Below, one piece after another: positions 1 through 64,000 of a DNA stretch of 64,000 bases (position 1 is its first letter; each line of letters starts with the position of its first letter). A program made the position numbers and the translations under genes. Origin of the DNA: Thermothelomyces thermophilus ATCC 42464. Its lineage: Eukaryota > Ascomycota > Sordariomycetes > Sordariales > Chaetomiaceae. The notes under the pieces are model-generated. The model ran no database searches, had not been told where the DNA came from, and saw only the letters and a list, made by a program, of their open reading frames with translations. The DNA is taken from NCBI RefSeq assembly GCF_000226095.1, contig NC_016477.1, forward strand, positions 620,001 through 684,000, read 5' to 3'.

Positions 1-991
1 CTCCAAACGGGCTGCGTGTCACGCGACCACTTGCCTGTTGCGCATGGCAATACAGGGAGGTTCTGAACAGACCCGAAGCAGGGAGGGAGGGAGCTATCGG
101 GATCGTAATGTTGAAATTTAGTTGCTAGGTAATAAACGATTTCTTAGCACACGTCGAAGGCTGGAAAACCAGGACTTAGATTTCATGGCACAATCTGGGT
201 TGGTAATGTAAGGTACGTACCTGAGCATGTACCGACCTACATACAGTACAAACACGGCGCCTTCCAGAAGCTCGCTGGCGTCATAGCGCTTGGGGGTTCT
301 GTGCCCCTCCGCCCCACTACAGTGACCGCCAACCCGGCACTGCGTTGGCCCCTCGGTCCCGCCATTTTGCTTAGTGTACTATGTACGGATTAGTATCAGT
401 CGACCCTTGTGGCCTCGCCCAGATCGTCCCCTTCCACCCTCCGCCTTTCTAGTGTATGTACACTATGCGTGTATTGTACACTACTTACAAGACTAACTAC
501 TCCGTACTGCGTCTATCCATGGCTCCGGCTGCCGGGTCGGATGCTTGGCTGGCCCATTGAGGCGGGCGGCAGTCGATTGCCGATTTGTCTTCACACACAC
601 CATTTTCTCTCCACGTGGAACATGCAGAAAAAAATAACATCCCGGGGGCTCCTAGTCTCGGTCCCTGCGCATCCATCCTGTCCCTTGCGCCGAAGCTGCT
701 TAACAACCTTGATCCGGTTTGCCACTGCGCCAATGCTCCTCTGCTCGGGCCACCAGATCGAACTAACTCCACTGCAAGCCCCCGACATCTTCACACCAGA
801 CCGTTCAGGCACCGACGTTTGCAGACACTCACCGGGTTTGCAGATACTCACCGGCGCAAGTTCTCCGGCCAGTTGCAGACGCTGCTCGAGTAGAGCTCCT
901 CTCCGCCATCAAGACGGCAGGCAAACCCGGCCAACTGTCAACGCGTGCTAGCATTGGGTCCGAGTTCTGACGGTTTCAAACCTAACTAACC
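1..991. other. Upstream spacer of the Vip1 gene
   Basis: No gene is supported here. The stretch carries short repeats of the kind found in the other spacers (a GTACGGATT-type motif near 381 and TACTCCGTACT near 500) and should include the promoter and 5' leader of the inositol-phosphate kinase that starts at 992. An open frame at 409-951 begins with GTG, overlaps other open frames and has no recognisable domain, so it was not called. Confidence 0.5.
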
Positions 992-3900
992 ATGGGCTCG
1001 ACCGATGTGAACGCTGGCAATGCCACGTTGCCGCCTTCCGAGCCGCAGGTCAATGTAGAGCAAGCGACAACCTCGATCGGTGCCGCCCCACCGGCAGCAA
1101 CACCAGCAGCACCAGCACTGGCAGCAGGAGGAGCAGGACCAGGAGGAGGAGAAAGAGAAGAAAGACCCATGGGTTCCGAGCCTAGGTCCCAACCCCAGCA
1201 GCAGCACGGTTCCCACTCCCTTAGTCCTCCTTCCTCTTCTCTTTCCGCCCACAAATCCGAGCAGTCTGAGCCCGACATCACCGAGGCTCACACAGAAAGA
1301 GCGGATGCGTCAGTTGCTCCGCCCGCTCCACCGCCCAGAGAAGACTCGACAGAGAGGGTCACCGTGGCAGAAGCCGGCAGTTCCCAAAATCAGTCGCGAG
1401 GAAATGCGGTCCCACCCTCTTCGCTCCGGGACTTCGCCGCCACCACCGCAGTGACTGATCCCGACGACCCAGACACACCCCGCCTGCAAGCGAACACAGC
1501 CGCCGAAGCAGCTCCGTCCCGCAGTCTTCCCGATCCCGCCCTGCGTAGCGCCCGCACCTCCATGTCCGAGGGTCCCGTCAGTAATCGGATGAGCGTCAGC
1601 TCTCTGTACAGCTTGGCCTCGGCTCGCGGCATCCCCAGCTCAGCGGCTTCGGTCAACGGAAGCGAAAATGGCAGCCTTAGCGGCTCCTCAGTTCACCGAT
1701 CGGCTTCCGGCATCCTAGCCTCGGGCGGAGGATCCAAACATCATACTACTGCGGCGCAGGCCGAACCCGGAGTGTCCAACATGACCGTAACTACGGGCGG
1801 CGAGGGGTCTCGGGGAGCTCACCAACTCGCCCCACGCGAATCGCCCGCGCAGGCGCAGAATCCGAGCGAGGCGTCCAAGAAGCCCCAGCAGACCGGCACT
1901 GCCCCCACACCACGTTCTCAGCCCACCAGGTCTAGGAGTCGTGCAAATCGCAGGTTCAGCGGGAGTACTGGCGCCAGCAGTCACCAGAGCCCCAGCGGGG
2001 ACCGCGTCGTGTCGCACCGACCGGAGAAGGAGGAACACAAGCCTGCTCCGTTGGGCGTCATCGGCGTGTGCGCCCTGGACGTAAAGGCGAGAAGCAAGCC
2101 GAGCAGAAACATCCTGAGCCGGCTAATTCAGAATCGCGAGTTTGATGTCTGTGTCTTTGGGGACAAAGTTATCCTTGACGAGGGTAAGTTTCAGTTTTCC
2201 GCTCGTTTCCTATCCTCGGACAGGCTGACTGGTAGGTAACAAAACAAAACAGAGGTTGAGAACTGGCCTATCTGGTAAGCATCCCCCAGCCGGTTCGTGT
2301 TGTTCGTGTTGCTTGTGCTAAAACAGCTAGCTAGCGACTACCTCATATCCTTCTATTCGGATGGATTTCCCCTCGACAAAGCCATTGCGTACGTCAAGGC
2401 CCGCAAGCCTTTCTGCGTAAACGACGTGCCCATGCAAAAGATCCTCTGGGACCGCCGCCTGTGCCTGCGTCTGCTCGACCGCATCGGCGTTCCCACCCCC
2501 CAGCGCATCGAGGTAAACCGAGACGGCGGACCGGCGCTGCTGACACCCGACATCTGCAAGTACATCCGGGAGGTCAGCGGCATCACCTTTGACCCTTCCG
2601 ATTCGGAAGCAGAGAGGATAAGGTCTGCGAGCCCGCGGAAAGTGGAGTTGCTTGACGGCGGCGATATCCTTTCCGTCGACGGCACCTTGATCAAGAAGCC
2701 CTTCGTCGAGAAGCCGACCAGCGGCGAGGATCACAACATCATCATCTATTTTCCCTCGTCCGCCGGCGGTGGCGCTCGGAAGCTGTTTCGCAAGATAGGC
2801 AACAAGAGCAGCGAATATGTCGAGAATCTCAACGTGCCCCGAGCCATCACCCAACCAAACGACAGCTTCATCTATGAGCGTTTCATGCAAGTGGACAATG
2901 CCGAGGACGTCAAAGCCTACACGGTAGGTCCGACCTACTGCCACGCCGAAACGCGTAAGTCACCCGTCGTGGATGGCGTCGTTCGCCGCAACACCCACGG
3001 GAAGGAGGTGCGCTACGTCACGGCGCTGAGCAGCGAGGAGAAGGAGATTGCCAGCAAGATCAGTACCGCCTTTGGCCAACGCGTCTGCGGCTTCGACCTC
3101 CTGCGTGCCGGTGGCAAGAGCTACGTTATTGATGTCAACGGATGGAGTTTCGTCAAGGACAACGATGACTATTACGACCACTGCGCCAGCATTCTGAGGG
3201 AGATTTTCATCAAGGAGAAGCAGCGCAGGGATGGACGGACCCCGCCCATGCCCTCGCCCGTGATCTTCGACCCCGATGCCATGTCGGCTCGCGCGGGCCA
3301 TGTCAATAAGGAAAGAGAGCAGGCCTCTTCGCAGGGCCGCCCGAGCGTGGAGAGGTCAGCTCGCGAGTCTCTTGTCGAACAGCTTCCCCCGGCCAAGGCA
3401 GAGTCCAAGCACAACGGCATGCCGGCTAGTCCGCTAGCCAGTCAGCTATCAGGGTCCTCGCAGGACGGCGTCGCGACCACTGTCCCAGGCGCCGCATCCG
3501 CTGCGACGTCCGTCGTTCCCGAGGCCATGGCTCAGGACGAGCAGGAACCGCCGCCGCCGCCGCCTCCGAAGCCCAGCTGGAAGCTCAAGGGCGTGGTGTC
3601 GGTCATCCGTCACGCCGACCGTACCCCCAAGCAGAAATACAAGTTCACCTTCCACACGGCTCCCTTTATCGAGCTGCTCAGGGGTCACCAAGAAGAGGTT
3701 CTTCTCATTGGCGAACCCGCGCTGGCAAGCGTGCTTGACGCAGTGGACGCAGCCATGAAGGCCGGTATCGAGGACCCTGCCAAGCTCAAAGCTTTGCGCA
3801 ATGTCCTGATCAAAAAGGGCAGCTGGGCGGGTACCAAAGTGCAAATCAAGCCCATGTTCCGCAAGAAGACGGGTTCAAAGAACGCCAAGTCCTCCAGGGA

Positions 3901-6375
3901 ACAAGACGATGGTGCCGGCAAGGAAGACGAACCGGTGGTCCAGACGGACGAAGATACCGAAAAGAAGGATGGCGGGAAGACGCCTCGCAGGCCGCCCAAG
4001 AGGACCGACTCGCTCTCCGGCGTGACCATGTCCAAGTTCACCGCAGCCGAAGAGAGCCTCGTCCTCGACAAGTTGCAGCTGATTGTCAAGTGGGGCGGCG
4101 AGCCGACGCACTCGGCCCGCTACCAGTCGCAAGAGCTTGGCGAGAACATGCGCGGCGACCTGGGGCTCATGAATCGCGAGGTGCTCGACGAGGTGCACGT
4201 CTTCAGCAGCAGCGAGCGCCGCGTCGTGACCAGCGCGCAGATCTGGGCGGCCAGTTTTCTCAACAAGAAGGACGTGCCCGAGGACTTCATCACCATTAGG
4301 AAGGACCTGCTCGACGACTCTAACGCGGCCAAGGACGAGATGGATAAGGTCAAGAAGAAGCTCAAGGGGCTGCTGCGCAAAGGCAACGAGCGCCCGCCGC
4401 AGTTTGCCTGGCCCGAGAACATGCCGGAGCCGTCCGAGGTGCAGACGCGAGTGGTGCAGCTGATGAATTTCCACCGCAGGGTGATGCACCACAACTATGC
4501 CAAGCTGTACAGCGGCGCCGTGAACTCGCCGAACTCCGTGGCCAACCCTGGCGCGGACAAGAACACCAACGAGTGCGGTTCTTCTGCCGTGTCGGTATCG
4601 TCTCTCGCCTCGGGCCGGATCGTTGTCGCAGGCCAATGCGGTCAGCAGCATCCAGGCACGGTGGTGCTGCGGCGAGGACGCGGAGCTGTTCAAGGAGCGC
4701 TGGGAGAAGCTGTTCGCCGAGTTTTGCGACGGCGAGAAAGTTGACCCGAGCAAGATATCGGAGCTCTACGACACCATGAAGTTCGACGCCCTTCACAATC
4801 GGCAATTCTTGGAGTGGGTGTTCACCCCGCCCAAGAGCATGCTCGAGGAAGAGTACGGCATCTCGCTGAACGGCAAGGAGGGCAAGACGTCGTCCTCTGC
4901 ATCGTCGAGCAACAACAACAACAACAATGCCATCGATCCCGAGGAGAACAACAAAGCCGAGGAGCGATCTACCCAATCGAACGGCGGCTTGAGCGAGAAG
5001 ATTGAAAATTCCGGCCACAAGGCGGTCCGGCGCATCTTCCGCCGCCGATCCTTCCTCAACGGCCTGCGCAACGGCGGGGAGGCGGAGCTACCCGAAAAGT
5101 ACTTCCACCTGCACCGCGGCAACAGCCAAACCAAGGCCAAGACAGACGCACGCTTCGAGCCGCTCCGGGAGCTGTATCAGCTCGCCAAGGTGCTGTTCGA
5201 TTTCATCTGCCCTCAGGAGTACGGCATATCTGATAGCGAGAAGGTAAGTAGCAGCAGGCAGTCTGACTTGGTTGTTGTTGTTGTTGTTTTTTTTTTAAAA
5301 AAAAAGACTGGTCACTCACTCGGTTGTCACGCTCTGTAGCTCGAAATCGGCCTCCTGACATCGCTTCCTTTGCTCAAAGAGATCGTGGAAGACCTCGAGG
5401 ACATGCAGGCGTCGGACGAAGCCAAGTGCTTTATCTACTTCACCAAGGAATCGCACATCTACACGCTGCTAAACTGCATCCTCGAGGGCGGACTCGAGAC
5501 CAAGATCAAGCGGGCCACCATCCCGGAGCTCGATTTCCTCTCCCAGATCTCGTTTGAGCTATACGAGATGCCCGCTAATCCGCCCGCCGGCGAAGATGGC
5601 GCACCCGCGTTCAACTACAGCATCAAGATTACTATTAGTCCCGGATGCCACGTGTTTGACCCGCTCGATGTGCAGCTCGACAGCAGGCATTGCATCGGCT
5701 GCGCCCCCCGCAGGAGCTTGACGGCTCATCATGACTGGAAGGTGGTGATTGAGACGCTCAGGGCTAAGTTCCACCAGTAAGTGCCACCTTAATTATCATG
5801 TCATTTTCTTTTCTTTTCTTTTCTTTTCTTTCCTTCTTTCTTTTCTTTTTTTTTTTACTTAATCGGCCAGCCTAACCTGACGCGCGGCGCGCACGTGCAG
5901 AGTGAAATTGCCCAAGACGTTCCTGGCGGTCAACCTCTCGGACGCGTTCACGTTCCAAGAGCGGCAGCATCAGAGCGAGAACGAGGGGAATGAGGGGGAC
6001 GAGGTGGAGCAAAACGAGGAGGAGCAGAACGAGGAGAACGAGGGGCTCGAAATGAAGCCGGCTGAGCATGGAGGACAGACGCCGGCTGTGTCCGGAGTTG
6101 CGCAGGGCGTTGAGCCGGTCGGCACGACCACCATCAAGGGGGAGGATGTTGCCGGAGGAGGTTCGGCTGCCGACACGCCCACTACCACCACTACCACAGA
6201 CTCGGCGGTCGATACGACCACGGCTGCTGTGATTGCCGATATCATCACGACGTCTAATGCAGCTGCTACGAATATGCCAGATCCGTCGTCCAAGCCAGAG
6301 GGAGAAGGCAAAGGCGAAGACGAAAGCAAAGGCGGAGATCATGGTGGCGACGAAAATTCGGCGCATCAGGCTTGA
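992..6375 (+). CDS. VIP1: Inositol hexakisphosphate / diphosphoinositol pentakisphosphate kinase (Vip1/Asp1/PPIP5K)
   Basis: Bifunctional enzyme that makes and degrades 1-diphospho-inositol phosphates, which signal in phosphate homeostasis and polarised growth. Exons: 992-2183, 2253-2274 (22 nt), 2335-4594, 4632-5243, 5340-5776, 5901-6375, giving about 1665 aa. The first ~350 residues are Ser/Pro/Ala-rich and low complexity. The N-terminal ATP-grasp kinase domain begins near residue 354 ([10 protein letters not shown], then DEEVENWP rebuilt across the microexon, then [16 protein letters not shown]). The histidine-acid-phosphatase-like domain starts near residue 830 ([13 protein letters not shown]) and continues through [20 protein letters not shown] and ESHIYTLLN. 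The C-terminus is a low-complexity Glu/Thr-rich tail. The exon 3/4 junction needs a 37-nt intron (43 nt also keeps frame), which is very short, so a one-base sequence error is possible there. Family call is certain; that junction is not. Confidence 0.95.
5244..5339 (+). repeat. GTT/poly-T/poly-A microsatellite inside a Vip1 intron
   Basis: The 96-nt intron 4 (GTAAGT donor, TGTAG acceptor) contains a GTT run followed by about ten T and about nine A. The next intron (5777-5900) carries a TTTTC-rich run around 5804-5845. Both are simple-sequence expansions confined to introns. Confidence 0.8.
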
Positions 6376-9300
6376 TTTGCGTCTCTCAGATGAAAGGACC
6401 ACGGCCTCGGATCCTAACGCCGACCGGTATGGTCGTGGCCGGTCGCATTAGTGGAGGATGGCGAAGGGTGTGCCACTCCGAGATGGCAACAGGGCCCATC
6501 ATTTTGAGGGAGGTTCATAGGACCTCCTTGTTCTCAGCCGCCAGGGTCGACGTCGGGTGGTCCTGATGAAGCAGATCCCCTGTCGCCTACCAGGAGAAAG
6601 GGGGGGGAGGGTTGTGATGCAGTGCAGTGCGGTTCGGCGCAGCGTGGTGTGGTGTGGTGTGGCCCACATGCGTAGGTTGTACTGCACGAACGGCGCCCGG
6701 GTTCCCACCGCCAGTTTCCCATTTTTCTTGCTCCCCTTTTTCTTTTTTCTGCGCGGAAAGCCTCCCGAGGGCGTTGGCGCACAGGTGGGCATTCCGAAAA
6801 GCCGGGCGACCAGGGTTTTGAGGCGGTCAGGTCAGAGCGTGGGAGGGGATCGTCTTCTTGTACGGATACGGCTCATGAGGAAAACGGGACAGGCAAAGAG
6901 GTGGGGCTAACCGGTGTTGAGTGTTTATCGGCTGGGCTCGGCTATGCGAGAGGTATATCAACGGGGAGGGAGGCAGAAGGGGGGAGAAGAATGGAGGGGC
7001 CAGCGGGACGAATTGTATGGTTTGATTGGGTGGCATAGAGCACAAGTACATACATACATACACTGTAGACTTGATAAACGAGGCTGTGTGTGATAGACCG
7101 GCCGGATGCGCGGGAGGAGACAAGAGATTGAGATGATGCGAGAGAAGAAGAAGAAGAAGGGTTATGGGGTCGCAGCTTGGCGATCTGGCCGAGTTCCGGT
7201 TTCGTGGAAAACCGTTGTTAGACGCGGGACGGGCCTCCGGCGCCGAGACGGGCTTGGTCGAGCCTCGCTGGGCCAGGCCTGGCATGTGCGTCGACGGCCC
7301 TGTCCATGACTTGATGAATGCCGAGTTCGGCGGGTAGCCACTTGTGCATGTAGGGTTTGTATGTAAGTACTGTACTGTACGTATGTACATACATATGTAC
7401 ATACACCCGGGTAGTGTGGTAGCGACGTCTAGTATTGTACATACATACGAAATACACTGCCCTTTCTCAAACGGGACATGTGCATAAATACACACAAAAT
7501 GGTGGACAATGAATACGGATTTGCCTCCCCGGAATCCCTTTCGTTTTGGTGCCAGGAGACAAGCGAGGAAGCGAGCAACTAGTGTAGGGCGGAGGGGAGC
7601 GGCTCGGCTGTACGCTCCGGCTGGGGCGGCTTGTCATAGTGTAAGTCACAATCCCCTGTCTGTCACTCTGCAGTTGAGGTAAACCTGAGAGCCAAGAAAC
7701 GGCTCTTCCAATCCCCAGCCGGTAACATCACTACTAGTAGCAATATTCTTCAAACATTGACGGAGTGCTGATGGGACCAAGGTGTGGAGATACTCCTCGC
7801 AGACATCGGCGTAGTCTGGGGAGGTGGGTTATCGGGCCGTGTCGACAAAACTTAATTACCCTCAACCTTGGTGTATCTGACAGGGGTTGGGACAGGCTTC
7901 TCCGTGATTATGTCCTCGGGTCGTTGGGAAGAGGTAGTGTACGAGTAATAACGTGCGCTCGAGAGAAGGGAAAATGATGATGTAACGGGCAAGGGGCCTA
8001 GACATGATCTTCCCCAGGGCTGTAGCGGTCCAAGAAGCCTCTTACACCACATAAGACGACCGACGGGCCGAGCATAGAAATCTGGGATGAAAGGAGGGAT
8101 CGCTGATGATCTGCTGTCGAGCGCACGGTCCTGTCGGCCGAAAGCCGAAATGATCTTGGAAAGTGTGATGCCTAGAGTGCGCACCACCGCTGTCCGGCGC
8201 ATGTAAGTCTGGTATCCTGCCAGGGATGCAACCTCAGCCTCTCGGAAGCGCATCCGGCCCGTCGGGTTTATTAGGCTCAGTGTGTGTATTGAGATGGAAA
8301 TCGAGAAATTGATGTGCTGGCTCGGTACGAGAAATCCTGGGATAATACCCACGAGCGTGTCGAGCACCAGCCTTGTCTAAGACTCAATGAGAAAAAAAAA
8401 AGGCCCAACACAAAATGGCCGGCCTAGAGGTGTGGGGATAATGGGCACTCAGTTCCAGGCCACTTTCTGCCGATTATGGCTATATACACTGAACCGGACC
8501 GTACCATGCATGCATGGGCCTGATCCCAAGGTCGGCAGTAATTAATGGCTGCCGAGTAGGCACACCGTTCATGCGGCTTGTTAGTGCTCGATGTGTCGTC
8601 GGTGGTTCAGCGACCTGGAGAAGATGTTGGTGCCAGGCCCTGTTCGATGATGTCGTTGAACTTGACGCATAGGCCATCATTCTGCATAAGGTCGCTCGAG
8701 GTGGCCGCATGCGCCCAGAACCACGAGAGCGGCGGGGAATGTTACCAATCGGACAGGGCACGGCCGCATCTCGGGCTGCAGCCGGGACGGTGATCCGCCA
8801 CGGGTGCGTCGAAACGAATGAGGCTCGGCGGCGTGACAACTGATGGTTTGCTGACCGTGGCTGTCCGGTGGGGATACCAAACACTCGGCCTCAGAATTGA
8901 ATCTTATTCTCAATGTACTGTGACGGAGATGGTAGAGTGATAAGACGGAGTGGTACGCAGAATCTCAATCACTAGCGCCGAGCTGTTAACAGGGGCATCG
9001 GCATTCCATTGTGCTATTAGAGAGTGAGGGTGTCGTGGTCTAGCGTCGACCCCGTCAACATCAAACCACCGGGTTTCGATCGGCGGCCGTGCCAAGTATC
9101 ATGGAAAGCTCATGGAAGCCGCAAGCCCTTGCTCGTGGCATGCCCCGCTGTAGAACTTCCCTGGAAAGTTCTTTGCCGGGGTTGTTGGCTTGGTCCCGGT
9201 TGCCTGCTGCAAACCGACGACATACACTACTCGGTTCACTAGGATCCAAGTTGGCGTAACGGGGCGAGTAGGGATGTTGGACCCATGCTATCAGTCTTCC

Positions 9301-12300
9301 CATTAGTGTCGGGTGTTGTATGTACATACATACGTGCATGACCCGCATTCAGCTTTACAGGAAGTACCAGTACTAGCGCTGAAACAACCGGTGAACGGGA
9401 ATTCACCCCGGGTGCCTGTTCTGAAGAACTGTCGTTAGCATACTAATAGGCGCAGGGGTGAGCTTATGGAACTCCCGTCACAGAAGAGATGTGCTTGCGT
9501 GTCATGACCAAGGCGCAGCAGCGTGGGGTGAAAGGGTGGGAGGGGCACCTCGTTGTGCGGATGCTGATGGTGATTGCCTGGAGTGAGGAGAAAAATTCAA
9601 ATTATGCCTCCCCTGGTTCTTAAAGCAGGCCCGGTCGGTACTTATGGAAGGTGCTAACCTGAAGATCCGGATGACCGGGAGCAGGAGGCAACGTTAACGT
9701 AGCATGCAGCATGCAGGACCTGAAATAAAGTACCTCCTTCCCTAGGAGAAGGTACTGTACATACACACATAGGTATATATACTATCTTAAGTCCATGTAA
9801 GTTACCAATTAGCAATGTACGGAGGAACGAACATGCTACGAGTTTTTGGAGCACCAACCTTGATGCTTAGAGGGCGCAGTATGTAATCCGTACATACATG
9901 CGCTTCCTCATTCCACTAATCATGGGCAGGAGCACGCCTTTCTAGGCAGCTGCTATGCAGTCGATGCCTACTCGGGAAAAAGGCAGCTCCCATTCAGGTA
10001 CCCAGTCTCTATACTATACACTATTTTTAGTTGGCCAGGCCCGGCCCTGTTCACGCCTCACTACCCCACCCACGCGGGGCCTTTCGTCCCTTCCAAACTC
10101 AATTGCGAATGGGTGCCCAACGCCATTTGCACATCGAACTATATTCCCAGCCCCTACTGTCCTAGCGTATGTGCCTAGGTATCTTTGCATTGCGTATGTG
10201 GAAAGCCAAATCATGCAGGGGCGTACGCAGGAGGGAGGAATGTTCGGTTAGGAGCCAAGAAGCTCACTCTCACATGTCTGGTGTTGCCCGTTGGCCCTGT
10301 ATCCCTCAAAACCATCAGACCCTGCCGGCGGGGCAACGTCATCCTGCTCATGTCAAACCACGGCGACCGCACGGACTGACCTTCAGGCACCTGATGGATG
10401 CCGACACGCACCACGGCATGTTCGTGCAGTACCTCACGACAGTTGCTTGACACCGTGCCGAGAGCAACCCGGAGGACATTTCGAGTACCACACCATGTGT
10501 GGTCTTTACATGTACAGTACTTACCTTGGGTAGATCAGGTCAGAAGCTAAGTCTACAGTAGGTGCACACCTATCCGTACCTATACATGTATGAAGGCACA
10601 TGGCTTACTCATAAGCTCGTCGCCTGTAAATGCGGAATACTAAGGTTGGCATAGTACGGTACACTGCCGGCACTGGCTCTGCCGCGACGTGGCGCCTTTA
10701 ACCCGCCTTGTTCTTCTACCAATCCGGGCAGTCGCGGACGTTTCTCGGCTAAAGCACTGTCCTCCCGGAATAATCCGTACATGCAAGGTACCCGTCGTTG
10801 GCGTTGGACACTCAATGTGCGCTGGCCTCGTGCGACTTGAACTGTGGAGGTTTAAAATAAGGCGGACGCGCCGTGCGTTACTCAACCCCTAGGCAGTGAT
10901 TGTTCCTCGCCCCCCTTGCCCCTCTCCTCGTTGGCACCAAAAGACGGGCCCTACGGCCGAAAGATTGCGAAAGGAAAAGGAAGAGAAAAATTGAGCAAAT
11001 GCAACGTCTTTTCTGCGGGTAGCGTGCTTCTCCTGGGCGCCTCGGGTACTCGTCTCAGAGGTCCCAGCCAATGGCTGCGCGTATAGCGTGTCTCAGTCCG
11101 TGCCTCAGCCAAGTGGAGGGCGCAACGGGAATTATTCTAGGTACAGGTCGCCAACCCTGGCACCACCAAAAGTCAAGTCGGTCAGCCCCTCTGTCGCCCG
11201 ATACGGAGTACCATGTCAGCCAAGGATGACGGCTAAACGGTGCTGCTATATCCGTATCAAGCTCTTATAACCCAATCCAGGCGCGAGAGGGACAAAGAAG
11301 GGGTTGCGACCAAGCTGCAAGGGAGCCGTATCAGGAGACGCCGATGGCCGAGTCGCAAGGCTATCCCGGCCAGCAGTGCTGTCATATCTTTTCCCGCATC
11401 CGGCACTGCGCTGCTGGTAGTCGCACAGTCACTGGCTGGATGAAAGCTCGAGGCTGTTTGTTGGTTGCCGTCGACCAAGGCAGGGGGTTCGCTCCAAGAC
11501 TACGCGTGCTGGACTTGGGCAAATAGAGATTTCTTTGCGCTCATTTCCCTTTAGTCGTTTTAAGGTTTTATTTTTTCCTTAATTTCTTTTTTCTTCCTTT
11601 TTTTTCCCCCTTTTGCTGCGAGACAGCACCCAACGTGCCTTAGGTGCTGTAGAATTATTGCATCATTGATTCTTGCCCAAGTGCATGTATGTATGTATGT
11701 ACACACATATGTACAGCGTGGTCCATTTAAACCCCGTCCAGACGCAGTACGGAGTACATACAAAAGGTATGCGCATACAGGACGGAGTACAAAATAACGA
11801 GGTACGTACGCAATGTACTCTGAAAGACAAGCAGGAAGCGGATTTCGGGGTCTCCATGAGCCTTGCTCCCTGTTCCCTGGCCAGCTATGTGTACGCTAAT
11901 CACCGTTCTTAGGATTTTGCTCTGACCCGACCCACCTTGTTTCTTTGAACGTTCGACCCACGGACAGCGCCTGAGCCACCACCAGGGCAGGGCTGGATTG
12001 GATTGCGTACCAAGTAGGCCCGTGAAGCATCCCGAAATCAGGAAGCGAAAACAGAAGCAGGCGGATCCCTCTGCTCACCGGCTCCCTTTTTCGAACCCAT
12101 GCCCGATTTCGGGATCATCCTTTGTCGGCAGACGGAAGCCCCTCCGGTGACGCATATTGCCCGCTCCAAGGTTGTATACTTGTCTCTGGGTCACTCTCGG
12201 GGAAGGCCACGCCATGAAAGCCTGCCCTGTGTGTAGGTATGTATGTACATACATGTCTAACTCCAGGGTAGTGTAAGTTTAGTTATCCGGCCGATCCACG

Positions 12301-13113
12301 AGTCGTCGAGCCGTTTGCCCGTGCTCCCGGGAGGAGCCTCCACCTGCGATTCAAAAGGCCGCCTGCGTCAACGGCTTCCATCTCGTTTGGGTCTGCAACT
12401 TCTCTCATACAGCTTCAGTCTCTTGCCTACACGGTACATACATACTACACTACAATCAGACTCCCGCTGCAGACCTACGTTAGACAAACGACGCCCCCCT
12501 CCTTCGACAACACATTCGCCCTCCCGTCTGCTCGACCGTCACCCACCAACGGTACCAACGGTCGTCTTCTAACATTGGATCTTCCCGCCTCCAGGAGGGT
12601 ACCTCGGCTCTATTTAAGCACCCTCGGTTCACCCTCATCGCGGCCTAGGCTCTGGAAGCAGCCGCATACTTACCGACCTGCCCTACTCGGCTTTACCAGC
12701 TCGGCGCCCTTCCACGTTCCGTGACCCAGGTCGCAAAGAAAGCATTACCGTCATCGAGGCGTGAGTGCGCCATCACTCCGCCGTCCGTTTTGGGGTCGGC
12801 ACTAACACCACCTGAGAAGCAGCGAGGGGCATTCCCACTCCTTTCCTCTTTTGAGAGGCGCGCCTGCAGCACACACCTCGCAACCCCCCTCAAAAAAGTT
12901 AGGGTATCCCTGGCTTGGCTGGGTTCACACCATACCCGAGGGCAGCTACTCTTCGGAGTTACCCATCTTGCCCTACTACGTACCTGACCGACTACTAGTA
13001 CCAGGTACGGTAGTCCTCTTCTTGGGTAGATACCTCACCCACATCCGGTTCGGTGATCCCACCACCTCGACAACCGACGGCCGAGGCGGAGCACAGCGCA
13101 ATCGGAAAACAAG
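6376..13113. other. Gene-poor repeat-rich spacer (about 6.7 kb)
   Basis: No protein gene is convincing. Open frames here are short, overlap on both strands and show no family signature. The stretch holds many copies of GTATGTAC/GTACATAC tetranucleotide motifs (near 7041, 7358-7412, 7436, 9318, 9755, 9885, 11690, 12240), TCCGTAC motifs, and a TGCAGTGCAG/GTGTGGTGTGG run at 6618-6662. The final ~800 bases include a TATTTAA element at 12611-12617 and C/T-rich leader-like sequence leading to the small gene at 13114. Confidence 0.5.
12611..12617 (+). promoter_or_regulatory. TATA-like element upstream of the small Cys-rich gene
   Basis: TATTTAA, about 500 bases before the ATG at 13114, followed by C/T-rich leader-like sequence. 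It is a plausible core promoter for the small gene, but the match is short and could be chance. Confidence 0.3.
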
Positions 13114-13284
13114 ATGGCGCTCGCCAGCTATAGCCAATGCGCCCACTCGTTCGTCATGATCAAGTCTGACAACACCTTGATCGAGTGGAGGTGCCACGAC
13201 TGCCACGACGGCCCGTTCTGGTTCATCTGGGAATGCCGGTACTGCCGGCACCACACGTGCCGGACTTGCATGGACAACGCCTAA
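13114..13284 (+). CDS. Small Cys/His-rich, probably zinc-binding protein (56 aa)
   Basis: A complete 56-codon ORF in good start context (AAGATGG). The protein has three CxxC pairs (C27/C30, C41/C44, C49/C52) plus C9/H11 and several His, enough for two zinc sites. A tryptophan- and aromatic-rich core sits between the pairs (IEWRCHDCH, GPFWFIWECRYC), and the end is TCRTCMDNA. I recall short Sordariomycete proteins of the same WRCxxCHxGPxWFIxECxYC pattern, but I know no function for them. It stands alone in a long gene-poor stretch. The regular spacing of metal-ligand pairs and aromatic residues makes chance unlikely. A further 5' exon cannot be excluded. Confidence 0.75.
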   Translation: MALASYSQCAHSFVMIKSDNTLIEWRCHDCHDGPFWFIWECRYCRHHTCRTCMDNA

Positions 13285-15500
13285 GATCCCCGCGCCGGCA
13301 GCGCCCGCCTGTGCCTACCTAGGGGTACCGACACTCACATGGGTAGGCGGCCCCTTGGGGTGAGGGCGCTGGGGTGCGGGGGAATGGCGAGGTTCGTTCG
13401 TTGCCTGCCGTCGCAAATCTGGGCTTGGATCGGAGAAGACGGTGGAATGTGTGCCCGAGGGAGCGGGAAGAAACCTGGAAAGCGCCTGTCGTTTTCTCGG
13501 TTGCTGTGGACGAGGTGGCCTGGCTTGTCTCGGCAGAGCTTTTGAAGTAGGCAGGTGAGTTTTACGCTGGCAACCCAATCGATCCACCGCTGGAACTGCT
13601 CTCCCCGGTGCGGGACCGTGGCTGCCCAGTTAGGATGGCGTCTGCTCATGTGAGCCAGCCACGGAAGAGACAACAGGGGGGTAAGGAACAGAGAAGCAGT
13701 AAGGAGAAAGGGTTTGCACAATCGTGCTTTCCCATCTCGATTGAGCAAATCCCGTCCAATAGCCTCTTTTCCTGGACAATCCCCAATCGTTGGCCGTGCT
13801 CGAACCCGAAAGCGCGGCTGGGTGCTGACAAGCCGCAGGAGACCCGCAACATAACAACGGCCTGACCACACAGCTGGGACCTCCCAACGCCTTCCAGCAA
13901 ACGACAGGGTGCGAATTGCGACTCCAAAAAGCTCGGATTCTCAAGCGTGCGAGCTAGTCTGGCGCCAACTCTCTTCCACACGCCCTCGTCAGAAAAAGAA
14001 CTCCGATCGTGCGGCGCTCTCCGTTCCTAATCGTTCCCAACATTCCCCCCGCCTGGCACACCAAGTCAGTTCACATGCTCGGTACTTTTAACTCTCACCG
14101 TTTTGCTCCCAAGGAAGCTCCACTACACCGCCATGTCACCATGTACGCGACTTGCAGCAGGACCTTGCTCGCTCCCTTGACACAACACTACGACCACACG
14201 GCTTTTCTTCTTCGTTTGTCTTCTCTTTCCTTTTTATTTTGGTTTCTCTTTTTTCGCCTTTTATCTTTTCTTGTGCACGCATGAGGAGTTTGCGATAGAC
14301 GGATTAAGTTACGGCACTCTCGGTGGGAATAGACTTTAGGGTTCATTGCCCGTGGACGACCACTGGATGGTAACGGATTTGAAGTTTACGGGGGCTGCGG
14401 CCAGTACTTTAGAAGGTGGGGTGGAGGAGGGGGCAGTGATCTTGGCAGGCTGGTGTGTCGGTTACAGGCGTTATCAGAAGAAAAAAAAACGTAAGGTGAA
14501 GAAAAAATAACACAAGGTGTCCAAGACAGAAAGACAATATGAAAATGGCAAGACAATTTGTGCTTAGTTGTTTGCGTTCCTGTTTGGGACGGCATTGTTG
14601 CTTCTTCGATCTTGCAGGCCCCGCTCCTCACCCAAGAGCACCCTCAGATTTCCAAGTTACTGTAAGTGCAGGTGCGCTGTTGTTCCCGAATAATTCCCAT
14701 CACAATGCCTTGCTCTCCACAACATGAGACAGTGTCCGCCCCTCTCGCGCGTAAGATGTCTGGCGCCGGTTGAATGCCAAATCGGGTAAAAGAAACCCTC
14801 TCCCAAGGCTCAATCCAACGCTCGGATGGCCGCAGCCAGAGCATCGCGATTGCTTTCTTCTAGCCAACTGCAGCCGGGACCCAACACAGCTCCAAACAAT
14901 CACGACAAACCAAGGTATACGTCAGCCACCGACCGAGGGAAGAAGAGCTATCATTTGCGGGCGGGGTAAGGGGCTGCCGGCACGTACTTTACTGTACAGA
15001 ATGGTATGATCATAGGTAAAGCTGTAATTATATGCAGCACAAAACTCCCCGCCTTTCGCACCCCTTCACAACCCCGATCTTGTTGTTTCCTTGTCGTCAG
15101 CCTCGGTTTGTGTTCAGGCCGTATATCTACGGAAATACGTGTATATACACTACATGCCGGATGAAATGTATCCCGTGGCCGTTAGACCAGGTATGTCTAC
15201 TTCGCACATTGTACATACATGCAGTACGGTCTACCAGCCTAGTTACGTACGTAGTGTACATACATACATACAGTACACACATGCCCTGATCTCGACTGCA
15301 AAGCTGAGACAGGCCGGTGCCACTGACATATGCATGTATCTACTGCGCTCCGGCGGCTGCTGAAGGGCTCCTCCCGGACCTGTCGACCAGCGGCAGTCGG
15401 TTGGGGCAGCGGACTGTATGTACAAATAGTGTTCGTCCCCTTCTCCGTTGAACAGGGAGTCTCGAGCCGGCTACGGATATGCCTGATTGTTATCTGTGTG

Positions 15501-15501
<1 letters not shown>

Positions 15502-15537
<36 letters not shown>

Positions 15538-15540
15538 CGC
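15502..15540. repeat. (GT)n microsatellite
   Basis: Nearly pure GT dinucleotide run, degenerating into GTGCGTGCGC and shorter GT runs to about 15562. Confidence 0.95.
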
Positions 15541-16555
15541 GCGTGTGTGTGTTCGTGTGTTGTGGCCCGGTCGCACAAATACACGATCCGATTTGAGCGG
15601 GTTTTGCTCCGATGGCCGCCAATGGTTGGCTGCTGCTGCGACGGCTACTACTGCTGTTGGGGGGCTGTCTCTGCGGTAGGCTGAACCCTGAATTTGCCGT
15701 GAATTTGCTGGCCGAGAGCCCTTTTCCTCAACTGCCCGATCCAGACGAATGGCACGAACCGGCGAGGCGGTGATTGGCGGGGGCCGGCGGCGCATGGTTC
15801 GATTATGTCTCTGATTTGGGCGTCAACTTGCAGCAATCTTGTTCGTGTGCATTAGTGTAACAGCATGGTAGGCCAGAGAGGATAAGGGTGAGTGAGCGAG
15901 ATCCGACGATGGCAGAGAGGTTAACACAGGCCCGGACGTACATACGAATCTAGGGATGCGGTCACCGAGGACGATTGTCGAACCTGCCAGCACCACCAAC
16001 CTGCTTCGTCTGCACCACCTGAACCTATGGTAAAGAATTGAGTGTTACTTGTTGCGTAGTTATTTATACGGCCGTATTCGCCATGACCATTGCCATGCGA
16101 CGTAGTGATCCTGTTGACAACGTTCAGTCCCCGGTTGTATTTGGCTTGTTTGTGGAATAACTCAGAGTCTGTAATCCGGATTCCGTACGTTAGATCCTCT
16201 GCACTGGGAGGTTGCAACCTCGGGTGACGACCCTCTTGCTTCGGCCTGTCCTTCTGGAACCCGCCGTGCCGCTCAAACCGACAGATCTCCCGTCGGATAT
16301 TCCCAGGCTGTTCCATACATGGCCGACTCAATCTGAAACATGAACGTGAGGCGTCTCCTGTCACGATGCATGTATGTACACTAATCCGTACAGATAGTGT
16401 ACGAGGTATGATGGGTAAGTTTGACCCCCTGTCTGGGTATTAACAGGGGGCTTGACAGGCGGGCGTAGGCAGGCGCAGGCAGGAAAAACTGGTGGTAGAG
16501 GCCTGAGAGGTTTTTCCGAGAGATCCCTGTCGGTACCTGTGCAGGGGGTGAAACT

Positions 16556-16976
16556 TTGGCTCGCAACCATAGTATGTATGTGCATACACGGCCTGCCCTA
16601 ATCCACTGTGGCTGCATTGGACTAGCCCGATTTGTCAGAACCTGCAGCTTGGGCGGGTTGAGCATTGCGACCCCGAGACCTTCCAGGTTTGTGGAGGGTT
16701 TGCGGGCTCAACCAAGAGCTCCGGGGGGTGGAAAGTCGGATCGAAGAGAGCCGGAAGTGCACGGCCTGTTGATGAGGCCGGAAGTGGATCTCCTAGAGGT
16801 GATATGTCGCAAGCAACAACAAGTTGCCGACGCCAACAGTTGAACCAAATTGTTTGGGCCACTTATTCGACGCGGCGTCATCCCCGGCAATCCAGCGCAC
16901 CAAGCCGGGCTCTGCCTTCGCGCCGGCGTTGGGCTTCTTGTCGATGAGATTAAGGAACAAAAGTACGTATGCATGA
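16556..16976 (+). pseudogene. Relic-like coding tract, family unknown
   Basis: One forward frame stays protein-like across about 420 bases apart from a single in-frame TGA at 16841-16843. Before it reads MRPEVDLLEVICRKQQQVAD; after it reads LFGPLIRRGVIPGNPAHQAG and GVGLLVDEIKEQ. Directly after this comes GTACGT, then a GCTAAC branch-like motif and a CGCAG acceptor at about 17039, all features of a fungal intron. Joining across that intron gives a stop within two codons. I do not recognise the family. It may be a decayed gene, a gene whose other introns I missed, or chance. Confidence 0.25.
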
Positions 16977-18197
16977 GACGAGTTGCTACAGTTGCGGCAT
17001 CGAGCTAACCGCGAGCTCCGTACTATCTTTGACCGCAGCGGTTGAAGGCCAGTAGCGCTTGTACATATAACTGCTGTTGCCGGATCCGTGTGCTTCGTTA
17101 GCGCTAACCGTATCGAGTCGACGGCTCTTGAGCCTCATTCATCATGATGATGGACCTAGATATTCTTGGCTTTAAATTAAGCCTCTCGCCCTCGACGCGC
17201 TAGGCAAACTCTTCCGTTCACCTTCCGGCTGGAGGGCATGATTGAGCCGGATCAGATCCCGCAGAACGTGGCCAATCTAATCCGTGCGTGCCCCTCCTCT
17301 ATCGCTGGAGGGCCCGACGTACCTGGCGATCATTTGCGCCCCTGGTTTCGTGAGCCAGGACTCGAGCATTCAGTAGACGGACCGTGTCTTGAGCGTGGGA
17401 GGTGTGGCCAAGGCTAAACTCTCCTGCAAACAAGCAGAGATTGAGTTCGGGACATTTTCGGCTCATCGTCGGCGTCCCAGGTGCGGCGGCGTGCCGATCG
17501 AGACTCCAAGTAGTCCAATCACTTTCCCCTCAGGAATGCGCGATGACTCGACTCTGACACCATCCCTCAACTTCCTTTAACTTCTTCTCCGTATGCGGCA
17601 AGGTGCACGTGTAGGTTATTCTCAAAGCCGTTCTCGCTTGAGCTTGGCAGTACCGGGGTCCCTGCTTGGCCCAGGCTTCCAGAATCCCTCAAAGTTAAGA
17701 ACCCTTTGGTGACTTCGGACCGATAGGTTGGACAAGCTGATTGTGTTGCAGTCGTCTGAACAGGGCCGATTCGAAAGAGTTTTCCGCTCCTTCCTAAAAA
17801 ATACAATTTGTACAGTGAAGCGGCTTCCTGGCCATTGGCGATATGGAGGAGGTATTCCTGTGAGACAGCTTAGCATGTAAGCGACGGAGCTGAGTCCATG
17901 GCGTTCAACTACGCAGTATCCGTAAGCGAATTAGAACGTTCGGCTCTTGGCTCACTAAGCCGGAACAGTGATTAGGGTCATTTTGTCATTACGCTAAGTA
18001 CACGAGGGCGGTGAGGTTTGCGCCTCGATGTGTGTGGTTGAGGGTTCAGGTTGATGAAAGAAATAGCAATTTTGGGCGGTGCCGGAACCTGCAGGAAGGG
18101 AAGCTCTGGCTGTACCCGCAGCGGGGAAATTGAGCAGTTGCGGGGCAGACGCGGGGAAGCTCTGGTCCCTTACACTTACACTACACTAGAGAGGTAT

Positions 18198-18231
18198 GTA
18201 CGGATTACATACGTATGTATGTAATCCGTAC
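18198..18231. repeat. Perfect 14-bp inverted repeat with 6-nt loop
   Basis: Arms GTACGGATTACATA (18198-18211) and TATGTAATCCGTAC (18218-18231) are exact reverse complements around a 6-nt loop. The element sits inside a longer run of GTATGTA/TACATAC and TCCGTAC motifs (18190-18260), the same words dispersed through the other spacers of this window. Confidence 0.9.
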
Positions 18232-19307
18232 TCCGTACATATGTATGTATGTACATACCTTATCTAAGGGACGGTATCCGTTATAAACCCATTGACGTAC
18301 AGAACAGATTACTTTCGAAATGTGATGTGTATGGACCTGATGTATGTAGGTACCTAAAGTAGATATACATACATTCATTACATCTACTATATTTTTTTTT
18401 CGTGTGGGATGCATCACTCCCGAAAAGTCCAAGGCTTAACTTACGCTATAACCCTGCATGTGGAAGGTATAACACTTGTAGTGCGAAGTATGTACGGATT
18501 ATCTATTACATACATACCTGGTTCCCAAAACACCGAAAACCACAACCTCATGCCAGCACATGTTGGGTTCTTCAAAACTCTACTGCTCGACTAATCAAGG
18601 CGGGACTGAGCGAAGCGAATGACTGCTGAGCAAGATTGGGGAAGTACTCGAACATTTGTAGTGGAAGCCCCTAGCGAAACGCGTCCCACGTCTTCCATAT
18701 CCCCATTTCTGTGTAGAGCATCGGCGGTAGAGACGAACTTGATTAATGCGACTTAAGCGCCCGAAATAACCCTCGTTCATATCTGGACGCATACACAGAG
18801 AACAAGGAACTGACAGAGGACCGACGGTCCAGTATCGCTGATGCGAAGGCTCTTTGTGCGCCTACGACCATTTGCCGCCACAGCACTCCCGTATATACCT
18901 AGGTACAATCCCCGTGATGGTCAGGCACCCTCGGTATTGAGGTAGTAGTCTGTGTAACTGATCATGCTCACTTGCATGCCGATATGTCCCGTGCCCCTCC
19001 CTGGGCGTTGCGGGTTGGGCACGCGCTGCAAGCAACGGCGAGGATTGTCGCATGAGCACCACGGCTTTGGGGATTAGCATAGTACCTCAAGAACAAGCCG
19101 TTTTCTGACTCTAATGTGAGTTAATTAATTGTTGGCTGAGTGTCATGTTGTTGAACCCTCTGTTGTGAGGCAGAAACGGAACTGCAGATGATATGCTCGG
19201 ACATGGGATATTGAGGGGGAGAAGACTGTGGACCGTGGCTTCCTACCTCTACCATAAATTCACATTACTTTCGTAGGCCGAGTTGCCACCAGAGACTTGT
19301 CGTCAGC

Positions 19308-20611
19308 CTACAGCACTGCCTCAAATGCAATGAGAGGAATCCTTTGATTAGGTGATAAGGGCCGGGAGTTCTCTGCCCTTAACCCGTTATCTGTAGACAT
19401 CGGACTGCTGGCTTCCTCGGCGACAATGAGATGAGCAACAATATCACGCGTAGGAGTGTTCAATTGCCTACGGCTCTTCTTGCTGCCACTTGGTATATTC
19501 AGTCCTCTGACAAAGAATTCGGACGGGCAAGTTCCCAAACACGCGGGTACCAACCGTGATTCTGCAACACGGTGTCACTGTTGAAACCCACGTGGCAGCG
19601 TGGCCTATATAGTCGGCATTCTTTGTATCACTCAAAGAGCCAACAGCGTTGTTCCATTGTGTTGACGACCATCGCCTTCGCAAACTGGCCGTGTTTATGT
19701 TTCCCCTCTCGAGGTCTTGAGGCATAAAGGCGCACCATATCATAAAGTGGAAAGAGACAGCTACGCTGCGACATCAAGTATCCATTGTGAGAGGAGAAGC
19801 TTGGTATTTGCGTTGATTTTGTCTCAGACAACAGCAGCTTCGTAGCCTTTACACACGCATGTCTTTTCCATGTCTCAGCCAATTCCGATTAGTAGTACAA
19901 CACACTCCTTGGTGAATCGGGTTGGGGTAGAAGAATACGCAGTCTGCAACTTCGAGTAGACAGTGTCGGCTGACCCGAACAATACGAGTCTGGCAGCTGC
20001 ATTGCATCATTCCACAGAATGGGAAGAAGACCACATGACAGTGCGCTGTTCGACGGCGGCGTCCCGGCGTCCGAAACCATCATACAAAGTAATTTGCTGT
20101 GCACACCACCGCTGAATTCTTTTTACGCAGCAACTCTACGGTATCTCCACCAGCTCGGGCCGACGGTGTTTACTTTTATGTCCTTTCAGGGCCCCGTTTT
20201 CAGGCCGCTCGGAGAGAAACCGCAGCCCGCGTGAAGAGACTCGTCATCTGTTCCTACCTCGGGCGGCACGCTGAAAGCATCAATTAGGCCATGTGGGAAC
20301 ATCCCGTATCCCTCTGAGATTCCCATAGGGTCGTCACTGCCACCTGCAGGTATCACGAACATGCTGTCGGACGGCATAAGCAAAGAGTCTGTAGCCTCCT
20401 CCTCAAATGGAACGCCGGAATACCGAGGCGTTGAAAGAGAGAATATCAACGCGGTCACTAATGCAGTTATAAACACAACATCCTCTAGAGCTCGTCCATC
20501 TCTTTTTATGTTCCTTTGCCTCGCTGTCATCTTCGAGAGCAAGTATATACACGGTGACCCTCCAGCCCCTCGGTCCCTGACTCCGTTTACGAACAACGAC
20601 AATACTAGCAC
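19308..20611 (-). pseudogene. Possible multi-exon or decayed minus-strand coding region, unknown
   Basis: The minus strand opens with a protein-like segment (20611 down to about 20258) with a hydrophobic stretch, VVFITALVTALIFSLSTPRY, then SDDPMGISEGYGMFPHGLID, and a good donor (GAG|GTAGGA) at 20257. Further protein-like pieces follow in other frames (KSTQIPSFSSHNGYLMSQRS near 19.8 kb; RDIVAHLIVAEEASS near 19.4 kb, ending with a stop at 19308). I could not connect them into one clean model and do not recognise a family. It overlaps, antisense, the possible first exon of the GH76 gene. It could be a single-pass membrane or secreted protein gene, a decayed gene, or coincidence. Confidence 0.25.
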
Positions 20612-20614
20612 ATA

Positions 20615-21814
20615 ATGGTGGCCATACGATGGGGCAGCCTCGTAGTTCGGGCTACTTGTTTCACATCATCACTTAGAGGCCCATGCCGCGAGAAAGCAAT
20701 TGCAGCCGAGCACTCACTGGAAGCAGCCAAGGCGCTCCAAGGCTGGTACGATGCCCCGTCGGGGCTGTGGAGCACAACGGGCTGGTGGAACAGCGCAAAC
20801 TGCCTTACTGTCCTCGCCGACTGGGCGCTGAGCGCCGGAGCCGCCGCTAAAAGCTTGGATGTCCCTAAAATCATCGCCAACACGTTCAATAACGCCCAGC
20901 GAGTGTCTGTGACAGCGCAGAAGAGGGTAGCTGCGACTGGCTTGGCCACATCCACCTACCATTTTGACCACCAGGGAAAGCGGGGATTCTCCCAGTTCAT
21001 CAACAACTACTACGATGATGAGGGCTGGTGGGCGCTCGCCCTGATCAGGTCGTGGGACGTAACCCACGACCAGGCCTACCTCGACATGGCCGAGCGCATC
21101 TTTGAGGACATGCAAGCTGGCACGGACGATAGGTGTGGCGGCGGTATTTGGTGGAGCAAGGAGAAGCAGTACAAGAACGCCATCGCAAATGAGTTGTACC
21201 TCAGCGTGGCTGCCAGCCTCGCCAACCGCATCCCCGACAAGAAACAGAGGTACGAGCAACTCGCCAAGGACGAGTGGGTGTGGTTCAAGGACAGCGGGAT
21301 GATCAACAAGAACAACCTCATCAACGACGGGCTCGCCATCGACGTCAACGGCAGATGCACCAACAACGGCCTGACCACGTGGTCGTACAATCAGGGCGTC
21401 GTGCTGGGCGGCCTGGTCGAGCTCGCCAACGCCACGGGCGACCCGTCGTACCTGGGTGAGGCGACGGCCATCGCGAAAGCAGCTGTCGAGCTTCTCAGCG
21501 ACGAAAATGGCATCATTCGCGAGGCGGACCGGTGCGAGCCCGACTGTGGTGCAGACGGCAGCCAGTTCAAGGGCATCTTCGTGCGCAACTTGCATTACCT
21601 GCAGCGAGCGGCTCCACAGGATGCATTCCGGACGGCGATCCAGAAGAATGCCGACTCAATCTGGGCGAATAACCGGAACGGCAAGAACCAATTCGGCATC
21701 CAGTGGGCCGGGCCGGCAGACGTGGGTAACGGACCGAACGCTGCGACGCATAGCTCGGCGATGGACGTGATCGTTGCGGCGTTGGCGATTGGCCGGCAGG
21801 GTCGGTTTAGATAA
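20615..21814 (+). CDS. Glycoside hydrolase family 76 (endo-alpha-1,6-mannanase-like)
   Basis: GH76 enzymes cleave alpha-1,6-mannan backbones; fungal members act on cell-wall mannan outside the cell. The body of this 399-codon frame matches the family: GWYDAPSGLWSTTGWWNSAN near residues 43-62, the catalytic Asp-Asp pair in NNYYDDEGWWALA (D134/D135), CGGGIWWSKEKQYKNAIANE, TTWSYNQGVVLGGLVELANA, and a C-terminal GPADVGNGPNAATHSSAMDV. The residues before about position 25 do not look like a signal peptide, so the true N-terminus is probably spliced in from upstream. One option is an exon with ATG at 20361 or 20508 joined by an intron near 20543-20676. No GPI signal is visible, so it differs from the Dfg5/Dcw1 type. 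The family call is strong; the start is uncertain. Confidence 0.85.
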   Translation: MVAIRWGSLVVRATCFTSSLRGPCREKAIAAEHSLEAAKALQGWYDAPSGLWSTTGWWNSANCLTVLADWALSAGAAAKSLDVPKIIANTFNNAQRVSVTAQKRVAATGLATSTYHFDHQGKRGFSQFINNYYDDEGWWALALIRSWDVTHDQAYLDMAERIFEDMQAGTDDRCGGGIWWSKEKQYKNAIANELYLSVAASLANRIPDKKQRYEQLAKDEWVWFKDSGMINKNNLINDGLAIDVNGRCTNNGLTTWSYNQGVVLGGLVELANATGDPSYLGEATAIAKAAVELLSDENGIIREADRCEPDCGADGSQFKGIFVRNLHYLQRAAPQDAFRTAIQKNADSIWANNRNGKNQFGIQWAGPADVGNGPNAATHSSAMDVIVAALAIGRQGRFR

Positions 21815-22140
21815 TTAATGACTTGAGTAGTGGATGCGAGCGAGTAGCTGTTTAGAAAATCGAGAAAGAAGCGTTGTTTAAAATCCGGATGCCTCGCACA
21901 TTGGAAAACTACCGTGCTTTTTCAACTCTCAGGCAACCGTTTGAGAGAGAGGCGCTGTTTCCAATGCGTTGATTGTTCCTCACGATTTCGGAACACTCAC
22001 TGGTGCCTGATGGGGGGGAGCTTGCTTATTAGGGTGATGATACCTTCCCAATTAACCCCGGACTTGGGCCCAAAGATGGACCCACCGTGCAACTTCAACC
22101 TTGTGGAACGGAAAGTCATCAACTTCTCAACTCAGCCACC
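21815..22140. other. Short intergenic region between GH76 and TBCD
   Basis: No gene seen. It should contain the 3' end of the mannanase transcript and the promoter of the tubulin cofactor gene; both genes are on the plus strand. Confidence 0.5.
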
Positions 22141-25100
22141 ATGGACGCCCCGGAAGACGATCTCGACATCAAGCTCCAGAAGATCTCGGGCGATCTTATC
22201 GCCGACTTCGACACGTCGCTCCTCCCGTTCCTCAGGAAACCGAATGCCGCCGGCGGAGGAGGAACCGGTGCCGTCCGTTCGTGGGTGCGCACTCGTGAGA
22301 CTGAGCGGCTCGTCTCGGTCAGTCAAAGAAACCCTCTCCCCCACCCAATAGCATCAGGCCCAGAAGAAAAGAGCAACATAAGCAGCAGGGAAGAATGGCG
22401 AGAAAAGAACAGAATTATGACACAAAGAAAATCTAGATACATTGCATTGTTTATCAAATGAGTTTTACTGACACCAGAGAAGCTCCTTGACCCCTTTCAA
22501 GAACTGCCCCAGCTTCTCGACCCCCATTTGCCCAAATGGCTCCCTACCTTAGGCGATGCCTACCTGGAGTATCACCTCACCCGCCGTCGCCGGTCGGCCG
22601 CCGGTGCCACCCGCCTGGCCTCGGAGCAGCAGCAGCAGCAGCAGAGGCAGCAGCACCTCATGCCCCTGCCCCGCGCCATCTGCAGGCTGCTCTACACCCT
22701 CTGCAAGATCCGCGGCGAAAAGGTTATCGTGCGCTTCCTGAGCAACGAGGCGCGGTACCTGGAGCTGCTCCTAACGGCATTGGAGGAGGCGGAGAAGAGT
22801 TCGATTGGAGGGAAGCAGCAAGACGGTGCTGGTAGTGGTGGTGGCGCCGGTTATGGTACCCTGGGACCGTGGACGTGGGAGGAGCGGTACGTGGTTCTCT
22901 TGTGGCTGTCACATCTCATGCTGGTGCCATTTGACCTCTCGACTATGTCGTCGCAGGAGATGGCGGCTGAAGGGGAAGACGAGGGGGAAGACGGGGAGGG
23001 AAGGTTGGCCGGGGTGGCAGGACTGAAATGGCCTGCCGGGCTACCGAGCATTACGACGCGAGTCGTGCCGTTGGCCGTCAAATACCTGGCGGCGCCGGGC
23101 AAAGAAAGAGATGCGTCCAAGGCGCTGTTGGTGCGGATCGCGATGCGCAGGGATATGCAGCAACTCGGAGTGCTGGATGCGTTGATCCACTGGGCGCTAG
23201 CGGCGCTGAGGCGGGAAGACGCAGCCGAGCGGACGCCGTATCATTACATCGGGGTGCTGTCGTTTCTGGCGGGCGTTCTAACGTCGTCTGCCGATACCTC
23301 AGATGTGGATCGCTACCTTGCGACTATCTTCCACAGCGTGCACGGCATCGCGTCCGAAGGGGACAAGACGGGGCCGATAATGGCCTCGGCTCTGGCCCGC
23401 AAGACTATGATCAAGCTGATTCGGGCTGTGGCCGTCCTTATTCTCAGGAATCCGCAGGATATGGAAGGAATGACAATCGTGGAGACCACCATTGGCTTCC
23501 TTCTGGAGAGCTTGGCCGACAACGACACCCCTGTTCGGTTCGCGGCAAGCAAGGCCCTCAGCGTCATCACGCTGAAGCTGGATCAAGATATGGCTTCCCA
23601 GGTAGTGGAAGCTGTTCTTGAGTCTTTGAACCGAAACGTCTTGCGGCCTAAGAACACCTCAGATGCCACAGTGGTGCCACAGAAGGACCTGAACATGGTC
23701 GACCCTTTGGAGTGGCACGGACTAATGCTCACTCTGTCTCACCTGCTGTATCGGCGATCACCCCCCGCGGACAATCTCGCCGACATCGTACAAGCTCTGC
23801 TCATGGGATTGTCCTTTGAAAGGCGGAGCACATCCGGAAGCCCTACGGGTTCAAACGTGAGGGATGCGGCCTGTTTTGGCATCTGGGCGCTCGCCCGGCG
23901 TTATACCACACCAGAATTGCTCGCAGTCCCGACGGCCTCCTTTACTACAGAAGCTCGCTCGGAGGCATCGATTCTTCAAATCATCGCCATTCACCTCGTT
24001 GCTGCTGCGTGCCTGGACCCGGCCGGAAACATCCGGCGAGGATCCTCCGCTGCGCTCCAAGAACTGATCGGGCGCCACCCCGATACGGTCGAGCAGGGCA
24101 TTTTTGTCGTACAGACGGTTGACTACCACGCCGTGGCACTGAGATCCAGGGCGATGCAGGACGTCGCCCTAGGAGTCACCAGGCTATCGCACCGCTACGG
24201 GGAAGCTATTCTGGACGGCCTGCTAGGATGGAGGGGCGTTGGTGATGTCGATACCGCGTCACGACGAGCTGCAGGCGTGTCATACGGCATGATCGCCGCC
24301 GAGTTGTCGTCGACAGAGCCCGACCCTATACAACGGTTGACACAGGCCATTTCCCTAGCACTAACCCGCGTCAAGTTGCTCGAAGCCCGGCAGGTTGAAG
24401 AAAGACATGGCCTCTTTCTCAGCATTGCTGCTGTCTTTGATGCGCTGCCAGCTGCTGATGGTAGCCAGAGGACGGCTTCGCTTGATGGGCTTATTCAGCT
24501 CTCGTTGGACGCGCTGCTGGATATTCTCAATGACTGCGATACGAAAACCTACCGCAAGCCGGAACTGGTCGCAGAGGCCGCTAGCCGGTTAATCATCTCC
24601 TCGTTTCCTGTTCTCCAGGCGGCTGCCTTTGCTAGCAGTACCCTGCTGCCTGGGCACTCACTCATGTCCAAGAGTGGTGACGAGCTCGCAAAGATAGTAA
24701 AGTCGGTGAGTACCAGGAACGATAATAAACTAAGTGCCTTTGTCACCCTCGCCGGTTCCAACTTGGAAAAATGGCTTGTCTGGCCAGACATCGACATTAT
24801 CAACACAGCGTCCGAGGCGGCAGTGGTCTATATGATCTTCTGTACCAACGCAGAGCGCGACGTGGCAATTCGGGGGTGGGCAGACGCCGCCAGGGCGCGG
24901 CAGTCATCCAAAACCCGGACTACAAGCGGCCACTTCTCTGCACTTGCGGCAGTGTACCCAATGGCATCGACCCTGGCGCTAGATCAGGACAAGATGCTCA
25001 TATGCGACGCCATCATCGAGCGCTGGAAGAATGACACGAGCACGGACACTAGAGCGTGCATCCTCCAGAGCTTGGCGGGCAGCGAGGTACTCAGACAGAA

Positions 25101-26156
25101 CGTCAAGCTGTTCTCAGACCTTCTGGGCGAGGGGTGCGATGATTATACAACCACTGCTCGGGGCGACGTCGGGTCTCACGTTCGATTTGCAGCGATCAGG
25201 GCGACCAGGTCACTGTGGGAGAAGCTGGACGACGATATCGAGACCAAGGGGCAACTGATTTCGACGCTGTTTTTGCGCATACTGCGACTGGCGGCGGAAA
25301 AGTTGGATAGAGTCAGGGCTGAGGCACAGGCAGCGCTTGCTGTCGTCCTGAAACCAACGTGAGTTGCACCCTGATATGGTGAAGAACGGCTGCTGATCAT
25401 ACCAGCCAAGCTGCCATGCTACGCAAGTCGACGTTTTCGTCCAAGGCATACTTTGTGTTCCTGCTCGATTTACTTGACCAGGATTGGCTGCACCCAGCTG
25501 TGTCCCCGGTGAAGGACGACGCAGAGAAATGGATGGATGCTCTGATGGCTGGCATCGTGTCGTCCGCCGACACGGGTAATGAGGAATTGGTCATTGCTAG
25601 CCGCGCGGCGCTGTGCGAATTTTGCGAGCGGTCGAGCGCCTCCCGAGATGCCGTATGCACCGCTCTAGGCCGGAACCTGAAGGCCTGGCAGGGAACAGAC
25701 CGGGTACTCGTTCCGACGCTTGAAGTGGTGGCCTTCCTGTTTCATGTCGGCGTCTTTGCCGAGTGTTCCGGGGTCAATTACAAGAGCCTATGCCTGCAGG
25801 TTCAGAAGGCATGCTACAAGACCGGCAACGTCCGCAAAATCGAAGCATGCATCAGGGTTTACGGGGCGGTTGCGGCACTCGGGTGGGAGGCTCAACCCGT
25901 CTCGTCCGCCGCTGCCGTCTGCGGCAGCGATGACCTGCTGAAGAAACGAGAGGAAGGCATTCGAGAGGCTCGCGCGCGCCTTGGCGCCCTCATGTTCCAC
26001 CCGTGGCCACGGGTGAGAAGCACGGTAGTCGACGAGCTCTGGATTCTTTACCGTGACGAGACCGTTGCCCAAACGCTCAGGAGCGTCAATTGGGGGAGCG
26101 CCGAGAAGGCAAAGATCAAGACGGTGGTGGACGCCCTGGGGCTGGCATCGGCATAG
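22141..26156 (+). CDS. Tubulin-folding cofactor D (TBCD/Alp1/Cin1)
   Basis: Large HEAT/armadillo-repeat cofactor that captures beta-tubulin and assembles alpha/beta dimers in the cytoplasm. Exons: 22141-22317, 22480-25358, 25406-26156, giving about 1268 aa with frame kept across both introns (162 and 47 nt). Diagnostic segments are DPFQELPQLLDPHLPKWLP, YTLCKIRGEKVIVRFLSNEA, WEERYVVLLWLSHLMLVPFD and many helical repeats such as DNDTPVRFAASKALSVITLK. A glutamine run (six Q, R, two Q; DNA 22628-22655) interrupts the N-terminal part. The start ATG follows an ACC context and opens MDAPEDDLDIKLQKIS. The intron 1 acceptor reads CAGAG|AAG: the downstream AG is required by frame. Confidence 0.93.
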
Positions 26157-29100
26157 GCTGGCTGACCGCTTCTTTGCGACGAATGGATGACATCCGACGG
26201 CGGCGAAAATGCGGCGGACGCAGGTCCGGGCCAATCGGGAAGAAGGGGCTGTGGATAGCTCTTCTGCTTAGCCATCGAAATTGACGGCCTGCCGTGTGCA
26301 CACTACACTACACTACACTAGGTACGCCTAAACAACAGGAGGAGAGTCCCCTCTCGAAGTGGAGAAAAGTGGAGGGGTGGAAAAAGAGGACACGTCGATA
26401 GAAACACATGGCAGCCCTGTCAATGCCTGTCAACGGCCTGACGCGGTGCCCCCCCGGATTGCGATCCGCTAGCCGGTCTGGCTCCTCCGACTCCAGAGAG
26501 CCTTTCCTTGTTGGTCCATGTCAGGTGTGTTGTTTCTTGGACCTTTCTGAGGACAAATTCCATTCGAGGTCCAGCCGCTTGCTAGGACTGTAAAGAAGGC
26601 GCGGATTGAATGTGGTTGTCAAACAATTGCAAAGTTGCCAGCTCGGCTAATGTTGTCGTGCCAGCGTTGCAGGAGGTTTTGCCTGTTGCGGCTGGAGTTT
26701 CAAGATTCGCGTCGTTCCGTGGTTCTCAAACCCTGGACGAAACGCAGTACGGATTACACTAGTACACTACGAATACATACACTACGAGAAACCAACCACA
26801 TGACATGCGAGACATGGTGGGGGTCTGCAAAAGCTGACAGCAGCCCAACGGCCGCCGCGAGCCGGCCCGGCGTCCAACGTTGGGCGAGGTCGCCGACTAA
26901 TATGGGATCGAGGTCGTACAGAGTGCGGGTGCGGGCATGGCCAGCCGATCCAACCCACTTCTTGGTCCCCGCCAGTTTGCCTTACGGAGTACCTTCTCTT
27001 GCATTTCCAGGCGCCGCGCCTGTTCGTTGGCGGGCAGCCGTGGGGACCACCTAACCATGGGAACAATTCATTCGCGCCTTCGATCAATCATTGGCAAACT
27101 TGGTCCGACCTCGGGGTCCCCACTGGGCTCCGCAAAGTGCCTTATGTATGTTATGTATGTACGGACGTACTGTGCAGTATGTAACAAGTGGTGTGGGCGC
27201 TCCAGGATGCATGCGAGCATGATCAATCAGATTAGTTAGGAAGTTAGATGAGAAACATGGGGCAACGAGCCGCGGCTAAGCTGGCCCCACAGTGATGGCT
27301 CGCGGACGTTTCCGGGCTGCACGCATATGCCAAGTAGCGGAGGGGCTTGTCAGACGGAGCAACTTCCCATTCTCTTGCGGAGAAGAGACATCACCAGCCT
27401 GGATGCGGGGCAGACAGGCAAGGCAAGGCAAGGCAAGGCGGGTATGCGGTGAAATGGGATAACTAGAGGTAGTATCAAACACTGGTAGTATGTACAGTGC
27501 AGTGCAGTGTAGTGTAGTGTAATTGACCCGTGCTGGCTAGCACTGCGAGTTCCGCTGACCTACCGTGGTGTGTGTAGTGTACGGATTATAACGCTCGGTA
27601 CACTACCCGTACGAAGCAGCTTTGTGGGTTGAAACCGGGGGTTGCTTTGGGCTTGCTAAAATTGGTCTGATCCAGGCCGTTTGCCCTACACCACTTGATC
27701 TACGGACTAGTGTATGGCAACTTGTGATCACGCATGGACATACATAACCCGTATATTAAGTTCATAGTTCTTGGACAGGAATGAAGAAACACAGATATTA
27801 CCACCTTGCCTGAGGTATATTCCGTACAGTCATGTGCTTTGGTCTGCGGAGTCGGGCGTGATGAGACATGCGAGACAAGCAGTTACAGGTGGGTTAATAC
27901 TGTGTAATCAACAACAGACGGGCCGTTTAACTAAAAAATAAAATAAAATAAAATAAAATAAAATAAAATAAAATCCAAGCTCTCGTTGGTCGCATAGACG
28001 ACCTTGTATTCCGTGCTTGCTGCAGGGATCTTCTCGGACAGCAACATGAAAGACGACGGACTTCTTGGCTCCGTTGAGTACCTCCGGTGGAAGAAGGCAG
28101 AACTTCTATGAGGTGTAGCTCCTCTGACGAAGACAGCTGAGGGTTTATACTGTATTTTTCAAGAAGTCATCCTGAGCTTTTCACGCCGATTTATCATGTA
28201 TTTGCGTAGGAGACAGCTCGGACATGCACGTAGAGGGAGTGTTGTTTCAGCACGCTGTGCTCTGCAGACGGACCGTGGGTGTTGTGATAACAGCCTGGGC
28301 AAGCCATTTCCTGCTTGTCTTGAACACACGATGTAGTGCAGCTTGACAAAGATGGGATTGCCTTGTATATACCGAATTACAAGTTCGCGGGGGAGGAAAG
28401 AGGCAGAGTCCGGCCAATATCAACGCCGTCAATAGTCAATATAGGGAGAACAATAAACCGTGGACCAAGGTGGACACGGCCGGTTCGATTGGATCGTATT
28501 CTGTCAAATAAACGACAAGCAGCCTCAAGGCGAATGCACTCTCCAGTTACACGGCGTTGAGACCACCCACCATATATGTACTCTGTACGTACATAAGTAT
28601 GTACATCCTCGTCTTAAAAGCTGCGGAACTGGTCGCTGCGCGGAGATCGGGATCGTGTTTCGTTCGTGCGATCCGGAGATAGTGTGTGTAGGGTGTCGCC
28701 GCCATGCGCGGCCCGAGCCACGTCGAAAACGGCCACTAGCCAGGGCCCCAGAGCTTTCCCGTTCATCGTGCCGCCGGCTGTCGAGCCGTCCTGTGGTGGA
28801 TATGCATACCCTATGCCAAGATACCTTAAGTATGGCATGTGTAAATACCATATGGCACTGCACTCTGTATGTGGTATATCACCGCCGGAGCTGATGCCAC
28901 GTCCTCCTCTTCTCGGCGTCGGGGCACTTTTGACGTTGTGCGCCTCGTTTGAGACTTCCATCGTCTGCTCGATCTATTGTTTCGTCCCGCGACATGGAAA
29001 TCGTGGCCGAGCGAGCTTCATAGATTCGTTCACTGTGCGAGTCCTGCCGCCCAGCAAAAAAAAGGTTGCTGATGAGAGTTGAAGTTGCCACCAACCAATT

Positions 29101-30737
29101 ACTCGAGTTCCGAGACACCTACTTACAACAAACAACAGAGGGCGGAGTAAACGCCGAATCGAGCAACTCCTTTCCCGCACCATGCAGATGGCCAGCCCCC
29201 CCTTCCTTCCCTCCTCTCCACCACCACCACCACCACCTCCTCCTCCTGCTGCTGCTGCCACTGCTGCTGTCTCCTGCAGCCGAAAGGTTAACCCACGCTC
29301 TGCTGACAATTGCAGACCGCCTCTAAATGGCCTGCTTCTGGTGTCGCACATCTTTTCCTTTCCTTTTGGGCAGAGCTCCCAAATTGTCGTGCACACCGAA
29401 TGCACGTACTGTACATAAGGTATGTATGTACATACACAGAAAGAAACTAAGCACTGTACATGTACATATATACACATATAACCGATAGGCGAAAGTCTGA
29501 GTTCGAGCATCATCTCCGGGTTGGTCGGCCGGGACGCTGCAGGTGGACGAATTGGCTACCGAGCGGTTACAGCAAGCTGCTTCTCGCCTGCGAAAAGTAT
29601 CGGTAACGAGCAAGTCAAAAAAAAAAAAAAAATACGACAGTACTTCTTGCCCAAGGTTAGTGTATGTATGTATGTACATACACTACATACATACAACACA
29701 GGTCAGCGGCCGGGCTTGGTGGTCCCCTCTTTTAGTCGTTTTACGCTGTCGTGATCGGCATGCGACAGCATGCAGGGTGCGGAACCAAGCCGCTGCTGAT
29801 TGCCAGAGTGGAGCGGCCTTGTTCCTCTTTTTGTTGGTTCTGTTTTGTCGGGTACTCCGTACTGATGAACTGGTTATAGGCGGAGATGTCCGCGTTTGCC
29901 CACTCGCCCACTCCCGATATCCGCCCCAAGGCTCGAATTGGTTTGAGCTCAACCCGGAACCTTCAAAAGTCATCATCTGAGCAAGCCCCACTCAATGGGG
30001 GGGTGGGGAGGAAAAACGTGGTAGAGCCCGCCGACGGTCCCTTTTACAAGCGTCCGCTCTGTTCCTTCCCTACAAGTAACCACACTACATACATACACTC
30101 GGCAAGGGCAGGTCCATTCTAGCCGGCCTTAGCTGCTGATCCAAACCCGCTCGTGGGCGCTAGCACACTGGGCCGCACCCTCGCCGCAATCAATTCCACG
30201 CGAACGGCAAGGGCTCCCGAAAGGCCCCCGTCCTGGTTCTTTTCCGAGCAGTTACCAACTCAAAACAAAAGTCTTGCGATCTCGCCGACACCTCACACCA
30301 CCACCCGGACTACATACACGTCCGAATCGCAACGGGAGAACGCAGAATATCTTGACAGCTTGAGCGTTATTTCCTGCCATCGACCTTTTCCATTCCCCGG
30401 CTACGTTCTGCACCAGTTCTTCCAAGGCGGTCATCCATCAATCTCGGCATTTCCTGGGTGGATTTGCAGTGTTTTGGGAGCTTGACGTTGGCACCCTAGA
30501 ACGAGGTCAACACACGCGTCCGAACACAGCAGCTTGCAAAAAGTCTCCCCGGGCGTTGCGAACTCGTTGCTCTGGCCCGCTGCATCAGAGCACCGGGCAC
30601 ATTCGCCGACAGCTTCAGCCGACCGACGTGTTCGCGTCAGGTGCGTGCTCGCCTGGCGACGCACGCACCCGCTGCCCAAGACGGCACACTCGACGTGGGG
30701 CTCCCCTCTTACCGGAGAGGAGGAGGAGGATCTCGCC
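26157..30737. other. Repeat-rich spacer (about 4.6 kb)
   Basis: No supported gene. It holds CACTA/TAGTG runs (26300-26322 and 27494-27525), a GGCAA run (27416-27437), an (AAAAT)n tract (27933-27974), GTATGTAC/GTACATAC clusters (27144-27185, 28577-28605, 29407-29480, 29661-29698, 30085) and a 16-A run at 29617-29632. The last few hundred bases should be the promoter and leader of the gene at 30738. Confidence 0.5.
27933..27974. repeat. (AAAAT)n pentanucleotide microsatellite
   Basis: About eight near-perfect tandem copies of AAAAT in a non-coding stretch. Confidence 0.95.
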
Positions 30738-32153
30738 ATGGAAGCCCTCAAGCACCTGATTAACAACGTGCCAGACTGGCTGAAGAAGCTCGACGAGCTC
30801 AACGGCCAGATCGAGCAGCGCCAGATCGAGCTGGCCAGACTGACGGAGGAGAACAACAAGACAAACTCTCCAGACGGCCCCTCGTCGTCTGGCGGCCCGA
30901 AGTCGGTGCGAAATAGAGGCTCGACCGAGTCACTCAGGCCGCGCGATGAGCCCGCAGCACACCCTGCCGACTCGCGACCGCAGCCCGGTGCCGGGGAAGC
31001 CGCCGGGACGCCGGCGGCGGCAAACGACGGCAACGAGCAGCCAGCCCCTTCCAGCCCGTCCGAGTCGCAGTCGCCATCCGAAATCCAACGGCAGACGAGC
31101 CAGGTGCGCGCCGCCGGCCAGGCACGCGCACGCGCGATGCTCCGCAAACGGCAACGTACCGATTCCGTCATCAGCGCCGAGGGCGCAACACCCAAGTACC
31201 GATCCCGCAGCATGATTATCGTCTACTACGACAGTTACGTGCAGCTGTTCTTTGAGGAGCTGGTCAAGTTCGTCAGTGGGGGACGCAACATGATGCGCAA
31301 GGCTAAGATGGCGGCCAAGGTGGCCCAGATCAAGCGTCTAGCCGAGCTCGAGACGCCCGACGAGCAGGATGACGCGCCCTCTACCACTACGACGACAACG
31401 ACAACGACAGCGGCAGCGGTGCCGCCGCTGCCGACGACGACGACGACGACAGCAACAGGAATTATAGAAGTCGACAACCCGATCACTCCCGCCCCCGCAG
31501 AGCCAGCCCCATCCTCCCAACCCATCGAGGCGGCCGAAGAGAACAAGCCAGCCATGCACTATGTCAGCACGCGCCGCATGGGCGCCGGCCCGGGCGGCCG
31601 GGCGATGCGAGCCAACATGTACGGGCGGGTGGGCGCTGGCGGCCGGGTGATGCGCGCCGGCGCTGGTCCCGCCCCCATGCTCGGGGCAGACGGCAAGGAC
31701 GCGGCGCCGGACGTCTACGACGAGCTGGACAAAGGATTGGAATACGTACAGAGCATGTGCGAGCACGCGGCGCACCAGTTCCTGCGCGACGGTGAGTGCG
31801 GTGAGGAGGTGGCCAACATCAAGCGCCGGCTGGCCGAGACCAAGGAGCTTGCCGACAAGGAGATGGAGCGCATCCGGCGCGAGGAGCCCGAGGCGCTGTT
31901 GAAGCACGGCGAGAATGATGCCACCCATGGCAGGAGCTATCGACCGCAGTCCATGCGCAAGGCTGCTGGTAAGCCGTCTAGTTCAGCGGCCGGGGCCGGG
32001 CCTGAGGCCGGGGCTGCGCCGTCGCTGGCACCCGCTCCCGTGCTGGTCCCGGCTGAACCGACGGGCCCGCTGGAGGTAGATGAAGGAGTCGATGACGTGG
32101 ATAAGGAAGAAGCGCCCAAGTTGGTGTGGAGGAGCACGCGGATGATGCGTTGA
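30738..32153 (+). CDS. Conserved fungal coiled-coil protein of unknown function (471 aa)
   Basis: Single-exon gene. The ATG at 30738 (GCCATGG, strong context) was preferred because the in-frame extension upstream is leader-like in composition. The N-terminus is a predicted amphipathic coiled coil (EALKHLINNVPDWLKKLDEL). A Ser/Pro/Gln-rich linker follows, then a conserved-looking core, IIVYYDSYVQLFFEELVKFV, trailed by basic helices. Next come a poly-Thr tract encoded by ACG/ACC repeats (about 31382-31452), a Gly/Arg/Met-rich part (STRRMGAGPGGRAMRANMYG), and a second helical Glu/Lys-rich segment (DVYDELDKGLEYVQSMCEHA). I do not recognise a named family, though its modular, clearly coding character and clean ends make it a real gene. 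Confidence 0.8.
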   Translation: MEALKHLINNVPDWLKKLDELNGQIEQRQIELARLTEENNKTNSPDGPSSSGGPKSVRNRGSTESLRPRDEPAAHPADSRPQPGAGEAAGTPAAANDGNEQPAPSSPSESQSPSEIQRQTSQVRAAGQARARAMLRKRQRTDSVISAEGATPKYRSRSMIIVYYDSYVQLFFEELVKFVSGGRNMMRKAKMAAKVAQIKRLAELETPDEQDDAPSTTTTTTTTTAAAVPPLPTTTTTTATGIIEVDNPITPAPAEPAPSSQPIEAAEENKPAMHYVSTRRMGAGPGGRAMRANMYGRVGAGGRVMRAGAGPAPMLGADGKDAAPDVYDELDKGLEYVQSMCEHAAHQFLRDGECGEEVANIKRRLAETKELADKEMERIRREEPEALLKHGENDATHGRSYRPQSMRKAAGKPSSSAAGAGPEAGAAPSLAPAPVLVPAEPTGPLEVDEGVDDVDKEEAPKLVWRSTRMMR

Positions 32154-33249
32154 TGTGTTGAGGGGCTTTGAGGAGGAGGGGTGGGGTTGTGTTCGCAGGA
32201 GCGGAGAGTTTCCCTTCTGGGGAGATTATGCCGGCGGCCGTGGACGATGCGGGTGTTTCCCTCGCGAGTGTCCGTCGGGTCTGTGTTGCCTAGCACAAGC
32301 GGACGGTTACTCCCTGCATCGTACGGCATGGCGATTTCCCTCACTGGCGGGAACGTGAGTGGCAGGTATGCTTGTGCTCCATAAGAGCGCGGGCCCGCAT
32401 CCGGACGGGACATCTCGGCAATCGACGTTTTCTTTTATCTATCAAGACATAGCAAGCAAGCGAGCAAGCGAGCACATTCATCATACGCGGGTGGGGAGCA
32501 GGTTTGGATCACATTTGCGCACATATTTTCAGGAGGGTGCATTCTTTATGGTGTGGCCGGGCTAACAAAAGCCGGCCGGGAAAATAACGGGTTAAACATT
32601 TGCGTGGGCTCAAAAAAAAAAAAAGGAAGGGGGGGGAGGGGGAGGGGAAGGTGTTCTAGTTGTTTGCAGCGGAGATGGATACCACGGGATCTAACACGTT
32701 GCTTGGTCACCAAATACTTCCTACATAGTCTAATTCTCGCAAATACACTGTGGGCGTTGCTGGATTCAACATGACAGTGAGACGCTTTCCAGGCTCTATG
32801 TCTGGCTGACAGCTCTACAGAGCACATCCGTACACATTAGTGGGCCAAGTTTGCGCAAGCAACAAGACAAAAGAATACCGAGCGTCGATGGGCACCCACA
32901 CCAGGTCACGCCTCGTAACCAACATGCGATCTAGAAGCTGCCGATGCAACCCCCGGGGGGGGGGAGGGGACCGGACATGAGGCCGGCAAAAGGGCTCCCG
33001 AGGGGACCGAGCTCCCCGGCGTTGCAGCCGATTTGTATGTATGTAGGTTGTCCGTTCGCCCTACCTACTACATACATAAACGACTGCTGCAAGTAAGGTA
33101 CTTGGTGGTGTAGCAACACCAAACCCTAGCCGGGCCGAATACACTCCTGACACGTCAGAGCCCTTCGATCGATGTCTGGTGCGTACCCTTCAAAGTTTGT
33201 ATGTTCCTGTACTAATAGTTTATGTTTGTTCGTACGTGATGTTACACAT

Positions 33250-33253
<4 letters not shown>

Positions 33254-33325
<72 letters not shown>
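33254..33325. repeat. Compound (CA)n(TA)n microsatellite
   Basis: About 50 bases of CA dinucleotides followed by about 20 bases of TA dinucleotides. The long open frames crossing it on both strands are a by-product of the repeat. Confidence 0.95.
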
Positions 33326-33939
33326 GTGTATATAATACAAGACTCTTTTCTTTCCCCCCAGAACTTCTCTACGTCGTAGGTGCCTCCCAGTCTATCAAGT
33401 TAGCCGTCCCACCCACAGGAGTACTCTGTGACAGCATCGAACTGTTAACAAATTGCCGAGGGTACGGCTTAGGCAACAAACCATCGTGTTACTTGTGCTG
33501 TGTGTATAAGGTATGCATGCCTGTACGCAGGGACTTCATGTATGTACTGCACAGTCCATACATGTAGGTAGGTATTAAGTAGTGTCTCCTCTCCCTCACC
33601 GCCTCCCCCGATCGCCTCGACGGCAGAGGCTCCGTTTGGTTAGGTATCCAGAGACCAACAACCTACCGTATGCAAGCTCCCTTTTGAACTGTCCATGCGC
33701 CTGCTCTTCCCCCCGTCGCCCCTTCCTTGTTGACAACAGGCTTCGAACTCCAACGGGGGACTGGGGACGTTTTCTGTATCACGGATGCGGAAGGAGTAAC
33801 CAACCAGGAGGCGGCTCTGTAGGGAGTACTACAGTAGTGTAGGTAGTGTATGTATGTAGCATACGGAGCGCTTTGTCATCTGTCCGGGGTTCGCGTAGTG
33901 TACGCATTCCCCTTGGATCGAAACCCCACGTAAGGTACT

Positions 33940-33957
33940 CCCCCCCCCCCCCCCCCC
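33940..33957. repeat. Poly-C homopolymer (18 C)
   Basis: Eighteen consecutive C in non-coding DNA. The exact length of such a run is unreliable in an assembly. Confidence 0.95.
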
Positions 33958-34912
33958 AAAACCAAACGGCCTCGGTCCCGGTGTCCGGACGACCGCCGCG
34001 TTCAGCCCTCCGGGTGTCCTCCCCGGCCGGTGATCATCCCCCTCTTGACATGTGTTCCCGTTAACCCCTTCGTCCGGTGCCGGCGTGCCGAGGCAGGCTA
34101 GTGTAGTGTACTCTTTTGCACGTGGCAGATCGATGTGTGTGTGTGTGTGTGTGTGTTTGTGTAAACATTTTGGTGTAGCGTAGCGCATGTGTATGTACGT
34201 ATGTACACATCACATTATCGACTGGTAACGCGGTGGTCTACAGATGCACTATGACTACAAACACCAAAGGCAATCTTTCCCTTTGATTCCTGTCTCCCTC
34301 ATCTCGCCGCCTTCGGGGGTTAGGTGCAGCGGGGTGTGCTGATTATGTTGCCCGTGGCTGCCGCTCGAAATGTTTGCCGTGAGAACCGTCCTCTGTTCAA
34401 ATGTCGAAAAAGGAACGACGCCAATGGGCAGTGAAATCTTGCTATAGAGTAGTTATCTCGACGTTCTTGATACCGTTACCATGCCAGAAATCCAAGTGAA
34501 ACCGCACATACAATTTTATCACAATAGAAGCCGATTTTCATTCTTGCGCGTGCAATCCGTGAATTTTACTCGGCTCTCAAGCTGAGCCGAGGCGCTCTGG
34601 TCCACGCTTTCGACACTTCTCCCGCCGTTGGGAATGCTGGGAATGGTGGACACTCCATAGCAAGGATTGCTAGGGTATCCGTTGAGGCTTACATCGGTCA
34701 GCCCTGTGGCGCCTTTACGCGAAGTCCCTGTGCGTGCCAAGCGTGGAGTAACCGCACCGCGCGACAAGGCGGGGTGTTGATTGCGGGGCAATTCAGTCGG
34801 GCTCGAGTCTCGGGCGGGCTTTCTTCGGACGACGAACTGACCATCAAACAAAATCGTGTACTTGTACCCAGTACAGAAGTCCAAGAAAAGCCAAAGCCGG
34901 TCCAGAACCACC

Positions 34913-36008
34913 ATGAGCGAGAGCGAAGCAAACGCGGAGGCACTCGTGCCGAAATTCAAATTCGAGCGGCTGCTCAACCAAGGTAACTCCTGACACAAAA
35001 TGACAGAGGAAAAAAAGGGAGAGGGAGAAAACGAGAAGGAAAAGAGAAAAAGAAACACAACGGCGGGCCTGGGTCGACGAATGTACTGACGAGGGGCGGG
35101 CAGACCAAGCGGGTCGCCGGTCGTCTATGCTCGGCACCATCGACGGCCAGCCGGCGCTGTTGATCCTCGAGCGCGCGCCGTTCCCAAGTTCGGCCGACTA
35201 CCTCGGTTCGGTGCCAGCCAGCCTCCGCGCCATCAGGAACCTCGGCGCCAACGACATCTACCACTGGTACTTGGCCAACAGCGGTCCCGTCAGCGGCGCC
35301 GACAGCCACGAGTTCGCCGACCTCAAGATCAACCTCATCTGGCCGTGCACAGAAAAGCACATCAAGAAATACAGCAGGCAGGGGGTGCGCTTCGTCACCG
35401 AGACGCCCGAGATCTACCGCGACCACGTCCGACCGTATATGCAAGCGCAGCGAGAGGCGGGCCGGCTGAACTGGGCATTCAACATCATCGAGGGCCGCAA
35501 GGAGGCCGAGGACGTCATCTACCGCACGCCCTATGGCGAGGACCCGGAGGAAGGGTTCCTCCTGCTGCCCGACCTCAACTGGGACCGCAAGACGCTCGAC
35601 GCGCTGCACCTGCTCGGGCTGGTGGAGCGGCGCGACCTCTGGAGCCTGCGCGACCTGCGAAAGAAGCACCTCCCTTGGCTGCGCCACATGAAGGCCAAGT
35701 TCCTCGATGCCACCACCAGCGTGTACCCATCTATCGAGCGCGACCAGCTCAAGCTCTACCTCCACTACCAGCCGACCTACTACCACCTGCACATCCACAT
35801 CGTCCACGTCGCCCTCGAGGCCGGCGCCACCCAGGCCACGGGTAAGGCCGTCGGGCTCGAGAGCATCATGTCCCAGCTCGAGACCATGGCTGGGGACGAC
35901 GAAGAAGCGGGCATGGATTCCGTCACGCTCTGCTACACCCTCGGCGAGGCCAGCGACCTGTGGGTGGACGTGTTCGAGCCGCTCAAGAGGACGAATACAG
36001 CTTCCTGA
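34913..36008 (+). CDS. Scavenger mRNA-decapping enzyme DcpS (HIT family)
   Basis: Hydrolyses residual m7GpppN cap structures left after 3'-to-5' mRNA decay. Exons 34913-34982 and 35104-36008 (121-nt intron, frame kept) give about 324 aa. The N-terminus MSESEANAEALVPKFKFERL fits the family's domain-swapped start. The hinge (IYHWYLANS, DLKINLIWPCTEKHIKKY) is followed by the C-terminal HIT domain with the histidine triad HLHIHIVHV, preceded by LYLHYQPTYYHLHIHIVHVA. The C-terminus (LGEASDLWVDVFEPLK) is typical of DcpS. The last 26 coding bases overlap, on the opposite strand, the end of the GILT-like gene. Confidence 0.95.
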
Positions 36009-37055
36009 TCGCGATGACCAGGTCGTTGACGCCCGGCCCGGACGGGCAGTCCTTCCACTGGCCGCCGTCGCGGATGCAGTAGATTTCGTTGTTGAGGCGC
36101 ACCGTGCAGCTCTTCGTTACGCCGACCTGGTTGGGGGGTTAGTGGGAGGGGGGAAAGAAATTAGGTTAGCACCATCGATGTTCCAGGATTTTCTGACGAT
36201 TGGTGGGGTGGGGGATAGATCATGTCGGATGTACGGCTCACAACATACCTCGGCTGAGCGCACCACGCTCTCTCTCAACAAGCCGACGCCAAACGCCCCG
36301 TTATCCCTGGTCGCGCATTCGTTGAGCTTGTCGAAATCGACGGCATGCTCGAGCGCGCAGTCCTCAATCAGGCTACGCTGGGGAATGAGTGTGTAGTCTC
36401 GCGTTAGGCACATGGTAAAGCCGAGGTACGTCTTCGGATCCGGGTAGAGATGCTGCGCGCAGAGCTCGATGATATTGCCGAGGCCTGTTGCGTGTCAGAT
36501 GCGGATAGCGCTGGCGTGGGTAGGTAGCTAGCAAAAACGTACACTCCTCTGGCCCGTGCTTGCAGCTCACTCCATCGTCCTCGTCGGTCGGCCTGTACGA
36601 GATGTACCGAGTGGGATGTGGTCAGCAAGGCCAGGCAAGAGCAAGAGGCTATGTGGGGTTGGGGCCCCTCAACAATGACGTACGTTCCGATATATGACAG
36701 GGTGAAGTTGACCTTGTCGTGAACCCTCTGCATCGTCGGCAGTACCAGCTCGCGGAGACAGTCCTGCAGCAACGTTAGGAAGATAACAAAGCGAGGCAGA
36801 GAGGACGGGAGGAAGGCGGCGAACCCTCGCGTCTGGACACTTGCTCATGATATGCGCCTCGAGCGGGACCAGCTTGTGAGCAATGATTGATTCTTGATTG
36901 CGGGTCAAGAAGACCGCGCCGGTCAGAGGCATTTGCGGCGTAAAGCAGAAGTATACCAGGGCAACGAATGCTAGGTAACCCGCCGCGAGGGCCAGGCGAA
37001 GGGGGCTGAGGCCGCGGCGCACCGGCGGCAACATCGGCGCTTGCTTTTCGTCCAT
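35983..37055 (-). CDS. GILT-like (gamma-interferon-inducible lysosomal thiol reductase family) protein
   Basis: Exons on the minus strand: 37055-36825, 36763-36684, 36592-36543, 36484-36249, 36126-35983; about 246 aa with phases consistent throughout. A signal-anchor helix lies near residues 19-38 (LRLALAAGYLAFVALVYFCF). The family signature CxHGxxECxGN is present as CKHGPEECLGNIIELC, followed by MCLTRDYTLIPQ and a C-terminal CTVRLNNEIYCIRDGGQWK. Animal GILT uses a CXXC active site at the start of the domain; here the equivalent segment is SKCPDAR/DC, with C73 and C79 five residues apart and an intron between them, so classical reductase activity is doubtful. Intron 1 would use a weak GTTCGC donor. 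The stop codon lies inside the DcpS reading frame on the other strand. Confidence 0.88.
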
Positions 37056-37827
37056 CACCGAAACGATATATTCGTTGGTTTCTTTCTCTCTCTAAATTCG
37101 AGGGCGGCTGTCTGGGATTTTGCGATGTTGATGGCGTGGGGTTGTCGAATGTAAGTACTAAATATGGACGAGTTTGCGACGATTGAAACCTTCCTCACGA
37201 CATGACCGTGGCAGCTGACCATGAACTACACTAGTTACTAGCTCACAGCTCGGAGGGGATGAGTGGGGCGCTGCGGTATGTAACTAATCCGTACAGTACC
37301 GTACATAACTAGCTCCCCGAAGCTCCTGGCTACAAAATACGTAGTACGTCGAGCTTCGTGGCACGCACGGGGGACCCTCGGGCTGAATGTTATCTACCGA
37401 TACTGAAAAATAACTGGAACAAGTGAGACAATGCAGAAACGCCAGGTATTCTACCCGAACAAAACAGTAATGCAAACGTTTGCGAGTTATCTGGTAACGC
37501 AGCTGGCTGGTTACCACTTTCGCTTCATCCCTGGGTTTCTCTTGCCGCTGGGGTTGTATGTAGGTCTCCTCCCCAGGCTTTTCTGTAGCTTCGTTAAGTT
37601 AGTTGCCTAAGGAGGAGCTGGTGGTCAAATTGCTGCGCAACAATGTTGTTTCCTTCGTATGAGGCAGCGGGAGCACCTTCTTCGATATTGTTTCGTCGGG
37701 CTTAGGCAATTCAACTTTTGTTCAACTTGCATTCCGGGTTTCGCTCTTTCAATTGTCGCTCTCTTCTTGCTCTCGGGTGGGAACCATCAGGCGAGGGGTC
37801 AAAATTAGAGAAGTCGGCTTCTGCAAC
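37056..37827. other. Divergent intergenic region between GILT-like and hexokinase-like genes
   Basis: No gene seen. It contains a TCCGTAC/GTACATAAC motif cluster near 37270-37305 and should hold the promoters of both divergent genes. Confidence 0.5.
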
Positions 37828-37860
37828 AAAAAAAAAAAAAAAAAAAAAAAAAAAGAAAAA
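37828..37860 (+). repeat. Poly-A leader immediately before a start codon
   Basis: Twenty-seven A (37828-37854), one G, then five A, ending four bases before the ATG at 37865. It must lie in the 5' leader of the hexokinase-like mRNA, or at its promoter if transcription starts within it. Confidence 0.9.
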
Positions 37861-37864
37861 AGAC

Positions 37865-39461
37865 ATGGCAACGCCCTCCTTGGACGACTTTCTACGGCCG
37901 CTTGCTGTCGACCTCGAAACCGTGCTAAAACTGTCTCGCGAGCTCGAGTCTACTTTTCGTCAACTCTCTGTCGAGTCTTCGGACCAGTTCCTGCCCACGC
38001 CGATCTCCGAATCCGTCTTGCGCCCTGCGACAAGAGACCAAGGCCGGTACGTTTACCGAGATTTGCATGCGCACTTGCACTCAACCTGACACGCCACAGC
38101 TTCCTCGCCATAGACATGTAAGACTCGTTGGCCCTCATGCACTGCTCGATAGCGGGATTCCCACTGATCTCCCTAGCGGCGGATCGAACCTGCGTGTTGG
38201 CTTCGTTGAGCTGCTCGGCCAAAATGGGCCAAACGGGGCGACCAGACTGCTGAACCGTCTCCTTGAGCAGTCTTGGCCCATTCAGGAACATTTGAAGAAT
38301 CAAAACTCGGAGGGTTTATTTTCGTGGATAGGCAGCCATGTTGCCGAAGTGGTGCGCAACGGCTGTGAGACCTTGGGCCTCAGCCGCGAAGCAGAGCTCC
38401 CCATGGGGGTGACTTTCAGCTTTCCGATGCAGCAAAGGTCCCTTTCTGAGGCGATTCTCATGCCCATGGGCAAGGGGTTTGCGATCACGTCAGATCTGGA
38501 TCTGGGCGGGCACCTGGCGGCCGGGTACCAGAAGCACAGAACAGCAGACATGCCGCCCGTCAAGGTCGCAGCCATTGCCAATGACGCCGTGGCCACACTT
38601 GTGTCTTTTATTTACCAATTTCCGGCTCAGGTTAACCAGAAGGCCGCCATGGCTCTCATTGTTGGCACGGGTTGCAATGCTACGCTTCCGCTACTGTTGA
38701 GCAGCTTACACGAGAGCAAACGGCCTTCTGCGATTAGTGTTCGCCCCGGCCAGGAGGCTGCTGACGTCAAGATCGCCGTCAATACGGAATGGAGCATCAG
38801 GGGCTCGGCGCCGCCACTCCGGCAACTCGGCCTTATCAGCAAGTGGGACACAGAGCTTGACAATGCCGGCGAGGTGCCCGGATTCCAACCCCTCGAGTAT
38901 ATGACGGCCGGGAGATACTTGGGTGAACTGGCGCGCATCGTGTTTCTTGACTACTTCCAAACCGTTCTGGGGCTGCCAGCCCAACTCCTGCCCAGCAAGT
39001 TACATGAGAGATTCGGCCTTTCTACCACTTTCATGAGTCACCTCCACCCCGAAAGCACAAAGGGCCCGATGCTTCAACAACTAGAGAGAGAGTTTGCTCC
39101 AGAAGACGCATCGTTTCGCTGGACGACGGAGCTGGCAAACGTTCTCTACCGCATCGCAAAGGCTATTGAGCTACGGGCAGCCGCCATTGTCGCCGCCTCG
39201 ACTGTGGGGCTCTTGCGATGTGCTCAAGAGCTGCCACAGCCAGGTGTTGAGAGAACCACTCTTGCTGTGGGCTACACGGGCGGTTGCATCCAGCATTTCC
39301 AGGACTATCTGGGGGATACACAGCGGTTCATCGATGAAATCATTAATCACGAATTCGGCCCACAACCACGGGTTCGGGTCGTCCTGACTCCCTGCCACGA
39401 TGGTGGCATCACCGGAGCTGGTATCTTGGTGCCCGCTGCCTTGGCAAGTCGCAGCACATAG
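37865..39461 (+). CDS. Hexokinase-family sugar kinase, probably N-acetylglucosamine kinase
   Basis: Exons 37865-38046, 38100-38117 (18 nt) and 38177-39461 give about 494 aa. Splicing in the microexon rebuilds the phosphate-binding motif RFLAIDIGGSNLRVGFVELL, whose canonical hexokinase form is LGGTNFR. Other hexokinase-fold marks are PMGVTFSFPMQQ, IANDAVATLVSFIYQ (catalytic Asp), GTGCNAT, and a C-terminal LAVGYTGGCIQHFQDYL. The Ser in place of Thr in GGSN, AVATL instead of VGTL, and GTGCNA fit the atypical branch that includes fungal GlcNAc kinases (Hxk3/Nag5-like) better than glycolytic hexokinases. That sub-assignment is inference. No other GlcNAc-catabolism gene is visible nearby. Both introns have CTGAC/CTGAT branch-like sites. 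Confidence 0.85.
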
Positions 39462-40115
39462 TTAGGATCCAAGCACCGTAACCTGCAGTACATACGCAGT
39501 GGGCTTCTACATATCTGTATGTATGTACTGTATGCACATACACGCGATCAGGGGAGGCGCTGTTCGCTAAAACGAAACAAGCAGTGACAGACCCGCTGGA
39601 AATGCATGCTTGCCCGCCTAGCGCCCTGCGCGTGATCGCTTCGGCTATTTCTTACAAATATGACTTTTTGAGGGTGTGAGTAGCACTACACTAGTCAGTG
39701 TAAAGGAATCGCCGTGTAGCATTCGGGGGCTATTGGGTAAGCAGGCCGAGAATGTCCGGCTGCAACCTGCAGGTTGGACCGCCGTCGCCCAGATGCGGAG
39801 CCACGAGAAAGATTGCCGCGATTGGCGACATCCGGTGCAGGGATCCCGACGATTCGGCGCTTTCCCGCAAACAAAAGAGGCAACCAGGCGCGGACCGAGC
39901 ATCGGAGTGATGCATTTAAAGTTAACGGGTGTGCATGTCTCGGAGCCATGGGAGGGTTCCTGGCGCTTCGGCGGATATACCGGGTTTCATGCCCCCACGG
40001 TCTTTGCGCGTCATAGTGTAGAACACTCCTCCGCTGCATTGCTGGGTGAGACAAACATAACACGACAAAACCAGTAGTGGCGGCCGAAACGACGCAAACC
40101 ACCCACCCGGGTTCC
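39462..40115. other. Intergenic region upstream of the MFS gene
   Basis: No gene supported. It has a GTATGTATGTACTG cluster near 39515-39545. Short open frames on both strands overlap one another and lack any family signature. Confidence 0.5.
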
Positions 40116-40326
40116 ATGTCTGGCTCCGAGCCCACTTCCACCCCTAACCGCCTTCAACCCTCCCGACCGCGATCCGCAGCGGATGGGGACGACGATGAAG
40201 GCAACAGCGGAGACATAGATCCCAACCAGCTGGACGTGATGCTCTCACGTTCAGTCCAGTCCGCCGCGCCGTTGCTGGAACCCGAATCCTTTCAGCATAG
40301 CATGCTCCGCAACACGCGGGCCCGAA

Positions 40327-40360
<34 letters not shown>

Positions 40361-42252
40361 CGGCCGGCGCCAGCCAAGCACAAACGGTACGGCGGTTGCT
40401 ACATGTAAACTGCCGGGAAGTGGAGCTGCGCCGGACGAGGAGACTCCCCTCCTGCAGAACACAACCACGGCGGCGCTCGAGGGGACGGCCAAGAGCGATA
40501 ACCCCTACCTTGGCGGCGTCTCGGTCACCCGCTTCTGGCTGCTCTTTCTCCAGATCAACGCCAGCTACTTCATCGCCTGCTTCGACAGCACCATCATGGC
40601 GTCGAGCCATCCCGTCATCACCTCGTACTTTGGGAGCAGCAACTCGGCCTCGTGGCTGTCGACCGCGTTTCTGCTGACCTCGACCAGCTTCCAGCCGGTC
40701 CTCGGCGGCTTCTCGGATGCTGTCGGGCGGAAGGGGCCGTACGTGATCACCATGGCGGTGTTCCTGTTCGCGACCCTGTGGTGCGCCTTGGCGCAGAGCA
40801 TGACAAGCTTTATCGTCGCCCGGGCGTTCTGCGGCCTTGGGGCGGGGGGCGTGATGACGCTGGGAAGTATCATTGTGAGCGACGTCGTGCCCATCGAGTG
40901 AGTGCTCTGTCTTCCCGGGATCGTTCGTTGGCGTGTCGAAGGGTTAGGTTGCTGATCCCGGAACAGGATTCGCGGCGCCTTTCAGTCGTATATAAACATC
41001 ACCTATGGGCTCGCGTCCATGTCGGGTGCGGCCTTGGGTGGCGCCATGGCCGACTACCTAGGCTGGCGCTGGGAATTCGGAGTGCAGGTGCCGGTGATTG
41101 TGCTCTGTCTCATCGTCGCCGTTCTTGTGGTCCCGAGCGATCTCGGCCTGGGCGGGAGGGAGAAGCAGACGTTGCACGAGGCCATGCGGACGTTCGACTT
41201 TAAGGGGTCCGTCCTCATGTCTAGCTCCGTGACGTTCCTCATCTTGGGCCTGGTACGTCCTTCCCCTCAAACCCCGACGTAAGCTTGTTCTGTCTCTAAC
41301 CAAGTTTAGAACCTCGGCGGAAACGTCCTACCCTGGTCTCATCCCTTCGTGATTGCCTCGCTCGCCGCCTTTGCCTTGTCCTTCCCACTCTTTCTGTTTG
41401 TCGAGAAGCGCGCCGTCAAACCCATCATGCCGCTTCATCTCATCCTCAAGTCCCCACACGCGAACTTGATTTTCTCCAACCACATCGGCGCCTTCCTCTC
41501 CAACGCCACGCTATTCAACGTGTAAGCAACTAACGGACCCTTCCCCCCCTTCTTCAACATCGTTTCCCCCCAGGTCGTGACCTCTCCCCCGCCCTAACAT
41601 GACATTTCTGGGACACAGGCCCCTCTACTTCCAAGGCGTTCTCCTCACGAGCGCGACCACATCGGGCTTTCGCCTGGTCGTCTCCTCGGCCGTCGCCTCG
41701 GCGGCGGGCACCGCCACCGGCTTCCTCATCAGCTACACGCGCCGGCTCAAGTGGCCGCTCGTGCTCGGCACCTCGCTCAGCGTGGCCGGCGCCCTCTGCC
41801 TGACGTCCATGCAGCGCGGCTGGCCCGCGCTCCTGTACATCCTCTGCCTCCTGCCGGGCGCGGCCGGCGCCGGGTTCCAGTTCCCGGGCACCTTCATGGC
41901 CGTGCTGGCGGCGTCGGAGCAGCGCGAGCAGGCCGTCGTGACGGGCACGCTGATCCTGTGGCGCAGCCTGGGCCAGGTCCTCGGCGTCGCGTGCAGCTCG
42001 CTGGTGGTCCAGAACGCGCTGTGGTACTACCTCGAGGCCCTGGTCGCCCCAGGCCCGGACAAGGAAGGGGTCGTGGCCCGGGCGAGGAAGTCGGTCGAGG
42101 CAATCCGGGACCTGCCCCTCGAGTTCCGCGAGCCGGTCGTGAGGAGCTACGAGGCGGCCCTGAGGGTCACGTTTGGGTGTTGCGCGGCGCTGGCGGTCGT
42201 TGGGTGGTTGCTCATCTTGCCGGTGAGGTTGCCGCGGTTGGGCAAGAGGTGA
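40116..42252 (+). CDS. MFS transporter, DHA2-like, close to Fnx1/Vba vacuolar amino-acid permeases
   Basis: Exons 40116-40897, 40967-41252, 41310-41521, 41619-42252; about 637 aa with frame consistent. A cytosolic N-terminal tail of about 145 residues carries an Arg-Ser repeat encoded by tandem GGAGCC units (about 40327-40361) and an EETPLL dileucine-type motif, a plausible vacuolar sorting signal. Membrane segments then follow the MFS pattern: FIACFDSTIMASSHPVITSY, the loop 2-3 signature GGFSDAVGRKGPYVIT, and ARAFCGLGAGGVMTLGSII. Later segments include YLGWRWEFGVQVPVIVLCL and GFQFPGTFMAVLAASEQREQ. The tail plus DHA2 layout resembles Fnx1/Fnx2/Vba proteins, which import basic amino acids into the vacuole; multidrug export is the main alternative. 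The start was taken at the first ATG, because the longer frame begins with GTG. Confidence 0.88.
40327..40361 (+). repeat. GGAGCC hexanucleotide repeat coding for an Arg-Ser tract
   Basis: Tandem (CCGGAG)n units inside exon 1 of the MFS gene encode alternating Arg and Ser in the cytosolic tail. The unit length is a multiple of three, so expansion or contraction keeps frame. Confidence 0.9.
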
Positions 42253-42729
42253 AGAAGGGAAGGGGGTGTGTGGGAAGGGAGATATGGGTTCACACACAGT
42301 ATGCTTGGATCGTCGCCGCCAAGGTGTGTTGTTGTGAGATGAGATTCTCCGTCTACCTACTGTGACTGATTTGTTGTCAATTAGAAAGAGGAAGATAATG
42401 GACACAGTGTTGAGGAACGACGAGCCAATTATCCAGGATGGAAACCGAGAGCAAAGAAAAAGGGGCGGAACAAGCTAGGCCTGAGCCACGCATGAAGCCT
42501 GAAGGAGAAGGAGACACGTATGTACATACAGCCAGCCCGGGTTCACATCCAACTCTTTGATTTGGTAGATAGCTTACTTTCATTACACATGAATCTGTGT
42601 CGTCCTTCTCTCATGACTGTTATGGATTATCTACATTCAGCCTGCCCAGGGAACACCAAAAACGCCAAACCATGCCCAGTAATATATGTATGCCCGGCCG
42701 GTTGCCGCCATGCTCAGCCACTCACCCAA
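42253..42729. other. Convergent intergenic region
   Basis: Nothing is seen beyond a GTATGTACATAC motif near 42520. It should hold the 3' ends of the MFS gene (plus strand) and of the membrane-protein gene (minus strand). Confidence 0.5.
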
Positions 42730-44178
42730 CTAAGGACCATCACCTCCTGCCCCTCTCCGTGTCGGCCAACCCCTTATTGAAGATCGGCCACTCGTCGCTC
42801 TTCCCATCACCCTCCCTCCTGCTCCCGCTACGGCCGCCGCCGGCAGCACCAGCAGCGCCACCCATGTCGGGCAACCCCAGCACGACGCCGCCCCGGTTCC
42901 GGGCCTGGTGGCGAAGACGAGAATGGCGAAGAGGACGGCGGACGGGGCCGGGGCGAAGAGGGCAAAGTCGCCACGGGCGCGGGTGGCGCTGAGGTCGAGC
43001 TCGGGGGGAATGTTGGCGCGGTTGTTGGTCGCGGCCGCGCGGAGCTGGAAATTGACGACGACGATTTGGAAGAGACTGCGCGGGTTTGTTAGCCTTTTCC
43101 CCCTCCCCTTTCTCGTGACATGGGAGTTGTGTGATCTATCTACGCACAGAAGGGAGGATGAAGGAGACAGAAGAAGCGCGAGAGGGAGTGGTTCACCTGA
43201 GTGCGCAAAAGGCGACGCTAAACCGAAGGACCAGCCACCTGTCGTCGTAGATGGTCTTTTTGGGAACGGGCCGGCCGTAGCGTGCGCCGTAAGCGCCTCC
43301 CGAGGCAGACTGCTGCTGGCGGGCGTATCCGACATTCCAAGGAGGCGAGCGTGATGCGGGAATGAATATAACGACACAGGATGGCCAGGAGTATAAGGCC
43401 TTCCTGCTGCAAAACAGCCGATCACTTTCGAGTCGGGATTTCGTCAGCTGGTGTGTGGCACGGTAAAGACTCGACGGGAACCCAGGGCGAGACGGAGGGG
43501 AGGGGGAATACGCACTGATGGCGTCGGCTAACGCCATGAATGCTACGGTGCTCTTGTCGATGCCGCTGAAGCGGAGCAGGACCATCCGGGCGACGGGCAG
43601 AAGGGCGGCTATCGCTTTGGCGACGAGGCTCGCGTGGAAGCGGTATATCTTGGTGATGCGAAGCTGGAAGATGCTGTTTGCCAGCTCGACGGCCCTGGGC
43701 CAAAGGTCAGATTCAATCATGAGGATCTCTCGATGGTGAACACGCGGCGTACCAAAAGAACACGAGCAGAGATTCCACATTGTAGGAGTAGTATTCTGCC
43801 GAGATGTACCAAGGGTAAGTAAGCAAGGCAAAATGGCCGCACCGTCAGAGTTGAGGCAAGGGGAACACCCACGGATGTAGAACAAGACTAGATCCAAGCC
43901 GGTCGACGCGCCCGTGATATTGAGCTCTGCGACGTCTGCATTATCAGTGGATAAAGGACGAGTGTCTTCTTTCTTTCTTTTTCACTTTTTCTTTTCCTTT
44001 TCCATCCTCATTGTTTGTTCTTATCAAGGGAGGAGAGAAGCTATCACTTACAACTCTTGCGCTCCTCGTGGACCCAGACCAGCCACAGGAGAAAGAAGCC
44101 GCTGATGAGACAGATCAAGCTGTAAACGAGGACGCCCACAGCGGTGCCCAAGACGTCAGGTGGCACCTGGGCAGCCAT
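42730..44178 (-). CDS. Polytopic integral membrane protein of unknown function (possible frame disruption)
   Basis: Minus-strand exons: 44178-44052, 43935-43873, 43795-43753, 43694-43516 (or to 43512), 43406-43197, 43075-42730. The product has several membrane spans: TAVGVLVYSLICLISGFFLL near the N-terminus, LDLVLFYI, QYYSYNVESLLVFFWAVELA, AKAIAALLPVARMVLLRFSG, then a loop with KKTIYDDRWLVLRFSVAFCA and LFQIVVVNFQLRA. It resembles conserved fungal 'integral membrane protein' entries with no assigned role. Exon 5 is problematic. One frame reads a plausible membrane helix (QEGLILLAILCRYIHSR) and a second frame carries the loop (WNVGYARQQQ onward). Using a GTATTC donor at 43511 gives one continuous frame of about 323 aa but loses that helix. 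The gene is real or recently real; its integrity is uncertain. Confidence 0.7.
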
Positions 44179-45206
44179 GGCGATGGTGCTGAACGAGGCA
44201 GAGAAACAGAACACGGACGAAACACGGCCTGGCCAACGCCCATTTATCGGGGTAAATGAGGTTCTAGAGCTTCCATGGCGCTGGGAGCTGTTCTTCGGTT
44301 GACTGAGTCGAGGAGAAGGTACGGCATCTATCCAAAACAACCGGGGTTTGCCCGTTGCGAGTGTTGGGTCTGAGCACACAGCAGCTCGCTAACTATTCAG
44401 GCGGGGCTGGCCATTGGGGAGGGGAGGGAAGCGGAGGGTGGCCCACAGGGATATCGGAGATCGGCAGCACCTTCAGGTCGTGCAGATCGCTGCGGTTGCT
44501 TTACACTAAAAAAAGATTTTGGAGGTCAGGATCGCAGGGACTAGCGGAGCGTTAAAGAAGGCTGGATGAAGTGTTGCGAGGTCATCGGGAGAAGAGAACC
44601 GATCATCTGCAACCGGATAGGCGATAAATTGCTCGGCTAGTTGTGCTCTGCGCCTTCCCGTGCTTGCATGCTCTAAAAGTCTCAACCCGAGACTGAGGAT
44701 TTCACGGTTCGCTTTCGGATCGATCGCACCCGAGAGCGAACCGTATGCTGCCGGGTAAAAGAAAGAGAGTTAGGTTCATTGAGACTCCCGATTCAAGAAA
44801 AAAAAGAAAGAACGACAAGCATGAAAAACGACATCCAGATGTTCTCTGCATGCTGCGATCGGCTTGCTCCGAGACGCTAGTGTACTATGTAGACTAACAC
44901 TAGTGACTAACTAGCTAGGACAGCCCCCGAACCGTTCGAGAGGTTCGCTAAGGATGGGCGGTCTTGGCCTCCGGGGGAAATCTCCCGGCCACGTGGAGGC
45001 AGCCTGAACAGGCAACCCCGCACAGGAAACCTCAACCGGAATCGAACCCCTGCAGGCACGCTAGTCATGCCCTGCAACCCCCGAACATGAAATCGCGTCT
45101 GTGCGCGCCTCAAGAGCTCCGCCCAATTCTCCAATCACAACAGGCTCCGGCGACTGGCCGAGAGCAACAGAAAACACCAGCCCCGCAAACAGCAACCATC
45201 ATCGCC
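44179..45206. other. Divergent intergenic region upstream of NSE1
   Basis: No gene seen. It should carry promoters for the membrane-protein gene (minus) and NSE1 (plus). In-frame sequence upstream of 45207 is open but leader-like. A tRNA-like box near 45036 was checked and rejected. Confidence 0.5.
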
Positions 45207-46277
45207 ATGAACGACGACTGGACCCCGCCAATCCCTGCAGGCTACAACGATGCCAACCGGGCCTTCATCCAGGCCCTCATGGCCCGGGGCACGCTGACCT
45301 TCCGCGAGGGGCAGAAGGTGCTCGCGGCCATCAAATCCGCCGTCGAGGGCGGCGGCGGCGACGACGTGGCCCCGGAGTCCATCACCATGGCCGAGTTTGA
45401 GAACTTTGTGCGCACCGCCCGCGAGGCCGTCGAGCCGCTCGACTACGACATCCGCAACATGCGCGACCAGGTCCGCGGCGGCGAGCGCGTCTGGGCCTTC
45501 GTCAACGCCCACAGCGACCCGGCCACCCAGCTCGGCACCGCCCGCTCCCCCGAGGAGGTCGCCTACATCAAGCGCCTGCTCGACGCCATGTTCGACCACC
45601 ACAACACCCCGCGCCTCGAGGTCATGGCCGTCGACGAGGGCCAGGCGCTGCGCGTGTCGCGGCCGGCCAGGGGCCCCGCCGCCCGCGACAGCAACGTCAA
45701 CACCAACACCAACGGGGGGATGGGTGGTGGTGAGGAGGACGACGACGACGACGACAACGACGGCGGTACCGGAGACGGCAGCACAACCGCCGCCGCCGCC
45801 GCCGCTTCGAGGGGACTGAAGCACTCCGAGGTGCTCTCGCTGCTGTCGAGCCTCGTGGCCGAGGGGTGGCTGGACAAGTCGCGCGACGGCTTCTACAGCC
45901 TGACGCCGCGGGCGCTGATGGAGCTGTGGTCGTGGCTGGTGGCCACGTACAACGACCCGGACGCCGAGTCCGAGTGGCAGCGCATCAAGTTCTGCGAGGC
46001 CTGCAAGGAGATCGTCACGTACGGCCAGCGCTGCAACGAGCCCGACTGCACCATCCGGCTGCACGACATCTGCGAGGACGCCTTCTGGCGCACCAGGGCC
46101 GGCGACAGGAAGTGCCCCAAGTGCGGCACCCCATGGGAGGGCAATCACTTCGTGGGCGAGCGCGCCGTCACCTCCCGATCCGGCTTCCAAAGGGGCCGCG
46201 GGAGAAGGCGGAGACAGACCGAAGCGGCCGAGGTCGCCCACGACAACGGGGGCGTGGAAGAAGAAGGCGGGGAATGA
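45207..46277 (+). CDS. NSE1: SMC5/6 complex subunit NSE1 (RING-like)
   Basis: Component of the NSE1-NSE3-NSE4 subcomplex of SMC5/6, which acts in DNA repair and recombination in the nucleus; NSE1 is a RING-type E3 ligase helped by NSE3. The single-exon product is about 356 aa. The ATG at 45207 opens MNDDWTPPIPAGYNDANRAF; the longer upstream frame was rejected as leader. The N-terminal winged-helix region (FIQALMARGTLTFREGQKVL) is followed by a Gly/Asp-rich insertion of about 40 residues containing a run of acidic residues and an Ala run, then the second winged helix (LLSSLVAEGWLDKSRDGFYS). The C-terminal variant RING has a C4HC3 set: C263, C266, C276, C281, H286, C289, C303, C306 (KFCEACKEIV ... 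KCPKCGTPW). The tail is basic (RGRGRRRR). Confidence 0.92.
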   Translation: MNDDWTPPIPAGYNDANRAFIQALMARGTLTFREGQKVLAAIKSAVEGGGGDDVAPESITMAEFENFVRTAREAVEPLDYDIRNMRDQVRGGERVWAFVNAHSDPATQLGTARSPEEVAYIKRLLDAMFDHHNTPRLEVMAVDEGQALRVSRPARGPAARDSNVNTNTNGGMGGGEEDDDDDDNDGGTGDGSTTAAAAAASRGLKHSEVLSLLSSLVAEGWLDKSRDGFYSLTPRALMELWSWLVATYNDPDAESEWQRIKFCEACKEIVTYGQRCNEPDCTIRLHDICEDAFWRTRAGDRKCPKCGTPWEGNHFVGERAVTSRSGFQRGRGRRRRQTEAAEVAHDNGGVEEEGGE

Positions 46278-46679
46278 CGGGACCGATTTCTATGTAACAT
46301 GTCCATCAAAATTCGTTTTTTGATCCAATGATACCCGGCAGTTTACAGTAAATCCTTTTTTTTTACACAACTACAACTACTTGCACTAGCCACACTCAAA
46401 GCAAGACGACATGGGAATCCCAGTCCCGATGACATCACCGTGGCGCTGTCAATGTGGCGCAGCATGAACTTGGCATGTCTGAGGCCTCTCGTGCCAACAG
46501 CGAATAGTAGCAATGAGGGGGCGACAATGCGGCGAGTTGACGCGGCGCATATGGTTTGTCGTACAGCTGCGCGTGATGCTTGTTTGAGTGTTCCCCCTTT
46601 CCTCACCTGCGCCGCGCCGGTTGACTTCTCTCGTCAACTTTCTCTTCAACCCAAATATATCATTATCACATCGCCCACC
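46278..46679. other. Intergenic region between NSE1 and the tail-anchored protein gene
   Basis: No gene seen. The open frame running into 46680 from upstream has no family signature and is treated as leader. It should hold the NSE1 3' end and the next promoter. Confidence 0.5.
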
Positions 46680-47897
46680 ATGGCGCCCTTCTTCAAGAAA
46701 CATAAGGACACGGACAAAGCGGGGAAGAAAGGAGGAACGGGAAAGGAGGAGGTGAAGCCAGAGGGGAAAGCAAAGACGACCGGTGCAGGCGCGGCGGATG
46801 CATTAGCTCTCGCCGGTTCGCCCAGTGCCGAGCCGGCACTTCTTCTCAACGACGAAGACGAGGAGTTCCTCGAGCGCCTGGTATCAAACGACAACGAGGA
46901 CGACGAAGACGGCCCGCCGCCTCCTCTCCCACCCCGTCCAAAGACCCCTGATCTGGTCTGGGACGACAGCGAATCGTTCCGCGTGTCGCGCTCCGAAGAG
47001 GGCTTGACTACCACCGCCCCCGCCGCGACCGCTACGGCCGCCACCACTACTACCACCAAGACTACCACCAAGAAGCCCAACCGCCTCTCCCGCATCTTCC
47101 ACCGCAAACACAGCACATCGACCACTCTTACCGTTCCCTCCAGCACCGCCGCCGAGGTCACCCCAGAAGAGGCGGACCGCGAATGGGCCGATCTGAACAG
47201 AGTCCTCTCGCCCCTCGGCATCGAGCCCGCCGATCCTGATTCTCCGGACGCCCCCAACAAGGGCGCCAAGAACAGCAGCAGCACCAACACCACCACCACC
47301 ACCACCACCAAAGCAGGCAAGACCAGCAGGACCAAAGCCGCCGCCCTGACGGCCTCGGCCGAGATCCAGTCCCTCCTGCGGCAGTTCGTCGTCGTGCTCA
47401 AGGACATCATGCGCGGCGCGCCGACCGCCGTCGACGACCTGACCGCGCTCCTCGACGGCCGCAACGACGTGCTCAGGCGCGGCTTCGAGAAGCTGCCGTC
47501 GTCCATGCAGAAGCTCGTGACCCAGCTGCCCAAGAAGCTGACCAGCTCCCTCGGCCCGGACGTCCTGGCCGCCGCGGCCGAGGCCCGGGGCCTCAAGAAG
47601 GAGGACACGGACGCGGGCGGGCTGGCGCGCTTCCTGATGCCCAAGACCCTGAACGACCTGGTCCTCACCCCGGCCATCGTGAAGAGCATGCTGAAGGCGA
47701 TCGTGAACACGCTCAAGGTCAGGTGGCCCGCCTTTGTGGGCACCAACGTGCTGTGGAGTGCCGCCGTGTTCCTGTTGCTGTTCGTGTTGTGGTACTTTCA
47801 CAAACGGGGGAAGGAGGAGAGGGAGAAGAGGGAGAAGGAGGCGGCTGAAAGAGAGGCTGGAGAGGGAAAGGTGGATGAGAAAGAGGTGAGCGTGTAA
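46680..47897 (+). CDS. Tail-anchored fungal protein of unknown function (405 aa)
   Basis: Single exon. The ATG at 46680 lies in CACCATGG context and opens MAPFFKKHKDTDKAGKKGG. The first half is disordered: acidic DEDEEFLERLVSNDNEDDED, a proline motif PPPPLPPRPKTPD that could bind SH3 or WW domains, poly-Thr tracts and a basic patch NRLSRIFHRKHS. The second half is helical and conserved-looking (EIQSLLRQFVVVLKDIMRGA, GFEKLPSSMQKLVTQLPKKL, FLMPKTLNDLVLTPAIVKSM). It ends in one hydrophobic helix (LWSAAVFLLLFVLWYF) and a charged Lys/Glu tail, as in tail-anchored membrane proteins. I recall similar Sordariomycete entries named 'ring-like domain' proteins but see no RING cysteines here. Confidence 0.78.
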   Translation: MAPFFKKHKDTDKAGKKGGTGKEEVKPEGKAKTTGAGAADALALAGSPSAEPALLLNDEDEEFLERLVSNDNEDDEDGPPPPLPPRPKTPDLVWDDSESFRVSRSEEGLTTTAPAATATAATTTTTKTTTKKPNRLSRIFHRKHSTSTTLTVPSSTAAEVTPEEADREWADLNRVLSPLGIEPADPDSPDAPNKGAKNSSSTNTTTTTTTKAGKTSRTKAAALTASAEIQSLLRQFVVVLKDIMRGAPTAVDDLTALLDGRNDVLRRGFEKLPSSMQKLVTQLPKKLTSSLGPDVLAAAAEARGLKKEDTDAGGLARFLMPKTLNDLVLTPAIVKSMLKAIVNTLKVRWPAFVGTNVLWSAAVFLLLFVLWYFHKRGKEEREKREKEAAEREAGEGKVDEKEVSV

Positions 47898-48102
47898 GAT
47901 GGGCTGAGGCAGGCTGAGGAGGAGGACGTGTCGAGTGCGGTGGTTGTCGTCGAGCGGCCGGTCGAGAGCTCGCGGTACTGAGATACCCCAAACAAAGGAG
48001 GAGGTCGCCGGTTTTATGGCCGTGGCTTATATATCCTTATCATTGCTGTTTGCCGTAATCAGATACCGTGGTTGCCGTTTTTTCCTTTTACTTGTTCACC
48101 TT

Positions 48103-49781
48103 TCAATCGTCCTGGACCAGTTCCTTGATCTCCTCCCTGCCAGGCGCGACCGTCTCGGCTTTCTCATCACGAGCTGACCGATCAATGATCTTCTGGCCAT
48201 CCTGCATCCAGAAGCCAACCTCGTCCACAATGTCGTAGACAATGTCCTCCACAATCTGTTCGTCGTAGCGCTCGTACATCGCCCGCAGCTTGTTTAGTCC
48301 CTTACCCGAAGACCCGTCAACGCCGCCCATTTCTGCATCCTCCGCCGGAGGCGGATACCAGAAATTGGGCCCAAAGTTGACCTCCACCGCGCCTCCCCGG
48401 AAGACGCTCACAGCCGGGTAATACCCCAACGACCCGTCGTCGAGCGCGTCCCGGCCACCCGTCTGCTGCGCTTGCTTGGATGCCGGCGGGAGAAACGCCA
48501 GTAGGTCCGTCCACGGCGTTCCCATGAGGACTCCGTTTTTGTAGATCTTGATGTACGAATTCGGCAGCGTGCGCAACGCGGGGACCGGATGGTTCGGATT
48601 CGGGGCCTCCAGGTTGCGTCCCGGTCCCACTGGCGACGGGTTCATCAGTTCCTCCAGCTCCTTGGTTGGATGATAGTCAATCTTCTCAAAGTAGATGTGC
48701 GCTTTGAACCGGATCGGGATGCGATCGCGGATGATGTTTGGCGCTTCAGCCTGGTCCGGTTCTTCATCATCCGCAAGGTCGACAACCGGGTTGTACTGCC
48801 CTTGCACAATCTTTCGATGCAGGCGCTCTGACGGCAGCTGTATCTCCAGTCCGATAACGTCACCTTCCTTGACCTCTTCCCCAGGCGGAAAGAAATCTTT
48901 GGGCCGCGACATGTGCACCTTCTGCCCCGACACGTCCCGGATGCCGTAGCTGTAGGCGTCAAACCCAACTGGCGCGTCTAGCGATGCTTCCCGCCGGGCG
49001 AACCCCACCCGGACATGACCGTGCGAGTCGGGCTCCCCTTCCTTTCGCTCCTTCAGTATGCCCCGCGTGATCTTGCACTCCCAGTACCACCGTCCCTCGC
49101 GGACGGCAATGTTGGCGCGTGACATGCGAAACCCCTTGTCTGACGTGACGTGCATCCCATTTCGGTCGAAGAACATGTGTGACGCGGCATCTTCGAACGA
49201 CATGTGGGCACCGAAGGGCGGCGGCTCGGTGTTGCGGTAGTAGAACATGGACGGAAAAGCCGGGTCGGCTATGCAGTGCGTGTAGTGAAAGCTCTTCTTG
49301 TTGTAGACGCTGCAGAGGTTAGCAAACGGCGAGGGAGAAGCGCAATCTCGGGCACATACTGATCTGACGTCTCGAAGAACTCGATCGTCCTGCCCTCTGG
49401 ATCCTGCACTTCGTGATGGCTCGTGAAGACGGGTCCTCTGGATAGCTCGAAATCGGTCGGCTTTGGATGGGCGAGCTTGTAGCGAACAGGACCCAGCTCC
49501 TCCGGTGGCTCTTGCTGCCTTGGATCTGGCGTTGCTCTCGCGCTGTCGGAGGTGCCCTTGGACTCTCGCTTCTTGAGTGAATCCTTCTTGGCCCTTTTCT
49601 CCCGGCCCGTTACCTGGTTCTCTTCGATTTGCACCTGTACTTTCTGGGGTTTGGATTCGGGGTTTAATGGCGATGATACCGCGGGACTGTGGTCATCCTC
49701 GAGAGAGCGTTTCTGGGGAAGTGTAGAGTGCAAGGAGGATGGAGTCGGCTCCCGCTGGGGAGAGACCGCCTCCGAGGCCAT
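48103..49781 (-). CDS. BRE2: COMPASS complex subunit BRE2 (Ash2-like, SPRY domain)
   Basis: Subunit of the Set1/COMPASS histone H3K4 methyltransferase in the nucleus, orthologous to Ash2/Bre2. Minus-strand exons 49781-49360 and 49309-48103 (50-nt intron) give 542 aa in frame. The N-terminus is a charged, disordered region (about 110 residues), then KLAHPKPTDFELSRGPVFTS. Across the intron the frame reads HVYNKKSFHYTHCIADPAFP and MFYYRNTEPPPFGAHMSFED, the known Bre2 entry to the SPRY domain. SPRY motifs include GFRMSRANIAVREGRWYWEC, VRVGFARREASLDAPVGFDA and YGIRDVSGQKVHMSRPKDFF. The C-terminal part, EDIVYDIVDEVGFWMQDGQK, matches the Dpy30-binding helix region. Its start is 326 bp from the start of CEF1 on the other strand. 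Confidence 0.93.
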
Positions 49782-50107
49782 TTTGAAAATATTTTGGTTG
49801 TCAACAGTGGGTTATGATTCCAGAAAACAACCGATGTATGGCAGGCTCGTAGCAGGTTTTAATGGTTGCGCAATGCTTTGATGAACTTGCATCGACTTTC
49901 TTCCGTTTCCGAGCTTTTGCAGAGCTGCCGCGCCGAGACGCGACCTACTGGCTCGCTGCGGCGAGTTGAAGCTTGGGTGGGGCCAACGGGTGGATGACGG
50001 CCAATCAAACTGGAGCGCTGCCTGCCGCAGAGCCAAAACGCCAGGCTTGGGATTCACCCGTTGCCTCGATTTTCATCACCAAACACCACCAACCCCAGCC
50101 ATCAAAG
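49782..50107. promoter_or_regulatory. Bidirectional promoter region between BRE2 and CEF1
   Basis: The two start codons (49781 minus, 50108 plus) are 326 bases apart and transcription diverges, so both genes must draw on this interval. No specific factor site is claimed. Confidence 0.6.
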
Positions 50108-52505
50108 ATGCCCGTTGTCAAGGGAGGCGTGTGGACCAACATTGAGGACGAGATCCTCAAGGCGTCCGTTAGCAAATATGGGCTGAACCAGTGGGCGCGC
50201 GTGTCGTCGCTGCTGGCGCGGAAGACGCCGAAGCAGTGCAAGGCGCGATGGAACGAATGGCTCGACCCCAGCATCAAGAAGATTGAGTGGAGCAAGGAGG
50301 AGGACGAGAAGCTGCTGCACCTTGCCAAGCTGATGCCAACACAATGGCGCACCATCGCCCCGATCGTTGGCCGCACCGCCAACCAGTGCCTCGAACGATA
50401 CCAGCGTCTCCTTGATGAAGCAGAGCAGAGGGAGGCGTCTGCCTTGGGTCTGACGGGCCCGGAGGGCGGCGAAACCAAAGCACCCACCGCCGACGATGTC
50501 CGCCGTCTGCGCCCTGGCGAGGTCGATCCCGATCCCGAGACGAAGCCCGCCCGGCCCGATACGATCGATCTCGATGAGGACGAGAAGGAAATGCTGAGCG
50601 AGGCCCGCGCCCGCTTGGCCAACACGCAGGGTAAAAAGGCGAAGCGCAAGGCTCGCGAGCGGCAGCAGGAAGAATCGAGGCGTCTCGCCGCTTTGCAGAA
50701 ACGGCGAGAGCTCAAGACAGCCGGTATCAACATCAAGGTCACGACGCGGAAGAAGGGACAGATGGACTATAATGCGGACATCCCCTTCGAAAAGAAGCCT
50801 GTTCCGGGATTTTACGACACCACCGAGGAGATTGCGCGAAACGAGTACCAGCGCGCACACTTTGACCCGAAGAAACAACAGGTGGGCAACAAGCGCAAAG
50901 GCGAGGAGGAAGGGGATGCCGACCGCAAGCGGCGGAAGAACGAAAAGGACGGGCCGTCCGCGTCGGTCCAGGCCGCTCTTAAGGCCGGTCAGATGCAGAA
51001 GCTTCGCGAGGCTGAGCAGAGCAGCAAGCGGAAGCCCCTAGTTCTGCCGGCACCGCAGGTCAGCGATGGAGAGTTGGAGGAGATTGTCAAGATGGGCATG
51101 ATCGGCGAGCGGGCGAGCGCGATGGCAAGAGACAGCGACAACGATGCCACCCGCGGGCTGGTAGGGAACTATTCGACACTCAACACGAACGCGCCCATCA
51201 GGACACCTCGAGCCCCTCCACAGGAAGACCACATCGCGAATGAGATTCGAAACATCCGGGCGTTGACAGAGACTCAGTCGTCACTGCTGGGCGGTGAAAA
51301 TACACCCCTTCATCAAGGATCAGGGTCTACGGGATTCGAATCAGCCGCTCCGCGGAAGCAAGTTGTCGCTACGCCGAACCCACTTGCAACGCCTTTGCGG
51401 CCGGCTGGTAGTGCTGTCGGCGCGACGCCACTCCGGGCAGGGCAGACTCCGCTACGCACGCCCCGCGATACCTTCTCCCTGAACGCGCCAAGCACTGAGA
51501 TGGACATGGTTGGTGGAACGCCCGCAGACGCCAGGATGCGCGAACTGTCCCTTCGTCACCAGCTCAAGCAGCGCCTCGCCGCCCTGCCCAAGCCCAAGGA
51601 GACTGAGTGGGAGCTGGAGCTGCCAGAGGAAAAGGAAGAGCCCATGACGGCCGAGCAAATGGAGGTGGACGCGGCAGAGCGCGACCGGAGAGAACGAGAG
51701 ATCCGCGAAGCCCAAGAGCTTTTGGAGCGCAAGCGTCGGACGCAGGTGATGCAGCGGGGCCTACCGCGAGCCGTAGAAGTCGACTACAACAAACTTGTAC
51801 AGGCTGCGTCGGAGATCGACGATCCCGCACGAGCCCTTGTTGCTCGCGAGGCGGCTCTGCTGATGGCGCATGACGCCACTCGGTATCCGCTCCCCGGCGC
51901 TCCCCCGGCAGCCAAACCGGTTCCTCTTCCCCAAATCGACGATTCGGCTCTCGCCGAAGCTCGCCTCCAAATCCTTCTCGAAATGAAGGACCAACCAAAA
52001 CCGGAAGAGGTCCAGGCTGTGTGGAACAAGGAGAACACAAACTCTCTGCTCCTCGGCCTCGGATGTTACGACGATGATGACGAGGAAGACCAGGTCGCCA
52101 CGCTCAAGTCGGCTCTAGATGTAAGCTCTTGTTATCTTTCCACCCCAGTCATTAGCAGCCACTAACTCTCAACAGTCCGCCCTCGAGTCGCTCATGTCTT
52201 CAGCCGAGAAAGGCAACAAGCTGGAGAAGAAGCTTGGCCTGCACTTAGGAGGGTACAAGAACCGCGCCGAGATGCTGCGCAAAAAGGTTGTCGAGGCGCA
52301 CGCCGCGCTCGAGAAGGCGCGGAACGCGCTCGGGGGGTTCAGGATCCTGCAGGCTAGCGAGCAGCAGGCGATCCAAAACCGGCTGGCGGCGCTCAGGGCC
52401 GAGGTGGCGTTTGTGAGCACACGCGAGCGGCAGGCGCAGGAGCTGTATCGCAGTGTGAGGGCCGAGCTGGAGGATCTAAGGATCGAGGTTGATGCGCGGC
52501 AATAG
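50108..52505 (+). CDS. CEF1: Pre-mRNA splicing factor CEF1/CDC5 (Prp19/NTC complex)
   Basis: Core NineTeen-complex protein needed for catalytic activation of the spliceosome. Exons 50108-52120 and 52176-52505 (55-nt intron, phase 0) give 780 aa. Two Myb repeats occupy about residues 5-110: [40 protein letters not shown], then [20 protein letters not shown] and [21 protein letters not shown] basic nuclear-localisation stretch ([18 protein letters not shown]) and [17 protein letters not shown] follow, as in orthologues, with a disordered Thr-Pro-rich middle ([14 protein letters not shown]). Helical C-terminal segments end in exon 2 ([20 protein letters not shown]). The in-frame extension upstream of 50108 is leader, since the family begins with the Myb repeat. 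Confidence 0.96.
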
Positions 52506-53591
52506 GGGGGGTGTTAAGGGTATTAATGGTTCTTCGTTACGCGTTCTGAAAGCGTCGGGTCATATTAGATTGAATGCGATAATCGCGTATCTCTGGCGAG
52601 AAGTGTTTCCCAGTTACTGTCGGATCCGGCGCAATCAATAGTCCCTCTTTGACTAGCCGTTTGTGCAGAACAGCTCGAGTTTTGGGAATGGAATGACAAA
52701 GTATTGGATTCTAAGTGTTTAGCCTGGCATCGGCCAACTCCAAAGAGGGAACCGGACATTGATGCGAGATTCTTAATCTTGAGTTCCATCACTCGGGTAC
52801 TGACGGGCAAAATGAGTAGCCAAGTTTCGCCTAAAAACGACCCGGATCAGACATGGCGAGAGTAGCCTTTCAATGAAGCGCAGTACCGTGCATGAACAGC
52901 TTTCTGGGCTATTGCAGCTTCAGTTGTTAGACCGGGGGGTGACGGTGCTGCATATGAACAAAGGCATGGAGGTGGATCTTAGGAGGATTAATACTTCAAA
53001 TCCTCTGTCCCTCAAGACTATTCCTTGACTGAACATTCCCATTCCCGTCGACAGGCCAATAGCCTACCCCTGTCGCTCTTGAACAGGCAAGTGGGCCGGC
53101 AAGCGTTGGAGTGCTTCACGAGCAGGAGCGAATCAATACTCTGTAAGGTGCATATCCGTCCACGAGGGAGGCAATACTTCTCTCGTCACCAAGTATCCTT
53201 ATTACTTATATGCACCCACGAGGGAGTGAGATCCATAATAAAACGTATGAGGTTGCGGTTCCCACACAAATGGAACCACAACAAGTGAGCAATAATTACA
53301 AAGGTACGCGCATTGTGGTTAGAAGAGATCCGATGTTTGTCGGGCACCTTTATCATCCCAATGTTTGCCGTTTTGAAATTTCAAGATCTTCTTGCAGCTC
53401 CTGATTCCAAATAACCTGCCTGGTCCTTGTTCTTGACTAAGGTAGTTAACTGAGCCCAACGCCCAATCAATCCGACACTCCGAACCGCCGGACTTCCCTT
53501 TCACTGCAGGTTCGGTAGCCTGAGAATAACAACTGGATTGTAATTATTGATGTGGGCTAACATCCTAGACCTGTAGCGCAGTCCTCGGAGG
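52506..53591. other. Spacer at the start of the accessory-looking region
   Basis: No gene supported. Sequence appears less GC-rich than the block to its left. Open frames are short and without signature. Confidence 0.5.
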
Positions 53592-54848
53592 ATGGCACCC
53601 AACACGTCAATTTCCAAGCACTACAGAGATATGCGACGGTTTTGGCCATCCAAGAAAGACTCGAGCCAGCAGATGGCGTTCGCTTTTCTTCTCGTCACTC
53701 AGCTTCCCTTTCCAAACGGGGTGGTTCCCCGTGTCGTCAGGTCTCAATTTCTGGAAATGTTTGCGTCAAACACCGAACGCGCCGAACAGATTGCCAACGC
53801 CTGCGCGAACGGCCCAGCGATCGACTCGCTCGTCATTCTGCTTCGCCTCCTTTTGGCGCTCGGTCTCGACCCACGGCTAAGCAGACAATACCCGCTCTTC
53901 AAGCTGGCATTTCACGACTTTGGCCGTAAAATGGTGGATGACTACATTGTGAAAGGGGAACTACTAGACATTCTGTATCCAAATGCGGTCGGCCCGGCTA
54001 ACCGTGTCCACCAAAAAACGACCTCCTTTGAACAACCAGTCGAAGCGAACGAGTTTGAACGCGTGCAAGCGACCCTGGGCGAACTGCTCAAGCATCCCCT
54101 CGTCTCCGCGGCGCTGTGGTCTCACCCATCTCTGCGATTCTTTCGGTGGCGCACATGGGCCAAAAAGCCAGGAGAAGCCGTCTTTGCGCCCTACGAGCTC
54201 AGCAAGGCGCAGCCCGGAGCATTATCTTCCCTGCAGCGAACCCCTTACCGGATCGATAATCCGCATCCCATCGACCTCGGCGAGTACTTTTCCCGGCACC
54301 TGGGCATCCGGGACAAAAACGACGTCAGCATCGCCTTTGCGTGCGAGTTCCCAATCGTCATCCCTGTCATCATGAGGGGCGTACAAAAGTTTGACAGCAT
54401 CCGCTCCTTCGTCGTCGAGGGTCCGTACGATTACCAGTGGCACAAAAACGGCACCCTGTCGCCCCTCACAAAGTCCCGAGCCTACCGCCTCCGCGCGGTT
54501 CTCAACCTCGCCGAGAGCGACGTTCGCATCTACCACCAGGACACCAGCCCGGTCATCGAGCAGCTGGACCCGGATTTAATAGCGGCCTTCAAGAATCCCG
54601 GCGAGCCTTACGTGCCAAAGGAGGCGTATCTACCAAAGCTGCACCGCGGGGAGCATGCTAGGGGATGGACGTTTGAGGACAGCCCGACCCGCCACTTCCT
54701 GCTCATCTATGCCAAGTACCGCACCGAGAAGGACAAGCCGTTCGAGAAGCATAGGGTAGATTTCGGTGAATACATCCCGGTTCTACGGGGCAATGGTGCG
54801 TTCGTTCGACCAGGCATGTCTGTTTGTCTAGAGTCCAGACTTCGCTGA
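53592..54848 (+). CDS. Orphan protein of unknown function (418 aa)
   Basis: A single uninterrupted ORF with a normal amino-acid mix, beginning MAPNTSISKHYRDMRRFWPS in AGGATGG context. Recognisable features are few: a hydrophobic helical stretch (SLVILLRLLLALGLDPRLSR), FRWRTWAKKPGEAVFAPYEL, the segment CEFPIVIPVIMRGVQKFDSI, and a Pro/Lys-rich part (GEPYVPKEAYLPKLHRGEHA) before HFLLIYAKYRTEKDKPFEK. No signal peptide or clear membrane span. I do not recognise a family. It is flanked by long non-coding sequence and by other orphans or disrupted genes, which suggests lineage-restricted accessory content. Its length and composition make it very likely a real coding sequence; a further exon at the 3' end cannot be excluded. 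Confidence 0.72.
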   Translation: MAPNTSISKHYRDMRRFWPSKKDSSQQMAFAFLLVTQLPFPNGVVPRVVRSQFLEMFASNTERAEQIANACANGPAIDSLVILLRLLLALGLDPRLSRQYPLFKLAFHDFGRKMVDDYIVKGELLDILYPNAVGPANRVHQKTTSFEQPVEANEFERVQATLGELLKHPLVSAALWSHPSLRFFRWRTWAKKPGEAVFAPYELSKAQPGALSSLQRTPYRIDNPHPIDLGEYFSRHLGIRDKNDVSIAFACEFPIVIPVIMRGVQKFDSIRSFVVEGPYDYQWHKNGTLSPLTKSRAYRLRAVLNLAESDVRIYHQDTSPVIEQLDPDLIAAFKNPGEPYVPKEAYLPKLHRGEHARGWTFEDSPTRHFLLIYAKYRTEKDKPFEKHRVDFGEYIPVLRGNGAFVRPGMSVCLESRLR

Positions 54849-56584
54849 CCGGTCTCATCAGGTGAGCAGCGACCGGCGTCAAGCCCGTACGTTCGTCTCG
54901 GAGAGGAACAGCCCCCGCCGAATCATTTCCTCTAAACGCCTTTCCAGCATATGTACACTCAAGCATTCGGCTTTCTCGGAGACAATTAAGCGAATCCAGC
55001 AGAGAACCGGCAGCGGCATTATGAGCCGCCCCTAAGTAGCACAAGAAGACGGATAGGATACGCACAATGGATACTGGGAATACGGGCTCAATTGGTCTCG
55101 CCGAGTAAATTAAGCTGTCCGGTTTATGTTTCTAGCGTGTCTAGCATAGAAAGATGTTTCTTGGGGAGGGGAACAAAATAGGATGTACGCTACTTCATAA
55201 ACAAAAGGAAATTAATGGAACTTGCCGGTTGGGGTGTAGGCTGGCCACCTCCTAATGGGTCCCATATCGTATCTGCTCGTATCAAGTGACTCCCTGAATT
55301 CCCTGCTGCTCTTCCGGGATTTTTACCTCAGGCGCTAATAGGACTGATTCTTGATAACGGAGAACAGACCCTTAAGGTCGAAGACTCAGGCCGGCGAGAC
55401 TAGCCGGCGAGCCGTTAGTCGGGGAAACTTACCGGTCGATAGCATCCGCGGGATCTTGCTTGTCTTTACCACGGCCGTGTCGAGACATCATCGTAGGGTG
55501 AGCATAACCGTTGCCTCCGAAATGCTCCATCAAGAAACTAAACGACGGCTACTTTATGATCGCATACTGTAATCAATACCACTTGTCCCACCCGAACGAC
55601 GTGATATGTGGTGCCCCGAGTTGATTAATTAGTTCTTGCCGCGACGGTGGTAAGAGTCAGCACCTGAGGTCTGCCCTGACAACCATCCACGTCAGCCACG
55701 CCCATGCGCTTGATGGGAACTACAAGGTAAGATCAACAAATCTTAGTATTACAGTTATTATCCGGCACGCCTCGCAACATCTTCGGGTTTGGGTTAGAAC
55801 ACAAGTACCAGCGTAAAGCCGCGCAAGGTACAAACAAAGAGATAATTACCTCTTCAACCAGAGTTTGAACAAAACCCCAACTTTCCTTACCCTTCAACAC
55901 TCGCTCACATCAGGCCAACACCCACCCACATGTCCTCGAGCTTGAATCGGTCTCTGGCATGCATCCGTTTCGACATGCCATGCCTCCTCCTAACCCACCG
56001 CAAGAATGACCGGCACGTGGTCCCGCGCGCACGGTGCTGCCGGACAAACCACGGCGGTGATGAAGAAATCCGGGTCCCGGTCGTTGCCCGCTGGAGAAAC
56101 CGGGGCGCGCACGGCCGTCGGAGCTCCTGAATCCTCCTGACGTCGTCTAATTTAGCACCGCCCGCCGGCGCGCGCCGAGCGACGTGTCTCGTTGTTGCGG
56201 CGGCGAGGGCTGGGTTGGCATCGCGCCGGGGCCTCTTTCGATAGCGATGACATCGGCTTCGGACCTTGCCGGTCCGGTCCGCGCTCGCGGCGGTTGTCGC
56301 TGTCCTTTCGGTCTGCCTTGCGGTCGGGTGATCTGCTTCTTCTCCTCCGTTTGCGACGTCTTGGTTCTTCCTTTTTGACACAGGCAGTTTTGTGTTGCTG
56401 GGCGACCCGGTCGGCCGTGCGGTGTGCAGCGATGCGGTTGGATCGATCATCGCTCTCGCAATGGTCGTTGGTCTGTTGATCGCGCTCTTGTTGTTTGGGG
56501 CCGGTTATCCTGCCTCCACCATTTCCATTGTTCTCGATGCCTATAGAGTGACTGACCGGCTGCGGCGTCGATTTGCGTAGCGAA
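54849..56584. other. Spacer of about 1.7 kb
   Basis: No confident gene. Two overlapping minus-strand frames (55905-56450 and 56152-56658) encode Arg/Ser-rich sequence of opposite frames in a GC-rich patch; neither has a family match and neither was called. Confidence 0.45.
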
Positions 56585-57369
56585 TCATTTAAACAAGAAT
56601 TCGTTGGCTGACGATCCGAAGAGCCAGGTCCGAAGCTCTGCAAAGGCGTCGAGGTCATTCTTCTCCGATGCGATCGTCACAGCAGGGTCGTGCCAGCCAT
56701 GCGTCCTTTTAGTGTCGGTGTCTCGAAGCACTTCCCCAACATGCCGGCAACTGTCGAAGTCAAGGTGCCGTCCTCCTCCAGCATGATATTATCTGGCGTA
56801 ATATCATTATGGACCAGCCCAAGCGAATGCAGGTGTCGGATACCATCTAGTATCCTGCTTAACTGTGCCTTCATCCTATGTTCAACAAGGGGTCGCCCGC
56901 TAAGCAGGAAGGTAGACTTGTTCAAATGTTGGGGGTTAACTTTGTCAAGCAATGTCGATACGTATCTCTTGAAACAGAGGCCTGATACTCGTCCTCGGGT
57001 TTCTTGAGCGCCGTAATAGAAGGCGATGTTGGGATGAGGATGTTTTCTGATGATTTCGCACGTCTCGACTTCGCGGAGTATTCGTCTTTCGAGGTCTAGC
57101 TTGCCTGCATAGTCGAAAAGTTTTTGCCTCTTGATGTAACAACTCTGTCCTAACGTCACCTTCCAAGAAGGCTTTAGCTGCGGCCCTCTGTCATCTGTCC
57201 GCAGTTTTTCGACGTCGTAAAGCTGGGAGAGAGCGCGAGGTGCTTGGTGACGATTCGCCCACTTTCCGAGGTACAGGATGTTGTTGTCTCGTACAATGTA
57301 TTGCATGTAGCTGAACCTGAGTTTGCCTTCGACGAACCGAAATGCCTCTTGGGACTCGACGATCTCCAT
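56585..57369 (-). pseudogene. Protein-kinase-like gene with HND catalytic loop and an apparent frameshift
   Basis: The minus strand encodes a kinase-like domain starting MEIVESQEAFRFVEGKLRFS. It has a candidate beta-3 lysine (QSCYIKRQKLFDY), a helix-C-like REVETCEIIRKHPHPNIAFY, and the loop LGLVHNDITPDNIMLEEDG, where the usual HRD is HND and DxxxxN is kept. Immediately after (about 56761-56770) the DFG-equivalent lies in another frame as LDFDSCRHVGEV, which then runs on as THGWHDPAVT, SEKNDLDAFAELRTWLFGSS and a stop at 56585. So the frame is shifted by one base between the loop and the DFD metal-binding motif, with no room for an intron. Either the gene is recently broken or the assembly has an indel. 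Upstream (57375-57695) is more protein-like sequence in another frame, preceded by a good TTTCTCTTGCAG acceptor, so the real start may lie further up. It belongs to the fungal family of small, lineage-expanded kinase-like proteins. Confidence 0.7.
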
Positions 57370-58465
57370 ATTTCTCAACAGGGTTTGGAATACGTCGAGT
57401 TGAGGGCCCGGTTACACGTTGGAGAATTGACGATGCTGCAAGAGAAAGAAATTGCTACCTTAAATAGAGCTATTGATATGCTGAGAAATACCGGAATAAG
57501 CTCGGCCCGCAGCTGCAAAATATCGCGAATAGGAATAGGCACGAGATAGTGGCCATGCGTCTCCGGCCCAGTGACACTGCCTGCATCACAAAGGCAGGCG
57601 CGCTGATCTGTAGTACGTGCGGGCACCCATGAAAACGAACAAGTTGATGACGACACGAACAGGACTTCCGTGGTCGACAAGGGTAATGAGCTCACGATCC
57701 GTTAACATCCACACCACCACTTATAGCTACGATAACCTCGCCGGACACTGTGAATGTTTTCTCAACTCGCCTTTTTCTTCTCGCTCCGTAAAACGCCGGA
57801 TGAACTGCTAATTTTACTGCTGACCTACAGCAAGCGGCCGCGGCGGGCGAATTGCTGGCATGGCGGTGGCATTGAGCGTTGAGGGCGACGGAATCTGACG
57901 ACGACGGTCAACGAGCCGGGGACAATGAGAAGTAAGAGAAGTGCCATTTTTATATCTTATTGGGTCGCTGCGCCGCCTTGAAAATGGATGCTAAGTTGAA
58001 CAAACAGTTTCCTGAATTTGCGGAATCGACTGCTTTGACAACTGGTCATGGGGTCACTGTACATACATGCATACAATACATACCTGGGCGGGACAAGCGC
58101 CCCGCACTGTTAGGACACCCGAAAATGGCGGCACTGCCCTGCCAAATTCGGCGGCTAGAACAGCAAGTTCTGTCCTTAAGTTGTAATTCGCTTCGTTCCA
58201 AGCATAATTACATCAGCCCGCGTTCTCCAAGCGCTTCAAAGCCCGATCGCCAAAGCGGCTTCAAGAAGAACCAGAAGCTAGACAATGTTGGCAGTAGTAT
58301 TATCATGGGATTCCAACTCAGAGATACAGAACCATGTGGAGAGCTCGCCATCCCGGTGCTTTTCCAAGACGTGCGACGGAATCCTAGGTGCTCGCTCTAA
58401 TCAGCAAGATGCCATTAGTCAATTAGCACTTCTGCTGACGGAGCGCTCACTGGGAATGCTCCGTC

Positions 58466-59218
58466 CTAGGGCGTTGAGGGCCCCTCAGACAGCAAGTCGC
58501 TAAGGAGAGATGGCCATTCCAAGTTATCGCTTTCTGAATCGGTCGGAGACTGCCCATTGTTTATCGGGGTATGTTCCCCAGGAGACGACCGTCTTCGGAG
58601 AAACCGCGGGCCGCTCATGGTGTGTTGCAAATGGCGGGTTGACGAAATGCCCGGCGTCGACCGCGATCGGGACATCGTTCTGCTGGCGGTTGGGGATTGT
58701 TGTCGGTTAGAAGCGGTCGCTTCTTGCGGAAGCCCTTGCTCTCCGACCGCCGTTGACTCCCCGTTGGAACTTGGTGCTTGCCCCCAGGGAGGGAATGCTG
58801 GAGTTGCACGGTAGACCCCGAAAGCGTCCGGCGCGCAACCAGGGACCGGTACCCCGGGCAAAAGACGGTTGTATGTCACTTTGTTGTGGAATTCACGCCT
58901 TCCTTCGTGACTATTGCGATGCCAGGAACCGTCGCAAGCCGATTCAGTATAGTTGATGGTCACCCGGTTGTAAAATGTGTGCTTGCCGGGTACGGCGGCG
59001 GCGTAGGTGCCGAAGCCGATATAGTTGATCGTAGTCGGGCCATAATATACATACTCGGTCGGACCGGAGGGAGAAACGGCCGAGACGGCGTGCCAATTGA
59101 CGACTACTACGCCGTGATACCGATGTATTCCTGGCGGGTGAAGGCTATCCGCGTTGCTACCGTCGTAATTAATGATCGTAGGTCCGTAGTAGTCGTACTT
59201 TACCTGGCGGGCACATAT
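58466..59218 (-). CDS. Orphan ORF with YYGPTxINY repeats (partial model)
   Basis: A 250-codon open frame on the minus strand. It has no ATG until codon 86 (at 58963), so the start must come from an upstream exon. The N-terminal half repeats a Tyr/Asn-rich motif: DYYGPTIINYDGSN, then VYYGPTTINYIGFG, then TFYNRVTINYTESA and a weaker HNKVTYNRLL. The C-terminal half is Ser/Pro-rich and disordered, ending LEWPSLLSDLLSEGPSTP. Upstream minus-strand sequence to about 59535 is open in another frame; removing 74 bases from a GTTTCC donor to a CCAG acceptor would join it in phase, but this is only one option. The family is not recognised. Spaced aromatic/Asn repeats suggest a beta-rich or self-assembling segment, which is inference. 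Confidence 0.5.
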   Translation of the reverse strand: MCARQVKYDYYGPTIINYDGSNADSLHPPGIHRYHGVVVVNWHAVSAVSPSGPTEYVYYGPTTINYIGFGTYAAAVPGKHTFYNRVTINYTESACDGSWHRNSHEGRREFHNKVTYNRLLPGVPVPGCAPDAFGVYRATPAFPPWGQAPSSNGESTAVGEQGLPQEATASNRQQSPTASRTMSRSRSTPGISSTRHLQHTMSGPRFLRRRSSPGEHTPINNGQSPTDSESDNLEWPSLLSDLLSEGPSTP

Positions 59219-59742
59219 CTAGGTACCCGGCGGCATGTTCGGCCCAACCAAATGAATCGCGGAAAAGGGTCGGAAACGATACAGGTGGTGGATGCTGAGC
59301 GCTGTTCTGGACAGCTCGGAAAGGTTCCATGCTCTCCTGTTTTGGCTTGTCTGGAGAACTTCCCGGTAGCCAGTGGGCCCTGAAGCGTGTTGACAAACAA
59401 CGGAAGGAAGGGGCTGATGAGAAGATTTCTGATCCCTGCGATGCCCGCTTCAATCTCTCCTTCCCATTTCATCTGAAACTTCAATTGCTGGGGTCCTTGG
59501 TGCTCGGGGTCTCTGAATTTCACCAATCCTAACAATCTAAACGCTAGTAAAGACCGACAATCATAATTACATTCGCATTAACTTCATGAGAGTGAAGCTC
59601 GGCATCGCCGTTTCCTCCTAGGCCTTCCCCTCTTTCTTCCCTTCACCACCCCACCCTAATGAGATTCGGCACGTAAATTCACAACTTCCATCTTCCCCCA
59701 TTTACTACCTAAATATCTCGTATCCTACGTCCATCGCTCCGC
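59219..59742. other. Interval upstream of the YYGPT-repeat ORF
   Basis: May contain one or more 5' exons of the repeat ORF (open minus-strand frame 59200-59535). Otherwise nothing recognised. Confidence 0.35.
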
Positions 59743-61250
59743 CTACAAACCGAACACTGGAGGAGGCGTCTTGATCAGCGGCCAGATGGTACCGCGCATC
59801 AGCGCCAAGTGGGCCTCGCTCCTGCCGAGCTGCTCACAGTAGAGATGGGCGGGACAGGCGTCGCCCTCGGGCATGTCGTACGCTCCCGGCTCGTCCTCAG
59901 CCGGGGGGGCCACGCCCGTGCTTTCCTGTCGCCAGTGCCTCGAGGACACGATCCACTTGCGCCGCGTGGCGAGCACCCATTCTTTCTTGTGCCGCTTCAG
60001 CGCCTCCAGCTCGTCGATCGAGGCTCGGTGATCCCTTTCAGCTTGAGCAAGGGACTTGTGGTGTAGGAAGTAGTCGTGGCACGTTCGGAAAACTGGCATG
60101 CCGTTTACTGCGAGTCGGTTGGTGGAGTTGATGACCGCTTGGATGTCTTGGACTCGGAGGAGGAACAGGGTCTTCTCGCGGAAACCGGCATCGGCTTCGT
60201 GGAAATCTTCTTTTTCCACGCTCTCCTCAAGAATGTCACACAGTTGCTGGATCATGGGTCTCGCGCAGGGATGGCTCATCTCGTAGCTCGCAAAGTCGAA
60301 ATCCCGGGCCAGCATCGGGTGGCCTGCAAGGCTTGGATTCCTCATCACGGTGACCCGCGACGTCAAGTTGGGCAGCGGTGCGATCGGGAAGATATGACCC
60401 GGAACTCTGTGCATGACGGCGACCTGGAGAGCGTAACGAACGAGCGAGAGGCTGCCCTCCCAGACCGGGTGGCAGACCAACAGCTGAAGATTATCGGAGA
60501 TGGCGGTGGAGAGGAAGCCCGGATTGGGGAGCGCTTGCCCGTCGACATTGATGTCCGGCAACACAGAGTCATCGAGCTTCAGACCGTACGTGAACAGGTC
60601 GGGTAGCGACCTGTTGAAGATGCGAGGACGAGTTCCCAGAGCATGAGCTCTGGTCGGTGTGTGCTGCAGTGGCGCTGAAGAGAAGCGCGGTCCTGCGCAG
60701 TCCAGGACTGCCGCAGGAGATGCGAATGTACCGGTGACCATAACAGGTTGGGAAGGTGAGATACAGTGATCAAGGAGTCCTTCTCCGGCTCACCCACGAC
60801 CGCTCGGGATTCACCAGCGCGGTCCTGAGCACCCTCATCTCTATCTTTTTTTTGACCGTCCTCCGGCTTGTCTTGAGGGACATCTGCGCGTTTTCTCCTC
60901 TTATTCGAATTTCCTAGATTCTTCGATGCTGCGGGCTGCCAGGCGCCCCGTTTCAATGATCCCATCCGTATCGTGTCCTGTCTGTGCTCCCTCTTGATTG
61001 ATGGCCGCTCCTCCTCATCGTTCGCGGGCTCCAGAGCAGCCTCTAGCGCGAGGTAGTGGTTTTCGACATTATAATCAACACGATCGGATGGATCGCGCCG
61101 TCGCAGCTGCCTAGTGGTGGCGGTGCTTTGGGGCTTGAGTTCGTCTTTTCTGCCGAAGATCGGTAAGCGCTGTCCTCCACAAACGCTGCTGCCGTCGAGG
61201 TCGGAGTCTTCGATCTCGGACACGCTACTGTTGCTTGACGTGTCGGTCAT
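59743..61250 (-). CDS. Orphan two-exon gene of unknown function (about 479 aa)
   Basis: The ATG at 61250 opens MTDTSSNSSVSEIEDSDLDG. Exon 1 is charged and disordered with a nuclear-localisation-like NSNKRRKR. A 68-nt intron (60731-60664, GTACAT donor, CTGCAG acceptor) or a 101-nt one (60764-60664) joins it in frame to exon 2, which runs to the stop at 59743. Exon 2 looks like a folded domain: NRSLPDLFTYGLKLDDSVLP, VCHPVWEGSLSLVRYALQVA, RVTVMRNPSLAGHPMLARDF, YEMSHPCARPMIQQLCDILE, REKTLFLLRVQDIQAVINST and a basic helix ELEALKRHKKEWVLATRRKW. No family recognised. Together with its neighbours it suggests lineage-restricted content. Confidence 0.6.
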
Positions 61251-63602
61251 AATTTTGTTATCTTGTTTCCTTGAATCGGAAAAAAGAAACATAGTCCAGA
61301 AGGTCATGCACAATTGAAGAACGAATGGAGAGTCATTAAATGCGAGAGTTCTCTACTGTTACTTGGTGCAGAAATCATTTTGATGTTGCCATGACCTGCT
61401 AAGGTTAAATCGCCAATCAGAACATTGATTGAACAATAGAACAACAGCTGTTCGGATGAAAAGACTCTTTGGCAAGTACAGTCAGGATTAGAGGTCAGGT
61501 AGCTAAACAATTCATCTAGTCTTGTCAGTTCTTCCCTTCTTCCCATACCGGTGCTCGTTATGTTGGTTTTATAGGTAATCACGTACTAGAAGAACGAGAA
61601 AAGAAAGAGATCTTGCTAGACAAGTGAGTAGTGGGTGGTAGGACAGGTAATTACATGTACCTTTGATCTAAAGCCGGACATCGTATCTGTGGGGGTGGGT
61701 GTTGTGAATTGAGAATTGTAGTGTGTACCAGAGTATAAGTCTTTTCAAAAACAAGGGCCATCTGCCTCCACCAGACAAGACACGGATGCAGGCTTGCTAA
61801 TATACTTGGGAATAATATAAAGACGAGAACGAGCACACGCATACGATCGAGGAGAAGACAAGGACGTATTGCCTGGTGGTGCACTTCTTTCGGCAACCAC
61901 TTTCATCGCTTCACGGTGACTGATGCAGGTTTTCACTAGCAGGACCATTGTTGCTGTTCCTAGCCATCGGCCTGCTTCGCTCGTACCTGCATTAATATCC
62001 AGCTACAATAGCGCGCCGAAGAGGTTTGATTCGGCACGACAGGCGGCGGAACCAGGACAAGGTACACCGAAAGGACCTCGAGCCTCGTCACAAGTTATCA
62101 AACAAGAGCTGTAACCCAGCGTCGTTGAAATTTGCTAACCGAACTCGACAGTTCGATGTTTGGGTGTGTGGAGTCATCTGCCCCTGGCAGCCAATGGGCA
62201 TCCTGGCCAGGGCTCGATCGGGCAGGTGGATTTGCAGTGGTTGATGCAATCGACGGCTCCATTTCCCAAGCATTCAGGGTACTGAACTGCACATATCTTC
62301 ATGTGCATTGCATACCCCGCCGTACTGGAGACCAGGTTGATTACAGATCAATGTTGACAGGTTAAGAGAGAGGACTGAATAAAAGCACATGGTAAGAAGC
62401 ACGGTCAATGTTATCCCGGTGGATGAAGCGTCCAAAACAACCCGCGAGGCTCATGTCGCGATCTAGGGCACTGTGCTAGTGGAGCCGGGAGGTCCAAGTT
62501 AGTGCAATACAAGAATAAGAGGACTCATCAGGAAGCAACTCATAGACTCCATTGCTTGTGATAAATTCAAGCACAAGAAAGGAGGACCAAGGCCAGGAGC
62601 AAGTCGAACTCTTAATTGACATGACTCGTCTTGTCACAAACAAGCTAGATGCAGTCTCGTGTTCGACTGGTTTGCTTGATGGCTAGTTGTGGGCACGTTG
62701 AAAACGAGCAGACGGGCAGCGACCTGCGGGCCGCACAATACATCCATGCCTCCGCTGCGGAGCGTATGTGCGTAGAGCACAGACTATCCATATATGCGCC
62801 GGAATATGTATTTTGTTGTAGCGAGGATGTGCACGCGACCGAGCAAATAATTAGTGGACGTGATTTCCGCCCTCAGTGGGCCTCCCAGCTGCGGGATCAC
62901 ACCTGAGCTGAGACAGATCCCGCCGTAGCACCACTGATATCAAGGCTTGGCCAGATCTTCGTCATGTTTTTGCCTTGTGCAGCTCGGCAGATGCGGTATG
63001 ACATAACTAACTCCAGCCGCAATCGGAAAGATCTTACCGGCCCTTGCGAGACATCGGGGCCCCGGTGACCGTGTGGGTGGTGACACGTCCGAGCCCGCCA
63101 TGGGAAGTGGGCCCAATTGGAGCCCATCCCGGAGAGCGGATCGGGACCTCCCATGGCGGGTCGAGCGATCATGAACTAAACTTTGCTTTCGGGCTAGGCA
63201 AGGATCGGCCCCGATCTCCCCGTCTACCGAGCTAGCCGCACAGATTGGGGCAGCTTCGTGGCGATCATCTGATGGGCAGCAGTAACTAGTGTATGCAGCG
63301 CGGCATCACGACGCTTGCTGGGGTTGGTGAGAGAGGGTGATGCTGGTGAAGGGCGCACAAAGTGAAATTTCTCAGAAAAACAATGTGTGGGTGACTCGTA
63401 TAAAGGCAGTTGCGCTTTGCCCGCGGGCGGTCATCAGGTCCTTGAGTCCTGAGTTTCAAGGCTTCCGAAGGCTCACTCCAACAACGATTCCCTTCCTCTC
63501 CTCCCCCCCCCCTCTTCCCTCCCCATAACCAGGCCGTTAAGTCCCCCATCCATCCATCAAAATCCTGTCAAGACCAAAAAGGCCAATCTCTCCCCGCTCG
63601 CG
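61251..63602. other. Spacer of about 2.3 kb
   Basis: No gene supported. Open frames are short and overlapping. The right end contains a TATA box at 63399-63404 and a long C/T-rich tract (about 63490-63525), a layout typical of a fungal core promoter, before the flavoprotein start at 63603. Confidence 0.5.
63399..63404 (+). promoter_or_regulatory. TATA box of the flavoprotein gene
   Basis: TATAAA about 200 bases upstream of the ATG at 63603, followed by a C/T-rich tract close to the likely start of transcription. Confidence 0.5.
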
Positions 63603-64000
63603 ATGCGTCCCTTCTTCATGCTGGCGCTGACGGCGCTGGCCGCAGTGGCCAACGCGGCTGCTCTCCCCCAGACCCAGACACAGAAAGAGCCCGGTCTCGG
63701 CACCGACTACGATGCCATCATTGTCGGCGGCGGCCCTGCCGGACTGAGCGCGGCCAGCGGCTTGGCGCGGGTGCGCAGGAATGTCCTGCTGATCGACTCG
63801 GGCGAGTACCGCAACGCGCCGACGAGGCACATGCACGATGTGCCGGGGTTCGACGGCGTCACGCCCGCCTACTTCCGCTGGGCGGCCCGCCAGCAGATCT
63901 CTTACTATAAGACCGTCACCATGGTCAACGGCACCGTGTTCAAGATCCAGCCCGGTAACGAGAAGAACACGTACTTTGTCGTGTCGAGTCGCGAGCCCGG
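63603..64000 (+). CDS. Secreted GliT/thioredoxin-reductase-like FAD oxidoreductase (cut by window end)
   Basis: The first 132 codons are visible and the frame is still open at the edge. Residues 1-18 (MRPFFMLALTALAAVANA) form a clear signal peptide. After a short linker comes the FAD-binding Rossmann motif DYDAIIVGGGPAGLSAASGL (glycines at 42-44 and 47), then NVLLIDSGEYRNAPTRHMHD and VPGFDGVTPAYFRWAARQQI. The YRNxxTxHMH signature is shared with GliT/HlmI-type dithiol oxidases and fungal thioredoxin-reductase-like proteins. These enzymes oxidise dithiols in epipolythiodioxopiperazine pathways or act as stand-alone oxidases. The redox CxxC would lie beyond the window, so activity cannot be judged. 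It may open a cluster to the right. Confidence 0.85.
   Translation, partial: MRPFFMLALTALAAVANAAALPQTQTQKEPGLGTDYDAIIVGGGPAGLSAASGLARVRRNVLLIDSGEYRNAPTRHMHDVPGFDGVTPAYFRWAARQQISYYKTVTMVNGTVFKIQPGNEKNTYFVVSSREP

Follow-up and report, generated by a model that had tools for sequence, protein, structure and literature searches.

A candidate 56-residue cysteine- and histidine-rich protein gene in a sparsely coding stretch of the Thermothelomyces thermophilus genome

Does a 56-codon open reading frame (ORF) that stands far from any long coding signal in Thermothelomyces thermophilus encode a protein, and, if so, of what kind? The ORF lies in the window analysed here, a stretch of 64,000 nucleotides of contig NC_016477.1 (positions 620,001 to 684,000), whose own numbering is used below. 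To its left, long coding signal runs out near 6.4 kb, behind a gene of the PPIP5K/Vip1 type (PPIP5K2_N and His_Phos_2 matches). On the right, the next long coding signal is a GH76 ORF at 20615, followed by TBCD. The spacing between these signals is about 14 kb, and we refer to it as the desert. The genome of the species, formerly placed in Myceliophthora, comprises 38.7 Mb, sequenced telomere to telomere (PMC4761134), in 7 chromosomes (PMC4061905).

Reading frame, product and codon usage

The ORF opens with an ATG, closes with a TAA at 13282-13284 and encodes, without interruption, a product of 56 amino acids and 6.7 kDa (MALASYSQCAHSFVMIKSDNTLIEWRCHDCHDGPFWFIWECRYCRHHTCRTCMDNA). Upstream, its frame is closed by an in-frame TGA at 13054, 19 codons 5' of the ATG. 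The product contains seven cysteines (positions 9, 27, 30, 41, 44, 49 and 52), five histidines (11, 28, 31, 46 and 47) and eight aromatic residues. The original prediction gave the coordinates exactly, together with the length, the three CxxC pairs and C9/H11, and omitted H46/H47, which are contained in the segment C41-x2-C44-x-H46-x2-C49-x2-C52. The candidate metal ligands are C9, H11, C27, C30, C41, C44, H46 (or H47), C49 and C52. The highest hydropathy over 15 residues is 0.98, with no strongly hydrophobic stretch; by hydropathy alone, neither a signal peptide nor a membrane span is suggested.

Table 1. Features of the 56-codon locus, in window coordinates
Feature	Position	Strand	Basis
ATG-free stretch 5' of the start	12254..13113	+	longest with GC of at least 0.5, both strands, 264 kb
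TATA-like TATTTAA, candidate promoter element	12611..12617	+	consensus match only
Candidate 62-nt leader intron, GTGAGT ... CTAAC ... CAG	12761..12822	+	strict pattern match
56-aa Cys/His-rich ORF (CDS with stop)	13114..13284	+	translation, codon statistics, shuffles
Core W25-x-C27-x2-C30-x10-C41-x2-C44-x-H46-x2-C49-x2-C52	13186..13269	+	putative two-zinc module with C9/H11
Very stable stem-loop, 94 nt	13288..13381	+	predicted fold

Codon composition argues for coding. G or C occupies the third position in 51 of the 56 codons, against 101 of the 168 bases overall (hypergeometric P 1.2e-9). GC content at the three positions is 0.41/0.48/0.91, and the pattern is present in both halves of the ORF and weaker outside it: 0.58/0.53/0.79 in frame over the 57 nt on the 5' side. 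Read-through past the stop was considered and rejected, the 86-codon frame that stays open there having values of 0.58/0.66/0.70, which are not strongly coding-like. The synonymous-codon score is the highest among the 78 ORFs of 40 or more amino acids in the desert. In a 264-kb stretch with 424 ORFs of 40-100 amino acids clear of the 21 training ORFs, it ranks third, behind two ORFs of 86 and 97 amino acids. Some of the codon evidence counts against the gene, however. The high third-position GC partly continues beyond the ORF (0.79 in frame on the 5' side, 0.70 on the 3' side), and the antisense frame at 13128-13271 is likewise open, with a GC3 of 0.89. In the codon scoring of the desert, the ORF is exceeded in total by a 104-aa ORF at 13335-13649 (-) and in mean by 16986-17138 (-).

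The arrangement of cysteines and histidines is rare in randomised sequence. The pattern C..C.{6,16}C..C.H..C..C, which was written after inspection of the sequence, appeared in none of 500 dinucleotide shuffles of 7501-20100, and neither did any ORF of at least 50 amino acids with a GC3 of at least 0.9. A looser pattern of three CxxC pairs was recovered in 1 of 500 shuffles of the desert, and cysteine richness alone (at least 7 per 56 residues in an ORF of at least 50 amino acids) in 22 of 500. When the motif is widened slightly, the six frames of 264 kb contain it a single time, in the ORF described here.

Predicted zinc-binding fold

The ligands make a two-zinc fold plausible. The reading that we prefer, and to which we give a probability of roughly 55% as a whole, is that the ORF belongs to a plus-strand gene with an ATG-free, once-spliced leader and would encode a small intracellular microprotein that binds two zinc ions and serves as an adaptor or competitor. 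Judging by ligand spacing alone, the first zinc would be held by the knuckles C27/C30 and C41/C44, and the second by C9 or H11 together with H46, C49 and C52. The aromatic loop GPFWFIW between the knuckles would form the binding face. An adaptor or competitor that binds protein or RNA through this loop seems the most likely role; an enzymatic one does not.

In spacing, the protein resembles the RanBP2-type zinc finger (PF00641). These fingers follow the spacing W-x-C-x(2,4)-C-x10-C-x2-C, with a conserved Asn after x3 from the second Cys, and carry their binding residues in the loop between the knuckles. The leading Trp and the spacing are matched by W25, C27, C30, C41 and C44, and GPFWFIW is located where the fingers hold their binding residues. 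The position of the Asn, in contrast, is occupied by Pro34, and the protein has C9/H11 and H46/C49/C52 in addition. The PF00641 profile does not match the protein; it finds 7 places in the genome, none of them at the ORF. Among Pfam profiles, the Lunapark zinc ribbon (PF10058) alone gives any signal, with an E-value of 0.15 and 12.2 bits, which is half of the curated cut-off (24.2 bits) and comes from an alignment of residues 7-31 alone. A 48-aa part of the protein scores 12.8 bits, likewise under the cut-off, and in the genome PF10058 finds a single place, elsewhere on the same contig and not at the ORF.

The main rival accepts the same gene and assigns it a different fold, a cross-brace of the C1/DC1/ZZ kind that would use H11, C27/C30, C41/C44, H46/C49 and C52 and read a peptide or a lipid head group. 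In cross-brace fingers of these families the Cys and His pairs follow a similar order. The eight ligands are indeed ordered H-C2-C2-HC-C, and C-x2-C-x10-C-x2-C-x4-C-x2-C is near the ZZ spacing. The loops are shorter than in ZZ, C1 and DC1 fingers and the last ligand pair is absent. ZZ fingers end in a C-terminal His pair, and here no His follows C52. The protein stops 4 residues past C52, and therefore leaves no room for that pair. The profiles also speak against a cross-brace: the ZZ profile PF00569 lists 7 places in the genome and the DC1/C1 profile PF03107 (C1_2) lists 3, none of either set at the ORF and none of the latter above the cut-off. We regard the cross-brace as unlikely, though it deserves more weight than any of the other alternatives.

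Leader, promoter and post-stop hairpin

In our preferred reading of a two-zinc microprotein, the plus strand would be transcribed, with its promoter near 12.6 kb, and the leader would be long, free of ATG and probably spliced once. The sequence features suggest a leader of roughly 0.45 kb. The ORF's start context (CANN-ATGGC or [AC]A[ACG]N-ATGGC, patterns composed after the site had been seen) is common to 22 of the 1569 plus-strand ATGs in the surrounding 108-kb GC-rich island. The nearest plus-strand ATG on the 5' side is 861 nt away, a distance with a probability of 0.0038 in a local Markov simulation. The description of this stretch as the longest is restricted to a GC content of at least 0.5, because AT-rich blocks carry ATG-free stretches of up to 1651 nt and exceed it in raw length.

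The candidate leader intron ends about 290 nt before the ATG. Its strict pattern (GTGAGT-CTAAC-CAG), also composed after the site had been seen, has 6 matches on the two strands of 108 kb, with this one the only match in the desert; the expected rate on one strand is 0.014 per 500 nt. With a looser form of the pattern the desert yields 21 matches, which counts against the preferred reading. The original prediction had offered extensive untranslated leaders as one explanation of the long spacers, and the ATG-free stretch and the intron-like sequence fit this, as a prediction from sequence alone. Its central claim, that a small protein-coding gene is hidden here, finds strong support in the codon periodicity, the start context, the ATG-free leader and the intron-like sequence within it. 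We consider it highly probable that 13114-13284 is a real gene.

The stem-loop behind the ORF could be part of the 3' untranslated region. Its first paired base is the fourth after the stop codon, with 3 unpaired bases between. The 102 nt from 13285 to 13386 fold with -62.1 kcal/mol, compared with -48.9 +/- 3.9 after shuffling (z -3.4), and one shuffle in 200 does as well; a repeat of the calculation gave a z of -3.1. The complement folds more weakly (-51.4, z -2.5). Among 10650 sampled window folds, the hairpin is third by raw energy. It is notable rather than unique, because it is only 16th by the GC-corrected score, its z is just -2.2 in the longer segment 13250-13400, and it is absent from the 6 pairs reported by an inverted-repeat finder. 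No second DNA copy of it was found.

The hairpin directly 3' of the stop also bears on a further alternative, that the ORF is a translated regulatory or leader ORF, or an exon of a larger unrecognised transcript, and not a free-standing protein gene. This would also suit the long intergenic space on either side and the 86-codon frame that stays open past the stop. It is opposed by the in-frame stop upstream, by the weaker codon periodicity outside the ORF and by the distance of about 7 kb to the next long coding signal downstream, and we think it improbable.

Relatives and surroundings

That no relative was found in its own genome or in viral and prokaryote collections counts against the preferred reading of a two-zinc microprotein. 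In the 38,744,216 bases of the 7 contigs of this genome, the whole protein matched only itself, and no second copy was found. A match of the 30-residue core on contig C3 (E 0.05, 41%) was rejected: its frame lacks the upstream CxxC, and mainly a His run and TCQTC are in common. A further small open frame that contains Cys (MCLKYTDYHQCGHPQG...) lies near it, at L003:2565-2795 (+). Scans of viral and prokaryote collections turned up 8 and 10 pattern matches, respectively, and no relative; these scans begin from short peptide patterns, reach close relatives only and say little about fungi. No Pfam or NCBIfam model scored above its cut-off, PDB sequences gave no match, and among PHROGs there was one family of unknown function with an E-value of 0.39. 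A literature search, which included passages of PMC4761134 and PMC4061905, found no description of the gene in the text it covered.

Because none of the places that the RanBP, ZZ, Lunapark and DC1 profiles find in the genome is this one, we file the protein under no named family. Very likely this is a real gene, whose product corresponds to no family described in the libraries that the search covered. A broader proposal, which we put forward tentatively and consider doubtful as a whole, is that it represents a lineage-restricted, free-standing two-zinc microdomain without a described family, overlooked for its size. It would be expressed from a 14-kb regulatory territory of its own, with a leader that is spliced and free of ATG, and the strong post-stop hairpin would control the mRNA.

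Two other accounts of the product fare worse. A metallothionein-like peptide for metal storage or redox would be in keeping with 7 Cys and 5 His among 56 residues, but metallothioneins are unlike proteins that are rich in aromatics, with regular CxxC spacing and a hydrophobic core, and the eight aromatics, the regular spacing and the hydrophobic core found here make such a peptide quite improbable. A chance open frame without a product, for which the lack of homologues in the collections searched and the 22 of 500 shuffles with equal cysteine richness could be cited, is the least probable account, given the codon periodicity, the failure of 500 shuffles to produce the motif and upstream features that are independent of codons (the ATG-free leader, the start context and the intron-like sequence).

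The interest of the two-zinc microprotein gene hinges on its conservation. If conserved, it would be a short gene of the kind lost to length cut-offs, in an industrially used thermophilic fungus, encoding a compact zinc module of a size within reach of direct synthesis and structure work, and would account for part of what looks like a 14-kb desert of genes. Even without conservation, it offers a test case for the calling of very short genes from leader features and codon usage.

The ORF had been predicted to sit alone in about 14 kb. This holds for long coding signals; short segments at 7.2, 8.6 and 16.9 kb score like the ORF itself. In a crude scan of codon log-odds across the desert, the ORF reaches 13.8, compared with 12.7 for 7221-7331 (+), 12.8 for 8634-8738 (-) and 16.7 for 16862-16948 (-), so that it is not the top of the desert. 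Because these short segments score about as high as the ORF, further short exons are possible. The top-scoring segment, 16862-16948 (-), is a stretch of 29 codons.

Rfam models at their gathering scores had no match in the window, and ARAGORN (bacterial code) found no tRNA. A TG dinucleotide array of 36 copies lies inside the desert at 15495-15564, and the segments 18181-18282 (+) and 44653-44754 (+) are strongly structured (shuffle z -4.9 and -5.6). The window sits in a GC-rich island flanked by AT-rich blocks with a GC content of about 0.30-0.43 (C6:520001-592000 and C6:704001-784000, C6 being the contig of the window). These blocks hold long ATG-free stretches and look as would be expected of RIP-mutated repeats.
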